Part shown: one piece after another, positions 1-64,000 of the stretch
How the letters are laid out: each line of letters opens with the position of its first letter
Numbering within the stretch: position 1 is the stretch's first letter
Assembly (NCBI RefSeq): GCF_014196795.1
Contig: NZ_JACIEJ010000001.1
Span: 186,001 to 250,000, forward strand
Direction: 5' to 3'
From: Sagittula marina
Lineage (GTDB): Bacteria; Pseudomonadota; Alphaproteobacteria; Rhodobacterales; Rhodobacteraceae
DNA: 64,000 bases
Notes under the pieces: model-generated
Databases searched by the model: none
What the model was told of the DNA's origin: nothing
The model's input: only the letters and a program-made list of their open reading frames with translations
Program-made: the position numbers and the translations under genes

Positions 1-271
1 GCACCGGCCCCCAGACCAGGGCCGCCTGCGCGCCCAGCATCATGAAATGTCGCCAGCCGCCGGACTGGATCAGCCACACGGCGCCCGGCGCCTCCAGCGT
101 GTAGAGGATGGCGAACAGCAGGCTCGACAGCGCCCACAACAGCAGCGCCGAAATCACGGCCTGCAAGGCGAGGCCGGGCAGGGTCTCTGGCGTGAACCGC
201 TCCACCATCCGGGCGACGGCAAAGGTCAGCGCGACAAGGATAAGCGTGGGGAGCAGCAAGCCTGTGATCAT
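1..271 (-). CDS. Membrane protein, 5' part only (runs off the left edge)
   Basis: The reverse strand reads open from an ATG at 271 to the window edge, giving about 90 residues. They begin MITGLLLPTLILVALTF and continue with at least two more hydrophobic stretches (around LLLWALSSLLFAILY and MMLGAQAALVW), so this is the N-terminal part of a small integral membrane protein. A TTG about 12 codons upstream is an alternative start. I do not recognise the family. It is divergent from the secreted-protein gene that begins at 369, so the roughly 100 bp between them should hold both promoters. Confidence 0.5.
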   Translation of the reverse strand, partial: MITGLLLPTLILVALTFAVARMVERFTPETLPGLALQAVISALLLWALSSLLFAILYTLEAPGAVWLIQSGGWRHFMMLGAQAALVWGPV

Positions 272-368
272 GGCAACGACTGTGCCGCCCCAAAGGTCAG
301 GTTTCAATCACCTTGCGCGGTGGACCGTTCCGCTTCACGCTGTCGTCATTTCACAGGAGGAGAATTTC

Positions 369-923
369 ATGACCCGTACACTTATGATGAGCGCCGCTTT
401 GGCGATGTCCCTGACAACCGCCGCCGCCGCAGACGAGGTGTCCGACCTGCTCACATCCGCGCAGGAGGCCTACGCCGCCGGTGACATTCAGTTCGCGCTA
501 GACGATCTGGACATGGCCCGCGCCAAATTGCTGGAGCAGAAGACAGCCTCTCTGGGGGCCTATCTGCCGGAGGCCCCTGACGGCTGGACGCGCGAGGTCA
601 ACACCGAGATGGGGCAGGGGCTTGCGATGATGGGCGGCGGCGTCGGGGCGGAGGCGACCTACACAGGCGATGACAGCTCGGTCAAGATCACGCTGATGGC
701 GGACAATCCGATGGTGGCCAGCATGTCCGCCATGATCGCCAACGCCGGTGCCATGGGCATGAAGACGGAGCGCATCGGCCGCCAGCGCTTTGCCACGCAG
801 GACGGGCAGATGATGGCGCTGGTGGGCAATCGCATCCTCGTTCAGGCCGAGGGCGATACAGAGGCCGCGCGCAGCCTGTTGGACAAGGTGGATTTCGGCG
901 CCATGGCGTCCTTTGGTCAGTGA
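369..923 (+). CDS. Secreted/periplasmic protein of unknown function
   Basis: 184 residues. The ATG at 369 was chosen because a strong ribosome binding site (ACAGGAGGAG) sits just upstream and the protein then opens with a clear Sec signal peptide (MTRTLMMSAALAMSLTTAAAA, cleavage likely before DEV). The open frame upstream of this ATG is not signal-like. The mature part begins with a short helical TPR-like stretch (QEAYAAGDIQFALDDL) and is followed by a Met/Gly-rich middle and a small C-terminal domain. I do not recognise the family. It faces the creatinase gene, with a palindromic repeat between the two stops that probably ends transcription both ways. Confidence 0.75.
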   Translation: MTRTLMMSAALAMSLTTAAAADEVSDLLTSAQEAYAAGDIQFALDDLDMARAKLLEQKTASLGAYLPEAPDGWTREVNTEMGQGLAMMGGGVGAEATYTGDDSSVKITLMADNPMVASMSAMIANAGAMGMKTERIGRQRFATQDGQMMALVGNRILVQAEGDTEAARSLLDKVDFGAMASFGQ

Positions 924-936
924 TCTAAAGGCAAAC

Positions 937-962
937 GTAGGCCGGGGCGATCCCCGACCTAC
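937..962. repeat. Palindromic repeat, copy 1, between convergent genes
   Basis: The sequence reads GTAGGCCGGGG, loop CGAT, CCCCGACCTAC: an 11-bp stem with one C-A mismatch. It lies between the stops of two convergent genes (923 and 974). A near-identical element with the same mismatch lies at 22025-22049, also between convergent stops. It probably acts as a bidirectional terminator or a REP-like dispersed palindrome. There is no strong T-run, so the terminator role is inferred from position. Confidence 0.6.
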
Positions 963-973
963 ACCGCGTCGCC

Positions 974-2179
974 TTAGCCGACGACGTTGCCCTCTGGTCC
1001 ATAGGGGTAGCCGGTGATGTTCTCGTTGCCATTCTCGGTGATGACCAGAATATCGTGCTCGCGATAGCCGCCTGCGCCGGGCTGCCCTTCGGGGATCGTC
1101 AGCATCGGCTCCATCGAGATCACCATGCCCGGTTCCAGCACCGTGTCGATATCCTCTCGCAATTCCAGACCCGCTTCGCGCCCGTAGTAATGCGACAGCA
1201 CGCCAAAGCTGTGGCCATAGCCAAAGGTGCGATATTGCAGCAGGTCCCGCTCGGCAAAGAAGGCGTTGATCTGCTCGGTCACACCGGAACAGCTTGCGCC
1301 TGTTTTCAGCAGGGAAATCCCCAGCTCATGCGCGGCGACATTGGCCTCCCAGATCTTCAGGCTGGCGTCATCCATCTCGCCCATGAACAAAGTGCGCTCC
1401 AATGCCGTGTAATAGCCTGAAATCATCGGGAAGCAGTTCAGCGACAGGATGTCGCCGCGCTCCAGCTTGCGCGATGTCACCGGGTTGTGGGCGCCGTCGG
1501 TGTTGATGCCGGACTGGAACCAGACCCATGTGTCACGGTATTCGGCGTCCGGATAGCGCTTGGCAATCTCCAGCTCCATCGCGTCACGGCCCGCCATGGC
1601 CACGTCGATTTCACGCACGCCTTCGCGGATCGCGTCGCGGATGGCATAGCCGCCCACATCCGCCACAGCGGCCCCGGCGCGGATCAGGTCGATCTCGGCG
1701 GGGGATTTCATCATCCGCTGACGCATGGTGCCGGGGGCGATGTCCTTCGCCTCGGAGGGCTCGAGGAAGCTGTCCATCAGCGCCTTTTGCACCAGCGTGA
1801 GGTGGTCGCCTTCATAGCCGATCACGCGGCCCGCGCCGGTCACCGACAGGATCGCGCGCCAGTAATTGTTCCGTTCCCAATCGGTGTAGGTGATGCTGTC
1901 GCCATGGCTGCGCCGCCACGGCTGGGCCGCGTCGATGCCGGCGCTGATGGTGACGCTTTGGGTCGGCGTCACAACCAGCCCATAGGGCCGCCCGAACGCG
2001 CAATACAAAAAGCCGGAATAGTAGGCGATGTTGTGCATGGAGGTGAAAACGCAGGCCTCCACCCCGTGCTCTGCCATGATGGTGCGCAGCCCGGTCAGCC
2101 GCGCCTCATACTCGTCGGCGGCAAACGGAAGGGTGCGGTCGCCTTGGTGGAAACGGTAGAATTGGGGACGATCTGTCAT
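974..2179 (-). CDS. Creatinase (creatine amidinohydrolase), M24 fold
   Basis: 401 residues, the usual creatinase length. The enzyme hydrolyses creatine to sarcosine and urea in the cytoplasm. The protein follows the Pseudomonas creatinase pattern almost motif for motif: FTSMHNIAYYSGFLYC and FGRPY near the N terminus, then FQSGINTDGAHNP with the catalytic His at residue 231, ALERTLF with Glu 261, and GYGHSFGVLSHYYGREAG and EPGMVISMEPM with a second catalytic Glu. The M24 metal ligands of true aminopeptidases are replaced as in creatinases. The start at 2179 has a good ribosome binding site (AGGAGAG). No sarcosine oxidase or creatinine amidohydrolase gene is adjacent. Related M24 hydrolases such as ectoine hydrolase are less likely given the creatinase-specific GREAGLEL context. 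Confidence 0.9.
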   Translation of the reverse strand: MTDRPQFYRFHQGDRTLPFAADEYEARLTGLRTIMAEHGVEACVFTSMHNIAYYSGFLYCAFGRPYGLVVTPTQSVTISAGIDAAQPWRRSHGDSITYTDWERNNYWRAILSVTGAGRVIGYEGDHLTLVQKALMDSFLEPSEAKDIAPGTMRQRMMKSPAEIDLIRAGAAVADVGGYAIRDAIREGVREIDVAMAGRDAMELEIAKRYPDAEYRDTWVWFQSGINTDGAHNPVTSRKLERGDILSLNCFPMISGYYTALERTLFMGEMDDASLKIWEANVAAHELGISLLKTGASCSGVTEQINAFFAERDLLQYRTFGYGHSFGVLSHYYGREAGLELREDIDTVLEPGMVISMEPMLTIPEGQPGAGGYREHDILVITENGNENITGYPYGPEGNVVG

Positions 2180-2351
2180 GAGGTCTCTCCTGTCGGCGGC
2201 GCGGGGGTGCCTCCCCCTGCCGCACTGGCAAACGAAGGTCCGGGCGTACAGGACTGGATTGAGACAGGGCCGGTGACGCCATCACCGACGCCACAGTGTT
2301 GCGTGATTCCGCCCCCCGCTGGCAAGCCTTTTCTGTTCGCAGAAGGCGAGG

Positions 2352-3263
2352 CTACGCCTCCACGGGCCAGCCCCCGGCGCAAAGGGCCTGCGCAATGCGC
2401 GCGTCCGCATCGGGGCGGCTGTCGTCGATGGCGTGATCGCGCAGCCGCCACCACAGGTAGGCCGCGAAATCCGGCGTCATGTCCTGCACCTGCCGCAAGG
2501 CCTCCGCCGCGCCAAGGTCATGCACCCGCGCGGCGATATGGGCCACGTCGCTTTTTGCGAACATCACGGCAGGTTTGCCCAGCATGTAGCCTTTGACCGC
2601 CACGGCGGAGTTCTGCGTCGCCACATAGTCGCAACCTGGCAGCAGCGCCTCTGACCCGCCAAGGCTGACCGTCAGGCGCGGAAACCGCCGGGTCAGCGCG
2701 TCCAGTGCGGTCATTTCAGCCTCGGAATACACTTCGCGGGGATGCAATGTCGCGCGGATCGGTCTTGGATCATGTTCCAGAACGGTGTCGATCATCTGCA
2801 TGGGCGACATGGTCTGAAAGCTGCGCTGCTCCAGCAGGCGCCCTTGCAGCGGCATCAGCACATACCCCCCAAGCTCTGTCACCACGTCGGGAAAGTGCCT
2901 GTGCCGCAGGTTGCCCATGAGCCGTGCGGCTTTGCGCGGATTGACCTGCGCCGGGTCGAAGGACGCCTGCGCCACCGGCCAGTCCCAGCGTTCCGCGCAG
3001 CGTTCGATGTTCCAGAAGGGCGCGAGGTAGGTCCGGCGAAACGTCAGCCCCCGCGCGGTCGGCGGGGCGATCATGCGCACAAGGCTATATCCGGGGCGCG
3101 TGACGGCCTCGGCCAGTTCATCGAGCGTATCGGGCCGCAGCTCCACCTGCCAGCCTCTGGCGCGCAGCACCTCGATCAGGATGCAAAGGAACCGGGCCTT
3201 GCCCGTCTGCACCCGCGCAATCAGGTCGGGGTACAGGTACAGCCACGCGAGCCTGTCAGGCAC
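2352..3263 (-). CDS. Capsule-synthesis-like protein (KpsC/KpsS-type fold suspected)
   Basis: 303 residues, GTG start. The C-terminal half carries the pattern seen in capsular polysaccharide synthesis proteins: GGYVLMPLQ, a HPR motif (RATLHPREVYS), and a TQNSAVAVKGYMLGKPAVMF segment resembling the nucleotide-sugar binding end of KpsC/KpsS glycosyltransferases. The N-terminal half is not recognised. No signal peptide or membrane segment is seen. It overlaps the 126-aa gene upstream by 8 bp, and that gene overlaps gabD, so all three are probably translated as one coupled operon. The assignment rests on motif resemblance only; a polysaccharide pyruvyl-transferase-like protein is an alternative. 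Confidence 0.6.
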   Translation of the reverse strand: MPDRLAWLYLYPDLIARVQTGKARFLCILIEVLRARGWQVELRPDTLDELAEAVTRPGYSLVRMIAPPTARGLTFRRTYLAPFWNIERCAERWDWPVAQASFDPAQVNPRKAARLMGNLRHRHFPDVVTELGGYVLMPLQGRLLEQRSFQTMSPMQMIDTVLEHDPRPIRATLHPREVYSEAEMTALDALTRRFPRLTVSLGGSEALLPGCDYVATQNSAVAVKGYMLGKPAVMFAKSDVAHIAARVHDLGAAEALRQVQDMTPDFAAYLWWRLRDHAIDDSRPDADARIAQALCAGGWPVEA

Positions 3264-3636
3264 CGGTCTCGAACCAGAGTTTGTACAGCAATTGCACCCT
3301 GTCCAGCCGCGCCTTCTTCAGCTTGGCCAGAAAAACACGGTAGGCCAGCATGGGGTCGCGGTGATCCACCCAGTTGAAGCCTTGCGGATCATCTCCCAGG
3401 ATTTCCCAGCCCACATCGCCGGGCGGCTCCTTGAGGGTGCGGACCGCAGCCTCCATCAGGCAGATCCCCTCGCCGCGTCTCAACGCATAGCGCGCCAGTT
3501 CATCCGCCTGTGCCGCCATGAGCCAGGGCGCGCCGTCGCCGGTGTGCGCGGCGGCAAAGGCTGCGGGCAGGTCGAGGGAAAGCGCTTCGTCCTCCGCCAG
3601 AAGGTCGAAGCGCTCGGAGCTTATACGCTGAGGCAC
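3256..3636 (-). CDS. Hypothetical protein coupled to gabD
   Basis: 126 residues, starting at a GTG that lies inside the last codons of gabD (16-bp overlap); a GGAG sits about 11 nt upstream inside gabD. It ends 8 bp into the capsule-like gene. The protein is soluble, acidic at the N terminus and basic at the C terminus (LAKLKKARLDRVQLLYKLWFETGA). I recognise no domain. The tight overlaps on both sides support a real coupled gene, probably working with the capsule-like protein that follows. Confidence 0.65.
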   Translation of the reverse strand: MPQRISSERFDLLAEDEALSLDLPAAFAAAHTGDGAPWLMAAQADELARYALRRGEGICLMEAAVRTLKEPPGDVGWEILGDDPQGFNWVDHRDPMLAYRVFLAKLKKARLDRVQLLYKLWFETGA

Positions 3637-5093
3637 ACGTATTTCATCTCCAGGTAATCCTCGATCCCGTGGTGCGACCCTTCGCGGCCAAGGCCCGATT
3701 GCTTCACGCCGCCAAAGGGCGCCAGCTCGGTCGAGATGATGCCGGTGTTCACGCCGACGATGCCATATTCCAGCGCCTCGGCGACCTTGTACACGCGGCT
3801 CAGATCCTTGGCGTAGAAGTAGCTCGCCAGACCAAAGATCGTGTCGTTGGCCATCTCGATCACGTCATCCACGTCGTCGAACTTGAACAGCGGGGCCAGC
3901 GGGCCAAAGGTCTCCTCGGTGGCGAACTTCATGTCCTGCGTCGCGCCGGTCACGATGGTCGGGCCAAAGAACGCGCCGTTCAACTCGTGATCCTCGGAGC
4001 CAAGGATCACGGTGCCGCCCTTCGCCTTGGCGTCGGCAATGTGTTCCTGCACCTTGTCGAGGGCCCCCTTGTTGATGAGCGGTCCCAGATCGGTGCCGTC
4101 CTCAAGGCCATCGCCCACCTTCATCTTGGACACCGCCTCGCGCAGCTTTTCGGCAAAGGCATCGTAAACGCCGCTTTGTACGTAAAGGCGGTTGGCGCAG
4201 ACGCAGGTCTGACCGTTGTTGCGGAACTTGCACTGGATCGCGCCTTCGACGGCGGCGTCGATGTCGGCGTCGTCAAACACGATGAACGGCGCGTTGCCGC
4301 CCAGCTCCATCGAGCATTTCATCACCTGATCGGCCGCCTGTTTCAGCAGGATGCGCCCCACTTCGGTAGAGCCGGTAAAGGTCAGCTTGCGCACCTTGGG
4401 GTTCTCGCAGAACTCCTTGCCGACCTCGGACGACGAAGACGAGGTCACGATGTTGAACACGCCTGCTGGAATGCCTGCGCGCTCTGCCAGAACGGCCAGC
4501 GCCGTGGCGCTGAGCGGTGTTTCCGCCGCGGGACGGCCGACAAATGCACAGCCCGCCGCCAGCGCAGGGCCAGCCTTGCGGGTGATCATCGCGGTGGGGA
4601 AGTTCCATGGCGTGATGGACGCCGCCACGCCGATGGGCTGCTTCATCACCATGATGCGCTTGTCGCGCTGGTGGCCGGGGATGGTCTCGCCGTAGACGCG
4701 CTTGGCCTCTTCTCCGAAAAACTCGATGAAGCCCGCGCCATAGGCGATCTCGCCGCGCGACTCGGCCAGTGGCTTGCCCTGCTCGGCGGTCATGATGATG
4801 GCGAGGTCTTCCTGGTTTTCCATCATCAGGTCGAACCACTTGCGCATCACCTGCGCGCGCTCCTTGCCGGTCCACTTGGCCCAGTCCTTCTGCGCGGTAT
4901 AGGCGGCGTCGACAGCGCGCGCCACGTCATCCCGGTCGAGGTCGGTCATCTGCGCGATCACGTCGCCCCGCGCCGGGTTGGTCACGTCGAATGTCTTGTC
5001 GCTCTCGACGAATGCGCCGTTCACATAGGCGCGCGGCTCCACGAGCGACGGGTCGCTCAGCAGGCTCTTGAGATCGGTGGCTTGGTCCAGCAT
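3621..5093 (-). CDS. gabD: Succinate-semialdehyde dehydrogenase (NAD(P)-dependent)
   Basis: 490 residues, normal GabD length. It oxidises succinate semialdehyde to succinate, the last step of GABA breakdown. Seen: the Rossmann entry PWNFPTAMITRKAGPALAAG, FTGSTEVGR, the general-base Glu in MELGGNAPF, the catalytic Cys in NGQTCVCANR, and the EETFGPLAP and GLGREGSHHG signatures. One oddity: the cofactor-binding Lys of the KPA motif is Arg here (VGRPAAETPLSA). The start at 5093 gives the usual N terminus. No GABA transaminase is adjacent; instead two non-catabolic genes are coupled downstream. It is divergent from the hydrolase gene at 5158, with only 64 bp between them. Confidence 0.9.
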   Translation of the reverse strand: MLDQATDLKSLLSDPSLVEPRAYVNGAFVESDKTFDVTNPARGDVIAQMTDLDRDDVARAVDAAYTAQKDWAKWTGKERAQVMRKWFDLMMENQEDLAIIMTAEQGKPLAESRGEIAYGAGFIEFFGEEAKRVYGETIPGHQRDKRIMVMKQPIGVAASITPWNFPTAMITRKAGPALAAGCAFVGRPAAETPLSATALAVLAERAGIPAGVFNIVTSSSSSEVGKEFCENPKVRKLTFTGSTEVGRILLKQAADQVMKCSMELGGNAPFIVFDDADIDAAVEGAIQCKFRNNGQTCVCANRLYVQSGVYDAFAEKLREAVSKMKVGDGLEDGTDLGPLINKGALDKVQEHIADAKAKGGTVILGSEDHELNGAFFGPTIVTGATQDMKFATEETFGPLAPLFKFDDVDDVIEMANDTIFGLASYFYAKDLSRVYKVAEALEYGIVGVNTGIISTELAPFGGVKQSGLGREGSHHGIEDYLEMKYVCLSV

Positions 5094-5157
5094 GGTGTTA
5101 CTCCGCGATTATGCCTTAGCCTGACCATCTAGGGCGGTAAAAGTACAGGACCAAGTC

Positions 5158-5958
5158 ATGACAGACGACCTCTCCGACGCCTATGAAAACGGGGCCTATA
5201 TCGCGAACGCGGCAGCCTATCCTGAGGAATGGGCACGCGCAGCCAGGCTGTACCGCGCCCAACTGACCGAGCAAGGGCTGGCGCGGCTGGACCTGCCCTA
5301 TGGCGATGGCGCGCGCGCGCAGCTTGACCTGTTCCTGCCATCGGGTACGCCCAAGGGCCTGGTCGTCTTTGTCCATGGCGGCTACTGGAAGGCGTTTGAT
5401 CGCAAGACATGGTCCGACCTCGCCGAAGGTGCGCGGGCGCGGGGGTGGGCCGTGGCGATGCCATCATATGATCTGTGTCCCGATGTGCGGATCGCCGAGA
5501 TCACCCGGCAGGTGGCCCGCGCCATGGAGGCCGCCAGCGCCGAGGTCGCAGGACCGATCCGTCTGGTGGGCCATTCGGCAGGCGGGCATCTGGTGGCGCG
5601 CGTCGCGGTGCCGGGAGTGCTGCCCGATGAGGTGGCCGCGCGGGTGGTGGGGGTCTTGCCGATCTCGCCGCTCTCCGACCTGCGCCCCTTGATGCAGACC
5701 GCCATGAACGAGGTGCTGCGCATCGACCCGGCGGAGGCCACGTCCGAAAGCCCCGTACTGTTGCCGCGCCCATCGGCCAAGGTCACTGTCTGGGTCGGCG
5801 CAGAGGAACGCCCCGCCTTTCTCGATCAGGCGAAATGGATGTCGACAGCATGGAATTGTCAGCTGACAATTTCACCTGAGCATCACCATTTCAACGTGAT
5901 TGAACCCCTCTCGGAGCCTTGCAGCGCCGTGGTGGAGACGTTGCTGGGGCTGGCCTAG
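5158..5958 (+). CDS. Alpha/beta hydrolase, kynurenine formamidase-like esterase
   Basis: 266 residues. The HGGYW oxyanion motif (VVFVHGGYWKAF) is typical of arylformamidases and BD-FAE-type esterases, and the nucleophile elbow is GHSAGGHL with its central Ser. A late Asp/His pair (PEHHHFNVIEPL) supplies the end of the triad. No signal peptide, so cytoplasmic. The fold and catalytic class are well supported. The substrate is not: N-formylkynurenine is the family precedent, but no tryptophan-catabolic genes are nearby, so a general esterase role is equally possible. Confidence 0.75.
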   Translation: MTDDLSDAYENGAYIANAAAYPEEWARAARLYRAQLTEQGLARLDLPYGDGARAQLDLFLPSGTPKGLVVFVHGGYWKAFDRKTWSDLAEGARARGWAVAMPSYDLCPDVRIAEITRQVARAMEAASAEVAGPIRLVGHSAGGHLVARVAVPGVLPDEVAARVVGVLPISPLSDLRPLMQTAMNEVLRIDPAEATSESPVLLPRPSAKVTVWVGAEERPAFLDQAKWMSTAWNCQLTISPEHHHFNVIEPLSEPCSAVVETLLGLA

Positions 5959-6058
5959 GTCGGGCTGGGGATACTGCAGAACCTTCATCCAATTGACATG
6001 CGGCTGTTACATCCCTCGCGCAGAGCGTCGCGGATAGATGATAACAGGGGGACACCCA

Positions 6059-8242
6059 GTGATCCGCACGCTTTACATGACCAGCGCCCTCGCGCTGGTG
6101 GCCGGCTCCGTCGCAGCCCAAGACCCAGCCGAGATGAACTTCAACCGCATCGCGGCCTTTCCCACGTGGAAGAACATGGCCGAGGGCGAAGACACGCAGC
6201 GCGAAACCTCGTCCGAGATCATCGCCGCCACTGCCGATGGGATGACACTGGTCTACACCGACAGCCCGCTGGGCGTTCTGGGCCGTATCGACATTACAGA
6301 GCCCGCCAACCCGCAGCCGCTGGGCAACATCGACCTTGGCGGCGAGCCGACCTCGGTTGCCGTGGCCGGTGACTTTGCCATCGTCGGGGTGAACACCTCG
6401 GAAAGCTACACCGATCCGTCGGGCTACCTGGGTGCCGTGAACATCGAGACCGGCGAGATGGTCGGCCAGTGTGATCTTGGCGGCCAGCCTGACAGCGTGG
6501 CCGTGGCCAAGGACGGCACCTTCGCCGCCGTGGCAATCGAGAACGAGCGCGACGAGGATCTGGGTGACGGTCGCACAGGCCAGTTGCCCGCAGGGTTCCT
6601 CGTGACCGTTGGCCTGTCCGACGGCGGGCTGGACTGCGACACGCTGAACACCATCGAGATGACCGGTCTGGCAGAGATCTCCCCCGAAGATCCCGAGCCG
6701 GAATTCGTCGACATCAACAGCCTGGGCGAGATCGTCGTCACGCTGCAGGAGAACAACCACATGGTTGTCGTCTCTGCCGAGGGCGAGGTGCTGAACCACT
6801 TCCCCGCCGGGGCCGTGGACCTGACGGAGATCGACACCATCGACGAGCGCGGCTCGCTCGACTTTGACAAGACGCAGGAGGGCCGCAAGCGCGAACCCGA
6901 CGCGGTGAAGTGGCTGGACGACGATCACTTTGCCATCGCGAACGAAGGCGACATGGACGGCGGCTCGCGCTCCTGGTCGGTGTTCAACAAGGATGGCAGC
7001 CTCGTCTACGAGGCGGGCAACACGTTTGAACATGCATTGATCCAGATCGGCCACTACCCGGACAAACGCTCTGACGCGAAGGGCGTGGAGCCGGAGTCGG
7101 TCGAGGTCGGCACCTTCAACGGCACGCCCATGGCGTTCATCGGGTCGGAGCGCGGTTCGGTGGTGGGTGTCTATGACGTCACCGATCTGGCGAACCCCGT
7201 TCTGACACAGCTGCTGCCGTCGGGCATCGCGCCCGAAGGCTTCGTGGCCCTGCCGGATCGCAACCTGCTGGTCTCCGCCAACGAAGGCGACCTGATCGAA
7301 GACGGCGGCGTGCGCAGCCACGTCATGATCTACGAATACCAGCAGGCGCCTGCGGCCTATCCGCAGCTGACCTCCGAGGGCGCGGACGAGCTGATCGGCT
7401 GGGGCGCGATCTCTGGCATGGTGGCGGATGCGGACGGCGTGGTCTGGGCGGTGAACGACAGCTTCTACGGCTACCAGCCCTCGATCTTCAAGATCGACAC
7501 GACGCAGACACCGGCCCGCATCACCGACGTGATCCGTGTCACCCGCGCCAATGGCGACGCAGCGCAGAAGCTCGACCTCGAAGGCATCACGCTGGACGGC
7601 GAGGGTGGCTTTTGGCTGGCCTCTGAGGGGCGCACCGACCGGGTGATCCCGCATGCGCTGTACCACGTGAACGCCGACGGCGTGATCGAGGATGAAGTGG
7701 GCCTGCCGGCTGAACTGATGGCAGTCGAAAAACGCTTTGGGTTTGAAGGCGTTACCCTGATGGATGGCACGCTTTGGATGGCTGTGCAGCGTGAGTGGGC
7801 GGACGACCCCAAGGACCATGTGAAGCTGGTCTCCTACAACATCGAGAGCGAGGAGTGGGGCGCGGTTCTGTACCCCAAGGCAACGCCGGACACCGGCTGG
7901 GTCGGCTTGTCCGAGATCACCGCGCATGGCGATCATGTCTATGTGATCGAGCGTGACAACCAGATCGGCGAAGCGGCAGTGACCAAGAAGATCTACCGCA
8001 TCCCCGCCGCCGAAATGGTCCCCGCCGCGCTGGGCAGCGACCTGCCGGTGGTGACCAAGGAAGAGGTCGCAGACCTGATCCCCGCGTTGCAGGCCCAAGG
8101 CGGCTACGTGGTCGACAAGGTCGAAGGTCTGGCGATCTTCGAGGACGGATCCATCTGGGCGTCGACCGACAACGACGGTGTGGACGACAGCTCTGGCGAG
8201 ACGTTTTTCTGGAAGGTCGAGACCGAGACGCAGGCTTACTGA
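6059..8242 (+). CDS. Periplasmic esterase-like protein of the phytase-like family
   Basis: 727 residues from a GTG at 6059. That start was chosen because AGGGGGA lies 6 nt upstream, and the protein then opens directly with a signal peptide (cleavage near VAAQDP). An ATG 21 bp upstream lacks a site. The first half is a beta-propeller-like series of repeated blades (DITEPANPQPLG, DVTDLANPVLTQL; LVIVD-type repeats), as in choice-of-anchor-I proteins. The second half (AISGMVADADGVVWAVNDSF, LEGITLDGEGGFWLASEGR, VEGLAIFEDGSIW) is the esterase-like domain of phytase-like proteins. Likely a secreted phosphoesterase; the substrate is unknown. A hairpin follows the stop. Confidence 0.75.
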   Translation: MIRTLYMTSALALVAGSVAAQDPAEMNFNRIAAFPTWKNMAEGEDTQRETSSEIIAATADGMTLVYTDSPLGVLGRIDITEPANPQPLGNIDLGGEPTSVAVAGDFAIVGVNTSESYTDPSGYLGAVNIETGEMVGQCDLGGQPDSVAVAKDGTFAAVAIENERDEDLGDGRTGQLPAGFLVTVGLSDGGLDCDTLNTIEMTGLAEISPEDPEPEFVDINSLGEIVVTLQENNHMVVVSAEGEVLNHFPAGAVDLTEIDTIDERGSLDFDKTQEGRKREPDAVKWLDDDHFAIANEGDMDGGSRSWSVFNKDGSLVYEAGNTFEHALIQIGHYPDKRSDAKGVEPESVEVGTFNGTPMAFIGSERGSVVGVYDVTDLANPVLTQLLPSGIAPEGFVALPDRNLLVSANEGDLIEDGGVRSHVMIYEYQQAPAAYPQLTSEGADELIGWGAISGMVADADGVVWAVNDSFYGYQPSIFKIDTTQTPARITDVIRVTRANGDAAQKLDLEGITLDGEGGFWLASEGRTDRVIPHALYHVNADGVIEDEVGLPAELMAVEKRFGFEGVTLMDGTLWMAVQREWADDPKDHVKLVSYNIESEEWGAVLYPKATPDTGWVGLSEITAHGDHVYVIERDNQIGEAAVTKKIYRIPAAEMVPAALGSDLPVVTKEEVADLIPALQAQGGYVVDKVEGLAIFEDGSIWASTDNDGVDDSSGETFFWKVETETQAY

Positions 8243-8267
8243 TCCGGGTCATCATCTGAACCATGGG

Positions 8268-8293
8268 GCGCCTCGCAGGGAACTGCGGGGCGC
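8268..8293 (+). terminator. Hairpin after the phytase-like gene
   Basis: GCGCCTCGCAG, loop GGAA, CTGCGGGGCGC: an 11-bp stem with one G-T pair, 25 bp after the stop at 8242. No real T-run follows (TTCGTCGTTT), so it is a probable but atypical terminator. Confidence 0.45.
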
Positions 8294-8446
8294 TTCGTCG
8301 TTTGGCGGAGATGAGCGGGCAGGCGTTGTTTTCGTCAAGAACAGGCCTGACAGGGGCTATCTTGTGGTGTGAGGGGTTGATTCACCGAATCTTAGTGTGA
8401 GATTGTCGACATAAGAGCAGTTTTCTGAAATTCGACAGGCGAACCC

Positions 8447-10501
8447 ATGCCCCGAGATACCGCCGCACCCCTGGCGTTGCTGAAGGATATCTTTGGCTAC
8501 GATGCCTTTCGTCCCGGACAGGGCGAGATCGTCGATGCCGTGACGGATGGTCAGAACGTGCTGGCCATCATGCCAACGGGTGGCGGGAAATCGCTTTGTT
8601 TTCAGCTTCCTGCGCTGCTGCGGCACGGTGTGACGGTTGTCATCTCGCCACTGATTGCGTTGATGCGCGATCAGGTGCGCGGGCTGCGGGAGGCGGGCGT
8701 GGCGGCCGGGGCGCTGACCTCTGGCAACACGCCGGAGGAAACCGACGCGGTCTGGGACATGCTGCACGCGGGGGAACTGAAACTGCTCTACCTCGCGCCG
8801 GAGCGTCTGGCCAACGCCGGCACGCAGCGCATGTTGTCGCAGGCCGGTGTGTCCATGATCGCCGTGGACGAGGCGCATTGCGTCAGCCAATGGGGCCATG
8901 ATTTCCGCCCCGATTACCTGCGGATCGGTGAACTGCGCCGCGCGCTGGACGTGCCGCTGGCTGCGTTCACCGCGACGGCGGACGAGGAAACGCAGGTCGA
9001 AATGGTCACGCGCCTGTTCGATGGCGTGCAGCCGACGACCTTCCTGCGCGGCTTTGACCGGCCCAACATCCATCTGGCGTTCCAGCCAAAGGACGGCCCG
9101 CGTGCGCAGATCCTCGGCTTTGCCGCGGCACGGCGGGGACAATCGGGTATCGTGTATTGCGGCACCCGGAACAAGACCGAGGGCATCGCGCGCGCGCTGC
9201 GCGACGACGGCCACGCCGCCTGCCACTATCACGGCGGGATGGAGGCCGGGGATCGTCGCGACGTCGAGGAACGCTTTGCCACCGAGGACGGGCTGATCGT
9301 TTGCGCCACGGTGGCCTTTGGCATGGGGGTGGACAAGCCGGACATTCGCTGGGTCGCCCATGCGGACCTGCCCAAATCCATCGAAGGCTATTATCAGGAG
9401 ATCGGTCGCGCCGGGCGCGATGGTGCCCCGGCAGAGACCATGACCCTGTATGGGGCAGAGGACGTGCGCCTGCGGCGCTCGCAGATCGACGAGGGGCTGG
9501 CCCCGCCGGAGCGGCGGCAGGCGGATCACGGGCGTCTGAACGCGCTGCTTGGACTGGCCGAAGCACTTGGGTGCAGACGTCAGGCCTTGCTGGCGTATTT
9601 CGGGGAAGAGGCCGCGCCGTGCGGCAATTGTGACCTGTGCGACCGCCCGCCAGAGCTGTTCGATGGCACCGAAGCAGTCCGCAAGGCGCTGTCCGCTGCG
9701 CTGCGCACGGGCGAAAGCTTTGGCGCGGGGCATCTGATCGACATCCTCCTGGGCAAGGACACCGACAAGGTCCAGCAGCGCAATCATGACCAACTGCCGA
9801 CCTTTGGCGTGGGCAAGGATCTGTCGCGCGGGCAATGGCAGGCGGTCTTTCGCCAGATGATGGGGCGCGACCTGATGCGCCCGGATGCGGAACGCCACGG
9901 CGCTTTGGTGATGACAGACCGCGCCCTGCCGATCCTGCGCGGCGAGGAATCGATTCAGCTGCGCCGTGACGCGGTGGTGAAGGCCGCGGAGCGTCGTCCG
10001 GCGGTGAAGGCATTGGTGAGCGAGGAGCATGGCCCCATGTTCTCGGCCCTGAAGGCGAAGCGCACGGCGCTGGCGCAAGAGGCCCGCGTGCCGCCCTACA
10101 TGATCTTCAACGACAAGACATTGATCGAGATGGCGGAAACCCGCCCCGCCGATCTGGACCAGATGGCACGCATCGGCGGCGTCGGTGCCAAGAAGCTGGA
10201 AAGCTACGGGCGCGCGTTCCTGGAGGTCATCAATGGCGCGGCCCAAGAGGTGCACCCGGTGCGGCGCAAGCTGGCGGCGCGCGGGACAGGGACGCTTTAT
10301 GATGCCTTGCTCGAAGCGCAGGCAGAGCTGCTGCGCGGCGCGGATGGCACGGAAAAGCCGATGTCGTGCAGTGCGTCCTCGCTGGCAAAGCTGGCCGAGA
10401 TCAAACCCGACAGCCTCGAGAAGATCGAGCGATTGATCGGGGACCGCAGGGTGGAACGTTTTGGGAACGCATTTCTGGACGTTCTGCGCGACGCGGGCTA
10501 G
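8447..10501 (+). CDS. recQ: ATP-dependent DNA helicase RecQ
   Basis: 684 residues, normal for RecQ plus HRDC. It is a 3'-5' DNA helicase acting in recombination and fork repair. Seen in order: motif 0 (YDAFRPGQGEIV), Walker A (MPTGGGKS, Lys 48), the DEAH box with the aromatic-rich loop (VDEAHCVSQWGHDFRPDY), motif IV-VI region (IVYCGTRNKTE, HADLPKSIEGYYQEIGRAGRDG), the RecQ-Ct zinc site with its Cys cluster (CGNCDLC plus an upstream Cys), an HRDC domain (residues about 540-590) and a second HRDC-like C-terminal repeat. The start has AGGCGA just upstream. It is followed after 30 bp by yaaA on the same strand. Confidence 0.97.
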   Translation: MPRDTAAPLALLKDIFGYDAFRPGQGEIVDAVTDGQNVLAIMPTGGGKSLCFQLPALLRHGVTVVISPLIALMRDQVRGLREAGVAAGALTSGNTPEETDAVWDMLHAGELKLLYLAPERLANAGTQRMLSQAGVSMIAVDEAHCVSQWGHDFRPDYLRIGELRRALDVPLAAFTATADEETQVEMVTRLFDGVQPTTFLRGFDRPNIHLAFQPKDGPRAQILGFAAARRGQSGIVYCGTRNKTEGIARALRDDGHAACHYHGGMEAGDRRDVEERFATEDGLIVCATVAFGMGVDKPDIRWVAHADLPKSIEGYYQEIGRAGRDGAPAETMTLYGAEDVRLRRSQIDEGLAPPERRQADHGRLNALLGLAEALGCRRQALLAYFGEEAAPCGNCDLCDRPPELFDGTEAVRKALSAALRTGESFGAGHLIDILLGKDTDKVQQRNHDQLPTFGVGKDLSRGQWQAVFRQMMGRDLMRPDAERHGALVMTDRALPILRGEESIQLRRDAVVKAAERRPAVKALVSEEHGPMFSALKAKRTALAQEARVPPYMIFNDKTLIEMAETRPADLDQMARIGGVGAKKLESYGRAFLEVINGAAQEVHPVRRKLAARGTGTLYDALLEAQAELLRGADGTEKPMSCSASSLAKLAEIKPDSLEKIERLIGDRRVERFGNAFLDVLRDAG

Positions 10502-10531
10502 ATCAGGCCTCGGAACAAATGGGGTGATGCG

Positions 10532-11302
10532 ATGCTCGTGGTGATTTCTCCGGCGAAGAAGCTGGATTGGGATGAAAAGCCCGTCGACATGACGGAACCG
10601 ATGTTCGAGACGCATGCGCAGAGTCTTGCGGAAACGGCGCGGGAACTCAGTGTCGGCGATCTCAAGAAGCTGATGCATCTGTCCGATGATCTTGCCAAGC
10701 TGAACCACGATCGGTTCAAGGCGTTCAGCAACACGCCGGGACCAGAGGATCTGCGCCCCGCCGCGCTTGCCTTTGCCGGGGACACCTACCAGGGGCTTGA
10801 GGCCGGGTCGCTGGACGACGACGAGATGCGGTTTGCCCAGGACCACCTGCGGATTTTGTCCGGTCTTTACGGGGCGTTGAAGCCGCGCGACGGCATTCAG
10901 GCCTACCGGCTGGAGATGGGCTCTCGTCTGAAGACGGCGCAGGGCAAGAACCTGTACGAATACTGGGGCGACCGCATCGCGGAGGCCTTGAAGGCAGAGG
11001 CCGACGCGCTGGGCACGGACACGCTGGTGAACTGCGCATCACAGGAATATTTCGGTGCGGTCCCGCCAAAGGCGCTGGGCCTGCGGATCATCACGCCGCA
11101 ATTCATGGAGGACAAGCCCGGCGGGCCGAAGATCGTGTCCTTTTATGCCAAGCGCGCCCGTGGCAGCATGGCGCGCTACATCATTCAGAGGCGACTGACC
11201 GATCCCGAGGGGATCACCGATTTCGACCTTGGCGGCTACAGCTATCAGCCGGATCTGTCGGAGCCGGACAAACCGGTTTTCCTGCGCGCACTGGACACCT
11301 GA
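10532..11302 (+). CDS. yaaA: Peroxide stress protein YaaA (DUF328)
   Basis: 256 residues, the family's usual length. It begins with the invariant MLVVISPAKKLDW and contains GLYGALKPRDGIQAYRLEMG and ANLASQEYF-like NCASQEYF, all YaaA signatures. In E. coli YaaA lowers free intracellular iron under peroxide stress and binds DNA; here that role is inherited by family. It lies 30 bp after recQ, probably co-transcribed. Its stop (11302) directly abuts the stop of the convergent histidine kinase (11303). Confidence 0.93.
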   Translation: MLVVISPAKKLDWDEKPVDMTEPMFETHAQSLAETARELSVGDLKKLMHLSDDLAKLNHDRFKAFSNTPGPEDLRPAALAFAGDTYQGLEAGSLDDDEMRFAQDHLRILSGLYGALKPRDGIQAYRLEMGSRLKTAQGKNLYEYWGDRIAEALKAEADALGTDTLVNCASQEYFGAVPPKALGLRIITPQFMEDKPGGPKIVSFYAKRARGSMARYIIQRRLTDPEGITDFDLGGYSYQPDLSEPDKPVFLRALDT

Positions 11303-13837
11303 TCAGGCGTCATCTTGCCCCTTGTTCAGGAGGTGCCCGGCAAATTGCTGGATCTTGGCAGTGAGTTCTGCCTTGCGCAGGGGTTTGGTCAGATAGTCGG
11401 ACAACCCGGCCTCCATTATGCTCTCGCGGTCGCCGGCCATCGCATGGGCCGTGACCGCGATGATCGGCACGTGAGGCCCGTCGGCCTCCAGCCTGCGAAT
11501 TTCGCGCGTGGCCTGTTTGCCGTCCATGCGCGGCATGGAAATGTCCATGAGGATCAAATCCGGTCGACGTTCGCGGAAGGCCTCCACCGCCTCTACCCCG
11601 TTGTTGGCAAAGCGCAATTCCAACGGCAGGTTCTTTGCCATCTTGGACAGGACAAGCTGGTTGGTCTTGTTGTCCTCGGCCACCAGAACGTCCAGTTTGA
11701 CAGAGCTCGCGGCGGAAGGCGCGGGCGACTGCGGGGCATCGGGCGGCGCACTGCCGGACCTTGGCAACACCTGATGCACCTGCTCCAGCGCGTTGAACAG
11801 AACCCGGCGGGGAACCGGCTTTTGCAGGACCGCGAGCAGGGGGGTGTCGGACGGTCGTCTCACCTGGCCGGGGTTGTCGGCAAAGAGGATGACGGGCACG
11901 TCAAAGTTCGCCTGACGCAGCTGCTGTGCCAGTTCGAGACCCGTCATGTCGGGCAGCTCATGCTCCACCACCAGCAGATCGGTGCCGGTCTGAACGTGGT
12001 CGATCGCCTCTGACCCGGTGGCGCAGTATGAGATTTCCAGACCCAAAAGCGACAACTGCTTGGTCAGGATGGCGCGATGTGGGCTGTGGTCGTCAACCAC
12101 CAGCACGCGCTGCAGCCGTCGGGGCAATTGCGCGGTGTCAAAGGTTTGCGCGTCCTCGGCATCCAGCAAGATGCGCAGGCCGAAACAGCTTCCTTTGCCA
12201 ACCTCGGAATCGACCCAGACCTCTCCCTCCATCAGCTCCACCAGCCGACGTGTGATGGCGAGGCCAAGCCCGGTGCCTTCGAAATTGCGGTTGCGGTCGT
12301 CTTCGACCTGATTGAATTCGCCGAAAACGTGATTGACCTTGTCGGGCGGGATGCCGATTCCGGTGTCTTCGATGGTGATGTGAACGGAAGATCGGCCGTC
12401 AATGTCCGGCGCGCCCACAACACGGATCAGCACATGGCCCTGCACCGTGAATTTGACCGCGTTGCCCAGCAAGTTCGTCAGGATCTGGCGAATGCGTCCG
12501 GGGTCGCCGATGAACCGCGTCGGCAGGAACATGTCGTAGTCCACCAGCAAGGCGATATCCTTGTCGCGCGCAGTGGGTTGCAAAAGCATCACCACTTCGA
12601 GGATGGCCGCCTCCAGATCAAAGGGTTCCGGGTGCAGCGCCAGCTTTTCCGCCTCGATCTTGGAATAATCGAGGATGTCGTTGATGATGACCAGCAATGC
12701 CTCACCCGAGGAGCGGATCGTATCGGCATATAGCTTCTGCTCTGCCGACAGCTCTGTGTCCAACATGAGGTCGGCCATGCCCACCACGCCATTCATCGGC
12801 GTGCGGATTTCGTGGGACATATTGGCGAGAAAGGCGGATTTGGCGCGGTTTGCGGCCTCCGCCCGGATTGTCGCCTCCTTCAGGCGCTGCTGGTCCCTCT
12901 TGATCTGGGTGATGTCCACCCGCAGCCCGACACGCCCGCCGTCTGTTGTTTCGCGCTCGTAGATCCGCAGCCAGCGCCCGTCCTCGAGTTGTTGCTCATG
13001 CTCGATTTCATTGGCGCGGTGCTTGATCAGGCGCTCTTCGAGCCACTCTTCCTCGCGCCCGACCGCATCTGCGTATTGCCCCTGCTTCAGGCCGTATCGC
13101 AGGATCTCCTCGAAGGTTGCGCCGCGTTTCATCGCGGGGGCAGATGGCTTGTAATAGTCCTTGTAGGGGCGGTTGCACATAAGCAGCCTGTCTTCGGCAT
13201 CGTAGATCACGAAGCCGTCTGGCAGTTCCTCTACCGCGGACCACATGCGCATCAGGTCGGTGATGTCCACGGACAGGGACACGACGCCGCCGTCGGGCAA
13301 ATGCCTGTCGCGGACCTTGATGAATCGTCCGTTCCACATCCGCAGGGTCTCATTGGGGATCGGGTCCTGTTCCCACCGGCCCAACATGCGCAATTGCCAG
13401 CCTTGCGCGTCCTCCCCCTGCAAGTCGACGATGCCCTCATCGACCATTGCTGCGAGGACGTTGGCATAGGAGGCCCCCGGTGCGACGCATTCCAACCCCT
13501 CGAAGGCCGACAGATAGGCGGGGTTCGCCAGTTCAAGCCGTCCGTTCCGATTGAACATGGCAAAGCCGTCGCGGATCGTTTCCAGCGCAGACCAAAGCTG
13601 TTCGGTCACCACCTCGATCTTTTCGGTGGCCTGTCCGAGCTCCTGCACAACGCGCTGGTGCTGGGTGCGGACCTGCGCGACCTCGGTCCGGGTTTCGCGG
13701 ATCTCGTGCGACAGCTTGAGCGCATGGTCGCCGAGGCGCCTGTTCGCCTCGAACAGTTCCTTTTGCTTGAGCTCCAGCAGACGTTCGGCCGCCAGACGCG
13801 CGCGCCGTTCCTCGGCCAGACGATCTGCGAGATCCAT
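11303..13837 (-). CDS. Hybrid sensor histidine kinase with two PAS and two receiver domains
   Basis: 844 residues from the ATG at 13837, chosen for the AGGAGG upstream; the frame stays open for 36 more codons but without a site. Order: coiled-coil N terminus (1-80), PAS (about 84-195), PAS (about 200-315), HisKA with phospho-acceptor His 342 (SHEIRTPMNG), HATPase (GNAVKF, DTGIGI, GTGLGL), receiver 1 (about 576-690), receiver 2 (about 715-840). Receiver 2 has the acceptor Asp 765 (LILMDISMPRMDG). Receiver 1 has Glu 625 at that place (LLVVEHELPDMTG), so it probably cannot be phosphorylated. No membrane segment: a soluble sensor. No partner response regulator is adjacent. It is divergent from the macroglobulin operon. 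Confidence 0.92.
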   Translation of the reverse strand: MDLADRLAEERRARLAAERLLELKQKELFEANRRLGDHALKLSHEIRETRTEVAQVRTQHQRVVQELGQATEKIEVVTEQLWSALETIRDGFAMFNRNGRLELANPAYLSAFEGLECVAPGASYANVLAAMVDEGIVDLQGEDAQGWQLRMLGRWEQDPIPNETLRMWNGRFIKVRDRHLPDGGVVSLSVDITDLMRMWSAVEELPDGFVIYDAEDRLLMCNRPYKDYYKPSAPAMKRGATFEEILRYGLKQGQYADAVGREEEWLEERLIKHRANEIEHEQQLEDGRWLRIYERETTDGGRVGLRVDITQIKRDQQRLKEATIRAEAANRAKSAFLANMSHEIRTPMNGVVGMADLMLDTELSAEQKLYADTIRSSGEALLVIINDILDYSKIEAEKLALHPEPFDLEAAILEVVMLLQPTARDKDIALLVDYDMFLPTRFIGDPGRIRQILTNLLGNAVKFTVQGHVLIRVVGAPDIDGRSSVHITIEDTGIGIPPDKVNHVFGEFNQVEDDRNRNFEGTGLGLAITRRLVELMEGEVWVDSEVGKGSCFGLRILLDAEDAQTFDTAQLPRRLQRVLVVDDHSPHRAILTKQLSLLGLEISYCATGSEAIDHVQTGTDLLVVEHELPDMTGLELAQQLRQANFDVPVILFADNPGQVRRPSDTPLLAVLQKPVPRRVLFNALEQVHQVLPRSGSAPPDAPQSPAPSAASSVKLDVLVAEDNKTNQLVLSKMAKNLPLELRFANNGVEAVEAFRERRPDLILMDISMPRMDGKQATREIRRLEADGPHVPIIAVTAHAMAGDRESIMEAGLSDYLTKPLRKAELTAKIQQFAGHLLNKGQDDA

Positions 13838-14014
13838 GCAGGTGCCTCCTGGTTCCGGGGCACTTTTGACCATCTGTGGTGAAAATCCGCTTAAGGTTTG
13901 AAGAGAGGCGCCTGTTTGAGGTGGGTCCGAGGTCAGGTTTCCCACACCCGGCGAATCCTTGCCCAGGGGCGCGGCGCATGCGACGGTGAGGGCATTGAGA
14001 TGAAGGGGAATTTG

Positions 14015-17000
14015 ATGCGTCGTTTTGCCGTGGCCCTGCTGATGGGCGTGCTGACTGTGACCGGAGCCGTGGCCCAGGAGCTTGTACCCGATCGTCGATT
14101 GGTGGTGACCCGTGATGTGGATTTCGCGGGTTCCGACCTTCAGCCACTGTTCGACACGTCACTCGATGCATGTGAGCGGTCTTGCCTGGCTCAGACGGAA
14201 TGCCGTGCATTTACATTTAATTCTCGCAATAACAGCTGTTTTCCAAAGTCGGGCGTGACGGACCGCACGTCTTATGACGGGGCAATTTCGGCGCAAGTGT
14301 TTGAGGCTTCCCGCGCAGATCTGGATCTTGCGCAGAGGCGGTTTGGCGACCTGACGTTTCTGACCGAGCGCGACGTGGAAAACGCGCGGGCCGAAGCGGA
14401 GGCGATGGGCCGGCGCCATGCCAATGGTCAATGGACCGTTGACGCGCTGGAAACCGCCGCGACGGAGGCCTACCAGGCGGGCAACCTGCGCGACGCGATC
14501 CACTGGACGGGGGGCGCGCTGGCGCAAAGCGACAGTGCCCCGCTTTGGCTGCAATATGGCGCGTGGTCCGCCGAATATGCGACCGAGCTGGAGGGCGATG
14601 ACCGCCGCCGTTACGCCGACCGCGCGGTGTTTGCGCCGATCAACGCCTACCTCCGCGCCCAGGCCGTGCCGGAGCAGGCGCAGGCGATGGTGCAGCTGGC
14701 CGAAGCTTTTGACCGAACTGAGCGGGGACGCGACATGATCCCGGCCTTGCGGCTGGCGGAGCGGCTTGCGCCCTCGTCGCAGATCTCCGCGAAACTGGAC
14801 GACGCCATCGGGAAATACGGCTTTCGCATCGTCGATACGGAGGTCGAGGCCGACAGCGCCGATCCACGCATCTGTGCGGAGTTCAACGAACCGCTGGTGC
14901 GCGTCGGACAGGACTACGCTCCATACGTGCGCCTCGCGGATCCACGGCTGGCCGTGACGCAGGACGACACGCGGCTGTGCATCTCTGGTGTGACGCACGG
15001 TTCGCGCCACACGATCACATTCCGCGCGGGCCTGCCGTCCGCCGACGGCGAAGAACTGGTCAAGGACGTGGAGATCACGGCCTATGTGCGCGACCGCTCT
15101 CCTGCCGTCAGCTTTCCGGGGCGCGCCTACGTGTTGCCGCGCGCGGCGGATGCGGGGCTGCCCATTCAGACGGTCAACACGTCCGAGGTCCTGCTGACCC
15201 TGCGCCGCGTCTCTGACCGCAATATGATCCGTGCCATTCAAAACGATTATTTCGGACGGCCTTTGGGCCAATATGAAGAAGACTATTTCGCCAGCGAACT
15301 GGCCGAAGAGATCTGGACCGGCACGGGCGAGGTTCAAAACGAGCTGAACACCGACATGGTGACGCGCCTGCCCATGGGAGAGGCCGTGGGCGATCTGCCC
15401 GCCGGGGTCTACGCGCTGACCGCGCAAACGCCTGACGATCTGGAGGGCGAGGCGCGCGCGACGCAGTGGTTCGTGCTTTCGGACATTGGGCTGACCACGA
15501 TGGAAGGCACCGACGGGCTGACCGTTTTCGCCCGTGATCTGGGCACGGCAGAGCCGCTCGCCGGGCTGGAGGTTACGCTGCTGGCCCGCGCCAACCGACC
15601 GCTGGACGTCACGACCACGGATGCAGAGGGCATCGCGCGCTTTGCCCCCGGTCTGCTGCGCGGCACCGATGGTTCTGCGGCCGCGCTGCTGATGGCGCAG
15701 ATGGGGGAGGAAGACCTTGCGTTTCTGTCGCTCACCGATCCGGCGTTTGATCTGTCCGACCGGGGCGTCACCGGGCGTGCGCCCGCTGGGCCGATCGATA
15801 CGTTCCTTGCCACCGACCGTGGGGCCTATCGGGCCGGAGAGGTCATTCACCTGACCGCTTTGCTGCGGGATCCGCAGGCCGAGGCGTTGCCCGATGTGCC
15901 GCTGACCGCCGTGCTGACGCGCCCCGATGGTGTGGAATATTCGCGCCATATCTCTGACGGTGCGGGTGCGGGCGGCCACGTGTTTGACCTGCCGCTGGCC
16001 CCATCGGTGCCGCGTGGCACGTGGCAGGTTGCGGTTTTTGCCGATCCCAAGGGGGAGGCGCTGACCTCCACCCGCGTGCTGGTCGAGGATTTTGTGCCGG
16101 AGCGCATCGACTTTACGCTCGATCTGCCCGACGGCGCGATCAATCCGCTCGCGCCGCCGGACCTGACGGTTGCGGCGCGCTATCTTTTTGGCGCGCCGGG
16201 GGCGGACCTGTCCATCGAGGGGGAGCTGCGGCTGTCCACGCGGAGCACGCTCGACGCCTTTCCCGGCTATCGCTTCGGTCGCCATGACGACGAGGCCGAC
16301 TATCGCACCGAGAGCTTTGCCGCCGACCTGACCACCGACGCCGCAGGCCAGGCCACGCTCGACCTGCCATTGCCGGATATCGACCCGCAGGGCCGTCCCA
16401 TGCAGGCGCGCATCACGCTGCGCATGGCGGAGATGTCGGGCCGTCCGGTGGAGCGCAGCATCACCCGTGACGTGGCCCCGCCGACCGCGATGATCGGCAT
16501 CAAGCCCGCCGCCGAGACCTTTGCCGAGGGTGAAACCGCGCGCTTTGACCTGCTGGCCGTGGGCCCCGATCTGGCCGCCACGGATATGGATGTGACATGG
16601 ACGGTGAACCGCGTGCGCACCCGCTATCAATGGTATCAAAACTATGGCTCCTGGTATTGGGAGCCGGTTACGACCCGCAGCTCTGTCGCGCGGGGCGAGG
16701 TGTCTTTGGGCGCTGAGCCTGTCACCGTCGAGGCGCCGCTGGATTGGGGCAACTACGAGATCGTGGTGGAACGCAAGGGCGGCGCATACCTGTCCGCCTC
16801 GACCACCGTGTCCGCAGGTTGGTACGCCCCGGCCACTGCCGAAGAGACGCCCGACATGCTGGAGCTGTCGCTTGACAAGGACGCCTACCGCGAGGGCGAA
16901 ACCGCAAGCCTGCGCATGGTCCCGCGCTACGCCGGCAAGGCCTTGGTGACGGTGCTGGCCGACCGCGTCGTGTCCATGCAGGCGATAGATGTCGTCGAGG

Positions 17001-19432
17001 GCGAAAACGTGATCTCGCTTCCGGTTACGGAAGAGTGGGGGGCAGGTGTTTACGTGACAGCGCAGGTGATCCGACCCATGGACGTTGCGGCGGGTCAGAA
17101 CCCGGCCCGCGCGCTGGGCCTGACACATGCGGCGGTCGATCCCGGCAATGGCAAGCTGAACGTCAGCTTTGACGCGCCGGAGGACAGCGCGCCGCGCAGC
17201 GCCCTTGAGGCGACCGTCACCATCGACAATGTGGCAGATGGCGAGACCGCCTATGTCACCGTCGCGGCCGTGGATCTGGGCATCCTGAACCTGACCGGAT
17301 TCGAGACGCCGGACCCGGCTGGCTACTACTTTGGCCAGCGCCGTCTGGGGGTGGAGATCCGCGATATTTATGGGCGTGTCATCAACGGGTTGGACGGTGC
17401 CATGGGGGCGGTACGCTCTGGTGGTGATGCTGCGGCTGGTATGGACACCCAAGGGCCGCCGCCAACGGAACAGCTGGTTGCCTTCTTCTCCGGCCCTGTG
17501 ACGGTGCGGGACGGGCAGGCGCAGGTGAGCTTTGATATCCCTGACTTCAACGGAACGGTGCGGTTGATGGCCGTGGCGTGGTCCGACAGCGGTGTCGGCA
17601 GCGCAAAGACCGATGTGATCGTGCGCGATCCGGTGGTGATCTCTGCCGCGATGCCGCGCTTTCTGGCGCCCGGTGACGAGACGCGTCTGGCGCTGGAGTT
17701 CACCCACGCGAAAGGTGCGGCTGGCGACATGCCGTTGGAGGTGAGCGTGGACGGTGGCCTTCAGCTTGGCCCCGTGGCGCAGAGCGTGACATTGGACGAG
17801 GGCGGCAAAGCCACTGTGAGCCTGTCGCTTGGTGCTGTGACGGTGGGCGATCACGGCATAGAGGTCGCGCTGACAACGCCGGACGGCACGCGCCTGACCA
17901 AGAGCCTGACGTTGGGCGTGCGCGCCAATGATCCGGCGGTGGGACAGACCCGGCGGCTGTCTCTTGCACCGGGGCAGAGCCTGACACTGGACGACGAGAT
18001 TTTTGCCGGGCTGCGCCCTGAAACGGCTTCGGCCCTTGTCTCTGCCGGGGCCTTGGCGCGGTTCGATGCGCCGGGGCTGTTGGCCTCCCTCGATCAGTAC
18101 CCCTATGGCTGCACCGAGCAGGTCACGTCCAAGGCGTTGCCGCTGCTCTACATGTCTTCCATCGCGGAGCCGCTGGGGCTGGGCAACAAGGACCGCATCG
18201 ACGAGCGCCTGCAACAGTCCATCACGCGCATTCTGACGCGGCAGGCGGCGAACGGCGGCTTTGGGCTGTGGGGGGCGTATTCCGGTGATGACTGGCTGGA
18301 TGCCTATGTCACGGACTTCCTCTCCCGGGCGCGGGCGCAAGGCTATGACGTGCCCGAGCGCGCGTTTCAAAGCGCGCTGGACAACCTGCGCAACCAGGTG
18401 GCCTATGCCGCTGATTTCGACGATGGTGGCGAAGATATTGCTTATGCGCTGATGGTGCTCGCCCGCGAGGGTCAGGCTGCCATGGGCGATTTGCGCTACT
18501 ACGCCGATGAACGGGCGGAGGCCTTTGCGACGCCGCTGGCACAAGCCCAGATCGGGGCCGCGCTGGCCAGCTACGGCGACCAACCGCGCGCCGACGCCAT
18601 GTTCTTTCGCGCGGCATCGCGGCTGGCGCAAACGCCGCGCGACACGGACAGGTTGTATCGGGCCGATTATGGCACGCAGTTGCGTGACGCTGCGGGGGTC
18701 TTGTCGTTGGCGGTCGAGGCGCGCTCTGAACGGGTGGACCGGGAGGCACTGGTGGCGCGCGTGACCTCGGCTGACCGGCCGCTGAGCACGCAGGAACAGG
18801 CGTGGTCCCTGATGGCGGCAAAGGCGCTGGTCACCGATCCGACCGTGTCCGGGCTGTCGTTGGATGGCGCGGCGCTGAGCGGTCCCTTTGTGCGGCGTAT
18901 CCCTGCGCGGGATCTGGAGCCGATGGTGCTGCGCAACACATCCGATACAGCGACGGACATCACGCTCACCACCTTGGGTGTGCCTGAGGGCGCAACAGAG
19001 GCGAGCGGCTACGGCTATGCGCTGGAGCGGAGCTACTACAGCCTCGACGGTGCGCCAGTGACCCAGATCAGCACCGGCGACCGTATGGTGGCCGTTCTGA
19101 CAGTGAAACCGGCGGACGAGACCCGCGCGCGTTTGATGATTGACGATCCGCTGCCCGCGGGGCTGGAGATCGACAATCCGTCGCTGATCCGGTCCGGCGA
19201 CCTCTCCGGCCTTGATTGGCTGAAGACATCGGAGACCGAGTTCACGGAGTTCCGCACCGACCGTTTCCTTGCAGCCGTGAACCAGACCGACGCAACGCCG
19301 ATCCGCTTGGCGTATGTGGTGCGCGCGGTGTCGCCGGGAACGTTCCATCATCCTGCCGCATTGGTCGAGGATATGTACCGTCCCGACTACCGGGCCACCA
19401 CGGCCTCCGGCGCTGTGACGGTCCAAGAATAA
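14015..19432 (+). CDS. Bacterial alpha-2-macroglobulin with N-terminal PAN/apple domain
   Basis: 1805 residues from the ATG at 14015, chosen for the AAGGGGAA 4-11 nt upstream; an in-frame ATG at 14000 is possible. A Sec signal peptide (RRFAVALLMGVLTVTGAVAQ) has no lipobox, so the protein should be soluble in the periplasm. A small Cys-rich PAN/apple-like domain follows (SLDACERSCLAQTECRAFTF), then macroglobulin MG domains. The thioester motif YGCTEQ is intact (Cys 1366, Gln 1369) and lies in an alpha-toroid. Such proteins trap proteases that breach the outer membrane and work with PBP1C; here the PBP1C gene is two genes downstream in the same operon. Type is clear; the PAN domain is less certain. 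Confidence 0.93.
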   Translation: MRRFAVALLMGVLTVTGAVAQELVPDRRLVVTRDVDFAGSDLQPLFDTSLDACERSCLAQTECRAFTFNSRNNSCFPKSGVTDRTSYDGAISAQVFEASRADLDLAQRRFGDLTFLTERDVENARAEAEAMGRRHANGQWTVDALETAATEAYQAGNLRDAIHWTGGALAQSDSAPLWLQYGAWSAEYATELEGDDRRRYADRAVFAPINAYLRAQAVPEQAQAMVQLAEAFDRTERGRDMIPALRLAERLAPSSQISAKLDDAIGKYGFRIVDTEVEADSADPRICAEFNEPLVRVGQDYAPYVRLADPRLAVTQDDTRLCISGVTHGSRHTITFRAGLPSADGEELVKDVEITAYVRDRSPAVSFPGRAYVLPRAADAGLPIQTVNTSEVLLTLRRVSDRNMIRAIQNDYFGRPLGQYEEDYFASELAEEIWTGTGEVQNELNTDMVTRLPMGEAVGDLPAGVYALTAQTPDDLEGEARATQWFVLSDIGLTTMEGTDGLTVFARDLGTAEPLAGLEVTLLARANRPLDVTTTDAEGIARFAPGLLRGTDGSAAALLMAQMGEEDLAFLSLTDPAFDLSDRGVTGRAPAGPIDTFLATDRGAYRAGEVIHLTALLRDPQAEALPDVPLTAVLTRPDGVEYSRHISDGAGAGGHVFDLPLAPSVPRGTWQVAVFADPKGEALTSTRVLVEDFVPERIDFTLDLPDGAINPLAPPDLTVAARYLFGAPGADLSIEGELRLSTRSTLDAFPGYRFGRHDDEADYRTESFAADLTTDAAGQATLDLPLPDIDPQGRPMQARITLRMAEMSGRPVERSITRDVAPPTAMIGIKPAAETFAEGETARFDLLAVGPDLAATDMDVTWTVNRVRTRYQWYQNYGSWYWEPVTTRSSVARGEVSLGAEPVTVEAPLDWGNYEIVVERKGGAYLSASTTVSAGWYAPATAEETPDMLELSLDKDAYREGETASLRMVPRYAGKALVTVLADRVVSMQAIDVVEGENVISLPVTEEWGAGVYVTAQVIRPMDVAAGQNPARALGLTHAAVDPGNGKLNVSFDAPEDSAPRSALEATVTIDNVADGETAYVTVAAVDLGILNLTGFETPDPAGYYFGQRRLGVEIRDIYGRVINGLDGAMGAVRSGGDAAAGMDTQGPPPTEQLVAFFSGPVTVRDGQAQVSFDIPDFNGTVRLMAVAWSDSGVGSAKTDVIVRDPVVISAAMPRFLAPGDETRLALEFTHAKGAAGDMPLEVSVDGGLQLGPVAQSVTLDEGGKATVSLSLGAVTVGDHGIEVALTTPDGTRLTKSLTLGVRANDPAVGQTRRLSLAPGQSLTLDDEIFAGLRPETASALVSAGALARFDAPGLLASLDQYPYGCTEQVTSKALPLLYMSSIAEPLGLGNKDRIDERLQQSITRILTRQAANGGFGLWGAYSGDDWLDAYVTDFLSRARAQGYDVPERAFQSALDNLRNQVAYAADFDDGGEDIAYALMVLAREGQAAMGDLRYYADERAEAFATPLAQAQIGAALASYGDQPRADAMFFRAASRLAQTPRDTDRLYRADYGTQLRDAAGVLSLAVEARSERVDREALVARVTSADRPLSTQEQAWSLMAAKALVTDPTVSGLSLDGAALSGPFVRRIPARDLEPMVLRNTSDTATDITLTTLGVPEGATEASGYGYALERSYYSLDGAPVTQISTGDRMVAVLTVKPADETRARLMIDDPLPAGLEIDNPSLIRSGDLSGLDWLKTSETEFTEFRTDRFLAAVNQTDATPIRLAYVVRAVSPGTFHHPAALVEDMYRPDYRATTASGAVTVQE

Positions 19433-19443
19433 GGAACAACAGG

Positions 19444-19998
19444 ATGCCAGAGACCATCGCAACCGCCCGTTGGCGCGCTCTCGACCGCGAGGGGGAGGAC
19501 AAATGTCGCCTCGCCCGCGTGGAGAACGGATTTATGCTGGTGGGTCATGCCCGTTTTCGTGACGGTGCAGGCTGGGCCGCGCTGGATTACGTGGTGCGGC
19601 TGGGAGAGGACTGGCGCACTCTGTCCGCAGACATCACCGGCGAGTGCGCGGGGGAGCCTGTGGCGTGGCAGTTTACCCGGACGGGTGGCGACTGGACGTT
19701 CAACGACGCGCCTGTGCCCGACCTGCAGGACGCTGACGACATCGACCTGGCCTTTACCCCGGCCACCAACCTGATGCCGCTGCGCCGCTTGCCGCAGGTG
19801 GGACGGCTGGACACGACCTCTGCCTGGGTGCGCCTGCCGGGGCCAACGATGTCTGTCTTGTCTCAAAGCTACACGCGGGAACGCGGCAACTACGTGCATT
19901 ACGCCGCCGCTGAATCCGACTTTGAGACGCACCTGTCGGTGGATGAGCATGGGTTCGTCCGGGATTATCCGGGCCTTTGGGAAAGGCTGGATGAGTAG
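19444..19998 (+). CDS. Putative glycolipid-binding family protein
   Basis: 184 residues. The ATG at 19444 follows AAGGA and starts 12 bp after the macroglobulin stop. The sequence matches my recollection of the putative glycolipid-binding family (PA1994-like): an ARWRALDREG start, a central WQFTRTGGDWTFND segment, DIDLAFTPATNLMPLRRL, and SVLSQSYTRERGNYVHY near the end. No signal peptide, so it looks cytoplasmic, although both neighbours act in the periplasm. It overlaps the PBP1C start by 8 bp, so translation is coupled. Its role in a macroglobulin/PBP1C operon is not known to me. Confidence 0.75.
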   Translation: MPETIATARWRALDREGEDKCRLARVENGFMLVGHARFRDGAGWAALDYVVRLGEDWRTLSADITGECAGEPVAWQFTRTGGDWTFNDAPVPDLQDADDIDLAFTPATNLMPLRRLPQVGRLDTTSAWVRLPGPTMSVLSQSYTRERGNYVHYAAAESDFETHLSVDEHGFVRDYPGLWERLDE

Positions 19999-22018
19999 CG
20001 TCCGGCTTCTTCTTGCGCTGGCGGTGACGCTTTGGACCGTGGCGTTTGGCAATGATCGGCTGTCCCAGTGGGTCGCCACCACGGAACTGCCCGTTCTGGT
20101 GCACGCCACATCGTCGGAGGTGCGGGATCGCCATGGGGAATTGCTGCGCGCCTACACCATTGAGGATGGCCTGTGGCGCATGGCGGTGACGCGCGATCAG
20201 GTGGATCCGCTGTTCTACGAGATGCTCATCGCCTACGAGGACAAGCGGTTTTATCGGCACGGGGGTGTAGATCTGCTGGCCACACTCCGCGCTGTCGCTC
20301 AAGGGCTGCGTGAAGGGCGGATCGTGTCAGGCGCGTCGACCCTGACGATGCAGGTCGCCCGTCTGCTTGAGGACGGCACCACCGGGCAATGGCAGGGCAA
20401 GCTGCGGCAGGTGCGGGTGGCGCTGGCGCTGGAACGACGGATGTCCAAGGATGAGATCCTCGCGCTGTATTCCCTGCTCGCGCCCTATGGCGGCAACGTC
20501 GAAGGGGTGCGCGCGGCCTCGCTGATCTGGCTGGGCAAGGAGCCGCGTCGCCTGACCCCGGCCGAGGCTGCGCTGCTGGTCGCCTTGCCGCAAGCCCCCG
20601 AAAGCCGTCGCCCGGATCGCCATCCGGAGGCCGCGCGCGACGCGCGCAACCGTGTGATGTTGCGCATGGCGGATGCCGGAGTGATCCCCCTGACGGCAGC
20701 GCATTCGGATGCGCTGGACCCTTCGCCAAAGGGACGACATCCGATGCCGCAACTGGCCCCGCATATGGCGGACCGCGCCGTGGCGCGACGCGACGGGCGG
20801 CATGACCTGACCCTGGACGCCGGTCTGCAACGCAGTCTTGAGGCGCTGGCCCGCAGTCATGCCGCGCGGCTGGACCCGCGTCTGTCGCTGGCCATTGTGC
20901 TGGCAGACCACCAGACGGGCGAGATCCTCGCCTCTGTCGGCTCGCCCGATTATGCCAGTGCGCAAAATGACGGTTTCGTGGACATGACGCAGGCGCAGCG
21001 GTCGCCCGGTTCGACGCTGAAGCCCTTGGTCTACGGCTTGGCCTTTGATCGCGGGTTGGCGCATCCCGAAACGCTGATCCTCGACACGCCGGTCCAGTTT
21101 GGCAGCTACGCGCCGCAGAACTTCGATGGCCAATATCGTGGGGAATTGTCGGTGCGCCGCGCGTTGCAGCTGTCCTTGAACATTCCAGTGGTGCGGCTGA
21201 CGGAGGCTTTGGGCCCGGCGCATCTGCTGGCCGCGTTGAAAGGGGCCGGGTTGAAGCCCGCGCTGCAAGGCGGCGCACCGGGGCTGGCCTTGTCGCTGGG
21301 CGGTGTGGGTCTGACGTTGGAGGAAATGACGCAGCTTTATGCCGGGTTGGCGCATGGGGGCATTGCGCGCCCGCTGCGATGGCGGGTCGAGGACAGCGGC
21401 GAGGGCGCCCAAGGCCAAGTGTTGTCTGCGGCGTCAGCCTGGCAGGTGCAGCGCATTCTGTCGGATATTCCGCCGCCGCCCACCGCCGGAACAGCGGGGC
21501 AGGTCGCGTGGAAAAGCGGGACGTCATATGGCCATCGCGACGCCTGGGCGCTGGGTTGGGACGGGCGGCACGTGGCCGGGGTCTGGATCGGACGGCCCGA
21601 TGGCACGCCGGTGCCCGGGGCCTTTGGCGCAGGTCTTGCGGCGCCGGTTCTGTTCGAGGCGCTGCATCGCGCCAGCCCGCGGCCCGCGCCGCTTGGCCCC
21701 CCGCCGCCGGAGACGCTGATCACCACAAATGCGAAGCTTCCCGCGAACTTGCAGCGTTTTGGTCCCCGTGCGGATGCGGTTGCGTTGCAAGTGACCTTCC
21801 CCCCCAACGGCGCGACACTGCAGGCGAACGAGATGGGGGTGCCGGTCAAGCTGCGCGGTGGCACGCCGCCCTTCACGATCCTGGCCAACGGGGCTGTGCT
21901 GGCGACGGGGCTGCGCCGCCCGCAAATCCTTGCCCCGCTGTCCGGGCCGGGGTTCACCACGATTTCCGTCATCGACTCGCTTGGGCAATCGGGACGCACG
22001 ACCATCGAGTTGCGCTGA
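19991..22018 (+). CDS. pbpC: Penicillin-binding protein 1C
   Basis: 675 residues from the ATG at 19991, which overlaps the previous stop and is preceded by GGAAAGG. An N-terminal signal anchor (VRLLLALAVTLWTVAFG) leads into a GT51 transglycosylase domain with catalytic Glu 83 (YEDKRFYRHGGVD). The transpeptidase domain has SPGSTLKP (Ser 341, Lys 344), SLN and KSGT motifs. The C-terminal part (from about residue 590, VTFPPNGATL) is the PBP1C-specific C-terminal domain. It makes and cross-links glycan in the periplasm and is the standard partner of bacterial alpha-2-macroglobulin, presumably for wall repair after damage. Confidence 0.95.
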   Translation: MSSVRLLLALAVTLWTVAFGNDRLSQWVATTELPVLVHATSSEVRDRHGELLRAYTIEDGLWRMAVTRDQVDPLFYEMLIAYEDKRFYRHGGVDLLATLRAVAQGLREGRIVSGASTLTMQVARLLEDGTTGQWQGKLRQVRVALALERRMSKDEILALYSLLAPYGGNVEGVRAASLIWLGKEPRRLTPAEAALLVALPQAPESRRPDRHPEAARDARNRVMLRMADAGVIPLTAAHSDALDPSPKGRHPMPQLAPHMADRAVARRDGRHDLTLDAGLQRSLEALARSHAARLDPRLSLAIVLADHQTGEILASVGSPDYASAQNDGFVDMTQAQRSPGSTLKPLVYGLAFDRGLAHPETLILDTPVQFGSYAPQNFDGQYRGELSVRRALQLSLNIPVVRLTEALGPAHLLAALKGAGLKPALQGGAPGLALSLGGVGLTLEEMTQLYAGLAHGGIARPLRWRVEDSGEGAQGQVLSAASAWQVQRILSDIPPPPTAGTAGQVAWKSGTSYGHRDAWALGWDGRHVAGVWIGRPDGTPVPGAFGAGLAAPVLFEALHRASPRPAPLGPPPPETLITTNAKLPANLQRFGPRADAVALQVTFPPNGATLQANEMGVPVKLRGGTPPFTILANGAVLATGLRRPQILAPLSGPGFTTISVIDSLGQSGRTTIELR

Positions 22019-22024
22019 CGGCGC

Positions 22025-22049
22025 GTAGGCCGGGGGGAACCCGACCTAC
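22025..22049. repeat. Palindromic repeat, copy 2, between convergent genes
   Basis: GTAGGCCGGG, loop GGGAA, CCCGACCTAC: a 10-bp stem with the same C-A mismatch as the copy at 937-962. It lies between the convergent stops of pbpC and the thiolase gene, supporting a bidirectional terminator role. Confidence 0.6.
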
Positions 22050-22056
22050 CAGAGGC

Positions 22057-23244
22057 TCAGAGCCGTTCGATGGCCAAGGCGATGCCCTGCCCGCCGCCGA
22101 TGCACATGGTGATCAGCGCACGCTTGCCGCCGATGCGCTCCAGCTCGTACAGGGCCTTGACCGTGACGATGGACCCGGTGGCCCCGACAGGGTGCCCAAG
22201 CGCGATGGCGCCGCCGTTCGGGTTGACCTTGGCAGGGTCGAGGCCGAGCGCCTTGTTTACCGCCAGTGCCTGCGCGGCGAAGGCTTCGTTGCTTTCGATC
22301 ACGTCGAAGTCACTCACGGACAGGCCGGTGCGCTTGCACAGTGCTTCGACGGCGGGGATGGGGCCGATGCCCATGACCTCGGGCCGCACGCCGGCGACGG
22401 CATAGCCCAGAACCCGTGCCTTGGGCGTCAGGCCTGCGCGCTGGGCTGCGTCGGCCCGTGCCAGAACCAGAGCGGCGGCGCCGTCATTGATGCCGGAGGC
22501 ATTGCCCGCCGTCACGCTGCCGTCCTTTTTGAACGCGGGGCGCAGACCGGCAAGGGCTTCAAGCGTCGTGGCTTTGGGGTGTTCGTCGGTCTTGAACGCC
22601 ACCGTGTCACGCCGCTGCTTCACCTCCACGGGGACGATCTGGCTGTCGAAATACCCGGCCTCGATGGCGGCGGCGGCGCGTTTTTGGCTTTCCAGAGCAA
22701 AGGCGTCCTGCGCTTCGCGGCTGATGTCATGCTCGGCGGAGACATTTTCAGCGGTGACGCCCATGTGGCCGGTGCCGAAGGGGCAGTTCAGCGCCCCCAG
22801 CATCATGTCCAGCGTGCGGATGTCCCCCATCTTCTGGCCCCAGCGCTGGTCGGGGTTGATGTAAGGGGCGCGCGACATGGCCTCCGCCCCGCCGACCAGG
22901 GCAAATTCCGCATCGCCCAGTGCCAGAGATTGCACGCCCGAGACGATGGCCTGCGCGCCGGAGCCGCAAAGGCGGTTCACGTTCATCGCGGGAACCGTGT
23001 CGGGAATGCCCGCCTGCATGGCCGCGACACGCGAAAGGTACATGTCGCGGGGTTCCGTGTTGATGACGTGGCCAAAGACCACCGTGCCGATTTGCGCGCC
23101 ATCCACATTTGCGCGCTCCAGCGCGGCCTTGGAGGCGACGGTGGCGGTGTCGATGGGCGCCACACCTGCAAGGCTGCCGCCAAAGGTGCCGATGGCGGTG
23201 CGTGCGCCGCTCAGGATGACGATCTCGTCGGTTCGGTTTTTCAT
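22057..23244 (-). CDS. Acetyl-CoA C-acetyltransferase family thiolase
   Basis: 395 residues; the ATG at 23244 was preferred over one 15 bp upstream because the family N terminus is MKNRTDEIVILSGARTAIGTF and a GAGTGAGAG lies before it. Catalytic Cys 93 (NRLCGSGAQA), NEAFAAQ, the His of GGAIALGHPVGATG, and the second Cys of CIGGGQG are all present. It condenses or cleaves acyl-CoA with CoA, as in beta-oxidation, acetoacetyl-CoA or PHB metabolism. No reductase (phaB) or hydratase gene is adjacent, so the biosynthetic or degradative direction cannot be told. It stands alone with long flanks. Confidence 0.92.
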   Translation of the reverse strand: MKNRTDEIVILSGARTAIGTFGGSLAGVAPIDTATVASKAALERANVDGAQIGTVVFGHVINTEPRDMYLSRVAAMQAGIPDTVPAMNVNRLCGSGAQAIVSGVQSLALGDAEFALVGGAEAMSRAPYINPDQRWGQKMGDIRTLDMMLGALNCPFGTGHMGVTAENVSAEHDISREAQDAFALESQKRAAAAIEAGYFDSQIVPVEVKQRRDTVAFKTDEHPKATTLEALAGLRPAFKKDGSVTAGNASGINDGAAALVLARADAAQRAGLTPKARVLGYAVAGVRPEVMGIGPIPAVEALCKRTGLSVSDFDVIESNEAFAAQALAVNKALGLDPAKVNPNGGAIALGHPVGATGSIVTVKALYELERIGGKRALITMCIGGGQGIALAIERL

Positions 23245-23622
23245 GTCTCTCACTCCCACTGTTTGATCGGGACTATGCGTGGCCCCTAACAGATTGTCAG
23301 CCGCAACGTCCCGTCAGATGCGGGGCTGTTCCGCAGCGTGGAATGCTGCGGGCGCGAACGTGGGTGAAGACAGGCATGGGATGTGACTGTCTGGCTGCGA
23401 GGCTCAGTGGCGGCAGTAAGAGACATTGGCCCCGATGATGGACGGAAATGGTGTCGCGGCTTTTTGAACGAAACGCACCTGACGAGCGCCTTCCGAAGTG
23501 CCTGTTTTCACCTGCTGAGGGCGGGCTGCTGTCCCCTATGGACGAATAGAGAGGCATTTGGGGCCGGGTAGAGTCTGATCGAGGCGTAGCGAGCACATGC
23601 ACTCAGGGGGGCGAAAGGGGCC
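23245..23622. other. 378-bp intergenic stretch without a supported gene
   Basis: Between the thiolase start and the MscS stop. Short open frames exist on both strands, but none has a ribosome binding site, recognisable motif or consistent codon use. It must hold the thiolase promoter near 23245-23320. The rest looks like decayed or unconstrained DNA. Confidence 0.5.
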
Positions 23623-24975
23623 TTAACTCTCCGCTGTATTCGCAGCATTGTCGGCATCTTGTGATGTGCCAAGCATGCGCACTTCGCGTTGTGGAAACGG
23701 AATCGAGATGTCATTCGCCTGAAACGCATCCCAGAGCGCCAGAAAGACATTTCCGCGAATGTTGGTCAGCCCGCCGGTGGGGTCGGTGATCCAGAAGCGC
23801 AGCACGAAATCGACAGAGGAATCCCCAAAGCCCACGATATGACAGACCGGCGGCTTGCTTGTCAGAACCCGGTCCACGCTTTTGGCGGCCTCTATGGCAA
23901 TTTGGCGAACCTTGTGCGGATCGTTTTGGTAGGATGTGCCAAAGTTGATATCGAGCCGCACAAAGTCATTCGAATGCGACCAGTTCACCACCTGCCCGGT
24001 GATGAGGTCTTCGTTCGGGATCAGGTATTCCTTGCCATCGCGTGTGACAACGCTGACGTATCGCGCGCCCAGGGACTCGATCCAGCCGAAGGTGCCGCCA
24101 AGGCTGATGACGTCGCCGGGCTTGATCGATTTGTCGAGCAGGATGATGATGCCGGAGACAAGATTCGATACGACCTTTTGCAGGCCGAAACCCAGGCCGA
24201 CGCCGATGGCACCGGAGAGCACCGCCAGACCCGTCAGATCCACGCCGACGGATTTCAGCCCGATGAAGAAGGCCGATCCGAAAAGCGCCACCTGCAACAT
24301 CTTGACCATCAGCACCTGCATTGAGGGGCTGATATCCTTGTTGCGCTGGATCGACGCGGCAGAGGCCCCGGTCACCAGCCGCGCCAGCGCCAGAAGTGCC
24401 GCCATGACGACGATTGCCTTGATCAGAAGCCATAGCGACAGGCGCATCTCGCCCAGGGAAAAGCCGATGGATTCGAGTGCCGTCTGCGCCTCGTCCTTCC
24501 AGCCAAGGATCGACAGGGTGGCCCAGGTCCAGGCGCCATAGCGCACCAGAACACCCATCGCCGGGTTCATGATCAGGCGCGTGGCAAAGGCGATGAACAG
24601 CCATGCGGTCGACAGATTGGCCAGAACCTTGAGCAGGACGGTTCGCGAGCCCCATGTCAGTTCCGACATGATCAGGTACGCGCACCAGATCATGATCACG
24701 AAGAGGATCATCCGCATCCGGCGCTGGATGATCAGGCCGATCCGCAAGCGCAGCTTTGGCCAGTTTTCGCGGGTCCTGAGCCATTCAGTGTAGCGCGGGC
24801 GCACCACTACTGTTATCGCCCAGGCCAGCAGGAACACCCCCAGCGCAATGACCAGTTGATAGCGGGTCCACCTGCGTGTCAGCTCTCCCCAGAGGCTGGC
24901 GCCTTCGGCCAGCAGGAAATCGAGGACCGGTTGCAGCACCGTCGGATCAAGCGGGATCGTGTTGTCAGGGTCCAT
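23623..24975 (-). CDS. Mechanosensitive ion channel, MscS family
   Basis: 450 residues. Five or so membrane helices precede the pore helix ([20 protein letters not shown]) and the MscS beta domain with its hallmark [14 protein letters not shown] and the [19 protein letters not shown] segment; the C-terminal domain ends with VRFWITDP-like and FPQREVRML, all MscS features. It opens under membrane tension to release solutes during osmotic down-shock. Longer than E. coli MscS (286 aa) because of the extra N-terminal helices. No adjacent regulator; the start at 24975 precedes the leu leader region on the other strand. Confidence 0.92.
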
Positions 24976-25091
24976 GCGGGTCTTTCATCGGGTTTCCTCG
25001 ACTGTAGCGGGTGGCCTGACACGTGCAACTGTCACGGTATGATATGTGCGCGCTCTTGCGAGACTCACTTTCTGCGGTTATCTCCCTGCGT

Positions 25092-25184
25092 ATGGAACAG
25101 ACGCTCGATCTTGGCGACCGCGCCCGCCTGCGTGAACGCTTCTTCGGTGCCACCCTTACGGTGCGCGCCTGCCTATCGGCGTGA
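25092..25184 (+). other. Possible leader ORF upstream of leuC (30 aa)
   Basis: A 30-codon frame begins at ATG 25092 and ends TGA 25184 just before the hairpin at 25189-25207. It has five Leu codons, including the rare CTA near its end, but no ribosome binding site and no Leu run. It could be a leader peptide for attenuation of leuCD or a chance frame; I lean to chance. Confidence 0.2.
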
Positions 25185-25220
25185 CCCCGCGTGGGTGAGG
25201 CCCACGCCTGGCGCGTTTTT
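25165..25220 (+). terminator. Possible attenuator hairpin before leuC
   Basis: An inner stem GCGTGGG (25189-25195) pairs with CCCACGC (25201-25207). An outer pairing of an upstream CGCGCC with GGCGCG ends directly at a T5 run (25216-25220). The structure lies 50 bp before the leuC start, where transcription attenuation would act. Confidence 0.35.
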
Positions 25221-25269
25221 GACCGCGCCGATCCCCCAATTCCAGCTGCACAACATCGGGAGAGGACCA

Positions 25270-26688
25270 ATGTCCCCCAAGACGCTTTATGACAAGATCT
25301 TTGATGCGCATGTCGTATCCGAGGACGCTGACGGCACTTGTCTGCTTTATATCGACCGCCACCTGGTTCACGAAGTGACCTCGCCGCAGGCCTTTGAAGG
25401 GCTGCGCATGGCGAACCGCACCGTGCGCGCACCGGACAAGACCATCGCCGTGCCGGATCACAACGTGCCCACCACGCTGGGCCGCGACAACCCCGACCAG
25501 ATGCCGGAGGACAGCCGCATTCAGGTGGCCGCGCTGGACACCAACGCCAAGGAATTCGGCATCCACTACTACCCGGTGAGCGACGTCCGTCAGGGCATCG
25601 TGCACATCGTTGGTCCGGAACAAGGCTGGACCCTGCCGGGCATGACCGTGGTTTGTGGTGACAGCCACACCGCGACGCACGGCGCCTTTGGCGCGCTGGC
25701 GCACGGCATTGGCACCTCCGAGGTGGAGCACGTGCTGGCCACGCAGACGCTGATCCAGAAGAAGTCCAAGAACATGAAGGTCGAGATCACCGGCAAGCTC
25801 AATCCCGGTGTGACCGCCAAGGACATCACGATGGCCGTGATCGGCGAGACCGGCACCGGTGGCGGCACCGGATACGTCATCGAATACTGTGGCGAGGCGA
25901 TCCGCGAACTGTCAATGGAAGGCCGCATGACGGTCTGCAACATGGCCATCGAAGGCGGCGCACGCGCGGGCCTGATCGCGCCTGACGAGAAAACCTTTGA
26001 ATACGTCAAAGGCCGCCCGCACGCGCCGAAGGGTGCGCAATTCGAGGCGGCTCTGGACTGGTGGAAAACGCTCTACACCGACGAAGGCGCGCAATTCGAC
26101 AAGGTCGTGACGCTGAAAGGCGAAGAGATCGAGCCGGTTGTGACCTGGGGCACCTCGCCTGAGGACGTGCTGCCGATTTCCTCTGTCGTGCCTGCACCGG
26201 AAAGCTTCAAGGGTGGCAAGGTCGAAGCGGCCAAGCGCGCCATTGAATACATGGGCTTGACCGCCGGTCAGAAGCTGACCGACATCGAGATCGACACCGT
26301 GTTCATCGGGTCCTGCACCAACGGCCGGATCGAAGATCTGCGTGCCGCCGCAAAGGTTGTCGAAGGCAAGAAGATCAAGGTCGGTCGCGCGATGGTCGTG
26401 CCTGGCTCCGGTCTTGTGCGCGCTCAGGCGGAAGAGGAAGGTCTCGACAAGATCTTCATCGACGCTGGCTTTGAATGGCGCATGGCGGGCTGTTCCATGT
26501 GTCTTGCCATGAACCCCGATCAGCTGTCCGAGAACGAGCGTTGCGCATCGACCTCGAACCGCAACTTCGAGGGCCGTCAGGGCTACAAGGGTCGCACGCA
26601 CCTCGTCTCGCCGGGCATGGCCGCGGCGGCTGCACTGACCGGTCGTCTGACCGATGTGCGTGAATTGATGACCGAAACCGCTGTCTAA
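25270..26688 (+). CDS. leuC: 3-isopropylmalate dehydratase large subunit
   Basis: 472 residues from ATG 25270 (GGGAGAGGACCA upstream); the frame is open far upstream but the family starts [14 protein letters not shown]. It holds the aconitase-type 4Fe-4S cluster: Cys in GSCTNGR and the pair in [29 protein letters not shown] and [11 protein letters not shown]-like [11 protein letters not shown] are substrate-binding signatures. With LeuD it isomerises 2-isopropylmalate to 3-isopropylmalate in leucine synthesis. leuD follows after 9 bp. Confidence 0.98.
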
Positions 26689-26697
26689 GGACTGACC

Positions 26698-27303
26698 ATG
26701 GAAAAGTTCCAAAAACTCACCGGGATCGCGGCCCCCATGCCGTTGGTCAACATCGACACCGACATGATTATCCCGAAGATCTTCCTCAAGACGATCAAGC
26801 GGTCCGGTCTGGGCGTGAACCTCTTTGACGAGATGCGCTACGACCGGCAAGGCAACGAGATCCCCGGTTTCGTGCTGAACCAGCCGCAATATCGCGATGC
26901 GGAGATCCTGATTGCGGGCGACAACTTTGGCTGCGGTTCGTCGCGCGAACACGCACCTTGGGCGTTGAAGGACTTCGGCATCAAGTCGATCATCTCGACC
27001 AGCTTTGCCGACATCTTTTACAGCAACTGCTTCAAGAACGGCATCCTGCCGATCGTGCTGCCGCAAGAGGCCGTGGACGTGTTGATGAAGGATGCGGAGA
27101 AGGGTTCCAACGCGCGCATGATCGTCGATCTGGAAAACCAGACCGTGTCGACGTCCGAAGGGGAAACCTTCTCCTTCGAGCTGGATTCGTTCAAGAAGCA
27201 TTGCCTGCTCGAAGGGCTCGACGATATCGGCTTGTCGCTGGAAAAGGCGCCGGCGATCGACACTTACGAGACCAAGATGGCGCAAGAGCGTCCCTGGGTC
27301 TGA
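26698..27303 (+). CDS. leuD: 3-isopropylmalate dehydratase small subunit
   Basis: 201 residues, usual length. Begins [22 protein letters not shown], contains [15 protein letters not shown] (swivel-domain substrate loop) and [16 protein letters not shown]. It forms the heteromeric isopropylmalate isomerase with LeuC. Nine bp after leuC, so co-transcribed; a good intrinsic terminator follows. Confidence 0.98.
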
Positions 27304-27321
27304 CGCCCGATCACATGATCC

Positions 27322-27349
27322 GAAAGGCCCGCCATCGCGCGGGCCTTTT
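27322..27349 (+). terminator. Intrinsic terminator of leuCD
   Basis: GGCCCGC, loop CATCGC, GCGGGCC then TTTT: a 7-bp perfect GC stem 20 bp after the leuD stop. Confidence 0.85.
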
Positions 27350-27363
27350 GTTATGTCCGCCAA

Positions 27364-27388
27364 GGAACTGTACGGATTTCGAAACGTT
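27364..27388 (+). promoter_or_regulatory. EcfG-type promoter of the hdeD-like gene
   Basis: GGAAC (27364-27368), exactly 16 nt, CGTT (27385-27388): a full match to the alphaproteobacterial general-stress sigma factor consensus. It starts 15 bp after the leuCD terminator and points to the gene starting at 27421. Confidence 0.75.
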
Positions 27389-27420
27389 GATTTAAGTCCT
27401 CGTTACTTGGAGAAGCTCAA

Positions 27421-27963
27421 ATGACCTCCCGCACATTTTTCGTGATCTCAGGTATTGTTTTGATCGTCGGCGGCATACTGGCCTTGCTGCTGCCCTTCGC
27501 GGCCTCGGTTACGGTTGCCCTGATTGTCGGATGGTCGTTCTTGTTTGCCGGGGCGGTCCACATCGTCGGCGCGTTTCGGGACCGGGACAGTCGCTTGTGG
27601 AGCGGCATATTCGGTCTGCTCGAAGTGGCGTTGGGCCTGAGCTTCATCCTTAACCCGTTGACCGGACTGGTGTCCTTGACTGTGCTGCTGGGCGTGCTGT
27701 TCTTTGTGTCCGGCGCGATGCAGCTGTACCTCGCGTTTGCCCGTCGGACCGCTGACAGCACATGGATGCTGGCGCTCTCCGGAGCTGTTTCCGTCGCTTT
27801 GGCTTTGCTGATCGCCTTCAATTTGCTGAGCGCCTCTGCGACCGTGCCGGGTGTGCTGCTGGGGATTGAACTGATCTCCACCGGTGTGGCGTTCCTGATG
27901 CTGCGGCCGCGCAGGCTGGCCCAGTTGCGTGAAGATTTGGATAAAGATCACAGCCACGCCTGA
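27421..27963 (+). CDS. HdeD family acid-resistance-like membrane protein
   Basis: 180 residues with six predicted membrane helices arranged as three DUF308 hairpins (FFVISGIVLIVGGILALLLP; WSFLFAGAVHIVGAFR; GLLEVALGLSFILNPLTGL and so on). The length and helix pattern fit the HdeD family of inner membrane proteins linked to acid and general stress. The C terminus is cytoplasmic and His/Asp-rich. A perfect EcfG-type promoter lies 33 bp upstream of the start, so it is probably part of the GSR regulon controlled by the locus at 39.8-41.5 kb. Confidence 0.85.
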   Translation: MTSRTFFVISGIVLIVGGILALLLPFAASVTVALIVGWSFLFAGAVHIVGAFRDRDSRLWSGIFGLLEVALGLSFILNPLTGLVSLTVLLGVLFFVSGAMQLYLAFARRTADSTWMLALSGAVSVALALLIAFNLLSASATVPGVLLGIELISTGVAFLMLRPRRLAQLREDLDKDHSHA

Positions 27964-28364
27964 CCTTTGACATGACCACATGTGGCGGGCGCGTTCGTCA
28001 GGCAGCGGGCCTGCACCGCGTCAGGCTTCTGGGCCTGCTCCATATGTGACTGTTTTGACGACCCTTTGGATCAGATACGGCGGGCTGCTTGTTCGATTTG
28101 CGTCAGATTTTCCTTGCGACACAACATCTTGTGAGCCACCACATCAACGTCACGGGGATGCTGCGTCATTGATGCATTCCGGCACCAGTCACACCGCTTT
28201 GGCGCTGGAAAATCGTGTGACTCCCGACCTTGTTGTTGTCGTGCCTCGTGAAAAAGGGCAGAATTTGGGCGAGAATGAGGCAGCCCGCCATAAATTGGCG
28301 GGGAACGGGATGGAACAAGGTCGCGGCATTGCATCGTGACTGTCCGGAACGGAAGGGCAGATTA
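27964..28364. other. 401-bp intergenic stretch, no gene seen
   Basis: Between the HdeD-like gene and the next membrane protein. Frames here lack ribosome binding sites and motifs, and no strong terminator hairpin is visible. The last 25 bp contain the AAGGG that serves the GTG start at 28365. Confidence 0.45.
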
Positions 28365-29195
28365 GTGATCTCACGTATGGTGGCGGCTGCGGCGCGCGCT
28401 TTCCTTGTTGCATTCCTCATCGCGATTCCCGCGATGTTGCTTCCAGACGTGAACAACGATTCCGCCCAGATCGTCGCGCTGCTGGCGCTGGTTGCTGCGG
28501 TTCTGACATTTTCTGAATACGTTTCTGAATTTCCCTCATTGATTGAATTTCGTGACGCGCCGCCGTTCAACCGGATGCGGTTCGGAGCTTTGCTGGCCTC
28601 GGTCCTGGTGCTGACGCTGATCGCACGTGGTTCGATCCACCCCACCGGCCTCACAGACCTGCTGAATGAGGTGGGATACAACATTGGCGAGGCGATGGAT
28701 TTTCCGTTTTCACCCGTGCGGTTGATGGTTCTTGTCTCGCCCGGCGATGCGTCTGGCCCGGCGCGCGATCTGATACGCACGATGGCGGGTTTGGCCTATC
28801 TCATTTCGTTGGTAACCATGTTGGTATTTGTCGCCGTTGTGCGTCTGTTGGACTGGCCGATCCGCAATGGGGCTTTCAACTTTTGGGTGAATCTGCCGCT
28901 GTTCGACCCGACGACCGGGGGCGACGTGCTGTACCGGCTGAAACGCGATAGCCATTTTAACGTGGCCTTAGGGTTTCTACTGCCATTCTTGATTCCGGCA
29001 GTTCTCAAAATGACATCGACCTGGGACGCTGCACCGAACCTTATCGACCACCAACCGCTGATTTGGACGATGATCGCATGGTCCTTTTTGCCCACAAGCT
29101 TGATCATGCGCGGCGTCGCTCTGATGCGAATCGCGGATCTGATCGAAGAGAAGCGCCGACGCGCTTACGCGCAGGCCGAGGTGCAGCTGGCCTGA
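28365..29195 (+). CDS. Conserved membrane protein of unknown function
   Basis: 276 residues from the GTG at 28365 (AAGGG about 8 nt upstream); the ATG at 28377 is the alternative. Five or six membrane helices (AFLVAFLIAIPAMLL, IVALLALVAAVLTF, FGALLASVLVLTLIA, LAYLISLVTMLVFVAVV, LGFLLPFLIPAVL) separated by a large loop (RDAPPFNRMR) and ending in a charged, probably cytoplasmic helix (LIEEKRRRAYAQAEVQLA). I do not recognise the family beyond its resemblance to proteins paired with endonuclease/exonuclease/phosphatase genes in this group of bacteria. Its stop overlaps the start region of that gene here. Confidence 0.75.
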   Translation: MISRMVAAAARAFLVAFLIAIPAMLLPDVNNDSAQIVALLALVAAVLTFSEYVSEFPSLIEFRDAPPFNRMRFGALLASVLVLTLIARGSIHPTGLTDLLNEVGYNIGEAMDFPFSPVRLMVLVSPGDASGPARDLIRTMAGLAYLISLVTMLVFVAVVRLLDWPIRNGAFNFWVNLPLFDPTTGGDVLYRLKRDSHFNVALGFLLPFLIPAVLKMTSTWDAAPNLIDHQPLIWTMIAWSFLPTSLIMRGVALMRIADLIEEKRRRAYAQAEVQLA

Positions 29196-29203
29196 TCCTG
29201 CTG

Positions 29204-30262
29204 TTGAGTTATGTGCTGGTGGCCTTTGCCGCGCGCGCCGATGTTCGGATTGCCACATGGCACGGTGATTTCAGCGACAAGGGGCCGGGGCTGCTCTTGC
29301 AAGATATCTTGGCGGATGAGCGTGACGTCTCACCCATACTGGAAGCTGCACCTGACATCCTTCTTCTGACCAACTTTGATTTCGACGCCGGCCATGCGGC
29401 TTTGGGCGCGTTGCAGGATCGGCTGGCTGCGGATGGTCTGGACCTGCCGTATCTCTATGCGACACGGCCGAATTCAGGTTGGCCGACGGGTCTTGATCTT
29501 GACGGAGACGGTCGTTTTGGCAGGCCGCGAGATGCGCATGGCTACGGTCAATTTTCGGGTCAGGGCGGCATGGCGCTTTTATCCCGCTATCCGCCAACGT
29601 TGGAGCGGGATTTCAGCGATCTTCTTTGGATGGAAGCGCCGGACAGTGCGATGTCTCCGACGGATGCAGCCCGAGAGGTTCAGAGGCTATCGAGCGTGGC
29701 GCATTGGGCGATCTGCGTAGCAACGCCCGAGGGTGACGTATTGCTTTTGACACTCGCCGCGACACCACCGGTATTCGATGGCCCAGAGGATCGGAATGGT
29801 CGCCGGAACTTGGATGAGGTGACTCTCTGGGGGCATTACCTTGATGGGCGACTTGGCGCGCCGCCTGATGTTCCGGCGGTGGTCTTGGGAAACTTCAATG
29901 TCGATCCGGACCGGGGCGATGGGCTGCATGATGGAGTGAGGGCCATGCTTGCGCATCCTCGGTTGCAAGATCCGCAGGCGGGCACTGACACTGTGACATG
30001 GGACCAGACCGGCCCGATGCGTGTCAGCTACGTGCTGCCGGATCGGGTGCTGGAGGTGATGGGAGCGGGCCTTATACCACGTGAAGCGCCAAGGGTGCAT
30101 GGGGCCCATCGGCTGGTTTGGGTGGATGTGGCTGTGCCTGCGAAGGGGCAATTGCTCAAGCCACAGCCGTCTGCCACGGTACGGCGGCAGAATGGTCGAA
30201 ACCACGTAAACACAACCGACCTAAGTCAATGTGGTTCACGCCAAATGGCAGGGGGTATCTAA
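29204..30262 (+). CDS. Endonuclease/exonuclease/phosphatase-fold protein with altered active site
   Basis: About 352 residues; the start is uncertain. TTG 29204 is given; CTG 29192 (overlapping the previous TGA) would give a better signal peptide, GTG 29213 is also possible. A short hydrophobic N terminus ending AARAD suggests export. The body shows the EEP pattern (KGPGLLLQDIL, PDILLLTNFDFDAG, GLDLDGDGRFG, GQGGMALLSRYP, HATPPVFDGPEDRNG-like, HRLVWVDV). Three key positions differ: the GDFN motif is GNFN, the first-strand Asn is His (IATWHGDF), and the metal-binding Glu/Gln position is Thr. After the expected end the frame runs on for about 40 unrelated residues. Possibly a failing gene at the border of decayed DNA. 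Confidence 0.65.
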   Translation: MSYVLVAFAARADVRIATWHGDFSDKGPGLLLQDILADERDVSPILEAAPDILLLTNFDFDAGHAALGALQDRLAADGLDLPYLYATRPNSGWPTGLDLDGDGRFGRPRDAHGYGQFSGQGGMALLSRYPPTLERDFSDLLWMEAPDSAMSPTDAAREVQRLSSVAHWAICVATPEGDVLLLTLAATPPVFDGPEDRNGRRNLDEVTLWGHYLDGRLGAPPDVPAVVLGNFNVDPDRGDGLHDGVRAMLAHPRLQDPQAGTDTVTWDQTGPMRVSYVLPDRVLEVMGAGLIPREAPRVHGAHRLVWVDVAVPAKGQLLKPQPSATVRRQNGRNHVNTTDLSQCGSRQMAGGI

Positions 30263-30471
30263 CTGGTGGGTTGGAACGGCTGAATTGCCTGGGGCATGTG
30301 CAGGCGTGCCGGACTTCGACCAGGCCAGCCGCCTGATTGACAGAAGCAACCGCTGTCCGTCAGGGCATTTCTACAGGATATGGCCTGAGATGGCCAAGGA
30401 TCTACGCCTTCTGCCAGAGTTAGCAGCGCAACCACTAAAGCATTTTTCACAACCTCAAAGGTCGGTGGGGG

Positions 30472-30606
30472 ATGCAGGGCTATCTGACACATATCGATTG
30501 GTGGTTCGGAAATCTTGGACATGACGCTGGCTGGTTCCGTGACGCGTTTGACGGATTGCTGAAGAGCGCGATCCTGAAGGGCGGTATTGCTGTCGTCACG
30601 GTTTGA
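30472..30606 (+). pseudogene. 44-codon fragment, possible N terminus of a membrane protein
   Basis: An ATG at 30472, preceded by a G-rich stretch, opens a frame reading MQGYLTHIDWWFGNLGHDAG and ending ILKGGIAVVTV then TGA. The composition resembles the start of a membrane protein, but the frame stops at once and nothing recognisable follows. It may be a remnant of a truncated gene. Confidence 0.2.
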
Positions 30607-30642
30607 AGGAGGTACGTTTCCGCTGTGGATTTAGGGACCCGC

Positions 30643-30955
30643 TTAGGTATTTTGTCGGGCGAAAAGGAGTTTCGGCAGATCGGCCAGATTGCAGGTCGGC
30701 GTTAAATGCGCGCGGCCTTTTGGGTCACGATGAATGGCTTTGGCCATGTCGCCCACGATTCTGGCCCATCCGAAGGGGGTCTTCGATCTTCTTTTGGCGC
30801 CGCTGGGACAGGGCATAAAGCGGCTGCTGCGCGGCAGTTTTTTGTGAAGCAATATTCCGACAGGGGGTGGCGAATTGGCGGACCTGCGGTGCGCCATGCG
30901 ACGTCACTACCATCTGCCTGAGGTCGGCGCTGTCGCGACCCGTGTCCGCCCCAAG
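30643..30955 (-). pseudogene. Transposase remnant (IS5/IS1182-like C-terminal end), frameshifted
   Basis: The reverse strand holds the C-terminal pattern of an IS5/IS1182-type DDE transposase split over two frames. Frame 1 reads LGADTGRDSADLRQMVVTSH ... YALSQRRQKKIEDP. Frame 2 continues FGWARIVGDMAKAIHRDPKG ... CNLADLPKLLFAR then stops. The switch lies at a run of five G on the plus strand (30775-30779), consistent with a one-base insertion. The region corresponding to the N-terminal two-thirds is absent. It is a dead fragment; terminal inverted repeats were not found. Confidence 0.7.
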
Positions 30956-31201
30956 CCTCAGTCGCCGAGTCGAACTGCCGGGATGCCGTTTCGCCGACAC
31001 TGAGCATCTATCAGATCGGCACCCTTAATATCGGTCTGCTTGGGTCAGACGTATCGCGCTCAGATTCGTTGGCCAGCCGGTACGGAGACATCGTTGGATG
31101 CGAGCTCGGGAAGCGCACCCCGATTTGGAGCTGGTGCTACCAAATGCACCAAGCCCCGTCGGTTGGTCTGACCGGCCGCGTAAGAGGTGATTTGGTGAAC
31201 G

Positions 31202-31240
31202 CCCTGCCTGCGGCGCGTCCGGTACGCGCCACGGGCAGGG
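31202..31240. repeat. Long inverted repeat downstream of the peroxiredoxin gene
   Basis: CCCTGCC-TGC-GGCGCGT, loop CCGGT, ACGCGCC-ACG-GGCAGGG: 14 paired bases with a symmetric 3x3 internal loop. It starts 18 bp beyond the peroxiredoxin stop (31258, minus strand) and may end that transcript, although no T-run follows. Confidence 0.5.
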
Positions 31241-31257
31241 ATACATCCGATTCTGGA

Positions 31258-31842
31258 TCAGTACGCTTCTGCATGAGGGCCGTCGGTGGCCTCCACTTTC
31301 AAAGTGCCGTCATGTTCGGCCAATGGGCCGGTGTAGCTGCCGCGGGCGGGGTAACCCTTTTCGGCGCGGAACTTTACGGCGGCCAGCACGTCCTCGAAAG
31401 ATGGGCGGGCAAAGGGGAAGGACTGCACCCAGCTTGCATAGATGGTCCCGTCGGGCAGCAGGTAGAAGATGCCTGGCTCGCTGAACAGCTCCGGCTCGTC
31501 CGAGCCGTCACGCGCCTTGCTGATGTGCAGACCCCAGTTGCGCGCCTCGGTCATGGAGAGGTCATGCGCGATGGTCAGGTTCTTGACGCCGGTTTCTTCG
31601 ACGGTGGCATCGGCGCGGGACTTGGTGTCACCGCTGACAGCCACGACATTGACCTTCTGCGCGGCAGCCTCGTCAAGCAGGCCTTCGATCTCCTTGAGCT
31701 GTGCTTTGCAGATCGGGCAATGCGCCCCGCGGTAAAAAACCACGACGGTGCCGTTTTCGCCCATGTCGCGGGCCACGTCGAAGTCGTCACCGCCAAGGGT
31801 CGGCAAGGTCAGATCGGGAAAGGGTTGGGTCGGGGTCAGCAT
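31258..31842 (-). CDS. Peroxiredoxin-like (AhpC/TSA) protein
   Basis: 194 residues. The thioredoxin-fold peroxidatic site reads FYRGAHCPICKAQLKEI, a CxxC form like that of PRX-like/BCP-type proteins rather than the typical TSVC. It also has VVAVSGDTKSRAD and a C-terminal EPGIFYLLPDGTIYASWVQ segment. It should reduce peroxides or act as a thiol oxidoreductase in the cytoplasm. An EcfG-type promoter at 31878-31902 points at it, placing it in the general stress regulon. It is divergent from leuB. Confidence 0.85.
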   Translation of the reverse strand: MLTPTQPFPDLTLPTLGGDDFDVARDMGENGTVVVFYRGAHCPICKAQLKEIEGLLDEAAAQKVNVVAVSGDTKSRADATVEETGVKNLTIAHDLSMTEARNWGLHISKARDGSDEPELFSEPGIFYLLPDGTIYASWVQSFPFARPSFEDVLAAVKFRAEKGYPARGSYTGPLAEHDGTLKVEATDGPHAEAY

Positions 31843-31877
31843 AAGAGCCTCCTGTCGTCAGATTGCATTGACCCTAC

Positions 31878-31902
31878 AACCCGTGCGGTCTACGCCCGTT
31901 CC
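31878..31902 (-). promoter_or_regulatory. EcfG-type promoter of the peroxiredoxin gene
   Basis: Reading the minus strand: GGAAC (31902-31898), 16 nt, GGTT (31881-31878). It lies 36 bp before the start at 31842. The -10 element differs from CGTT only in its first base. Confidence 0.6.
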
Positions 31903-31926
31903 ATCACGAAAACCGGAGTTTAGCCC

Positions 31927-33030
31927 ATGTCCAACCCCTCGCTTCTTATCCTGCCCGGTGACGGGATCGGTCCCGAAGTCATGGCCGAAGTGCGCAAGAT
32001 CATTGACTGGTACGGTGCAAAGCGCGATCTCGCCTTTGACGTGTCCGAGGATCTGGTGGGGGGCGCGGCCTACGACAAGCACGGCACACCGCTGCACGAT
32101 GACACCATGGCGAAGGCGCAAACCGTCGACGCCGTCCTGCTGGGGGCCGTGGGCGGTCCGAAGTACGACAACCTTGATTTCAGCGTGAAGCCAGAGCGTG
32201 GTCTGTTGCGTCTGCGCAAGGAAATGGACCTGTTTGCCAACCTGCGTCCGGCGCAGTGCTTTGACGCGCTGGCGGACTTCTCCTCGCTGAAGAAGGACGT
32301 GGTGGCCGGTCTTGATATCATGATCGTGCGGGAACTGACGTCCGGCATCTACTTCGGTGAGCCGCGCGGCATCATCGAAGAGGGCAATGAGCGCGTGGGT
32401 ATCAACACGCAGCGCTACACGGAGTCCGAGATCGACCGCGTGGCGCGCTCTGCCTTTGAGTTGGCGATGAAGCGCGGCAAGAAGCTGTGTTCCATGGAGA
32501 AGGCCAACGTCATGGAATCCGGCATCCTGTGGCGCGAAGTCGTCACCGAGGTTGGCAAGGAATATCCCGAGGTCGAGCTGTCTCATATGTATGCAGACGC
32601 CGGCGCGATGCAGCTCTGCCGCTGGCCCAAGCAGTTCGATGTGATCGTGACCGACAACCTGTTCGGCGACCTTCTGTCCGACGCCGCAGCGATGCTGACG
32701 GGGTCGCTGGGAATGCTGCCGTCTGCCTCGTTGGGGCAACCGATGGAGAACGGTCGTCCCAAGGCACTGTATGAGCCGGTCCATGGCTCTGCGCCGGATA
32801 TTGCCGGTCAGGGCAAGGCGAACCCGATTGCCTGTATCCTGTCGTTCGCCATGGCGCTGCGCTACTCCTTCGACATGGGCGAAGAAGCGGACCGCCTCGA
32901 AAAGGCAGTGGAGCAGGTGCTGGCCGACGGCAAACGCACCGCCGATCTGCTGGGCGAAGAGGGCGTAACCCCGGTTTCCACGTCCGAGATGGGTGATGCC
33001 GTTGTGGCGGCACTTGACGCCTCCCTGTAA
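31927..33030 (+). CDS. leuB: 3-isopropylmalate dehydrogenase
   Basis: 367 residues, normal length. [40 protein letters not shown] and [20 protein letters not shown] are family signatures, with the catalytic Tyr/Lys and Asp ligands of Mg. NAD-dependent oxidation and decarboxylation of 3-isopropylmalate gives the leucine precursor 2-ketoisocaproate. It is separated from leuCD by about 4.6 kb. An intrinsic terminator follows. Confidence 0.98.
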
Positions 33031-33054
33031 GGCATTGATGTCATAAGAAAGTTA

Positions 33055-33085
33055 ACGGGCGGTGCAGTATTGCGCTGCCCGTTTT
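33055..33085 (+). terminator. Intrinsic terminator of leuB
   Basis: ACGGGC ... GCCCGT with inner GGTGC/GCGC pairing, followed by TTTT, 25 bp after the leuB stop. Confidence 0.75.
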
Positions 33086-33240
33086 GTCATCCGTGAATGT
33101 GTGATGGCTTTGATCCAAATGCAAAGAAGGTCACATAATAAGCGATATCAAAGTGATGCGGCAAAACATGGCGGGCGCACCCTTGCAAGTTTGCGGAGAC
33201 CATGCATAGCGTCAGGCCATACGCAAAGCAGGTTCCCCAC

Positions 33241-34227
33241 ATGTCACCAAACGCAAAAGGCGCGTTTTTCGCGCTGACCGCCTTCGGTATTTTTGCCACG
33301 CATGACGTGGTCGTCAAATATTTGGGCGGGGGCTATTCTCCGTTCCAAGTGATCTTTTTTTCTTCCTTGATGTCGTTTCCGCTGGTCAGCTTCATGCTGA
33401 TGCGCGACCCGATGCCCGGCACCCTGCGTCCCGTGCATCCGTGGTGGACGGCCATTCGGACCACTGCCGCAGTGCTGAACGGGATGTGCGCCTTTTATGC
33501 ATTCTCCGTGCTGCCACTGGCGCAGACCTATGCGATCCTGTTTGCCACGCCGCTGTTGATCACGTTGCTGTCGATTCCGTTGCTGGGGGAGCAGGTGGGC
33601 TGGCGCCGTGGCCTGGCTGTGGGCGTCGGTCTGTTGGGGGTGATGGTGGTGCTGCGGCCCGGTTCCACGGAACTGTCGAGCGGTCATCTCGCGGCGATGG
33701 GGTCCGCGGTGTTTGGCGCGACCGCATCGATCATTGTGCGCAAGGTGGGTCATGCAGAACGGTCCGTCACGCTGTTGCTTTATCCTATGGCTGCGAATTT
33801 CGTGGTGGTCGGAATCCTGATGATCGCCGTCTATAAGCCGATGCCGATTGTTGATATTGGCGCGACCTCCATGATTTCGCTGCTGGGCTTTGTCGCGGGA
33901 CTGTTCCTGATCGCGGCCTATAAATCGGGGGAGGCCGCCATCGTCGCCCCCATGCAGTACTCCCAGATCCTTTGGGCCAGTGCCTACGGATTTTTCCTGT
34001 TCGAAGAGACCATCGACACCTACACGATCATCGGGGCCGGCATCATCATCGCATCCGGCATCTACATCGTTGCCCGCGAAAGCACGAAGGGCGACAGCCA
34101 GACACCGGTTCTGCGAACACGATCGCGCGGTTATGGGTCGTCTTTCCGGATTTCGCCCTTCCTGCGCCCGTCGGATCGTCGGAAAATGGCGGCAGACAGC
34201 GCGCAGGCCGCTGTCAAAGCAGGCTAG
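33241..34227 (+). CDS. DMT-superfamily (EamA) transporter
   Basis: 328 residues from ATG 33241 (GCAGG upstream); an in-frame ATG at 33202 with GCGGAGA upstream would add 13 residues. Ten membrane helices in two EamA repeats; the first ends near GVMVVLRPG, the second near IGAGIIIASGIYIVARES. The C-terminal tail is Arg/Ser-rich and cytoplasmic. It probably exports a metabolite or amino acid; the substrate cannot be told. It stands alone before tRNA-Pro. Confidence 0.85.
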   Translation: MSPNAKGAFFALTAFGIFATHDVVVKYLGGGYSPFQVIFFSSLMSFPLVSFMLMRDPMPGTLRPVHPWWTAIRTTAAVLNGMCAFYAFSVLPLAQTYAILFATPLLITLLSIPLLGEQVGWRRGLAVGVGLLGVMVVLRPGSTELSSGHLAAMGSAVFGATASIIVRKVGHAERSVTLLLYPMAANFVVVGILMIAVYKPMPIVDIGATSMISLLGFVAGLFLIAAYKSGEAAIVAPMQYSQILWASAYGFFLFEETIDTYTIIGAGIIIASGIYIVARESTKGDSQTPVLRTRSRGYGSSFRISPFLRPSDRRKMAADSAQAAVKAG

Positions 34228-34299
34228 CATTTTGATTGGCAGGGGGCGAAAACGTCTCTTGCCAAATTCGCGCGGTGGTTATATCCCGCGCATCACGGT

Positions 34300-34376
34300 C
34301 GGAGCGTAGCTCAGCCTGGTAGAGCACTGTCTTCGGGAGGCAGGGGCCGGAGGTTCGAATCCTCTCGCTCCGACCA
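34300..34376 (+). tRNA. tRNA-Pro (anticodon CGG)
   Basis: 77 nt including an encoded CCA. The acceptor stem CGGAGCG pairs with CGCTCCG; the D arm holds AGCTCAGCCTGGTAGAGC; the anticodon stem CTGTC/GGCAG encloses loop TTCGGGA with anticodon CGG at 34334-34336; the T arm has GGTTCGAATCC. It decodes CCG. The 3' flank shows no att-like duplication or integrase. Confidence 0.97.
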
Positions 34377-34789
34377 ATTTACCAGAGCGTATTGTTGGAG
34401 TGCACTTGAGGTCCCAGTGGGGCCGATAATTGTGCGACCTTTTGCTATTGTCCCACTTCAATATTGGTCAATGCCAAGGTCATTGAGTCTCAGAAGACCG
34501 GAATGTGCCTAGCTGCCCCATCGACCGACCTCGGGGCGGAACGTGCTTTTTCGCTGGGAAAGTCACGAAAGGCTGTTTTGCGGTCAGCTGGTCCTGACGT
34601 GTCATTGTCCAATGTCGGCCCGTTCGCCCAGTGACCCCCAAGACATATATCCTGGATTGCACGGATGTCTGCATCTTGTCTGCGTCTGCAGACTGTCCAG
34701 CAGCAAAAACGCCGACCGCTTTTCAGCGACCGGCGTCTTCGACAAGTCCGCGGCACGAGGTAATTCGCCGCTTCCCTGTATTTTAGGTC
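34377..34789. other. 413-bp intergenic stretch after tRNA-Pro
   Basis: No gene is supported. The only clear element is the terminator for the minus-strand csbD-like gene near its right end (34705-34736). No duplicate of the tRNA 3' end, which would mark an integrated element, was seen. Confidence 0.5.
34705..34736 (-). terminator. Intrinsic terminator of the csbD-like gene
   Basis: On the minus strand: ACGCCGGTCGCT, loop GAAA, AGCGGTCGGCGT, then a T-run (the plus-strand A run 34705-34709). The stem is 12 bp with two mismatches in the middle. Confidence 0.75.
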
Positions 34790-34993
34790 TCAGGCCCGAT
34801 TGTTGGCCATCGCGTCATCCACAATCTTGCGAACTTCGTCTTTTTCCTTGCCCAGCTTTTGCTGAAGCTTGCCTTCAAGCTGTTCACGGTTGCCCTTGGC
34901 TTGCTCCAGATCGTCATCTGTGAGGTCGCCGTACGCTTCACGCAGCCTGCCTTTGAGTTCAGTCCAGTTGCCTTCGATACGATCGTTGTCCAT
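34790..34993 (-). CDS. CsbD family stress protein
   Basis: 67 residues, the usual size. It starts MDNDRIEGNWTELKGRLREA and contains the CsbD pattern of alternating charged helices with GKLQQKLG. In other bacteria CsbD proteins are abundant general-stress proteins of unknown mechanism. A GGAG lies upstream of the start. It is likely co-transcribed with the 77-aa gene, whose EcfG promoter lies at 35323-35347, and it is followed by an intrinsic terminator. Confidence 0.9.
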   Translation of the reverse strand: MDNDRIEGNWTELKGRLREAYGDLTDDDLEQAKGNREQLEGKLQQKLGKEKDEVRKIVDDAMANNRA

Positions 34994-35043
34994 GACTTAC
35001 TCCATTGCTTGATTAAGTTGCGTTAGACAGCCGGGAAGAGTGA

Positions 35044-35277
35044 TCAGTTATTATCATCTTCCGGCGGGGTAACTTCGATTTCCGGAACAGTGACAGTGAC
35101 CTCTTCTTCGGTCACATCGACGTCACCAACTTCTGCGTCGAATTCGGGCAGATTACCGCCTTCGACAGAGACCTCGGGCATCGAGCCTTCTTCGGTCTGG
35201 TCAATGTCGATCATGTAAATGCCGAAGCCGATTACGACGACTGCAATAATGGCTGCGATGACTGCACCAATACGCAT
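35044..35277 (-). CDS. Small membrane-anchored acidic protein
   Basis: 77 residues: one N-terminal membrane helix (IGAVIAAIIAVVVIGFGIYMI) followed by about 50 residues dominated by Glu, Asp, Val and Pro (VTVTVPEIEVTPPEDDNN). No cleavage site is obvious, so the acidic tail probably extends into the periplasm from the inner membrane. I do not recognise the family. A perfect EcfG-type promoter lies 46 bp upstream, and the csbD-like gene follows 50 bp downstream, so it is a general stress gene. Confidence 0.7.
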   Translation of the reverse strand: MRIGAVIAAIIAVVVIGFGIYMIDIDQTEEGSMPEVSVEGGNLPEFDAEVGDVDVTEEEVTVTVPEIEVTPPEDDNN

Positions 35278-35322
35278 GAAAGTATTCCTTATCTGATTTC
35301 AGTGTCTTAACTTCTGCATCTC

Positions 35323-35347
35323 AACGTGGTTACGCGGCGTCGGTTCC
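35323..35347 (-). promoter_or_regulatory. EcfG-type promoter of the 77-aa / csbD-like unit
   Basis: Minus strand: GGAAC (35347-35343), 16 nt, CGTT (35326-35323). A full consensus match placed 46 bp before the start at 35277. Confidence 0.75.
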
Positions 35348-35398
35348 GGTAATGCCAAAATAATTTGCATGAGGCCAGATTAGAGGGCGGCCAATCAA

Positions 35399-35557
35399 TC
35401 AGCGCCGGGCGATGATCCAGACAGCGTGTACAATGCCGGGGATATAGCCACAGAGCGTCAGCAGGATGTTGAGCCAGAAGTGTTTTCCAAGTCCAACTTG
35501 CAGGAATACGCCCAAGGGCGGCAGCAGGATGGCGAATATAATGCGGATCAGGTCCAT
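35399..35557 (-). CDS. YqaE/Pmp3 family membrane protein
   Basis: 52 residues, the classic size. It reads MDLIRIIFAILLPPLGVFLQ, then LNILLTLCGYIPGIVHAVWI: two membrane helices with the family's PPLGV and GYIPGIVHA motifs. GAGGACC precedes the start. Pmp3-type proteins modulate membrane potential or lipid packing under salt and cold stress. A full EcfG promoter match lies 31 bp upstream, inside the 3' end of the YihY gene. Confidence 0.92.
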   Translation of the reverse strand: MDLIRIIFAILLPPLGVFLQVGLGKHFWLNILLTLCGYIPGIVHAVWIIARR

Positions 35558-35587
35558 GAGGTCCTCGTGTTCGTTGTTCGAGGAGCT

Positions 35588-35612
35588 AACGGATGGGACG
35601 GCTCAGGGTTCC
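35588..35612 (-). promoter_or_regulatory. EcfG-type promoter of the yqaE-like gene
   Basis: Minus strand: GGAAC (35612-35608), 16 nt, CGTT (35591-35588). The -35 element lies within the last codons of the YihY gene (stop at 35603), the -10 just after it. Confidence 0.7.
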
Positions 35613-36553
35613 CCGGAAAGATCGCCTAGCGTGTCTGCTTTTACCGCGCCACGCTGGCCAAGAGGCCGATCTTTGCCAACCGTTGTGTCCAGACGGGTCT
35701 GCGCTTCCATCTCGGCATCGAGCGTCGCGCCCAGCAATACGATGTAGGCGGACAGCCACAGCCATGTGAGCAGAACTATCACGCCGCCAAGGGCTCCGAA
35801 TGTCTCGTTGTAGCTGCCAAAGGACTGGACGTAGCGGCTGAACCCAACGCTGCCGGCAACCCAGAGCGCACAGGCCAGGGCCGCGCCGGGGGTCAGCCAG
35901 CGCCACCGCGCTTTGCGACGGGACGGGCCGAAACGGTACAGCATGGCGATGCCAAAGACGCCGAGAATGAACAGTAAAGGCCAACGCAGGATCAGCACGA
36001 AGGTCGTGAATTGCGCGTTCTTCGAGACCACCGCAGCGATCGTCGGCATGGCTGCAACAATCCCGACAGCCGTGAGGATGCCGATGATCAGGCATAGGGT
36101 CATGACCACGTTTATGGCCTTCAGCTTGACGATATTGCGCGTCTCCCGCTCGCCATTGATGACGTTGAGGCCGATGATCAGGTTGGCCATGGCCTTTGAT
36201 GCGGAATAAAGCGCCAGCGCTATGGCGAAAACGGCGGCCCACCCGAGCGTGTCATTCGAGGTGGTCACAACGCTGGTCAGCTGGCCCATGAGGATTTCCG
36301 CCGCAGCAGAAGGCAGGACGTTTGAAATCGGATCGGAGACGTCGATAAGGAAGGACGGGTCCGTCACCATTCCGGCCAGCGCCACGCCGGCGGTGATCGC
36401 GGGAAAGAGGGACAGCAGGCCGTAGAACGCGATCCCCGCAGCCAGCAAGCCAAGATTGTCAACGATCATGGTATTGTAGATGCGCATGACAACGTCGATC
36501 AGTCCCTTGCGGGGGATCTGGAAGGGGCTGTTTGCAGTGCGGCCTCGGCTCAT
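35603..36553 (-). CDS. YihY/virulence factor BrkB family membrane protein
   Basis: 316 residues from the ATG at 36553, chosen for CGGAG upstream; an ATG at 36589 would add 12 residues. Six membrane helices with family hallmarks: LLAAGIAFYGLLSLFPAI, ALYSASKAMANLIIGLNVIN and LGGVIVLLTWLWLSAYIVLLG. The C-terminal tail is polar and cytoplasmic. Function of the family is unsettled (formerly and wrongly called ribonuclease BN). It starts 41 bp after the PLD gene and appears to be the last gene of the nepR-ecfG operon, linking it to stress and envelope adaptation. Confidence 0.88.
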   Translation of the reverse strand: MSRGRTANSPFQIPRKGLIDVVMRIYNTMIVDNLGLLAAGIAFYGLLSLFPAITAGVALAGMVTDPSFLIDVSDPISNVLPSAAAEILMGQLTSVVTTSNDTLGWAAVFAIALALYSASKAMANLIIGLNVINGERETRNIVKLKAINVVMTLCLIIGILTAVGIVAAMPTIAAVVSKNAQFTTFVLILRWPLLFILGVFGIAMLYRFGPSRRKARWRWLTPGAALACALWVAGSVGFSRYVQSFGSYNETFGALGGVIVLLTWLWLSAYIVLLGATLDAEMEAQTRLDTTVGKDRPLGQRGAVKADTLGDLSGEP

Positions 36554-36593
36554 TGCTGGCTCCGGGTTTTTGGCCTGCCCCAGATGCACGGAG

Positions 36594-38069
36594 TCAGACG
36601 AGGTTTTCAGTCACACCCGGCATTGGTTGCGCCAGTTCAGACCCTTTGTCCTGATCGAAGGGCACCAGGAAACCGCTTCGATGTTCCGGCAGCCGCACCC
36701 CGTTGCGTTTTATTTCCGCGTCCCACCACGCCTGCAAGGTGCGGGGATGGCGGGCTTCGTCCGGCAGCGGGTTGAACCACCAATGGTCGAAGAGCTTCCT
36801 TCTCAGCAAAGCGACACGCTCCGGCTGGGTTGTTTCGACCGCCACTTCAGTGTCCCACCGCATGGACCGACCGTTCATGTTGGCTGACCCGACGATACCT
36901 ATATTGTCGTCGCTTACCAACACCTTGTTGTGAACGTATATGATGGGCGACCCGGAAAGCACAGCCTTGGATTCGCGCGCTGCAAACACCGGACGGACCG
37001 GCGCGGCAAAGGTCACGCGATCCCCAAAGGCCTCTCGCAGAGTGGCCATGGCATCACGTTCCAAGCCGAGGCCGAATTTGGCATCCACTGCTTCGTTGCC
37101 TTCGAAGGCCACATCTTCGGGGAGGGCCGGGGTCACGAAGAAGGCTGTCAGATCGGGTTTTTTCGCAGCCTCTTCGGCCAGCGCATCGGCCAGATAACCA
37201 GACCGCAGGAATTGCGTCTCTGCATAGATGAGATGCTGCGCGCTGCGGAAGGCGCTCACATAAGCGTCTTCGATCTCGTGCAACATGGAATTTGGTGACA
37301 GAAAGGGCAGCTGGAATTTGCGTGGGCAGGACAGGGTGCGCTTGATCAGCGGCAGCGCCTTTGGCTGCGTCCTTGCCCCGCAGAGCGTTTCGAAGGTCAG
37401 AAGATGCTCGCGCGCATCCTTTGCCTCCGGACCGCGTATGATCAGCTGGACATCCGACCAGGTCAGATTTGACGGAAGCTCGTGCTTGGGGGTGTCAAAG
37501 CGGCGCTCGTTCAGGTCGAGGCCGCCGACATACAGCACCTCCCCGTCGATCACCGCCAGTTTCTGGTGGTGCGTGACGGTGTGAAGCTCGGGCAGGCTGC
37601 CGCTGTCCAGACCGACGGCTTCACGGCTCAAGCGGGCGTGGCGCATCCGTTGCAGACGGCGGGAGCGCTTGATGATCGCGGCTGGCAACAACGCCAGCCA
37701 AGGCAATATTCCAGGCTTGGCCGGGTGCATGGTTGCGCGCACCTCCAGCTGGCCGGGGGAGACATCGACCATTTCGGACAGCGCGACGCCTTGGCGCACC
37801 GTACGCCAGGCAAGTTCATGCAGTGGGGTGCCGATGACGGGATCGAAGTCGCTGACCACCAATACGACTTTGACGCCGCGTTTCAAAGCATGGGCCAGCA
37901 GGTCGAACCAGTCTTCCCCTATTGCGCGGCCTTCGGGGCTGCGCAGCTTCGTGGTCATGTCAAAAATACGAAAACCGCCCAGGATCTCCGTCTTGGCGTC
38001 AAGCACAGCGCGTTCAAACTCGGGCCATGCTTCGTCCGCCGTGATGAGGACATCGAAATCAAGCGGCAT
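36594..38069 (-). CDS. Phospholipase D-like / cardiolipin synthase-like protein
   Basis: 491 residues from the ATG at 38069, which lies inside the 3' end of the upstream kinase gene (11-bp overlap, AAAAAGG upstream). Two HKD motifs are intact: HHQKLAVID in the first half and VHNKVLVSDDNIGIVGSANMNGRS-type in the second (given in part). There is no membrane anchor at the N terminus (MPLDFDVLI), unlike classical cardiolipin synthases, so it could be a cytoplasmic or peripheral phosphatidyltransferase or phospholipase. Coupling to a stress kinase and EcfG suggests membrane lipid remodelling during the general stress response. Confidence 0.88.
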   Translation of the reverse strand: MPLDFDVLITADEAWPEFERAVLDAKTEILGGFRIFDMTTKLRSPEGRAIGEDWFDLLAHALKRGVKVVLVVSDFDPVIGTPLHELAWRTVRQGVALSEMVDVSPGQLEVRATMHPAKPGILPWLALLPAAIIKRSRRLQRMRHARLSREAVGLDSGSLPELHTVTHHQKLAVIDGEVLYVGGLDLNERRFDTPKHELPSNLTWSDVQLIIRGPEAKDAREHLLTFETLCGARTQPKALPLIKRTLSCPRKFQLPFLSPNSMLHEIEDAYVSAFRSAQHLIYAETQFLRSGYLADALAEEAAKKPDLTAFFVTPALPEDVAFEGNEAVDAKFGLGLERDAMATLREAFGDRVTFAAPVRPVFAARESKAVLSGSPIIYVHNKVLVSDDNIGIVGSANMNGRSMRWDTEVAVETTQPERVALLRRKLFDHWWFNPLPDEARHPRTLQAWWDAEIKRNGVRLPEHRSGFLVPFDQDKGSELAQPMPGVTENLV

Positions 38070-39789
38070 TATTAACCTTTTTCTGAGGCGTGAACCCTCG
38101 GCGCGGGAAAGTGATTTCAAGCGCGTAGCAGTCAACCTCTCTGGAATGGGTCACTTGTCCGTCCAGTTGGCGAACAAAGGCGGTCATGAGGCGGTTTCCA
38201 AGTCCATCGGTGTTCTCAGCCTCATCGTCGGATCGGCCGTCGTCGCTCCCAACGCTGTTTTCCACCCGTAGGTTCACCATGTCTCCATCTGCCTCGCCGA
38301 CAGTGATCGAGATGCGCGGCGCGGCGTCGGACGAGGTGCCGACATACTTGTAGGCGTTGGACAGGGCTTCGGTCACAAGCATGGACAACGGAACCGCCTG
38401 ATCGGGGAACAGGGGGACGCTGGCAATCTCGCATTTCAGGACGACGGAGCCGTCGCGGGACATGGTCGAAACGTCGTCCACTACCGCCTGAATCAGATCC
38501 TGGGAATCGACAGTGGTCAGGTCGGTGGTGGTATAGAGCGTCCGGTGCAGCATCGCGAGGCCGCGCACCCGGCGCTGAAGCCCGGCAAGCATGTGGCGCG
38601 CTTCGGCGGAACGTGCAGACCGCGCCTGCATGTTCATGATCGATGCGATGAGCTGCAGGTTGTTCTTGACCCGATGGTGAACTTCTTTCAGCAACACTTC
38701 CTTGTCGTGCAGGTCCTGTTCCTGACGGGCTTCGGCGTCTGTCAGGATCAGAACCATGCGATTGAAGGCGCGCTGTGCTTCTTCCAGCTCTTCGGGGGGG
38801 TTTTGCAGCTTCAGTGGCTCGGCATGGCGCTCGCCCAAGGCAAATTGGCGCATGGCAGACCGTAACTGTTTGACGTGCCGTACGACCAGTTGTTGCAAAC
38901 CGAGAAAGGCGACCGCTATTCCGGTCAGCCACATCAGCGCCGGGAAGATCACGGCCATTCTGGCGCGTGGACCTTCGCCACTGCTGCTGGCGACGGATAC
39001 AGGCCAGCTTCCTACGAGAACCAGCACGTCGTCGATCATAGGCGCGACAGCAAAGAAACGCTCCTCTCCGTTGCCGGCAGAGGCACTGAACGTTTTGCCG
39101 ACACGCGTGACCAGTTCATCAAGCGGGACATTCTGTGGCAGGAACGTCGCGGCGGCGCGCACACCTTCGGATGCGGAAATCACTTTGCCTTCGATGTTTA
39201 CCGAGGCGAGCTTCAACTCGTTGGATGGCATCGGGTTATCCATCAACGACTCTGCCAGGGAATTGGGGATCGAAATGGACAGAATGCCGAGTGTCTCGCC
39301 GTCGAGGACCACGGGATGAGATGCGATGATGACGGGTTGCCCGGTCATCGGGCCCGATGGCAGCATCTCTACCCGGGGGCCATTTTGAGCCATCGCTTCT
39401 GCCATCATGCCAGCATCAGAGAAAACCCGCCTTTCGCCGGCGGAACTACAGTTCATCGCACCATCGGCCTGAACGTAGCTGGCATAAATGTAAGTTTGTT
39501 GATTGTTGACGAAATTGGCCAGAATTTCGTCACACGGCTCGCCCGTTGTGTTGATGACGGCCGATGCCAAACCCCGTGCGGAGCCGAGCGCTTGCTGAAT
39601 TAGCTCACGCTCGCCGCTGGCGGCTGCCATTGTCTCCGACAGCAATGCGGCGCGCGACAGAGCCTGAGCCTCGTCCACCACGACTTGCGTCTGGTAGATC
39701 GAGATCAGGCCCAGCGGCAGCATTGCCAGGGACATGAGGAACGCGATCCGCGCCCCTAGGCTTTTGGACAGGACCTTCAACACGCTCAA
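38059..39789 (-). CDS. Sensor histidine kinase (HisKA_2), probable PhyR kinase
   Basis: 576 residues if TTG 39789 is the start; a GTG two codons later is also possible. A membrane helix (residues 13-32), a periplasmic sensor region to about 275 (Cys 86 and Cys 114 could form a disulfide), a second helix (280-300), a HAMP-like linker, then HisKA_2 with EVHHRVKNNLQL (His 371/372) and a HATPase with TEALSNAYKY. HisKA_2 kinases next to ecfG typically control PhyR phosphorylation. It lies 18 bp after ecfG in the same operon. The signal sensed is unknown. Confidence 0.88.
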   Translation of the reverse strand: MSVLKVLSKSLGARIAFLMSLAMLPLGLISIYQTQVVVDEAQALSRAALLSETMAAASGERELIQQALGSARGLASAVINTTGEPCDEILANFVNNQQTYIYASYVQADGAMNCSSAGERRVFSDAGMMAEAMAQNGPRVEMLPSGPMTGQPVIIASHPVVLDGETLGILSISIPNSLAESLMDNPMPSNELKLASVNIEGKVISASEGVRAAATFLPQNVPLDELVTRVGKTFSASAGNGEERFFAVAPMIDDVLVLVGSWPVSVASSSGEGPRARMAVIFPALMWLTGIAVAFLGLQQLVVRHVKQLRSAMRQFALGERHAEPLKLQNPPEELEEAQRAFNRMVLILTDAEARQEQDLHDKEVLLKEVHHRVKNNLQLIASIMNMQARSARSAEARHMLAGLQRRVRGLAMLHRTLYTTTDLTTVDSQDLIQAVVDDVSTMSRDGSVVLKCEIASVPLFPDQAVPLSMLVTEALSNAYKYVGTSSDAAPRISITVGEADGDMVNLRVENSVGSDDGRSDDEAENTDGLGNRLMTAFVRQLDGQVTHSREVDCYALEITFPRRGFTPQKKVNNAA

Positions 39790-39807
39790 AGCTCATTTAT
39801 TGTTTCA

Positions 39808-40362
39808 TCACATAGCGTGCTTTTGCGCCGCAACGATGCCTGAGGTCACCCGGTCCGTAAGTTCCAGATGCTCATTCTCGTCGAGACCCATCAGCTCCGC
39901 CAACCGCGCCCGCGCCCGGTTAACCCGGCTTTTCACGGTTCCCACAGCGACACCACAAGTTTCTGCGGCTTCTTCGTAGGAGAACCCCTCTGCACCCACC
40001 AGAACCAGCGCCTCGCGCTGTTCATCGGAGAGCGTCGCAAATGCTGTATTGAAGTCCCGCATCTGAAGGCGCCCGTCGTGGTCCGGCTTCTGGGCCAAGC
40101 TGGCCGAGAACGTCCCGTCGGGATCGCCCACTTCGCGGCGGGCCTTGCGGTGGTGGGAGTAATAGGTGTTCCGCAGGATGGTAAACAGCCAAGCCCGCAA
40201 ATTGGTTCCAGTTTCAAATGAATCGATTTTCGTCCAAGCTTTGACGAGAGAATCCTGAACCATGTCATCGGCCAAAGCCGAGTTGCCGGTCAGCGACATG
40301 GCGAACGCACGCATTGCACCCAAGTGATCGACCAACTGGTCGCGTGGATCACGATTCTGCAT
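39808..40362 (-). CDS. ecfG: ECF sigma factor EcfG, general stress response
   Basis: 184 residues from ATG 40362, which overlaps the nepR stop by 14 bp. Region 2 is FAMSLTGNSALADDMVQDSL and KAWTKIDSFETGTNLRAWLF; region 4 is LSDEQREALVLVGAEGFSYEEAAETCGVAVGTVKSRVNRAR. These are EcfG (ECF15) features. EcfG drives the general stress regulon from GGAAC-N16/17-CGTT promoters, held by NepR and released when phosphorylated PhyR binds NepR. Many such promoters lie in this window, including before nepR itself, so it is autoregulated. Confidence 0.96.
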   Translation of the reverse strand: MQNRDPRDQLVDHLGAMRAFAMSLTGNSALADDMVQDSLVKAWTKIDSFETGTNLRAWLFTILRNTYYSHHRKARREVGDPDGTFSASLAQKPDHDGRLQMRDFNTAFATLSDEQREALVLVGAEGFSYEEAAETCGVAVGTVKSRVNRARARLAELMGLDENEHLELTDRVTSGIVAAQKHAM

Positions 40363-40528
40363 TGCTGTCACCGCCTTCGGGGCCGCCGGACTCCTCGGCT
40401 GCACGAAGTTGAGCCAGAAGGTCCGTGAACCGGTCTGGCACATCTTGTTTCGTAACGTCCCCGTAGGCGCGTTTCAGATTGTCATCGATTTCCTGCTGCA
40501 CCTTTGAAGTCTTCCGATCTGAGTTCAT
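40349..40528 (-). CDS. nepR: Anti-sigma factor NepR
   Basis: 59 residues from ATG 40528; the open frame extends upstream, but the added residues (from the promoter region) do not look like protein. The NepR core is IDDNLKRAYGDVTKQDVPDRFTDLLAQLR: two helices that wrap EcfG or the sigma-like domain of PhyR. The start has only a weak ribosome site. It overlaps ecfG by 14 bp, as expected of a coupled sigma/anti-sigma pair (key residues quoted in part from 40 to 12 residues before the end). Confidence 0.95.
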   Translation of the reverse strand: MNSDRKTSKVQQEIDDNLKRAYGDVTKQDVPDRFTDLLAQLRAAEESGGPEGGDSNAES

Positions 40529-40554
40529 CTGCTGCACACTTTTGCCATCGTTTC

Positions 40555-40586
40555 GGAACTCAACACGAATGCGTGAGTTTTGTTCC
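40555..40586. promoter_or_regulatory. Two-way EcfG-type promoter element, nepR side
   Basis: 32 bp that read as an EcfG promoter on both strands. Plus: GGAAC (40555-40559), 16 nt, AGTT (40576-40579). Minus: GGAAC (40586-40582), 16 nt, TGTT (40565-40562). The minus promoter would start transcription of nepR-ecfG about 25-30 bp before its ATG. Confidence 0.6.
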
Positions 40587-40675
40587 TGCAAGCCGAAAAA
40601 AAATAGGCTGCCGCACTGCGTCCCCTGCAGTTTCGCGCGCCCACACTTCTGCCTGCACTTTTTTTCATTGTCTCG

Positions 40676-40707
40676 GGAACATAACCGGGTGCAAGGCGTT
40701 TGGTTCC
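40676..40707. promoter_or_regulatory. Two-way EcfG-type promoter element, phyR side
   Basis: Same geometry as 40555-40586. Plus: GGAAC (40676-40680), 16 nt, CGTT (40697-40700), a full match 43 bp before phyR. Minus: GGAAC (40707-40703), 16 nt, GGTT (40686-40683). The plus match is the best EcfG promoter in the locus. Confidence 0.75.
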
Positions 40708-40743
40708 CAAGCAAATGAAAAATATATTGATGGAAAGCAGACG

Positions 40744-41553
40744 ATGAGCACATCTCAGTCTTCGGATCTTACCAGCGTGATCGGCAGCAACCTGCCGTTT
40801 TTGCGTCGTTACGCACGTGCGTTAACCGGGTCACAAGAGAAGGGCGACAACTATGCCGCCGCAACTCTTGAGGCGATCCTGAGCGATTTCGACAGTTTTG
40901 ACCGTTCCATCCCCGCGAAAGTGGCTTTGTTCCGGGTGTTTCAGATGATCTGGAACAGCACGGGAGGTGCACTGGCCGACGATGCAGCCGGTTTGGCGGC
41001 AAAGGCGCAAAAGCACCTCGGCCGTCTGACACGCGACACCCGCGAGGCTTTGTTGCTGCACACAATCGAAGAGATGTCGTTCGAGGAAGTGGGTACGGTT
41101 CTGGACGTGTCCGAGGATGAAGCGCGCTCGCTCGTAGACATCGCCTATGTCGAGATGGCCAAGTCGATCAACGGCAAGGTCATGATCATCGAGGATGAGG
41201 CAATCATCGCCATGGACCTTGAGAGCATTGTTGGCGAGATGGGCCATCAGGTCACAGGCATTGCCAAGACGGAAACAGAGGCGCTGGCGCTTTATGAGCA
41301 GCAGGCTCCGGATCTGATCCTTTCGGACATTCAGCTCGCAGACCTGTCCAGCGGCGTTGACGCGGTGAACAAGATCCTTGGCGACAATTCGGACATTCCG
41401 GTGATCTTCATCACCGCTTTCCCGGAGCGTCTGCTGACGGGTGAAAGCCCTGAACCGGCGTTCCTGATTGCCAAGCCGTACACCGAAGAACAGGTGCGCT
41501 CGGCAGTGAGCCAAGCGATGTTCTTCTCCTCGACAGAGACGCTTCAGGCGTAA
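40744..41553 (+). CDS. phyR: General stress response regulator PhyR
   Basis: 269 residues from ATG 40744 (GGAAAGCAG upstream). The N-terminal 140 residues form a sigma-like domain that mimics EcfG (LPFLRRYARALTGSQEKGD; TIEEMSFEEVGTVLDVSEDE). The C-terminal receiver has acidic pocket ED at 150-151, acceptor Asp 195 (LILSDIQLAD) and the PhyR signature FITAFPERLLTGESPEP. When phosphorylated it sequesters NepR and frees EcfG. It is divergent from nepR-ecfG across a gap holding two-way EcfG promoters, and ends at a strong terminator. Confidence 0.97.
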   Translation: MSTSQSSDLTSVIGSNLPFLRRYARALTGSQEKGDNYAAATLEAILSDFDSFDRSIPAKVALFRVFQMIWNSTGGALADDAAGLAAKAQKHLGRLTRDTREALLLHTIEEMSFEEVGTVLDVSEDEARSLVDIAYVEMAKSINGKVMIIEDEAIIAMDLESIVGEMGHQVTGIAKTETEALALYEQQAPDLILSDIQLADLSSGVDAVNKILGDNSDIPVIFITAFPERLLTGESPEPAFLIAKPYTEEQVRSAVSQAMFFSSTETLQA

Positions 41554-41565
41554 GGCTTTGACTCC

Positions 41566-41606
41566 AAAAAAAGACCGGGCCACTCAGGAGTGCGCCCGGT
41601 CTTTTT
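41566..41606. terminator. Bidirectional terminator between phyR and the HWE kinase gene
   Basis: Stem AAAGACCGGGC-CACTC, loop AG, GAGTG-C-GCCCGGTCTTT with an A7 run on the left (41566-41572) and a T-run on the right. It serves phyR (plus) and the convergent kinase gene (minus, stop 41623). Confidence 0.9.
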
Positions 41607-41622
41607 GACATCAGGCGAACGA

Positions 41623-42786
41623 TTAACGCGCCAGACGCTCCATCGGCAGGCTGATGTGATGGGAAAAGGTGTCCGGCGTCACGTCTGTTACGATGGTGCC
41701 CGACAATTGAGCTTCGACAGAGATGCTCAGCAGTTGCGAGCCAAAGCCGCTGCCCTTTGTCTGGGTCACGTCTTCCCAGCACTGGCCCGTCTCCGTCCAG
41801 TCGATCTCCAGCCGTTCATTCTTGACCTGCCATTGCACGCAAAGATGCCCGCCCTCGACGGACAACGCACCGTACTTCGCTGCATTCGTTGCAAGTTCAT
41901 GCACCGTGAGGGCCAGGTAAACGGCCGCTTTTGGTCCGATCCACACGTCCGGTCCGGAGAGATCCAGTCGCGCTGCGCCAGAGTAGGGCGCCAGAAGTTT
42001 TTCCAGCAGACCGTCGATTTGAGCGCCTTCGGCGTCGGGCTTGGTGTCGCTGGCCTCTACCACGGGGACAATCATGGAGTGCGCCGCATTCAGGGCGCTC
42101 AGGCGTTTTGCGATGCTTTCAGCCAGCTCGTCTACACTTGTTGCGGTGCGCCGATCCATGCGCACCATGCCATTGATCAGCGAGAACAGGTTGCGCACGC
42201 GGTGGTTCATTTCCTGCAATACCACGTCGCGTTCGCTGACGGTCTGTCGCAGCGCAAGATCGGTTTCCAGCATGGCAACAAGGTCGTTCAGGGCGTCCAG
42301 ATCGTCCTGCGTCCAGTCGCGGGGCTTGCCGTCGATAACACAAAAAGAGCCAAGCACCTCGCCGCCCGGAGCATGAATCGGCACGCCGAGGTAGGCGATC
42401 ACATTCAAATCGTGCACTGCGCCATTGTCCGACAGCACAGGATCGAGGCGTGAGTCAGCGATCATCAGAGGCTTTCCGGAGCTGACGACATATTGGCAAA
42501 AGGAGTGCGTCAGCGGTGTTCCCTGATCTTCGGATGCTTTGCCTTCAAGGCCAATGTGCGCCTTGAAGTGCTGGCGCTCGGTATCGACGTAAGAGACAAG
42601 GCTGACGGGCGCCCCGAGAATCCGGCTGGCCATACGGACGCAGCGATCGTGGGGTTTGTCAGGATGACCGGCCATCAGCCCGCTGGCCTTCAGCACATCG
42701 AGACGAACAGGATCGCTCAATTTCAGCACGTGGTCGGAGGTTTCGGCTTGTTGATGCAGTCCGCTGCCAAGTCGCATTTCCGTCAT
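41623..42786 (-). CDS. HWE-family sensor histidine kinase with GAF domain
   Basis: 387 residues. A GAF domain (about 30-185: APVSLVSYVDTERQHFKAHIG, THSFCQYVV, GSFCVIDGKPRDW) is followed by the HWE core: EMNHRVRNLFSLINGMV with the phospho-acceptor His, the family HELATNAAKYGAL, and GSGFGSQLL. No membrane segment, so it senses a cytoplasmic cue. Kinases of this class often phosphorylate PhyR or small receivers. It lies just beyond phyR, convergent, so it is a second candidate input into the stress pathway. No EcfG promoter was seen upstream. Confidence 0.88.
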   Translation of the reverse strand: MTEMRLGSGLHQQAETSDHVLKLSDPVRLDVLKASGLMAGHPDKPHDRCVRMASRILGAPVSLVSYVDTERQHFKAHIGLEGKASEDQGTPLTHSFCQYVVSSGKPLMIADSRLDPVLSDNGAVHDLNVIAYLGVPIHAPGGEVLGSFCVIDGKPRDWTQDDLDALNDLVAMLETDLALRQTVSERDVVLQEMNHRVRNLFSLINGMVRMDRRTATSVDELAESIAKRLSALNAAHSMIVPVVEASDTKPDAEGAQIDGLLEKLLAPYSGAARLDLSGPDVWIGPKAAVYLALTVHELATNAAKYGALSVEGGHLCVQWQVKNERLEIDWTETGQCWEDVTQTKGSGFGSQLLSISVEAQLSGTIVTDVTPDTFSHHISLPMERLAR

Positions 42787-42928
42787 TCACCCAGGCCCCG
42801 GTCCTAAAAACATGTAGGCGGCGTTATCTATACCTAAATTCGCAGTAAAAAAGAGAAAAGATCCGGAACAGTTAAGCCCCGGGTCTAGATGTTTGCTTTC
42901 TGCTTCGTCTCTGGCAACCTTTTGTAGG

Positions 42929-43099
42929 TCAGCTTGAACGTCCTCGCACAGCGCGCATGATCAATGCACCGACGAAAAGAATCAAAAACAAGACGAATAG
43001 AATCTGGGCCACGCCTGCCGAAGCAGAGGCGATACCGCCAAACCCAAAGATCCCCGCGATCACGGCGACCACGAAAAACATTATTGCCCAATACAGCAT
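42929..43099 (-). CDS. DUF1328 family small membrane protein
   Basis: 56 residues: [40 protein letters not shown], then [16 protein letters not shown] (read in three parts). Two membrane helices with the family GFGGIA turn. The purine-rich AGAAAG/AAGG upstream gives a ribosome site. Function unknown; such proteins are often stress-induced. An EcfG-like promoter with a 17-nt spacer lies 39 bp upstream. Confidence 0.9.
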
Positions 43100-43137
43100 A
43101 TCTTTCTCTACCTTCTGTTGATGCGTTGTGATCGTTC

Positions 43138-43163
43138 AACCTTTATCGGGTCGTGGAAGTTCC
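43138..43163 (-). promoter_or_regulatory. EcfG-like promoter of the DUF1328 gene
   Basis: Minus strand: GGAAC (43163-43159), 17 nt, GGTT (43141-43138). The -10 differs in one base from CGTT and the spacer is 17 rather than 16. Confidence 0.5.
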
Positions 43164-43229
43164 CTTCAACGTGACGCGAAGAGACCGGCGCGCAGCGGAG
43201 TTCGGCCTTTGGCGTTTGCAAGTGGTCGC

Positions 43230-43254
43230 GGAACCTTTTCGCCCTAGCGGTGTT
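43230..43254 (+). promoter_or_regulatory. EcfG-type promoter of the DUF883-like gene
   Basis: GGAAC (43230-43234), 16 nt, TGTT (43251-43254), 25 bp before the start at 43279. A clear AAAAGGAGA ribosome site lies between. Confidence 0.6.
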
Positions 43255-43278
43255 GAGCAAACGAAAAGGAGATACATC

Positions 43279-43587
43279 ATGAGTGCTTCGAAAAACCCTA
43301 TTCGCAATGGCTCTGGCATGGAAAAAGCCACCGCACATGCCCGCGACGCTGTTGACAGTGCACGTGAGTCGCTCGAGGGCGGCTACACAGAGGCCCGTGA
43401 GCACGCCGCACGTGCATTCGATGCTGCAAGTGAAAGCGTCGAGGCCGCATATGAAGAGAGCGCGCTCGCTGTGCGAGATGCGCACGGTCAGCTTGAAACC
43501 ATGGTGCGTAACAACCCGACCACGGCGTTGCTTGGCGCGGCCGGTGTCGGCTTGCTCGTCGGCCTGGCGTTGAAAGCGCGTCGCTGA
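43279..43587 (+). CDS. DUF883/ElaB-YqjD-like ribosome- or membrane-associated protein
   Basis: 102 residues from ATG 43279 (AAAAGGAGA upstream). A long amphipathic Ala/Glu-rich helix (ATAHARDAVDSARESLEGG ...) ends in a Gly-zipper membrane anchor (LLGAAGVGLLVGLALKARR). This is the ElaB/YqjD layout; in E. coli those proteins attach ribosomes to the inner membrane in stationary phase. An EcfG-type promoter lies directly upstream. It heads a run of four same-strand membrane genes. Confidence 0.85.
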   Translation: MSASKNPIRNGSGMEKATAHARDAVDSARESLEGGYTEAREHAARAFDAASESVEAAYEESALAVRDAHGQLETMVRNNPTTALLGAAGVGLLVGLALKARR

Positions 43588-43676
43588 GTTTGGCTCTCGC
43601 CGTGGACCGTTGACGCGGTCTGCGGCGCAACCCTTTGATAACAGACCGCTAACGGCAAAAGGGGACACGCACCCGA

Positions 43677-44090
43677 ATGACACATCACAATCCATCTGCC
43701 GCCGGAATTCCGGCCTATATCGTGGCCCTCATGGAGGAGCTGCGTTCTCTTGTTCGGGTCGAGCTTGCGCTGGCGAAGGCTGAAATGTCGCGCGGCGCGG
43801 CGCGCATGGCTGTGGGCGCCGTGATGTTGGTTGTTGCCGCGATCTTCATGTTCGTGGCTTTGATGGTGCTTTCGGCCGCCGCCGTGATCGCCTTGTACGA
43901 GGTGCTGGGCTGGACGCTGATGTGGTCGGTTTTGACCGTCGGCTTGTCCGCGCTGGGTCTGGCGGTGATCTTGGCGCTGGTCGGCGCTCACAGGATCAAG
44001 CCAGGCGCATTGGTTCCGCATCGTGCCATGGCCAATTTACGGGCCGATCTGTCGGCAACGACGGAGGCCCCTCATGCCAAACCGTATTGA
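43677..44090 (+). CDS. Phage-holin-X family (actinobacterial holin-like) membrane protein
   Basis: 137 residues. A short amphipathic N-terminal helix (EELRSLVRVELALAKAEMSR) is followed by two long membrane helices (MAVGAVMLVVAAIFMFVALMVL; LGLAVILALVG). This matches the holin-X superfamily of small bacterial membrane proteins, which are not phage-related in this context. It overlaps the next gene by 17 bp. Role likely structural in the inner membrane; not known. Confidence 0.8.
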   Translation: MTHHNPSAAGIPAYIVALMEELRSLVRVELALAKAEMSRGAARMAVGAVMLVVAAIFMFVALMVLSAAAVIALYEVLGWTLMWSVLTVGLSALGLAVILALVGAHRIKPGALVPHRAMANLRADLSATTEAPHAKPY

Positions 44091-44727
44091 TGAACTGGAA
44101 GCCCAGGCTGCCGTACACCGCGCTGGCTTGGCTGCGGCTCTGGCCGGGCTTACTCAAAATGCACAACCTGCGGCCTTGATGGGCACGGACATTGCGCAGA
44201 CGGTGGCTCAAACGGCCCTGAAGACTGCCAAACGAAACCCGCTTGGCGCGGCCTTGATGGGCGTTGGCCTTGCCATGCTGATCGCCAAAAGCAGCCAAGC
44301 GAAACCGCCCACGGCGGCAGAGGCCGGGACCAAGGCCCCGACGCCGGATACCGCGCCAACCGCTGAAACAATGCGGCTGACGTTGCACGAGGGGCTGGGG
44401 CATTTGCCGCCAGAGGCCCGCAAACGCGTCATTCGTAAGCGGATCGAGGCGATGGAAGCTCAGGAAGAGGTGGAAAAGCGTCCGACCGACCCCTTGGGCG
44501 TCATCAAAGAACACAAGATGGTGACCTTCCTGGCCATTGCGGGTATCGGCCTTGCGGCGGCAAGGCTTTGGCCGAGCAAGGGTCTGAAAGCCCAGGAAAA
44601 ACGCGACCAACACATGCGCGCCGCCGAAGCCCAGCTTCAGGTTGAAGAGGCGCGCACTCAGCCCTTTCCGGGCACGAACCCCGCTGCGAAACCCGCTGCT
44701 CAACACGATTTACACGACAGGATCTGA
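44074..44727 (+). CDS. Hypothetical membrane-associated protein (DUF3618-like layout)
   Basis: 217 residues from ATG 44074, inside the previous gene. The N-terminal part (IDELEAQAAVHRAGLAAALAGL) resembles the helix of DUF3618 proteins, followed by a Gly/Ala-rich hydrophobic stretch (LGAALMGVGLAMLIA), a Pro/Thr-rich linker, a charged domain (EARKRVIRKRIEAMEAQEEVEKR), another hydrophobic segment (MVTFLAIAGIGLAAARLW) and a polar tail. Three bp separate its stop from the AI-2E gene. I do not recognise a catalytic function. Confidence 0.7.
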   Translation: MPNRIDELEAQAAVHRAGLAAALAGLTQNAQPAALMGTDIAQTVAQTALKTAKRNPLGAALMGVGLAMLIAKSSQAKPPTAAEAGTKAPTPDTAPTAETMRLTLHEGLGHLPPEARKRVIRKRIEAMEAQEEVEKRPTDPLGVIKEHKMVTFLAIAGIGLAAARLWPSKGLKAQEKRDQHMRAAEAQLQVEEARTQPFPGTNPAAKPAAQHDLHDRI

Positions 44728-44730
44728 TAT

Positions 44731-45759
44731 ATGTGGCGGCTCACCAATCGCGAGACCCGAATTGCGGCGCAGGCGTTGATTTTGATTGCAGCGCTCGCAA
44801 CAATCGCGGCCATGAAACTGGCCGGAGATCTCGTTGCGCCCGTTGCACTTGGTCTTGTTGTGGGCGTCGTGTTGGCGCCCTTCGTAAACCGTCTTGGCAG
44901 GCTCGGCGTACCTCGCGCGGTCAGCGCCTCGGTTGCGTTGTTCTTGGCTGTTGTTCTCTTGCTTCTGTTTATTTCCGCTCTTGGCCCGGTCATGTCCGGG
45001 CTGATGGAGGAAATCCCGAAGATCCAGAGCGAAATCCGTGACTGGGTCGATGAGATTGTCCGCATGGTTCGCGGGGCAGAGGCCTTGGGGCGTGAGATCG
45101 AGGAAACCATTGCCGAAGGCGGTGATGAGGCGGTGAAGGCTGCCGTGCCGACTTTGATCGACGCGCTTTGGATGGCGCCGAACTTTGCGGCACAGGCGTT
45201 GATCTTTGCCGGCACGCTGTTCTTCTTTGTTCTGACCGCTGACGAAATCTACAAGTTCATTCCGACGCGCGCTGCCGCACTTCGGGACGCGGACCGCGCG
45301 GTTTCGCACTACTTTGTGACCGTTACGTTCATCAATGCGTGCCTTGGCCTTGGGACCTTTGGTGTGATGACCCTGATTGGCTTGCCCAATGCGATGCTTT
45401 GGGGCGGTGCGGCCTTCATCCTGAATTTCGTGCTCTACCTCGGGCCGGTCATGATGATGGCAGCCCTGCTGGTCGGCGGCGCGATGCATTTCACCGGGGC
45501 GATGGTCGTGGTGCCGTTGGTGGGTTTCCTCTGTCTTAACATGATCGAGGCACAGTTCGTCACACCGTCCTTGGTCGGTCAGCGCCTGCACCTGAACCCG
45601 CTGCTGGTCTTTCTGGCGATCCTGTTTGGCTTGTGGCTTTGGGGGCCGGTAGGCGGTATCGTCTCCTTGCCGATCTTGGTCTGGGTGCTGGTGTTCAGTG
45701 GTCACAAGACCGAGGCAAGCGAAGAGCCCGCGCCCGATCCTCTGCCGGATGCTGTATAA
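44731..45759 (+). CDS. AI-2E family transporter
   Basis: 342 residues with about eight membrane helices. The family's GLVVGVVLAPFVNRLGRLGVPR near the N terminus (quoted to 20), a large central amphipathic region (MEEIPKIQSEIRDWVDEI), and the paired C-terminal helices (PVMMMAALLVGGAMHFTGA; LVGQRLHLNPLLVFLAILFG) fit AI-2E proteins. Members export AI-2 or act as Na+/H+ antiporters. Three bp after the previous gene, so the last gene of the DUF883-led operon or close to it. Confidence 0.88.
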   Translation: MWRLTNRETRIAAQALILIAALATIAAMKLAGDLVAPVALGLVVGVVLAPFVNRLGRLGVPRAVSASVALFLAVVLLLLFISALGPVMSGLMEEIPKIQSEIRDWVDEIVRMVRGAEALGREIEETIAEGGDEAVKAAVPTLIDALWMAPNFAAQALIFAGTLFFFVLTADEIYKFIPTRAAALRDADRAVSHYFVTVTFINACLGLGTFGVMTLIGLPNAMLWGGAAFILNFVLYLGPVMMMAALLVGGAMHFTGAMVVVPLVGFLCLNMIEAQFVTPSLVGQRLHLNPLLVFLAILFGLWLWGPVGGIVSLPILVWVLVFSGHKTEASEEPAPDPLPDAV

Positions 45760-45832
45760 CGCGTCGCACTAGGGGAGCATTTGTGCTGTCTTGAACATCG
45801 GATCGCCTCCGGGACTGACGAAAGGTCGCTGA

Positions 45833-46795
45833 ATGACATCGCACTATCCACCCCTTGCTTTGACCGAAACTGCCGAAGGAGAGCCGCGCCGAACGGGTGT
45901 CGAGATCGAATTTGCCGGTCTGAATGAGGTCGAGGCGGCGGATGTTGTGTTCCAGACCTTCGGTGGGCACATCGAAGAAGGGGAAAGTCACGAACTCACC
46001 GTGACCGGGACCGAGATTGGCGACATTCGGGTCGAACTGGACACGGTTCTGCGGAAGAAAAAGAACATTCCGCTTTTGCAGATGGGATTGGACTTGGCCA
46101 CGGGCCTTGTCCCGGTGGAAATCATCACAGGGCCCTTGACCCGCGAGAAAGTCGCGCGGCTTGACGCCTTGACCGATGCTTTGCGTCAGGCGGGTGCGAC
46201 AGGCACGCGCGACGGAATCCTGCTGGGATTTGGCGTGCACCTGAATCCGGAGGTGGTGTCGCTGGATGATCCGCATACCATGCAGACAATCCTTGCCTAT
46301 GGACTGTTGGAACCTTGGTTGCGTCGTCAGGAAGATCTGAATGTGACACGCCGGCTGATGCCGTTTGTAAACCAGTGGCCATCGGCCTTCGTTACGGAAT
46401 TGGCGCGGTCGCGACCGTCGTCGCTTGCGGATTTGATGGTTGTGATGGCGCGGCACGTGCAATCGCGCAACCACGGGCTGGACCTGTTTCCGCTCTTTGC
46501 GCACGCGAACGAGAGCCTTTACAACCGCATGTTTCCGGAACCGGACAAGACCGCGGCGCGCCCGACGTTTCACTTTCGTTTGCCCGACTGCCGCATAGAC
46601 GAGGCCGATTGGTCATTGGCGCAAGCGTGGAAGCTGTGGTGGACTGTCGAGGACGTGGCGCAGAATGGCGCGTTGCTGGACTCGTTGCGCAAGGCGTGGA
46701 TCGACCACATGCACACGGCACCGGGTGCGGACAAGCGCTGGTCTGATAAAGTTGACCGCATGATGAGGGATCATGGCGTCGAGGCTGTACTATGA
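45833..46795 (+). CDS. Amidoligase family protein
   Basis: 320 residues. The N-terminal EPRRTGVEIEFAGL is the glutamine-synthetase-like metal/ATP site of amidoligases; ELDTVLRKK and VPVEIITGPL follow, then GFGVHLNPEVV with a His near the active site. Amidoligases join carboxylates and amines, often modifying peptides or cell-wall components. The gene overlaps by 4 bp a class I glutamine-amidotransferase-like gene, a pairing described for this family. The substrate is unknown. Confidence 0.85.
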   Translation: MTSHYPPLALTETAEGEPRRTGVEIEFAGLNEVEAADVVFQTFGGHIEEGESHELTVTGTEIGDIRVELDTVLRKKKNIPLLQMGLDLATGLVPVEIITGPLTREKVARLDALTDALRQAGATGTRDGILLGFGVHLNPEVVSLDDPHTMQTILAYGLLEPWLRRQEDLNVTRRLMPFVNQWPSAFVTELARSRPSSLADLMVVMARHVQSRNHGLDLFPLFAHANESLYNRMFPEPDKTAARPTFHFRLPDCRIDEADWSLAQAWKLWWTVEDVAQNGALLDSLRKAWIDHMHTAPGADKRWSDKVDRMMRDHGVEAVL

Positions 46796-47511
46796 CGCGA
46801 CCTATCATCGGAGTGACCGTCTCTGACCGTAGCGGATGGCGTATCTTTCCGCTTATCAATTTGAACATCTGGCTGGCGGGTGCCCGTGGCGTGCGTTGGG
46901 GGGCCAAGCGGGACTGCGATTTGTCCAAGGTCGACGGTATCGTCATCGGTGGCGGCGACGATATCGGCCCGGAGCTATATGGCGGCACGCTTGGGGTATC
47001 TGCGCGGTTGGACCACGACCGCGACGAGTTGGAACGCTCGCTGGCAGAGCAGGCCGCGGATCTGAACATGCCGGTTCTGGGCATTTGCCGTGGCGCCCAG
47101 ATGCTGAACGTGGCGCTCGGCGGCACGCTGGACCAGAATGCGTGGCAAACCTTTGGCATGGACAACAAGATCAAGACGATCCTGCCAAAACGCGAAATCT
47201 GCGTCGACAATGATACGCTACTGGCCAAACACACTGGACCGGAACCGATGAAGGTCAACGCCTTACACACCCAAGCGGTGAAGGAGCTGGGCGAGGGGCT
47301 GCAAGTCTGCGCGCGGGACACGGCAGGCATGGTGCAAGCGATCGAGCGGACCTCGGACCCGTTTGCGATCGGCGTCCAGTGGCATCCGGAGCATCTGTTT
47401 TACGCCCATCGGCAACGCGCGATCTTTCACGCTTTGGTTGCTGCGGCGCGTGCACGGCGGGAACGTCGCGGCCAGAACGAGGCCGCCCGGGCGGAGGCGC
47501 GGCTGGCGTAA
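46792..47511 (+). CDS. Gamma-glutamyl hydrolase-like class I glutaminase (peptidase C26)
   Basis: 239 residues, ATGA overlap with the amidoligase gene. DGIVIGGGDDIGPELYGG, nucleophile Cys in GICRGAQMLNVALGG, a His in ALHTQAV, and the His-Glu pair in GVQWHPEHLF are all present. Such enzymes cleave gamma-glutamyl amides, e.g. gamma-glutamyl-GABA. The tight pairing suggests it removes the group that the amidoligase adds, or supplies ammonia to it. A polar Arg/Ala-rich tail ends the protein. Confidence 0.88.
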   Translation: MTRPIIGVTVSDRSGWRIFPLINLNIWLAGARGVRWGAKRDCDLSKVDGIVIGGGDDIGPELYGGTLGVSARLDHDRDELERSLAEQAADLNMPVLGICRGAQMLNVALGGTLDQNAWQTFGMDNKIKTILPKREICVDNDTLLAKHTGPEPMKVNALHTQAVKELGEGLQVCARDTAGMVQAIERTSDPFAIGVQWHPEHLFYAHRQRAIFHALVAAARARRERRGQNEAARAEARLA

Positions 47512-47613
47512 GAGCGCCTGGCGGCCACATCCCTGTGATCCTTTGGAATTCGGCGTGGAAATCCGCGTCGAATCCTGTATATGAACCCCTTCTTCTCCCA
47601 GAGGATGGCTCTT

Positions 47614-48798
47614 ATGACCGACGCTCCCATCACACAGGACGTGTTGACGATCCCGCGCAAGCAGCCCGAAGGCGGCAAGCAAAATATCATCGGCCTGACC
47701 CGTGTCGCCCTGCGCGACGCGCTGATTGCGATGGGCACGCCTGAAAAGCAGGCCAAGATGCGGGTGAACCAGATCTGGCAGTGGGTCTATTTCTGGGGCG
47801 TGCGTGATTTTGCCGAGATGACCAACCTTGCCAAAGGGTATCGTGAGCAGCTTGACGCGGCATTCATCATTCAATTGCCAGAGATGGTGTCCAAGCAGGT
47901 CAGCGCCGACGGAACGCGCAAATATCTGGTTCGGATCGCTGGCGGGCATGAGGTCGAGGTCGTCTATATTCCCGAGACGGACCGCGGCACGCTGTGCATT
48001 TCGTCTCAGGTCGGCTGCACGCTGACCTGTTCCTTCTGCCACACGGGCACGCAAAAGCTGGTGCGTAACCTGACGGCGGGCGAGATCGTCGGCCAGATCA
48101 TGATGGCGCGCGATGACTTGGGCGAATGGCCCGAGCACGGCATGGGCACCGGAGATCAGGGGCCGCGCCTGTTGTCCAACGTCGTGCTGATGGGCATGGG
48201 CGAACCATTGTACAACTTCGACAATGTGCGCGACGCGATGAAGATCGCCATGGACAATGAGGGCATCGCCCTGTCCCGACGTCGCATCACGCTGTCCACC
48301 TCTGGCGTCGTGCCCGAGATCACCAAATGCGCCGAAGAGATCGGCTGCCTGATGGCGGTGTCTTTCCACGCAACCACAGACGAGGTGCGCGACAAGCTGG
48401 TGCCGATCAACAAGCGCTGGAACATCGAGACGTTGCTGGACACGCTTCGGGAATACCCGCGGTTGTCGAATTCGGAACGCATCACCTTTGAGTATGTGAT
48501 GCTCAAGGACGTGAACGACAGTGATGCTGATGCGCGCCGCTTGGTGCGATTGATCCAGGGCATCCCGGCCAAAATCAATTTGATCCCCTTCAACGAATGG
48601 CCAGGCTCGCCCTACCAGCGGTCGGATTGGGAACGGATCGAGAAGTTCGCTGATATCATTTACAAGGCTGGCTACGCGTCTCCGATCCGCACACCGCGCG
48701 GCGAGGACATCATGGCCGCCTGTGGTCAGTTGAAGTCCGCCACAGAGCGGGAGCGCAAATCCCGCAAGCAGATCGCAGCAGAGACAGGCACTGCCTGA
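47614..48798 (+). CDS. rlmN: Dual-specificity rRNA/tRNA methyltransferase RlmN (radical SAM)
   Basis: 394 residues from ATG 47614 (GAGGA upstream); an in-frame ATG at 47581 would add 11. The radical-SAM cluster motif is [44 protein letters not shown] and the C-terminal Cys (MAACGQL) that forms the transient methyl-Cys adduct are intact. It makes m2A2503 in 23S rRNA and m2A37 in some tRNAs. It stands as a single gene. Confidence 0.97.
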
Positions 48799-49120
48799 TC
48801 TTGTCCCTGATTGCTGCCTTTGATCCTTTGCGGACGGGTATTTCGTCCTAAGGCGATGAGGCCGTTTATCAGCGATATGTGCTTCGAAGGGGCGGGCATG
48901 ACCTGCGGCGGCTGCACTGTTCGGTTTCAGTGCTTGACGCCGCGGGTGTAATGACCGGCCTTTGTTTTAATCTGCGGCCTCACGGAACGAAGAATGCATC
49001 GGCTTTTGCTCCGTGCTGTGCCGGTCGCTTGATGGCGGACTCGGCACCTCTCCCTTTGTCGGCGTGCGTGGTGGGGGTGCGGCATCGACCGCGCGCCGCA
49101 CAATACGCGCGATCAAGAGT
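48799..49120. other. Intergenic stretch without a supported gene
   Basis: Follows rlmN. A 31-codon Cys-rich frame near 48855 lacks a ribosome site and any family resemblance. Nothing else is seen before the terminator hairpin at 49121. Confidence 0.45.
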
Positions 49121-49169
49121 CGCAAAGGGCGCGGCAGGGCGCCGATTGTTCGCCCGCCGCGCCCTTGCG
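49121..49169 (-). terminator. Long GC-rich hairpin ending the ABC permease transcript
   Basis: CGCAA-A-GGGCGCGGC-A-GGGCG, loop of about nine, CGCCC-GCCGCGCCC-TTGCG: a 19-bp stem with two single-base bulges, starting 5 bp after the permease stop (49174). On the minus strand it is followed by a short T stretch only. Confidence 0.7.
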
Positions 49170-49173
49170 CAGT

Positions 49174-50442
49174 TCAATTGCGACGCAGTGCCTCGGCGAC
49201 TGGCGTGCGAGCAGCCCACCACGCGGGAATCAGCGCAGCCACTGCGGCGGCGGACAGAAAACCGGCCGCAAGGCGCAACTCGGTCACGCCCAAGGCCGCG
49301 GGCACGTGCACCCCGGTGCGTGCCGTGAGCACGCTGCTCAACACAGCCGCCGCGCCGTAGCCCAGCAGAACGCCCAGCACGGTGCCGATGCTCAGAAGCA
49401 CAGCGGCATGCCCCCAGACGACGCTTAGAACAAAGCGCATGGGCGCCCCCACCGCGCGCAGCATTGCCAGCTGGCGCTGGAACAGTCGCGACAGAATCAT
49501 CAGGCTGACCAGCACTGCGAGGACAACCAAGCCTTGGGTCACGCTGGTCAGAACGGTCACGGCCTGCCGCGCGTCCCCCATCAGTCGGTACAATTCTGCC
49601 TGTACCGCGCCGGGCAGGATTGCCATCATGTCGTCAGCTTGGTTCAGCGTGGTGCGCAGGCCGTAGGCCGCGCCCATGCCGCGCGGCACCACCACCACAG
49701 CGGGTGTGCCGGGGAAAAGCGCGGGATCAAACGGCGCTCCGATGCGCGTGCCTTCCTCGGCGCCGTGTCCGTTTGCAAGGCCATGTGTCTCCCACACGGC
49801 TTCGATAGGCACGATGACGGCTTGGTCCCACGGCGTTCCGGTGAGGGGGAGACGACCGACCACCTGGAATTCAACTTCTTCGTGCGCATCGTGGTCTGCG
49901 CCGTGGCCGTGCCCGTGGCTGGGGTGAAAATGGTCACCGATGTGCAGGTCGGATCTTGCGCCCACGACCGCCTCAGAGGTGTTGGCGAACAGGCGTCCTT
50001 GCACCGCGCCGCGCGCAAGGTGGGTCACGAAATCCGCCACCGTGCCAACGACGGGGGCGCCGTCATGGCTGTCGCCGAAAGCCAGTGGTGCGGCCAGTTC
50101 TGCCCGTGGATCTTCGGCAATACTGGCAAAGCGGTCGCCGTCCAGCAGCCCCACGCGGGAGGGTTGAAGGTATACGCTTGCCAGCATCAGATCCATCTCC
50201 GATCCCGGCGTGCCGACCACCAGATCAAAGCCGTCTGCGGCCTGTGCGCTGCCTTCACGGAGGCCGCGCTCTTGCGCCAGCACGGCAATGCCCATGGCCA
50301 GAGCCACGGCAATCAGCCCGCCAAACAGGCAGTTCACCAACCGATACCGCCACAGCAGCGCGCGAACCAAGGGACCCGGCGCATACCCGCGGCAGAGCAG
50401 AACGGCGACCAGAACAATAGGCGTCAGCAGAAGAACAATCAT
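49174..50442 (-). CDS. FtsX-like ABC permease with His-rich periplasmic loop
   Basis: 422 residues. One N-terminal helix pair (IVLLLTPIVLVAVLL; VNCLFGGLIAVALAMGIAVL), a large periplasmic MacB-like domain (about 65-290) and three C-terminal helices (VLTSVTQGLVVLAVLVSLM; VVWGHAAVLLSIGTVLGVLL; LAAGFLSAAAVAALIPAW), the MacB/LolC/FtsX layout. The periplasmic domain carries HFHPSHGHGHGADHDAHEE, a likely metal-binding loop. The ATPase gene overlaps its start by 4 bp. A Zur-like palindrome lies upstream of the pair, so a zinc-linked function is likely. Confidence 0.85.
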   Translation of the reverse strand: MIVLLLTPIVLVAVLLCRGYAPGPLVRALLWRYRLVNCLFGGLIAVALAMGIAVLAQERGLREGSAQAADGFDLVVGTPGSEMDLMLASVYLQPSRVGLLDGDRFASIAEDPRAELAAPLAFGDSHDGAPVVGTVADFVTHLARGAVQGRLFANTSEAVVGARSDLHIGDHFHPSHGHGHGADHDAHEEVEFQVVGRLPLTGTPWDQAVIVPIEAVWETHGLANGHGAEEGTRIGAPFDPALFPGTPAVVVVPRGMGAAYGLRTTLNQADDMMAILPGAVQAELYRLMGDARQAVTVLTSVTQGLVVLAVLVSLMILSRLFQRQLAMLRAVGAPMRFVLSVVWGHAAVLLSIGTVLGVLLGYGAAAVLSSVLTARTGVHVPAALGVTELRLAAGFLSAAAVAALIPAWWAARTPVAEALRRN

Positions 50443-51113
50443 GCCGGAACCTGTGCCGCCAAGTGCCCATCTGTCACATGCACAACCCTGTCCATGGCGT
50501 CGAGCAGATGCGTGTCATGACTGATGGCGATCAGTGTGCGCCCCCTTTCGCGACACGCCGCGACTAGGTCGTGGATGACGCGGTCCGCAGCACGACGGTC
50601 CAGTGCGGCAGTGGGTTCATCGGCCAGAACGACAGCGGGATCTGCTGCCAAGGCGCGTGCGAGAGCGACGCGTTGCCGTTCTCCACCAGAGTAGCTGGCG
50701 ACGTGGCGTTCCGGGTCGGTCAGGCCAAGTTCACTCAGGTGCTGTTTTGCCCGGACGGTGATCTCTGCGCGTTCGGCGCGTGGCGCAAACATGGCCGCGA
50801 GACGGGCGTTGTCGTGGGCAGAGAGGTCGTCGAACAGCAGGAAATCTTGAAACACCATACCCATGTTGCGTGCCCGAAAGGCGGTGCGGGCGTGGTCGGA
50901 TAGTTTGGAAAAATTTGTCTCGCCCCAACGAATGCTGCCTTCCGACGGCACAATCCCGGCAATTGCATGCAGCAGCGTTGTCTTTCCCGCCCCGGATGCG
51001 CCGGTGATCCCGAGTAAGGTGCCCGGTGGCACCTTCAGGTCTGCGGCTTGGACCAGGACACGGCCACCGGAGCCATTCACGCAGAGGTCGGTCAGAGTTA
51101 GTCCGAGTGTCAT
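50439..51113 (-). CDS. ABC transporter ATP-binding protein (MacB/LolD-type)
   Basis: 224 residues from ATG 51113 (AAAAGGAT upstream). Walker A GASGAGKTTLL, Q-loop MVFQDFLLFDDL, signature YSGGERQRVALARAL, Walker B VVLADEPTAALD and the H-loop SHD are all present. It energises the His-rich permease encoded by the overlapping downstream gene. The MacB/LolD class works by mechanotransmission rather than by import through a channel. Confidence 0.93.
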   Translation of the reverse strand: MTLGLTLTDLCVNGSGGRVLVQAADLKVPPGTLLGITGASGAGKTTLLHAIAGIVPSEGSIRWGETNFSKLSDHARTAFRARNMGMVFQDFLLFDDLSAHDNARLAAMFAPRAERAEITVRAKQHLSELGLTDPERHVASYSGGERQRVALARALAADPAVVLADEPTAALDRRAADRVIHDLVAACRERGRTLIAISHDTHLLDAMDRVVHVTDGHLAAQVPA

Positions 51114-51250
51114 CGGATATCCTTTTGTCTCATTCAGGGGCGGCTGCAAACCGGTCGCCCGCTTGTCGCGTTGCCGCAGTATTGAATGGGAACAACGCGA
51201 CGAAAGCGGTCGGACGATCCGTTCAGCGCCCAAATCATGGACGACATGTA

Positions 51251-51267
51251 CTGTTATTTCATAACGC
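51251..51267 (-). promoter_or_regulatory. Zur-like palindrome upstream of the ABC pair
   Basis: CTGTTAT-TTC-ATAACGC: a perfect GTTAT/ATAAC inverted repeat with a 3-nt centre (51253-51265), 138 bp before the ATPase start. It resembles the AT-rich Zur operators of alphaproteobacteria and is conspicuous in GC-rich DNA. Not tested against a matrix. Confidence 0.45.
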
Positions 51268-51302
51268 GCTGCAAGCGAGGTGATGTCCCCGAGCGGCGAA
51301 GT

Positions 51303-52190
51303 TCAGCCTGCTTTGAAAGCGGTGACCAAACCGGCCAATGTCACGCCCTCGGTGGCCGCACTGCGCACCACTGCACCCTGCGCGTCCAAGGCCGCGACAT
51401 AGGCTTGCCCCAACGAATCGTCGCTCAGCACGACAACGTCCTGGCCCAGCCAGTAGGGGCGGGATCCGGCCAGCTCCAGCCCGATCAAAAGACCGGACAA
51501 GCGGGCGCGGGCGTGGCCCTTTGGGGGGTCTTCCAGCAAGTCGCGGGCGCGCAGGCTGAACAGCTCCGCCGCGAACCCCGCAGGGCGGCCCATGCCGTCG
51601 GCAACGCCGTCAAGAAACGCGGCCTTATCCCAGCCATCGGCCGTGGAAAACCGCAGCACCGATTGCTGTGACAGCAGGGCAAACATCTCTCCCGTCATGA
51701 ACGTCCGGAAGGAGACAACCTCGCGCGCGCTGATATGCGCCCATTTGGTGTGCGTGCCGGGGAGGCAAAGCACACCGTCGAAGTCCGCTTGACTGGCCAG
51801 AAAACCGCCGATCTGGGTTTCTTCGCCGCGCATCACATCGGCGGGTTTGGCTTGTGACAGACCCGGCAGAATGCGCACGTTCAGGCGCGCATCCTTGGTG
51901 GGGACCGCCACGCCATGAACCGGCACTTCGCATGGAACAGGGATGTATGGCGCTTCATGCCAGCCCTGACGTGCCCCGGCCATTCCGCAAATCACGACAG
52001 GCAAAGGCACGGGCGCAGTGTCCAGCCAATCGCCGAGCAGGGTCAGCAATGCGGCCTCGAATTCAGAGGCGTGCAGGCGGCCCATGCCCTGATCGCTGTC
52101 GCGCCGGGCCAGAATGGTCGCGCCATTCATGGCCCAGACCCGCACATGCGAGGTGCCCCAATCGACGGCGATCCACTCTGGCGCGGTCAT
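51303..52190 (-). CDS. dgoK: 2-dehydro-3-deoxygalactonokinase
   Basis: 295 residues, normal length. It begins WIAVDWGTSHVRVWAMNG, the phosphate-1 motif of DgoK, with GMAGARQGWHEAPYIPVP and CLPGTHTKWAHI following. It phosphorylates 2-keto-3-deoxygalactonate in the De Ley-Doudoroff galactose route. The aldolase (dgoA), dehydratase and transport genes are not adjacent; the neighbours are an IalB-like gene 6 bp upstream and, downstream, the ABC pair. Confidence 0.93.
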   Translation of the reverse strand: MTAPEWIAVDWGTSHVRVWAMNGATILARRDSDQGMGRLHASEFEAALLTLLGDWLDTAPVPLPVVICGMAGARQGWHEAPYIPVPCEVPVHGVAVPTKDARLNVRILPGLSQAKPADVMRGEETQIGGFLASQADFDGVLCLPGTHTKWAHISAREVVSFRTFMTGEMFALLSQQSVLRFSTADGWDKAAFLDGVADGMGRPAGFAAELFSLRARDLLEDPPKGHARARLSGLLIGLELAGSRPYWLGQDVVVLSDDSLGQAYVAALDAQGAVVRSAATEGVTLAGLVTAFKAG

Positions 52191-52196
52191 GTCGTG

Positions 52197-52724
52197 TCAG
52201 CTGCAGCGTTTTTCGGCGTCTTCAACCGCGGCGGTGAAGCCGAGCAGAGAGAAGGTGTCCTGCGTCTTGGTCCCACGCGCCGACACGGCGGTGAGAACGG
52301 CAGATGCGCCGCGCTTCATCTGCGTGATGAGCTTTGAGTCGTCTTGCGGTGTCGCAGGCCAGGCCCATTCGCCCTCTGTGTACATTTCGAATTCGCTGTC
52401 ATCGACTTTGACGTTCACAGTCGATCCCGGTGCAAAGGGATAGCCGCCGGTAAAGGCCACCTGTCCCTGCACATCAGCGCCGGGGCGATAGAACACCATC
52501 AACAGGATTTCGCCCCGCGTCACGGCGACCTCGCGGCCATCCTTGGTGTTGAGCATTTCCTTGTAGGTGGTCACAGCCCAGCATTCGCGCGGGTCTTGTC
52601 CTTCGAACACCGACCAGTCGGTCATGGCGTCAACGCGGTTCGTGCTGCTTTCCTGTGCCTGCGCAAAAGAAGCGACCAGCGTCAAAGCAGCCGCAGCAAC
52701 CATCCGACCAAAGTGAGATTTCAT
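52197..52724 (-). CDS. Invasion-associated locus B (IalB) family protein
   Basis: 175 residues with a Sec signal peptide (MVAAAALTLVASFAQAQ). The mature domain shows the IalB pattern: WSVFEGQDPRECWAV near the start, VAFTGGYPFAPGSTVNVKVD, and a C-terminal Cys (EDAEKRCS) that pairs with the first. IalB-type proteins are periplasmic or outer membrane-associated; in free-living bacteria the role is unknown. Six bp separate it from dgoK. Confidence 0.82.
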   Translation of the reverse strand: MKSHFGRMVAAAALTLVASFAQAQESSTNRVDAMTDWSVFEGQDPRECWAVTTYKEMLNTKDGREVAVTRGEILLMVFYRPGADVQGQVAFTGGYPFAPGSTVNVKVDDSEFEMYTEGEWAWPATPQDDSKLITQMKRGASAVLTAVSARGTKTQDTFSLLGFTAAVEDAEKRCS

Positions 52725-52942
52725 TCGTGCAGCCTCCAGCTGTCTTTAGCCCCAAACCAACCGCGTGCCTGGCCCTGTCCCGACCTTGTCCGACACTGTG
52801 GCGGTATATTCTCTCGACGGCGGGACTTTAGCCTGAAAAAACGGAAATGAGAAAGCCCTGTTGGCAGAAACTCGCTCAGGGTTCTAAGGTGCATCGTTTG
52901 TTCCCCGGATATGGGGGCGCACTCGGAAAAAAGGGGCAGATC

Positions 52943-53935
52943 ATGAGCGCAGTGGAGATGGTAGAGGTCCTCCGGGGACCATTGGCCGAAAGCCGGCATT
53001 TCGGCCATGCGGTGATTTGCGATGCCAGCGGCGAGGTGGTCGAGTCGTGGGGCGATCCCGACCAGCAGATCCTGCCGCGCAGTTCGGCCAAGATGTTGCA
53101 GGCGTTGCCTTTGGTGGCGTCAGGCGCAGCGGATGCGCACAGACTGTCGACCGAACGGCTGGCCCTGTCATGTGCGTCCCACCAGGGCGCACCGCTGCAC
53201 AATGAGGCCGTGGCCGCGTGGCTTTCCGACATTGGCCGCAGCGAAGAGGATCTGATCTGTGGTGCAGAACCTTCCCGCGACAAGGATTTGCGTCTCGGCA
53301 TGATCCGGCGCGACGAAGCGCCGCGTCGCCTGATGAACAACTGCTCCGGCAAACACGCGGGTTTCCTGACGCTGGCCAGGCATTTGGGCGCCGGACCTGA
53401 CTATTGCTGCCCGGACCACGCTGTACAGCGTGCGATCAAATCGGTGTTCGAGGAGGTCACAGGGCAGGAAACACCGGGTTACGGCATTGACGGCTGCTCG
53501 GCGCCGAATTTTGCCACAACGATGCATGGCATGGCGCGCGCGATGGCGTTCTTTGCCAGCGCCGAGACGCGCGGGGATGTGCTGTCGCGCGCGGCCTCGC
53601 GGCTGACGCAGGCGATGATTGCGCATCCGGTGCATGTGGCGGGCCAAGGGCGCGCCTGCACCCATTTGATGCAGGCGGCCAAAGAGCCTGTAGCGATCAA
53701 AACCGGTGCCGAGGGCTATTTCATTGCCATCCTGCCGGAGCGCGGGCTTGGAATTTCGCTGAAGATTGTCGATGGCGCGACGCGCGCTTCTGACTGCGCC
53801 ATTGCGGCGCTGCTGGTTCGCCTTGGTGTGCTGGACGCCGACCATCCGGATGTGAAGCGCTTCATGAACCCCGAGATCCGCAATTTTGCCAAGACCGTAA
53901 CCGGCGAGATCCGCCCCAAGGCTGATGTGTTCTGA
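52943..53935 (+). CDS. Asparaginase (R. etli AnsA-like family)
   Basis: 330 residues from ATG 52943 (AAGGGGCAG upstream). The family core RSSAKMLQALPLV, CASHQGAPLHNE, NNCSGKHAGFLTLA (with the Ser-Lys pair) and YGIDGCSAPNFA are clear. It hydrolyses L-asparagine to aspartate and ammonia. This family is unrelated to E. coli AnsA/AnsB. No signal peptide, so cytoplasmic. It is divergent from the IalB gene across 218 bp. Confidence 0.9.
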   Translation: MSAVEMVEVLRGPLAESRHFGHAVICDASGEVVESWGDPDQQILPRSSAKMLQALPLVASGAADAHRLSTERLALSCASHQGAPLHNEAVAAWLSDIGRSEEDLICGAEPSRDKDLRLGMIRRDEAPRRLMNNCSGKHAGFLTLARHLGAGPDYCCPDHAVQRAIKSVFEEVTGQETPGYGIDGCSAPNFATTMHGMARAMAFFASAETRGDVLSRAASRLTQAMIAHPVHVAGQGRACTHLMQAAKEPVAIKTGAEGYFIAILPERGLGISLKIVDGATRASDCAIAALLVRLGVLDADHPDVKRFMNPEIRNFAKTVTGEIRPKADVF

Positions 53936-53990
53936 CTGCGTCAGCCAAGCCGGACAATCGGATATGTTTTATCGCCTGAAGGCGCAATAA

Positions 53991-54069
53991 GCCTTAGGGT
54001 CCCTTGGTCGGGGGAGGTCTCATGGCACCCCTTGGATCACGGGAGTGCTTTGCCGACCCCCCGTGAGGC
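53991..54069. ncRNA. Candidate structured element beside serB
   Basis: Nested pairings: GCCTTA (53991-53996) with TGAGGC (54064-54069); GGTCGG (54006-54011) with CCGACC (54053-54058); and an inner GCACCCC with GGGAGTGC. It also contains GGGGGAGG and a 14-codon frame (54022-54066). It could be a small RNA on either strand, or a dispersed repeat. Not matched to a known RNA family. Confidence 0.3.
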
Positions 54070-54096
54070 GCTTAACGCAATCGCTGTGGCCCGACG

Positions 54097-54951
54097 TTAA
54101 GGTTTTGCGTAGCCTTGGAGGTAAAGCAGCGCGGTGAGATCGCCGTGATTGATGCGCAGATCGCATTCCGCCTGAACCGAGGGTTTTGCGTGCAGGGCAA
54201 CCCCCATGCCCGCACGGTTCAACATGCCAAGGTCATTGGCCCCGTCGCCCACCGCGATCACGTCGGCCTCGGTGATTTCGAGCCGTTCGGTTATCTGCTC
54301 CAGCGCATCGACCTTGGCTTGTTTGCCCAGGATCGGGCGCACGACCTCGCCCGTCAACTCGCCGTCCGCGATGACCAACGTGTTGGCGCGGTTTTCGTCA
54401 AACCCCAACAGTGCGGAAACCCTCTGTGTAAAGGCTGTGAAACCGCCAGACACCAACGCCGCGTGGCCGCCGTTTGCATGCATCTGCGCGATCAATTCCT
54501 TGCCGCCGGGCATGAGAGTGATGCGGTCGGCGACAACCTTGTCGATCACGCTTTCGGGCAGGCCCTTGAGCAGGGCGACACGTTCGATCAGCGCGCCTTC
54601 GAAATCCAGTTCGCCGTTCATGGCGCGCGCGGTGATGTCTTTGACATGCGCGCCGACGCCCGCTTCCTCGGCCAGTTCGTCGATGCATTCCTGTTGGATC
54701 ATGGTGGAATCCATGTCCGCCAGCAGCATCTTCTTGGCGCGATTTTCGATGGGCACGATGTTCAGATCGGCCTGAGCAGCGACGCTGTCGCGCACCTCGT
54801 CAAAGTTCGAAGGACGCGCGGGCAGGGCAAATTCCGCCGCCTCGTCCGGCGCCAGCCAGACCACATCGGCCCCGCCAAAAGCATTGCGCAAGCTTTCCAC
54901 CAGCGCGGGGTCAAGTGTTCCGGGTTTGGCGATCAGCGAGGCAATGAACAT
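54097..54951 (-). CDS. serB: Phosphoserine phosphatase
   Basis: 284 residues from ATG 54951 (TGGAG upstream); an ATG 33 bp further up lacks a site. HAD motifs: LADMDSTMIQQECIDELA with nucleophile Asp, SGGFTAFTQRV, Lys in GKQAKVDAL, and VGDGANDLGML. The N-terminal 80 residues are an ACT-like or family-specific extension. It makes serine from phosphoserine. serC and serA are not adjacent in this window. Confidence 0.96.
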   Translation of the reverse strand: MFIASLIAKPGTLDPALVESLRNAFGGADVVWLAPDEAAEFALPARPSNFDEVRDSVAAQADLNIVPIENRAKKMLLADMDSTMIQQECIDELAEEAGVGAHVKDITARAMNGELDFEGALIERVALLKGLPESVIDKVVADRITLMPGGKELIAQMHANGGHAALVSGGFTAFTQRVSALLGFDENRANTLVIADGELTGEVVRPILGKQAKVDALEQITERLEITEADVIAVGDGANDLGMLNRAGMGVALHAKPSVQAECDLRINHGDLTALLYLQGYAKP

Positions 54952-55049
54952 GACGGGCTCCATGAGGCGTTTGCGCCGCATCAAGCACAGAACGCGACAA
55001 AGGGCCAGAGGCGGTCACTGCCGCGTGACGCAGCATGTTGCGGTCCCGG

Positions 55050-55751
55050 TCAGTCGACCCGACGCAAAAGCAACTGGCTGTGCTCGGTGCGCGTCTCAAA
55101 CACCTTGAGCGCCTTGACCAGATCCGACAGCTTGCGCTTACCATAGGTGCGCGTGTCGAAGTCCGGGTTGGCCGCTGTAATCACCTGCCCGATGTCGCCC
55201 AGACGGTACCATTCATCGTCGCCGTCGATGCTGTCCATGGCCCGAAAGATCAGGTCGCGCGCTTCTGTCAGCGGGCGCTTGTCGGTCGTCTTTTCCTTGG
55301 CTTCCTCGGGCGTGTTATCGATGTTCTCCAGGTAGATGAAGCGTTTGCACGCCTTTCGGAACGCGTCGGGCGTTTTCTGCATTCCCATGCCGAAGACATC
55401 GAGCCCTTGTTCCCGGATGCGGCTCGCCAGACGGGTGAAATCGCTGTCCGAGCTCACCAGCACAAAACCGTCAAAGCGCCCGGTGTGCATCAGATCCATT
55501 GCGTCAATCACCAAAGCGATGTCAGAGGCGTTCTTCCCGACCGTGTTGGCAGGTGAGTGCAGAGGCACGAGGCCATATTCTGCGGCAACCCGGCTCCACC
55601 CGTTCATCTGCTGGCTGGCAAAATCGCCGTAAACCCGCCGGACCGAGGCTTCCCCCATGGAGGCGATCTCTTCGAAAAGCGACTTGGCGTATTTCGGCGA
55701 AGCATTGTCGCCATCAATCAGAACGGCCAGCAGTCTGGTATCTTTGGGCAT
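55050..55751 (-). CDS. NYN domain protein with C-terminal OST-HTH/LOTUS domain
   Basis: 233 residues. NYN (PIN-like nuclease) part: LAVLIDGDNASPKYAKSL, SDIALVIDAMDLMH, VLVSSDSDFTRLASRIRE with the acidic cluster expected of an RNase. The C-terminal 75 residues (LTEARDLIFRAMDSIDGDDE; YRLGDIGQVITAANPDFDTR; LSDLVKALKVFETR) form an OST-HTH/LOTUS RNA-binding domain. It is probably an RNA-degrading or RNA-sensing protein. It stands alone, 98 bp upstream of serB. Confidence 0.85.
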   Translation of the reverse strand: MPKDTRLLAVLIDGDNASPKYAKSLFEEIASMGEASVRRVYGDFASQQMNGWSRVAAEYGLVPLHSPANTVGKNASDIALVIDAMDLMHTGRFDGFVLVSSDSDFTRLASRIREQGLDVFGMGMQKTPDAFRKACKRFIYLENIDNTPEEAKEKTTDKRPLTEARDLIFRAMDSIDGDDEWYRLGDIGQVITAANPDFDTRTYGKRKLSDLVKALKVFETRTEHSQLLLRRVD

Positions 55752-55820
55752 GAAGCCTCCGTTGGGTGTCGTGTCAATCGGGCAGGTAGCACGTCCACGG
55801 GGATTAGCGAACTGGTGTTG

Positions 55821-56297
55821 TTATAATCGGCGGTACATCACGAGCGCGTCTATGTCGCCCTGGGTTGGATGTGCGAAGGCGCCGGGCAGGCGGCCCACAG
55901 TCTCGAAGCCGGCGCGCAGCCACGTTTCGACGGCGCGTTTGTTGCTTTCCAGCACGAAGTTGTACTGCATCGCGCGAAAGCCCAGCTGCGGCGCGATCTC
56001 CAGCGAATGGGCCAGCATTGCACGGGCAATGCCTTTGCCCCGCGCCGCGTCTGCGGTGACATACCCACAGTTGCAAACATGCGAACCGCCGCCCTTCTGA
56101 TTCCTGACGATGTAATAGGTGCCGAGGATGTCCCCGTCATCATAGACGAAAACACGCCGTTCCGGTCCGAACCAATAGCTCAGCGCGTCTTCGCGGCTGA
56201 TGTCAGGGTCGACCGCATAGGTGTCGCCCGCTCGAAACACGGGTTCAAGAATGGACCAGACGACATCGCGGTCCGCGGTGGTTGCTTCGCGGATCAT
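55821..56297 (-). CDS. GNAT family N-acetyltransferase
   Basis: 158 residues. The acetyl-CoA loop reads VTADAARGKGIARAMLAHSL, with CNCGYVT before it and MQYNFVLESNKRAVETWLRAGFE after it, standard GNAT motifs A and B. The substrate is unknown. It overlaps by 4 bp the end of the potassium-channel-like gene, so the two are coupled with the channel first. Confidence 0.87.
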   Translation of the reverse strand: MIREATTADRDVVWSILEPVFRAGDTYAVDPDISREDALSYWFGPERRVFVYDDGDILGTYYIVRNQKGGGSHVCNCGYVTADAARGKGIARAMLAHSLEIAPQLGFRAMQYNFVLESNKRAVETWLRAGFETVGRLPGAFAHPTQGDIDALVMYRRL

Positions 56298-57055
56298 ACG
56301 ACCCCCTCGGTCTTGATGTTCATGATCTCTCCGCAGTGTTTGCAGTGAACTGCGTCGGCGTCATGCAGGATCAGCCCGCAGTTCTCGCATTCGCAGCGCA
56401 CCTTGTTGGGGCGGAACAGCACCTGCACCAGCCGCAAGAACAAGGTGATCCCGAACAGCATCACCAGGACAGAAATCATCCGACCCACCGTGCCGGGCAA
56501 GGTGATGTCGCCAAATCCGGTGGTCGTCAGCGCGGTGACCGTGAAATACAAAGCATCGGCGTAGTTTTCGATCTCCGGATTTACCCGGTACTGTGTGGCG
56601 TAGACCAGACCGGTCATGACAAAGATGAACACGCCAAGGTTGGTGACAGCCAACGCCACGTCAGCATGTCTTCGAATGTAGGGAATATCTCGGCGCAGCT
56701 GTTCGCCCAAATGGTAGGTGTGCAGCAGACGCAGGGTGCGCAGAACGCGCAGGAAGCCCAGGCCCTCCCCGGCCAGTGGCGCAAGAAAAGAGCCAATCGC
56801 TATGATGTCTGCCAAGGTGGTCAGCCGTGTGAACAGCCGCATCCGGTTTCTCGAAATCCAGACCCGCAGGCCAAATTCGGATAGGATCAGCAAGCCGAAA
56901 ATGACGTCGATTGCCTCGACGACGGGCCCATGCTGGCTAAAGGATGTGGCGATCACGAAGAGGATCGTGAGAATATCGAAGGCAAGCAGCGCGTATCGGA
57001 AACGGTGGGCCGCATCGCTTTCCCCCATATAGAGGGCGCGAATCTTGTTTCTCAT
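56294..57055 (-). CDS. Voltage-gated potassium channel-like protein with zinc ribbon
   Basis: 253 residues from ATG 57055 (GGAGGACCAC upstream). Six membrane helices; S4-like FLRVLRTLRLLHTYHL has regularly spaced Arg; the pore loop is TALTTTGFGDITLPG, a variant of TVGYGD. The C-terminal 30 residues hold CENCGL and HCKHCGE, a rubredoxin-like zinc ribbon, instead of the usual RCK domain. It likely conducts K+ across the inner membrane with gating by voltage and perhaps by metal or redox state. Confidence 0.85.
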   Translation of the reverse strand: MRNKIRALYMGESDAAHRFRYALLAFDILTILFVIATSFSQHGPVVEAIDVIFGLLILSEFGLRVWISRNRMRLFTRLTTLADIIAIGSFLAPLAGEGLGFLRVLRTLRLLHTYHLGEQLRRDIPYIRRHADVALAVTNLGVFIFVMTGLVYATQYRVNPEIENYADALYFTVTALTTTGFGDITLPGTVGRMISVLVMLFGITLFLRLVQVLFRPNKVRCECENCGLILHDADAVHCKHCGEIMNIKTEGVV

Positions 57056-57483
57056 GTGGTCCTCCGGTCCTGATGGCGCGCGGCCCGAACTTTGGTTGGT
57101 CCTGCGGCAGGTTTCAATGCGCTTCTGCCGGGCGCGCAGTGGCATGACCATTCGGTCGGCACGAAGCTGACTGGCCGGATCATACGTACGGTCCAACGGC
57201 GCTTCGCCAATGCCTGCCGTCAGCAGGCCTGCGTTTGGAACGATGTGTCAGGCACTCTACATCGGTCTTTGTGCGCTGCCATTGTGTTTCTGACCCTGCG
57301 CATAGGTGCTCAGCTGGGCAACCGCGTCGGGATATGTGCGCCAAACCTGCTGTGAATATCGGCGAAGCCCTTCATCCTCACGCGCCTGCCTTTGCCGGAT
57401 TGGGGCAACTGGTCGTGACCTTATGGAGAGTGCTGGCGGTATCACATCTGGAATGGCCGACGGTTCAAACGTACAGCCGTTGT
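57056..57483. other. 428-bp intergenic stretch, no gene seen
   Basis: Between the channel gene and the adhI terminator. Short frames on both strands have no ribosome binding sites or motifs. It must include the channel/GNAT promoter near 57060-57150. Confidence 0.45.
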
Positions 57484-57511
57484 GTTTGGGGCAGGTTGCC
57501 CTGCCCCAAAC
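57484..57511 (-). terminator. Perfect hairpin after adhI
   Basis: GTTTGGGGCAGG, loop of four, CCTGCCCCAAAC: a 12-bp perfect stem 13 bp after the adhI stop. No T-run, but the position and stability suit a terminator. Confidence 0.7.
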
Positions 57512-57523
57512 GTGCAGGTGTCC

Positions 57524-58651
57524 TCAGAACTCGACGACGGCGCGGATGGATTCGCCTTTGTGCATCAGCTCGAAGCCGTGGTTGATCTCGTCCAATGTCA
57601 GCTTGTGGGTGATCATCGAGTCGATCTCGATCTTGCCGTCCATGTACCAATCGACGAATTTCGGCACATCGGTCCGGCCCTTGGCGCCGCCAAAGGCTGT
57701 ACCCTTCCAGACGCGGCCAGTGACCAGCTGGAACGGACGGGTCGAAATCTCCGCGCCCGCCGGGGCCACGCCGATGATGACCGACACACCCCATCCGCGG
57801 TGCGAGCATTCCAGCGCGTCCCGCATGACCTTCACGTTGCCGGTCGCGTCAAAGGAATAATCGACGCCGCCGAGGTGGTCTTTCTCCGTCTTGGTGAGGT
57901 CGACGATGGCCTGCACCGTGTTGTCTACCTTGGAGGGGTTAACAAAATGCGTCATGCCGAATTTCTTCGCCATTTCAGCCTTGTCGTCGTTCAGATCGAC
58001 GCCGATGATCTTGTCACAGCCCGCCATGCGCAGGCCCTGAATGACGTTCAGACCAATCCCGCCGAGGCCAAAGACCGCCGCCGTTGACCCAATCTCAACA
58101 CCTGCCGTGTTAATCACCGCACCGATGCCGGTGGTGACGCCGCAGCCGATGTAGCAAATCTTGTCGAAGGGAGCGTCCTCGCGTACCTTTGCCAGGGCGA
58201 TTTCCGGCATCACCGTGTGATTGGCGAAGGTGGAACAGCCCATGTAGTGATGAATTGGCGTACCATCCAACATCTTGAAGCGCGTGGTGCCGTCGGGCAT
58301 CAGGCCCTTGCCTTGCGTGTTGCGGATGGCGGTGCACAGGTTGGTCTTGCCTGACAGGCAGGAGGCGCACTCGCGGCATTCCGGAGTGTACAGCGGGATA
58401 ACGTGATCTCCCGGCTTCAGCGTGGTGACGCCCTCGCCGACCTCAAGCACGACGCCTGCGCCTTCATGGCCCAGAATCGCCGGAAAGATGCCCTCCGGAT
58501 CGTCGCCCGAGCGGGTGAATTCGTCGGTGTGGCACAGGCCGGTGGCCTTGATCTCAACCAGAACCTCGCCCGCCTTCGGGCCATCCAGTTCAACTTCCAT
58601 AACCTCAAGCGGTTTGCCGGCCTCCAGGGCCACGGCGGCGCGTGTACGCAT
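57524..58651 (-). CDS. adhI: S-(hydroxymethyl)glutathione dehydrogenase / class III alcohol dehydrogenase
   Basis: 375 residues, full length. Catalytic zinc ligands in GLCHTDE and GHEGAG plus Cys of CGVTTG; structural zinc site [15 protein letters not shown]; Rossmann [12 protein letters not shown]. The class III signature [20 protein letters not shown] is clear. With NAD it oxidises the formaldehyde-glutathione adduct and also reduces S-nitrosoglutathione. A GFA or FghA partner is not in view. The symbol follows Rhodobacter usage (also frmA). Confidence 0.96.
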
Positions 58652-58830
58652 GCGATTTCTCCTGTCACATTCTTTCGGGCGGACAATGCGTCACCGGACT
58701 GGCAGTCGCAACCGGTTGACCGACCTCTGTGGGGTTCTTTCCGGCATGCCCGCTTGCTGCGCCCGAGACCATTAACCGAATCTTTGAACTTGCCGAGGAG
58801 TGTCGAAGGGCAACCAGTGCCGGAGGGGCC

Positions 58831-59274
58831 ATGACCGTTTCATCCCGTATTCCTGTTGACAGCGCGCATACCTGTTCAGAAGAGGCGGCCGTCCATCTGG
58901 CCCAGCGGCTTTCCGTGGCCAATCGACCTGATACACTGCGTGAGGATGTCGCGGCGCATTGCGATGACGCGGCGCGTTTGGGAGTGCTTTACGCGTTGCT
59001 GATGTCCGATTGCGGGCCAGAGGAACGTCTGTACGCCCGAATTGCCCGGCGACGGGAGGCCATGTTGGCTCTTGATCATGCGGAATTGCACTTCAGCATG
59101 CAGGCACGGCAGGCCAGCGACGTGCTATCCAGGCAGTTGGCCGATGCGATGCGTCACGCGGCTAAATCCGGGCGTCAGCAGCTTTCGCAAGAGATTGATG
59201 ATCTGTCTCACCGCCATGCAGAAGAGGCCGCGTTGCGCGACAGTCTATCTGGCATGACACGTCGCTCGGCCTGA
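58831..59274 (+). CDS. Hypothetical helical protein
   Basis: 147 residues from ATG 58831 (CGGAGGGGCC upstream); the frame is open earlier but without a site. The sequence is almost wholly helical and rich in Ala, Arg and Glu (LYALLMSDCGPEERLYARI; ARQASDVLSRQLADAMRHAA). No signal peptide or membrane segment. I do not recognise it. It converges on the I78 inhibitor gene, with 9 bp between the stops. Confidence 0.65.
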   Translation: MTVSSRIPVDSAHTCSEEAAVHLAQRLSVANRPDTLREDVAAHCDDAARLGVLYALLMSDCGPEERLYARIARRREAMLALDHAELHFSMQARQASDVLSRQLADAMRHAAKSGRQQLSQEIDDLSHRHAEEAALRDSLSGMTRRSA

Positions 59275-59283
59275 TTGGGGCAT

Positions 59284-59586
59284 TTAACCGCAGTTCAATC
59301 GTTCGATCAGGTCATTCTCATCAAGAAACACGTTGGTGCGGTGTGGGCGGAAATCCTCTGTCTTCATAGCGCCGCGCGGCAGGATGCGCTTCGGATCGGG
59401 GATGTCCTCGGCGGCGCTGGCGGGTTGCCCGACAAGATCGGAAAAATTGCCGGCAGGGCAGGTGGCGTCTGGCAGCTTTTCGCTTTGCTGAGCACCCATT
59501 ACGGGCAGCACGTTCTTGCCATTCGGGGCATCAAGGTTCGGCAGTAGCGTTGCGCCAATCAGAAGGGCAGCCAAGCTGTGGATCAT
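59284..59586 (-). CDS. I78-family peptidase inhibitor-like protein
   Basis: 100 residues: a short signal peptide (MIHSLAALLIGATLLPNL), a linker, then the I78 pattern LVGQPASAAED ... ILPRGAMKTEDFRPHRTNVF ... NDLIERLNCG with two Cys. I78 inhibitors block serine proteases; here the protein is likely periplasmic or secreted. AAAGGAGAAACGAG gives a strong ribosome site. Confidence 0.8.
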   Translation of the reverse strand: MIHSLAALLIGATLLPNLDAPNGKNVLPVMGAQQSEKLPDATCPAGNFSDLVGQPASAAEDIPDPKRILPRGAMKTEDFRPHRTNVFLDENDLIERLNCG

Positions 59587-59734
59587 CTCGTTTCTCCTTT
59601 GGAAACAGAAATGCGCTGGTTTGGTTAGCTTGCCAAGCTGCGCGGTTCATCTTGGCAGGAGTTTGCCTGTTGTACGCTCACACCAGAACGGAGTGCTACG
59701 GTCGGGACTCGACTCGTAAGTGCGAATTCGTATA

Positions 59735-59749
59735 GAACAAATAGGGAAC
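59735..59749 (+). promoter_or_regulatory. SOS (LexA) box of imuB
   Basis: GAAC (59735-59738), 7 nt, GAAC (59746-59749): the complement of the alphaproteobacterial LexA site GTTC-N7-GTTC, 14 bp before the imuB start. Confidence 0.8.
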
Positions 59750-59763
59750 AAATTGCTGCCGCC

Positions 59764-61419
59764 ATGTCTGAACGTCGTATCCTTTCGCTCTGGTTTCCTC
59801 GCCTTGGTGCCGAGCGCTGGCAGCGGTCGGAGCCTCATCTGCGCGCGGTGCCGCTTGCTACAATTCTGCATGAGGGCAACGCCCAGACCGTGGGGGCGCT
59901 GAACGAGGTTGCCAGTTCGGCGGGGCTCTACCCGGGCCAGCCGTTGCGGGATGCTCACGCGGTCTGTGCCGGGCTGCTCACGCGCCCCGCCTGTCCTCAT
60001 AGAGAAGAGGTCTTTCTTAGCGCGCTGCATCGCTGGGCCGGCAAGTTCTCGCCCTGGGTGGCGGCGCAGCCTCCAGATGCGCTGGTGATCGACCTCACCG
60101 GCTGCACGCATCTGTTCGGTGACGAGGTGCAACTGTGCGATCAGGTCACGCAGGAGTGTAGGGATATGGGGCTGACGGTGCGCACCGGACTGGCGGATAC
60201 GCTGGGAGCGGCCTGGGCCTTGGCGCGATTTTCCAAGGGGGATCAAAGCCATGCACGTAGCGGAGATGCCATCGACCAAGAGGCCCCGGCCACCCGTGCC
60301 AAGGCTGGAAAACGACGCCATTGGGAGCGGGGCGGCACCCCGCCGGGCCTGACTACGCGCCTTGCGGGAGATACGCGCATTGCCGGATCTGGCGCCGCTT
60401 GGTCGGCGTTGGCCCCCTTGCCCGTTGCCGCATTGCGCCTGTCCCCGCATATGCAGGAGGGATTGATCCGTGTGGGCCTGCGTCAGATTGGCGATTTGCT
60501 GAAACAGCCGCGCGCCAGCCTCGCGCGGCGCTTTGGCCGCGGGCTTCTGGAACGTTTGGATCAGGCCGTCGGCAGCGCGCCTGAGCCGATCACCCCGGCT
60601 GCCCCGACGGAGCGGTTCACCTTTCGGCTGTCCTTTCCTGATCCCATCGGGTTGGAGGCGGATGTGACCGAAGGTTTTGCCCGAATGGTCGACCGTCTGT
60701 GTGCGCGGCTGACAGTGCGAGGGCGCGGCGTGCGCGTCCTGCGGCTGGAGGTCTATCGCTGTGATCACACGATGCATTGGCAGGGGCTGACGCTGGCCAA
60801 TGCCGTGCAGTCGTCGGACCGGATCATGCCGCTGATCCAACTCAAGATCCCGGAGCTGGAGGCCGGGCCCGGCATCGACATGCTGCGGCTGGAGGCGGTG
60901 CAGACCGAACGGATCCATGCGCGCACGGTGGCAGGTCACGCCGAGGCCACCGCGCAGGCTATGCACCGTCGCGATGGCATGCGGGGGATCGAGGATCTGA
61001 TTGGCCGCCTTGGTGCACGTCTGGGGATGGAGGCGATTACACGCCATCACCCGGCTGACAGCCAAATTCCCGAAAAGATGTGGAAAATCGTGCCTGCCGC
61101 GTGGACGGATCCGACAGAGGACTGGCCGAAGGATGACCGTCCGCGGCCTTTGCTGATGTGGCGGCCAGAGCCTGTGACCGCCCCGGACAGTCCGCATATT
61201 TCAGAGCAGTTTCGCTGGCGGGGACGAGACTGGAAGACGGCCACTGCGCGTGGCCCTGAGCGCATCGCTCCGGAATGGTGGCTGGAGGACCCGGATTGGC
61301 GGTCGGGTCCGCGCGACTACTGGGATGTGATCACGACTCGCGGCGACCGGCTTTGGCTGTTCTACGCCCATGGCGGGGCACTGTCGTCGGGCTGGTTCTG
61401 TCAGGGCACTTTTGCCTGA
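59764..61419 (+). CDS. imuB: ImuB, Y-family polymerase-like mutasome protein
   Basis: 551 residues, usual for ImuB. It opens RILSLWFPRLGAERW, where true Y polymerases have catalytic acids, so it should be catalytically inactive, as ImuB is. LVIDLTGCTHLFGDE, the HhH-like RVGLRQIGDLLKQPRASLA and little-finger-like domain follow; the C-terminal region (about 420-551: MWRPEPVTAPDSPHI, EWWLEDPDW, DYWDVITTRGDRLWLF) is ImuB-specific. It recruits DnaE2 for damage-induced mutagenesis. A perfect SOS box precedes it, but imuA and dnaE2 are not adjacent. Confidence 0.9.
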   Translation: MSERRILSLWFPRLGAERWQRSEPHLRAVPLATILHEGNAQTVGALNEVASSAGLYPGQPLRDAHAVCAGLLTRPACPHREEVFLSALHRWAGKFSPWVAAQPPDALVIDLTGCTHLFGDEVQLCDQVTQECRDMGLTVRTGLADTLGAAWALARFSKGDQSHARSGDAIDQEAPATRAKAGKRRHWERGGTPPGLTTRLAGDTRIAGSGAAWSALAPLPVAALRLSPHMQEGLIRVGLRQIGDLLKQPRASLARRFGRGLLERLDQAVGSAPEPITPAAPTERFTFRLSFPDPIGLEADVTEGFARMVDRLCARLTVRGRGVRVLRLEVYRCDHTMHWQGLTLANAVQSSDRIMPLIQLKIPELEAGPGIDMLRLEAVQTERIHARTVAGHAEATAQAMHRRDGMRGIEDLIGRLGARLGMEAITRHHPADSQIPEKMWKIVPAAWTDPTEDWPKDDRPRPLLMWRPEPVTAPDSPHISEQFRWRGRDWKTATARGPERIAPEWWLEDPDWRSGPRDYWDVITTRGDRLWLFYAHGGALSSGWFCQGTFA

Positions 61420-61424
61420 GCGGG

Positions 61425-62360
61425 TCAGGGCGCCTGCACCGCGACAGCGGCGATGATGGCGCTGACCGTCACGATGCTGGCGGCGGTGGAGATCAGAATG
61501 GATGCAGACACGCGCTGCGGCGCGACACCATAATGCTGGGCGAGGATGAACACATTCCCCGCCACCGGCAGCGAAGCGGCGGCGATCAGAACCGAGGCAC
61601 GATACGCATCCACCGGGAACAGGATGTAGACGCCGATGGCCACGAACAGAGGGTGCAGGATCAGCTTGGCAAAGGACAGCCAGGCGGCAACTTGCAGCTT
61701 TTCAGCGCTTTTTCCCGCAAGCGAAGCTCCTATCGCGAACAGCGCGCCCGGCGTAGCGGCGGCGCCCAGCGTGGCAAAGAAGCTGTCCAGCACATCATGT
61801 AATCCCAGCCCCGTCGCCGACACGCCCAGCCCCAGTGCAATCGAGACAACCATCGGGTTTTTCAGCAGGCCAATGCCGAGATTGCGAAAGACCCGCAGGG
61901 ACATGGTGCCTTCGCGTGCGCCGGTGACGATCAGCGTCAGCGCCGAGGAAAACACGATCAGGTCGATGGATAGCACCAGGATGATGGGGCCGACGGCCTC
62001 TTGTCCCAACAAAAGCGCCAGCATGGGCACGCCAAGAAAGCCGGTGTTGCCGATGGCCGCACACTGTGCCTCGATCGCGGCAGTGCAGGCATCTTGTCGC
62101 CGCCAGAACGCAACGCCCATCCCGATGGCATAGGCAAAGGTCGTGCCCCAGAGGTAGGCGCTGGCCAGTTTAGGGTCAAAGATCTCGTCGATGGTCAGGT
62201 TGGCGGAAAACCTGAAAAGCATGGCCGACAGGGCGAAATAAAACACGAACTTCGTCAGGTGAGCCGTGGCCTCCGGGCTGAAAAAGCGTGTGCGCGCCGC
62301 GCCGTAGCCCAGCCCGATCAGGCCGAAAAAAGGCAGTGTCTTGAGGAAAATCGCCAACAT
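61425..62360 (-). CDS. AEC (auxin efflux carrier) family transporter
   Basis: 311 residues with about ten membrane helices. The first (FLKTLPFFGLIGLGYGAAR) and the paired C-terminal set with KLILHPLFVAIG and ASLPVAGNVFILAQHYGVA are AEC signatures. It carries small organic acids or related solutes; the substrate is unknown. It converges on imuB with 5 bp between the stops. Confidence 0.87.
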   Translation of the reverse strand: MLAIFLKTLPFFGLIGLGYGAARTRFFSPEATAHLTKFVFYFALSAMLFRFSANLTIDEIFDPKLASAYLWGTTFAYAIGMGVAFWRRQDACTAAIEAQCAAIGNTGFLGVPMLALLLGQEAVGPIILVLSIDLIVFSSALTLIVTGAREGTMSLRVFRNLGIGLLKNPMVVSIALGLGVSATGLGLHDVLDSFFATLGAAATPGALFAIGASLAGKSAEKLQVAAWLSFAKLILHPLFVAIGVYILFPVDAYRASVLIAAASLPVAGNVFILAQHYGVAPQRVSASILISTAASIVTVSAIIAAVAVQAP

Positions 62361-62411
62361 GGATACGTCGATAGCATGGGGGAGGGCGGCGTCAATGCGC
62401 GCCGCGCGGCC

Positions 62412-62897
62412 TCAGATGATGCTGGGGGCGGATGAGGGCAGAAAGATCACGCCGGTCAGCACATAGCGATGCCGCCCGGTGTCATCCGCGACAGGCAGGA
62501 GCACGTCACATGTTTTGTCGTACGCAGGGTCTGGCCCAACGTAGGGAAAGCTGGCGCGCAGCGGCACGCCATCGGTGATGCAGGCTGCAAGCGCGCCCCA
62601 GATGCGGGAGCCGGGACCTTTGCCCGGCAACTGTGCGAGTCCCTTGCCGGGGATCTGTTGCGTTCGCCCATTGCGCAGATGCGTGTCGAGGAACAAAAAT
62701 ATAAAGTCGCTGATTGCGCCATCCGCGTCGAAAATGGCTTCGGTCAGGATTGTGCTATGCTCGGAGCCTACGAGGTGATGAACCTGTAACTCGGTCATCC
62801 TGGGTGAGCGGCCGTCGATCTGAAGTTCGCGCCATTGGAAATAGAGATTACGCAAGGCCATAGGCAGGGTCGAGGGGCGGACGTCCGGTGTGTGCAT
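62412..62897 (-). CDS. PAS-like (PAS_5-type) protein
   Basis: 161 residues from ATG 62897 (GGAGGGCG upstream); the frame runs further up without a site. The layout LRNLYFQWRELQIDGRSPRM, HHLVGSEHSTILTEAIFDAD, IFLFLDTHLRNG, then PLRASFPYVGP and RYVLTGVIFLPS follows the single-domain PAS_5 family. No output domain is seen. Likely a small sensor or ligand-binding protein. Confidence 0.65.
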   Translation of the reverse strand: MHTPDVRPSTLPMALRNLYFQWRELQIDGRSPRMTELQVHHLVGSEHSTILTEAIFDADGAISDFIFLFLDTHLRNGRTQQIPGKGLAQLPGKGPGSRIWGALAACITDGVPLRASFPYVGPDPAYDKTCDVLLPVADDTGRHRYVLTGVIFLPSSAPSII

Positions 62898-63073
62898 TCT
62901 TCGCCCTCCTCTAAGTCCCAGTACATCAGGACCCTCGTAAATCAGGCAAGAAAACCAGATTCCCGGTTTTGAATGCAATACTGCCAAGGTCGCAGACACC
63001 GACCCGGCGTCAATACACGCAAAGATTGACAGGCCGCCGCCCGCTCTGGATCATTCCCGGTGGAGGACCCGCC

Positions 63074-64000
63074 ATGACCCGACAGCCAACCGCCACCGAC
63101 CTGCTATCTCGCGGGGAAATTCGTGCTTTGTCGCAACGCTCCGATGTGTGGGGCGTATGGCTTGTTTTCCATGCCTGGGGTCTGATCCTTGGGTCGGTGT
63201 GGATGTTTACCTTGTGGCCGAGCGTGTTGACCTTTGCATTGGCGGTCGTGGTGATTGGGTCGCGGCAGCTTGGGCTGGCGATCTTGATGCACGAGGCGGC
63301 GCATAACGCCCTGTTTCGCACGCGGCGCTGGAACGAACAGGTCGGCGCGTGGGTCTGTGGGCGACCGATCCTTGCGGATCTGGCAAGCTACCGGCACTAC
63401 CATCTGCAACATCACCGCCACACGCAAACGGACCGCGACCCGGACCTGAAACTGTCCCGGCCCTTTCCCACCACGCGCGCATCCCTACGGCGAAAGCTGA
63501 TCCGTGATCTCACTGGACAAACGGGGGTCAAACAACGTGCCGCCCAGATCGCCTTTGCCTTCAGGCTGGTGGGGGAAACGGACGGCGTGTCGAGCCAGGA
63601 TCTTGCGCAGGCGTTCTCCGGCCCTGTTCTGGGGCGCGCGTTGATGGTGAACGTCGGCCTGTTTGCACTGTTTTGGGCGATGGGGGCATGGTGGTACTGG
63701 CTGGCCTTCTGGCTGTTGCCATTGCTGACGTGGTTCCAGCTGGTGCTGCGCGTGCGCAACATCGCCGAACATGGTGCGGTAGAGGCCTCGGACGATCCTT
63801 TTCGGAACACGCGCACCACTTTGGCCAATCCCTTGGAGAGGTTGCTGGTCGCGCCTTATTGGGTGAACTATCATCTGGAGCATCATCTACTCATGCATGT
63901 GCCTGCCTATCGTTTGCCGCGCCTGCATCGCATCTTGCAGCAAAAGGGGCTGAGCACGCGTATGACTGTTGCACCGGGATATATCGACGTACTGCGTCAG
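63074..64000 (+). CDS. Fatty acid desaturase family protein (3' end outside window)
   Basis: 309 codons are visible from ATG 63074 (TGGAGGACC upstream) and the frame is still open at the window end. The three His boxes are present: HEAAH, HLQHHRHTQ and the late NYHLEHHLLMH. Hydrophobic pairs (VWLVFHAWGLILGSVWM; LALFWAMGAWWYWLAFWLLP and so on) place it in the membrane. It should introduce a double bond into a lipid-linked acyl chain or related substrate; the exact substrate is unknown. Confidence 0.88.
   Translation, partial: MTRQPTATDLLSRGEIRALSQRSDVWGVWLVFHAWGLILGSVWMFTLWPSVLTFALAVVVIGSRQLGLAILMHEAAHNALFRTRRWNEQVGAWVCGRPILADLASYRHYHLQHHRHTQTDRDPDLKLSRPFPTTRASLRRKLIRDLTGQTGVKQRAAQIAFAFRLVGETDGVSSQDLAQAFSGPVLGRALMVNVGLFALFWAMGAWWYWLAFWLLPLLTWFQLVLRVRNIAEHGAVEASDDPFRNTRTTLANPLERLLVAPYWVNYHLEHHLLMHVPAYRLPRLHRILQQKGLSTRMTVAPGYIDVLRQ

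Follow-up and report, generated by a model that had tools for sequence, protein, structure and literature searches.

The gap between nepR-ecfG and phyR of Sagittula marina holds two 32-bp elements, each of which is probably a single EcfG-RNA polymerase site working in both orientations, towards phyR rightward and towards nepR-ecfG leftward (rough probability 0.8, judged from sequence). The observations behind this two-way reading are the boxes with their spacing, the fact that they are conserved in either direction, and the confinement of 45 strict matches of the motif to the same intergenic gap in other genomes. All coordinates refer to the window, the whole stretch of 64,000 nucleotides that was analysed.

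The gene assignments made in an earlier note on this DNA, nepR-ecfG on one side and phyR on the other, were upheld by Pfam. The anti-sigma factor gene nepR (40349-40528, minus strand, ATG at 40528) encodes 59 aa matching PF18557 (E 3.3e-16), and downstream of it lies ecfG (39808-40362, minus strand), encoding the general stress response ECF sigma factor with sigma regions 2 and 4 (PF04542 and PF08281), the start of which was set by judgement at the ATG at 40362. In the opposite orientation, phyR (40744-41553, plus strand, ATG at 40744) encodes the anti-sigma factor antagonist, with a sigma-like domain (PF22029, PhyR_sigma2) and a receiver (PF00072); in a protein search of named genomes, the closest PhyR was that of Sagittula salina (87 percent). 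Both elements lie inside the 215-bp nepR-phyR gap, upstream of nepR-ecfG and of phyR and at distances fitting for leaders, with 26 bp from the end of element 1 to the nepR ATG and 36 bp from the end of element 2 to the phyR ATG. The two transcription units are usually divergent and both driven by EcfG (PMC4814048). Genes for histidine kinases (HisKA_2 and HWE-type) were also detected on both sides of the cluster (38059-39789 and 41623-42786, both on the minus strand), and their products are likely sensors of the same stress response.

The two elements had been claimed at 40555-40586 (element 1, nepR-proximal) and 40676-40707 (element 2), and a letter-for-letter match was obtained at both positions, with starts 121 bp apart. 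Both follow the pattern GGAAC-N2-AAC-N12-GTT-N2-GTTCC, in which the claimed succession of GGAAC, 16 nt and NGTT is present in register on both strands of each element. In element 1, the phyR-ward -35 GGAAC (40555-40559, plus strand) is paired with the -10 AGTT at 40576-40579, and the nepR-ward -35 GGAAC (40582-40586, minus strand) with TGTT at 40562-40565. In element 2, the phyR-ward -35 GGAAC (40676-40680, plus strand) is paired with CGTT at 40697-40700, and the nepR-ward -35 GGAAC (40703-40707, minus strand) with GGTT at 40683-40686. The -10 boxes of opposite strands are 10 bp apart, and each lies two letters from the -35 of the other strand. The EcfG consensus has been given as GAAC-N16,17-C/GGTT (PMC4814048) and, in Sphingopyxis, as GGAAC-N16-CGTT with flexible -10 letters (PMC7083833); the motif and the flexibility of its -10 are also found in PMC6599016. 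The layout of an EcfG (ECF15) promoter (GGAAC, 16-17 nt, C/GGTT) was found on both strands of both elements, with CGTT and GGTT as the -10 boxes of element 2 and the off-consensus AGTT and TGTT as those of element 1. This agreement of boxes and spacers with the published consensus speaks for the two-way reading, and the sequence supports the claim that each element is a putative two-way EcfG promoter.

The outer arms are not a strong signal on their own. GGAAC-N22-GTTCC occurs twice in the window versus 0.08 expected, and 1 of 100 shuffled windows reached two; genome-wide, nine places were found versus 22 for the reversed pattern, that is, without enrichment. Both inner -10 boxes were in register at two of these nine places, which are elements 1 and 2. 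Counting EcfG promoters genome-wide by the bare pattern GGAAC-N16,17-CGTT proved uninformative, as it gave 88 matches versus 161 in the reversed control and hence no enrichment by pattern alone.

The conservation of the dyad was followed in phyR loci of named genomes, fetched by the PhyR protein and blind to the motif. The best 80 of 124 matches were taken, so this set leans towards close relatives; after removal of L036, with no gap on its contig, and of two duplicate gaps, 77 distinct gaps were left. The nepR-phyR gap is short, with a median of 114 bp from one flanking protein match to the other. Among these best 80 of 124, exact GGAAC-N16/17-NGTT promoters in both directions, interleaved in one dyad, were found in 55 of the 77 gaps, compared to a mean of 0.01 and a maximum of 1 when these gaps were shuffled 200 times with dinucleotides preserved. 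The remaining gaps had an exact nepR-ward promoter only (16), both promoters but apart (3), a phyR-ward promoter only (1) or neither (2). When one mismatch or a one-letter shift was allowed, a GGAAC...GTTCC dyad was detected in 67 of the 77 (best 80 of 124), with lengths of 31, 32 and 33 bp in 7, 39 and 21 cases, a variation that the tolerated EcfG spacers would allow. Within these 67 dyads from the best 80 of 124 matches, the -35 was exact in 65 phyR-ward and 66 nepR-ward, and an NGTT -10 was present in 59 phyR-ward, in 63 nepR-ward and in 57 both ways. The earlier note had held that its proposal would be refuted if close relatives lacked the GTTCC end; that end was exact in 66 of the 67 non-Paracoccus named gaps (best 80 of 124) and carried one mismatch in the other. 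The ten named gaps without a dyad (best 80 of 124) correspond to all ten Paracoccus loci. A run of at least 5 A within 40 nt downstream of the dyad was also observed in 35 of 67 phyR-ward and 18 of 67 nepR-ward leaders (gaps L010-L089, best 80 of 124).

To offset this lean of the named genomes, an evenly drawn set of 100 Rhodobacteraceae genomes was added. PhyR was matched at 1e-50 in 47 of them; no match at this threshold was obtained in the other 53, and the cascade of the general stress response therefore looks unevenly distributed across the family. The draw yielded 49 places outside the window's own genome, of which the 45 with a divergent EcfG match upstream were counted; L254, L263, L284 and L285 were left out for having no such match in the fetched stretch, L284 being cut by the contig end and L254 being a case in which ecfG may have been taken for phyR. 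A dyad was present in 43 of the 45 gaps, with exact boxes both ways in register in 31, and the other gaps had exact boxes nepR-ward only (7), phyR-ward only (4), both ways but apart (1) or neither (2).

Scans that started from the motif, blind to genes, led to the same gap. The strict 32-bp motif with its inner boxes was found in 46 of 295 Rhodobacteraceae genomes and its reversed control in 0 of 295, and outside the window's own genome all 45 of 45 strict matches, made up of 30 loci (L090-L119), 14 loci (L143-L156) and congener G262 (L122), lay between ecfG/nepR and phyR. A relaxed motif was found in 99 of the 295 genomes, with the reversed control in 7, and of the 17 relaxed-motif loci newly fetched, 16 were inside the gap, the exception being L214; one of these loci, L221, was placed by coordinates, its contig being cut. 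The genomes behind the strict (46) and relaxed (99) counts include some without the PhyR system, and the relative samples (named, even draw and motif scans) overlap one another. Besides their single dyad, two Rhodobacteraceae loci, L150 and L153, carry a further EcfG-type site that points nepR-ward, which may be another way to add a promoter for nepR-ecfG.

Outside the family, a class-wide scan in which the two-letter offset was required gave a match in 1 of 380 genomes (G499), many of which may be without the system, and in 2 of 5 genomes inside Rhodobacteraceae. The G499 match (L120, from another family) is exact over the 32 bp and lies close to a gene for a receiver-domain protein, but no EcfG match adjoins it. 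When 116 genomes of other families were searched for PhyR, 39 had a match and gave 44 loci, of which the 22 with a divergent adjacent EcfG were counted and the 22 without were left out. These divergent EcfG promoters involve the same genes and the same boxes, EcfG-type both ways, but in 7 of the 22 they are two separate promoters placed back to back (GTTCC-N8-GGAAC in six, N6 in one), whereas in the window both are interleaved in one 32-bp dyad. The seven include L199, which the script had filed as interleaved for also having a 27-bp overlap; the other 15 had a nepR-ward promoter only (5), none (5), a phyR-ward promoter only (2), two far apart (1) or a 27-bp overlap (2). The same boxes thus stand single or separate elsewhere. 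Rhodobacteraceae seems to have adopted the interleaved arrangement, and which way this change ran is our inference. All three loci fetched from one further family (f42: L140, L203 and L204) have a 32-bp nepR-phyR dyad whose phyR-ward -10 is CATT, and both loci of another (f37: L136 and L197) have a 27-bp nepR-phyR dyad; therefore, two-way EcfG promoters may have arisen more than once. A dyad is also present in L087, titled as a MAG of Oceanicaulis. The putative interleaved two-way EcfG promoter is best described as largely characteristic of Rhodobacteraceae.

Inside the family, the Paracoccus loci without a dyad (L068, L071, L072, L074, L075, L076, L078, L080, L081 and L085) all keep an exact nepR-ward promoter. 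In Tateyamaria (L021 and L024), the dyad has CATT in place of CGTT at its two -10 boxes, a matched change on both strands. A shift in EcfG specificity was considered behind it and rejected: the only lineage-specific residues under the cut-offs used were 17, 115, 161 and 171, none of them in the stretch that we take to read the -10 box. CATT-ended sites are included in the table of EcfG-regulated genes of Sphingomonas melonis (PMC6599016), so CATT may simply work. The window itself contains a second divergent pair, a gene for a DUF1328 protein (42929-43099) and one for a small protein without Pfam match (about 43273-43587), with two separate one-way EcfG-type sites (43138-43163, minus strand, and 43230-43254, plus strand) and no dyad; it is a possible internal contrast to the dyad.

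Bidirectional promoters and EcfG autoregulation are both already known. The sigma70 bidirectional promoters described by Warman, Grainger and colleagues are one symmetric site with two possible polymerase orientations and divergent RNAs, as the dyad would be. They have a -10 element common to both directions, whereas no shared -10 was found in the dyad, which has two separate -10 boxes 10 bp apart interleaved with the -35 boxes; in addition, it would presumably be read by an ECF sigma factor whose gene is adjacent. EcfG would read both strands of the dyad, and one shared spacer would serve both promoters. If transcription begins 6-8 nt past the -10 box, about 30-35 bp would separate the two starts, which would lie at the outer ends of the dyad, and in the window the leaders made from the nearer element would be roughly 25-40 nt long. 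Starts of sigma70 bidirectional promoters are most often 18 bp apart, and also 10 or 23 (PMC12825309). As the two core promoters of a dyad overlap completely, two polymerases presumably cannot bind at once, and each element would hold one polymerase at a time. The pseudo-symmetry of the dyad and its conservation are observed; divergent transcription from it is predicted.

No description of an interleaved two-way EcfG promoter was found in the literature by title or abstract opening, a search that left subscription papers mostly uncovered. A related case is Rubellimicrobium thermophilum, in which promoters at two loci with nepR, phyR and ecfG were predicted from GGAAC-N16-17-C/GGTT (PMC12148442); in the available part of that paper, they appear as predicted arrows in a figure and their overlap is not discussed, and its main text gave 0 matches for 'bidirectional', 'divergent' and 'intergenic'. 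In our set, the dyad is present at L089, which is titled Rubellimicrobium. 'Bidirectional' also gave 0 matches in PMC8103513.

The presence of two elements in the window had been interpreted as a designed switch. This part of the proposal was not sustained, as the two-element gap is a diverged tandem duplication. The copy that holds element 1 (copy A, 40529-40605) aligned locally with the one that holds element 2 (copy B, 40649-40724) with a score of 56, compared to 29.9 +/- 4.4 when the dyads were kept and the flanks shuffled, and 0 of 1000 such shuffles reached 56. Judged from their gap sequences, three congeners have one element each, alignable with element 2, and the gap of congener G262 is identical in sequence to that of S. 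salina. The gap in the window is about 112-116 bp longer than those of the congeners, and the extra sequence adjoins nepR and holds element 1, which is the additional copy. More than one exact GGAAC-N21..23-GTTCC was found in the window only, among 114 gap entries (109 distinct); two dyads in one gap were found in 0 of the 45 even-draw gaps, and two strict matches in the window genome only in the 295-genome scan. With a single element in each of the three congeners and no second exact dyad in the other sampled gaps, a paired switch as the basic unit was rejected.

After the duplication, the nepR-proximal and phyR-proximal copies may each serve mainly their own neighbour. It is conceivable, with modest odds, that the doubled arrangement is itself a working device, in which element 1 would drive nepR-ecfG and element 2 phyR, the inward transcripts colliding over about 90 bp; this would be compatible with each element being a two-way promoter. 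Scores over four soft positions of each half-site are weak evidence that element 2 mainly serves phyR and that element 1 adds a nepR-ward site: the phyR-ward half of element 2 was the best (51st percentile) and its nepR-ward half the worst (4th percentile), and element 1 supplies another nepR-ward site. However, element 1 scores low in both directions (nepR-ward at the 13th and phyR-ward at the 16th percentile), the nepR-ward GGTT of element 2 agrees with the published C/GGTT and is shared by two congeners that have one element only, the evidence comes from one species and a four-position score, and the duplication may be neutral.

Several observations count against a two-way promoter: one direction is often off-consensus, the CATT boxes of Tateyamaria come with no lineage-specific change in the presumed -10-reading stretch of EcfG, the bare patterns are not enriched genome-wide, and the mRNA data from Rhodobacter sphaeroides given below do not fit well. 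The dyad could be one-way in practice, with a working nepR-ecfG promoter, a weak or vestigial phyR-ward half and phyR expressed mainly from another promoter, which we consider improbable. The excess of gaps with an exact nepR-ward promoter only over those with a phyR-ward one only (16 versus 1 of the 77 from the best 80 of 124) would fit this explanation, but 8 of the 16 are Paracoccus, and the bias was slight in the even draw (7 versus 4), so that the named set overstates it. All seven genomes in the genus of L054, a locus titled Cereibacter flavus, have the dyad, and its nepR-ward -10 is uniformly CGTT (7/7), with a mixed phyR-ward -10 (AGTT in 3, TGTT in 2 and CGTT in 2). In Rhodobacter sphaeroides, ecfG mRNA showed a PhyR-dependent rise under membrane stress only, a condition in which phyR mRNA was not induced, and singlet oxygen, superoxide and diamide each raised phyR mRNA 2-3 fold (PMC5830050). 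The available part of that paper gives starts for the gene in the nepR position and for RSP_1271 and names none for phyR (PMC5830050). Against a one-way dyad, a vestigial half should decay across many genera, as in Paracoccus, yet the phyR-ward -35 and NGTT are retained in 65 and 59, respectively, of the 67 named dyads (best 80 of 124), in a short gap.

That the dyad is instead the operator of a dimeric regulator, with an incidental likeness to promoters, is very unlikely: it is a near-perfect inverted repeat and in Tateyamaria both arms changed alike, but the arms are not mirror-paired, as no within-species covariation was detected in six position pairs of 39 dyads (p 0.1-0.8), the centre is not rigid, as the dyads span 31-33 bp, conservation falls largely on positions that matter in EcfG promoters, and other families and Paracoccus use the same boxes separately or singly. 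The lack of arm covariation, the variable centre and the single or separate versions elsewhere therefore favour two promoters over an operator.

If each element is a two-way promoter, freed EcfG would raise the sigma and anti-sigma factors and the anti-anti-sigma factor together, and the ratio of initiations would be set by the two half-sites, whatever the level of EcfG. By calculation, two competing sites give an initiation ratio of (kF/KF)/(kR/KR) at any enzyme level, and with two separate sites the ratio drifts with saturation, from 0.31 to 0.99 in an arbitrary example. Under this model, separate promoters, as in several other families, could not hold the ratio once saturation begins. From the sequence, mutual exclusion or a fixed-ratio output is plausible. 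That the master switch of the general stress response in Rhodobacteraceae is a fixed-ratio device, with one EcfG polymerase site used in two orientations and the output ratio set by its half-sites, is a tentative proposal about which we are doubtful. The ecfG and phyR mRNAs answer different stresses in R. sphaeroides, the gap of which was outside the examined set, and this speaks against tight coupling there. At five sigma70 bidirectional promoters of Escherichia coli, basal activity was too low for competition, which appeared when one direction was strongly activated (PMC12825309); this need for high activity counts against the dyad as the source of a fixed ratio.

The general stress response is started by a partner switch, and its threshold should depend on the ratio of PhyR to NepR and EcfG. 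If the proposal holds, one family hard-wires this ratio and several others have two promoters, which would offer a natural comparison on why positive-feedback circuits couple their parts, with Paracoccus, the sampled loci of which are without the dyad, as a ready control. The known range of bidirectional promoters would then also include one read by an ECF sigma factor and built on another geometry.
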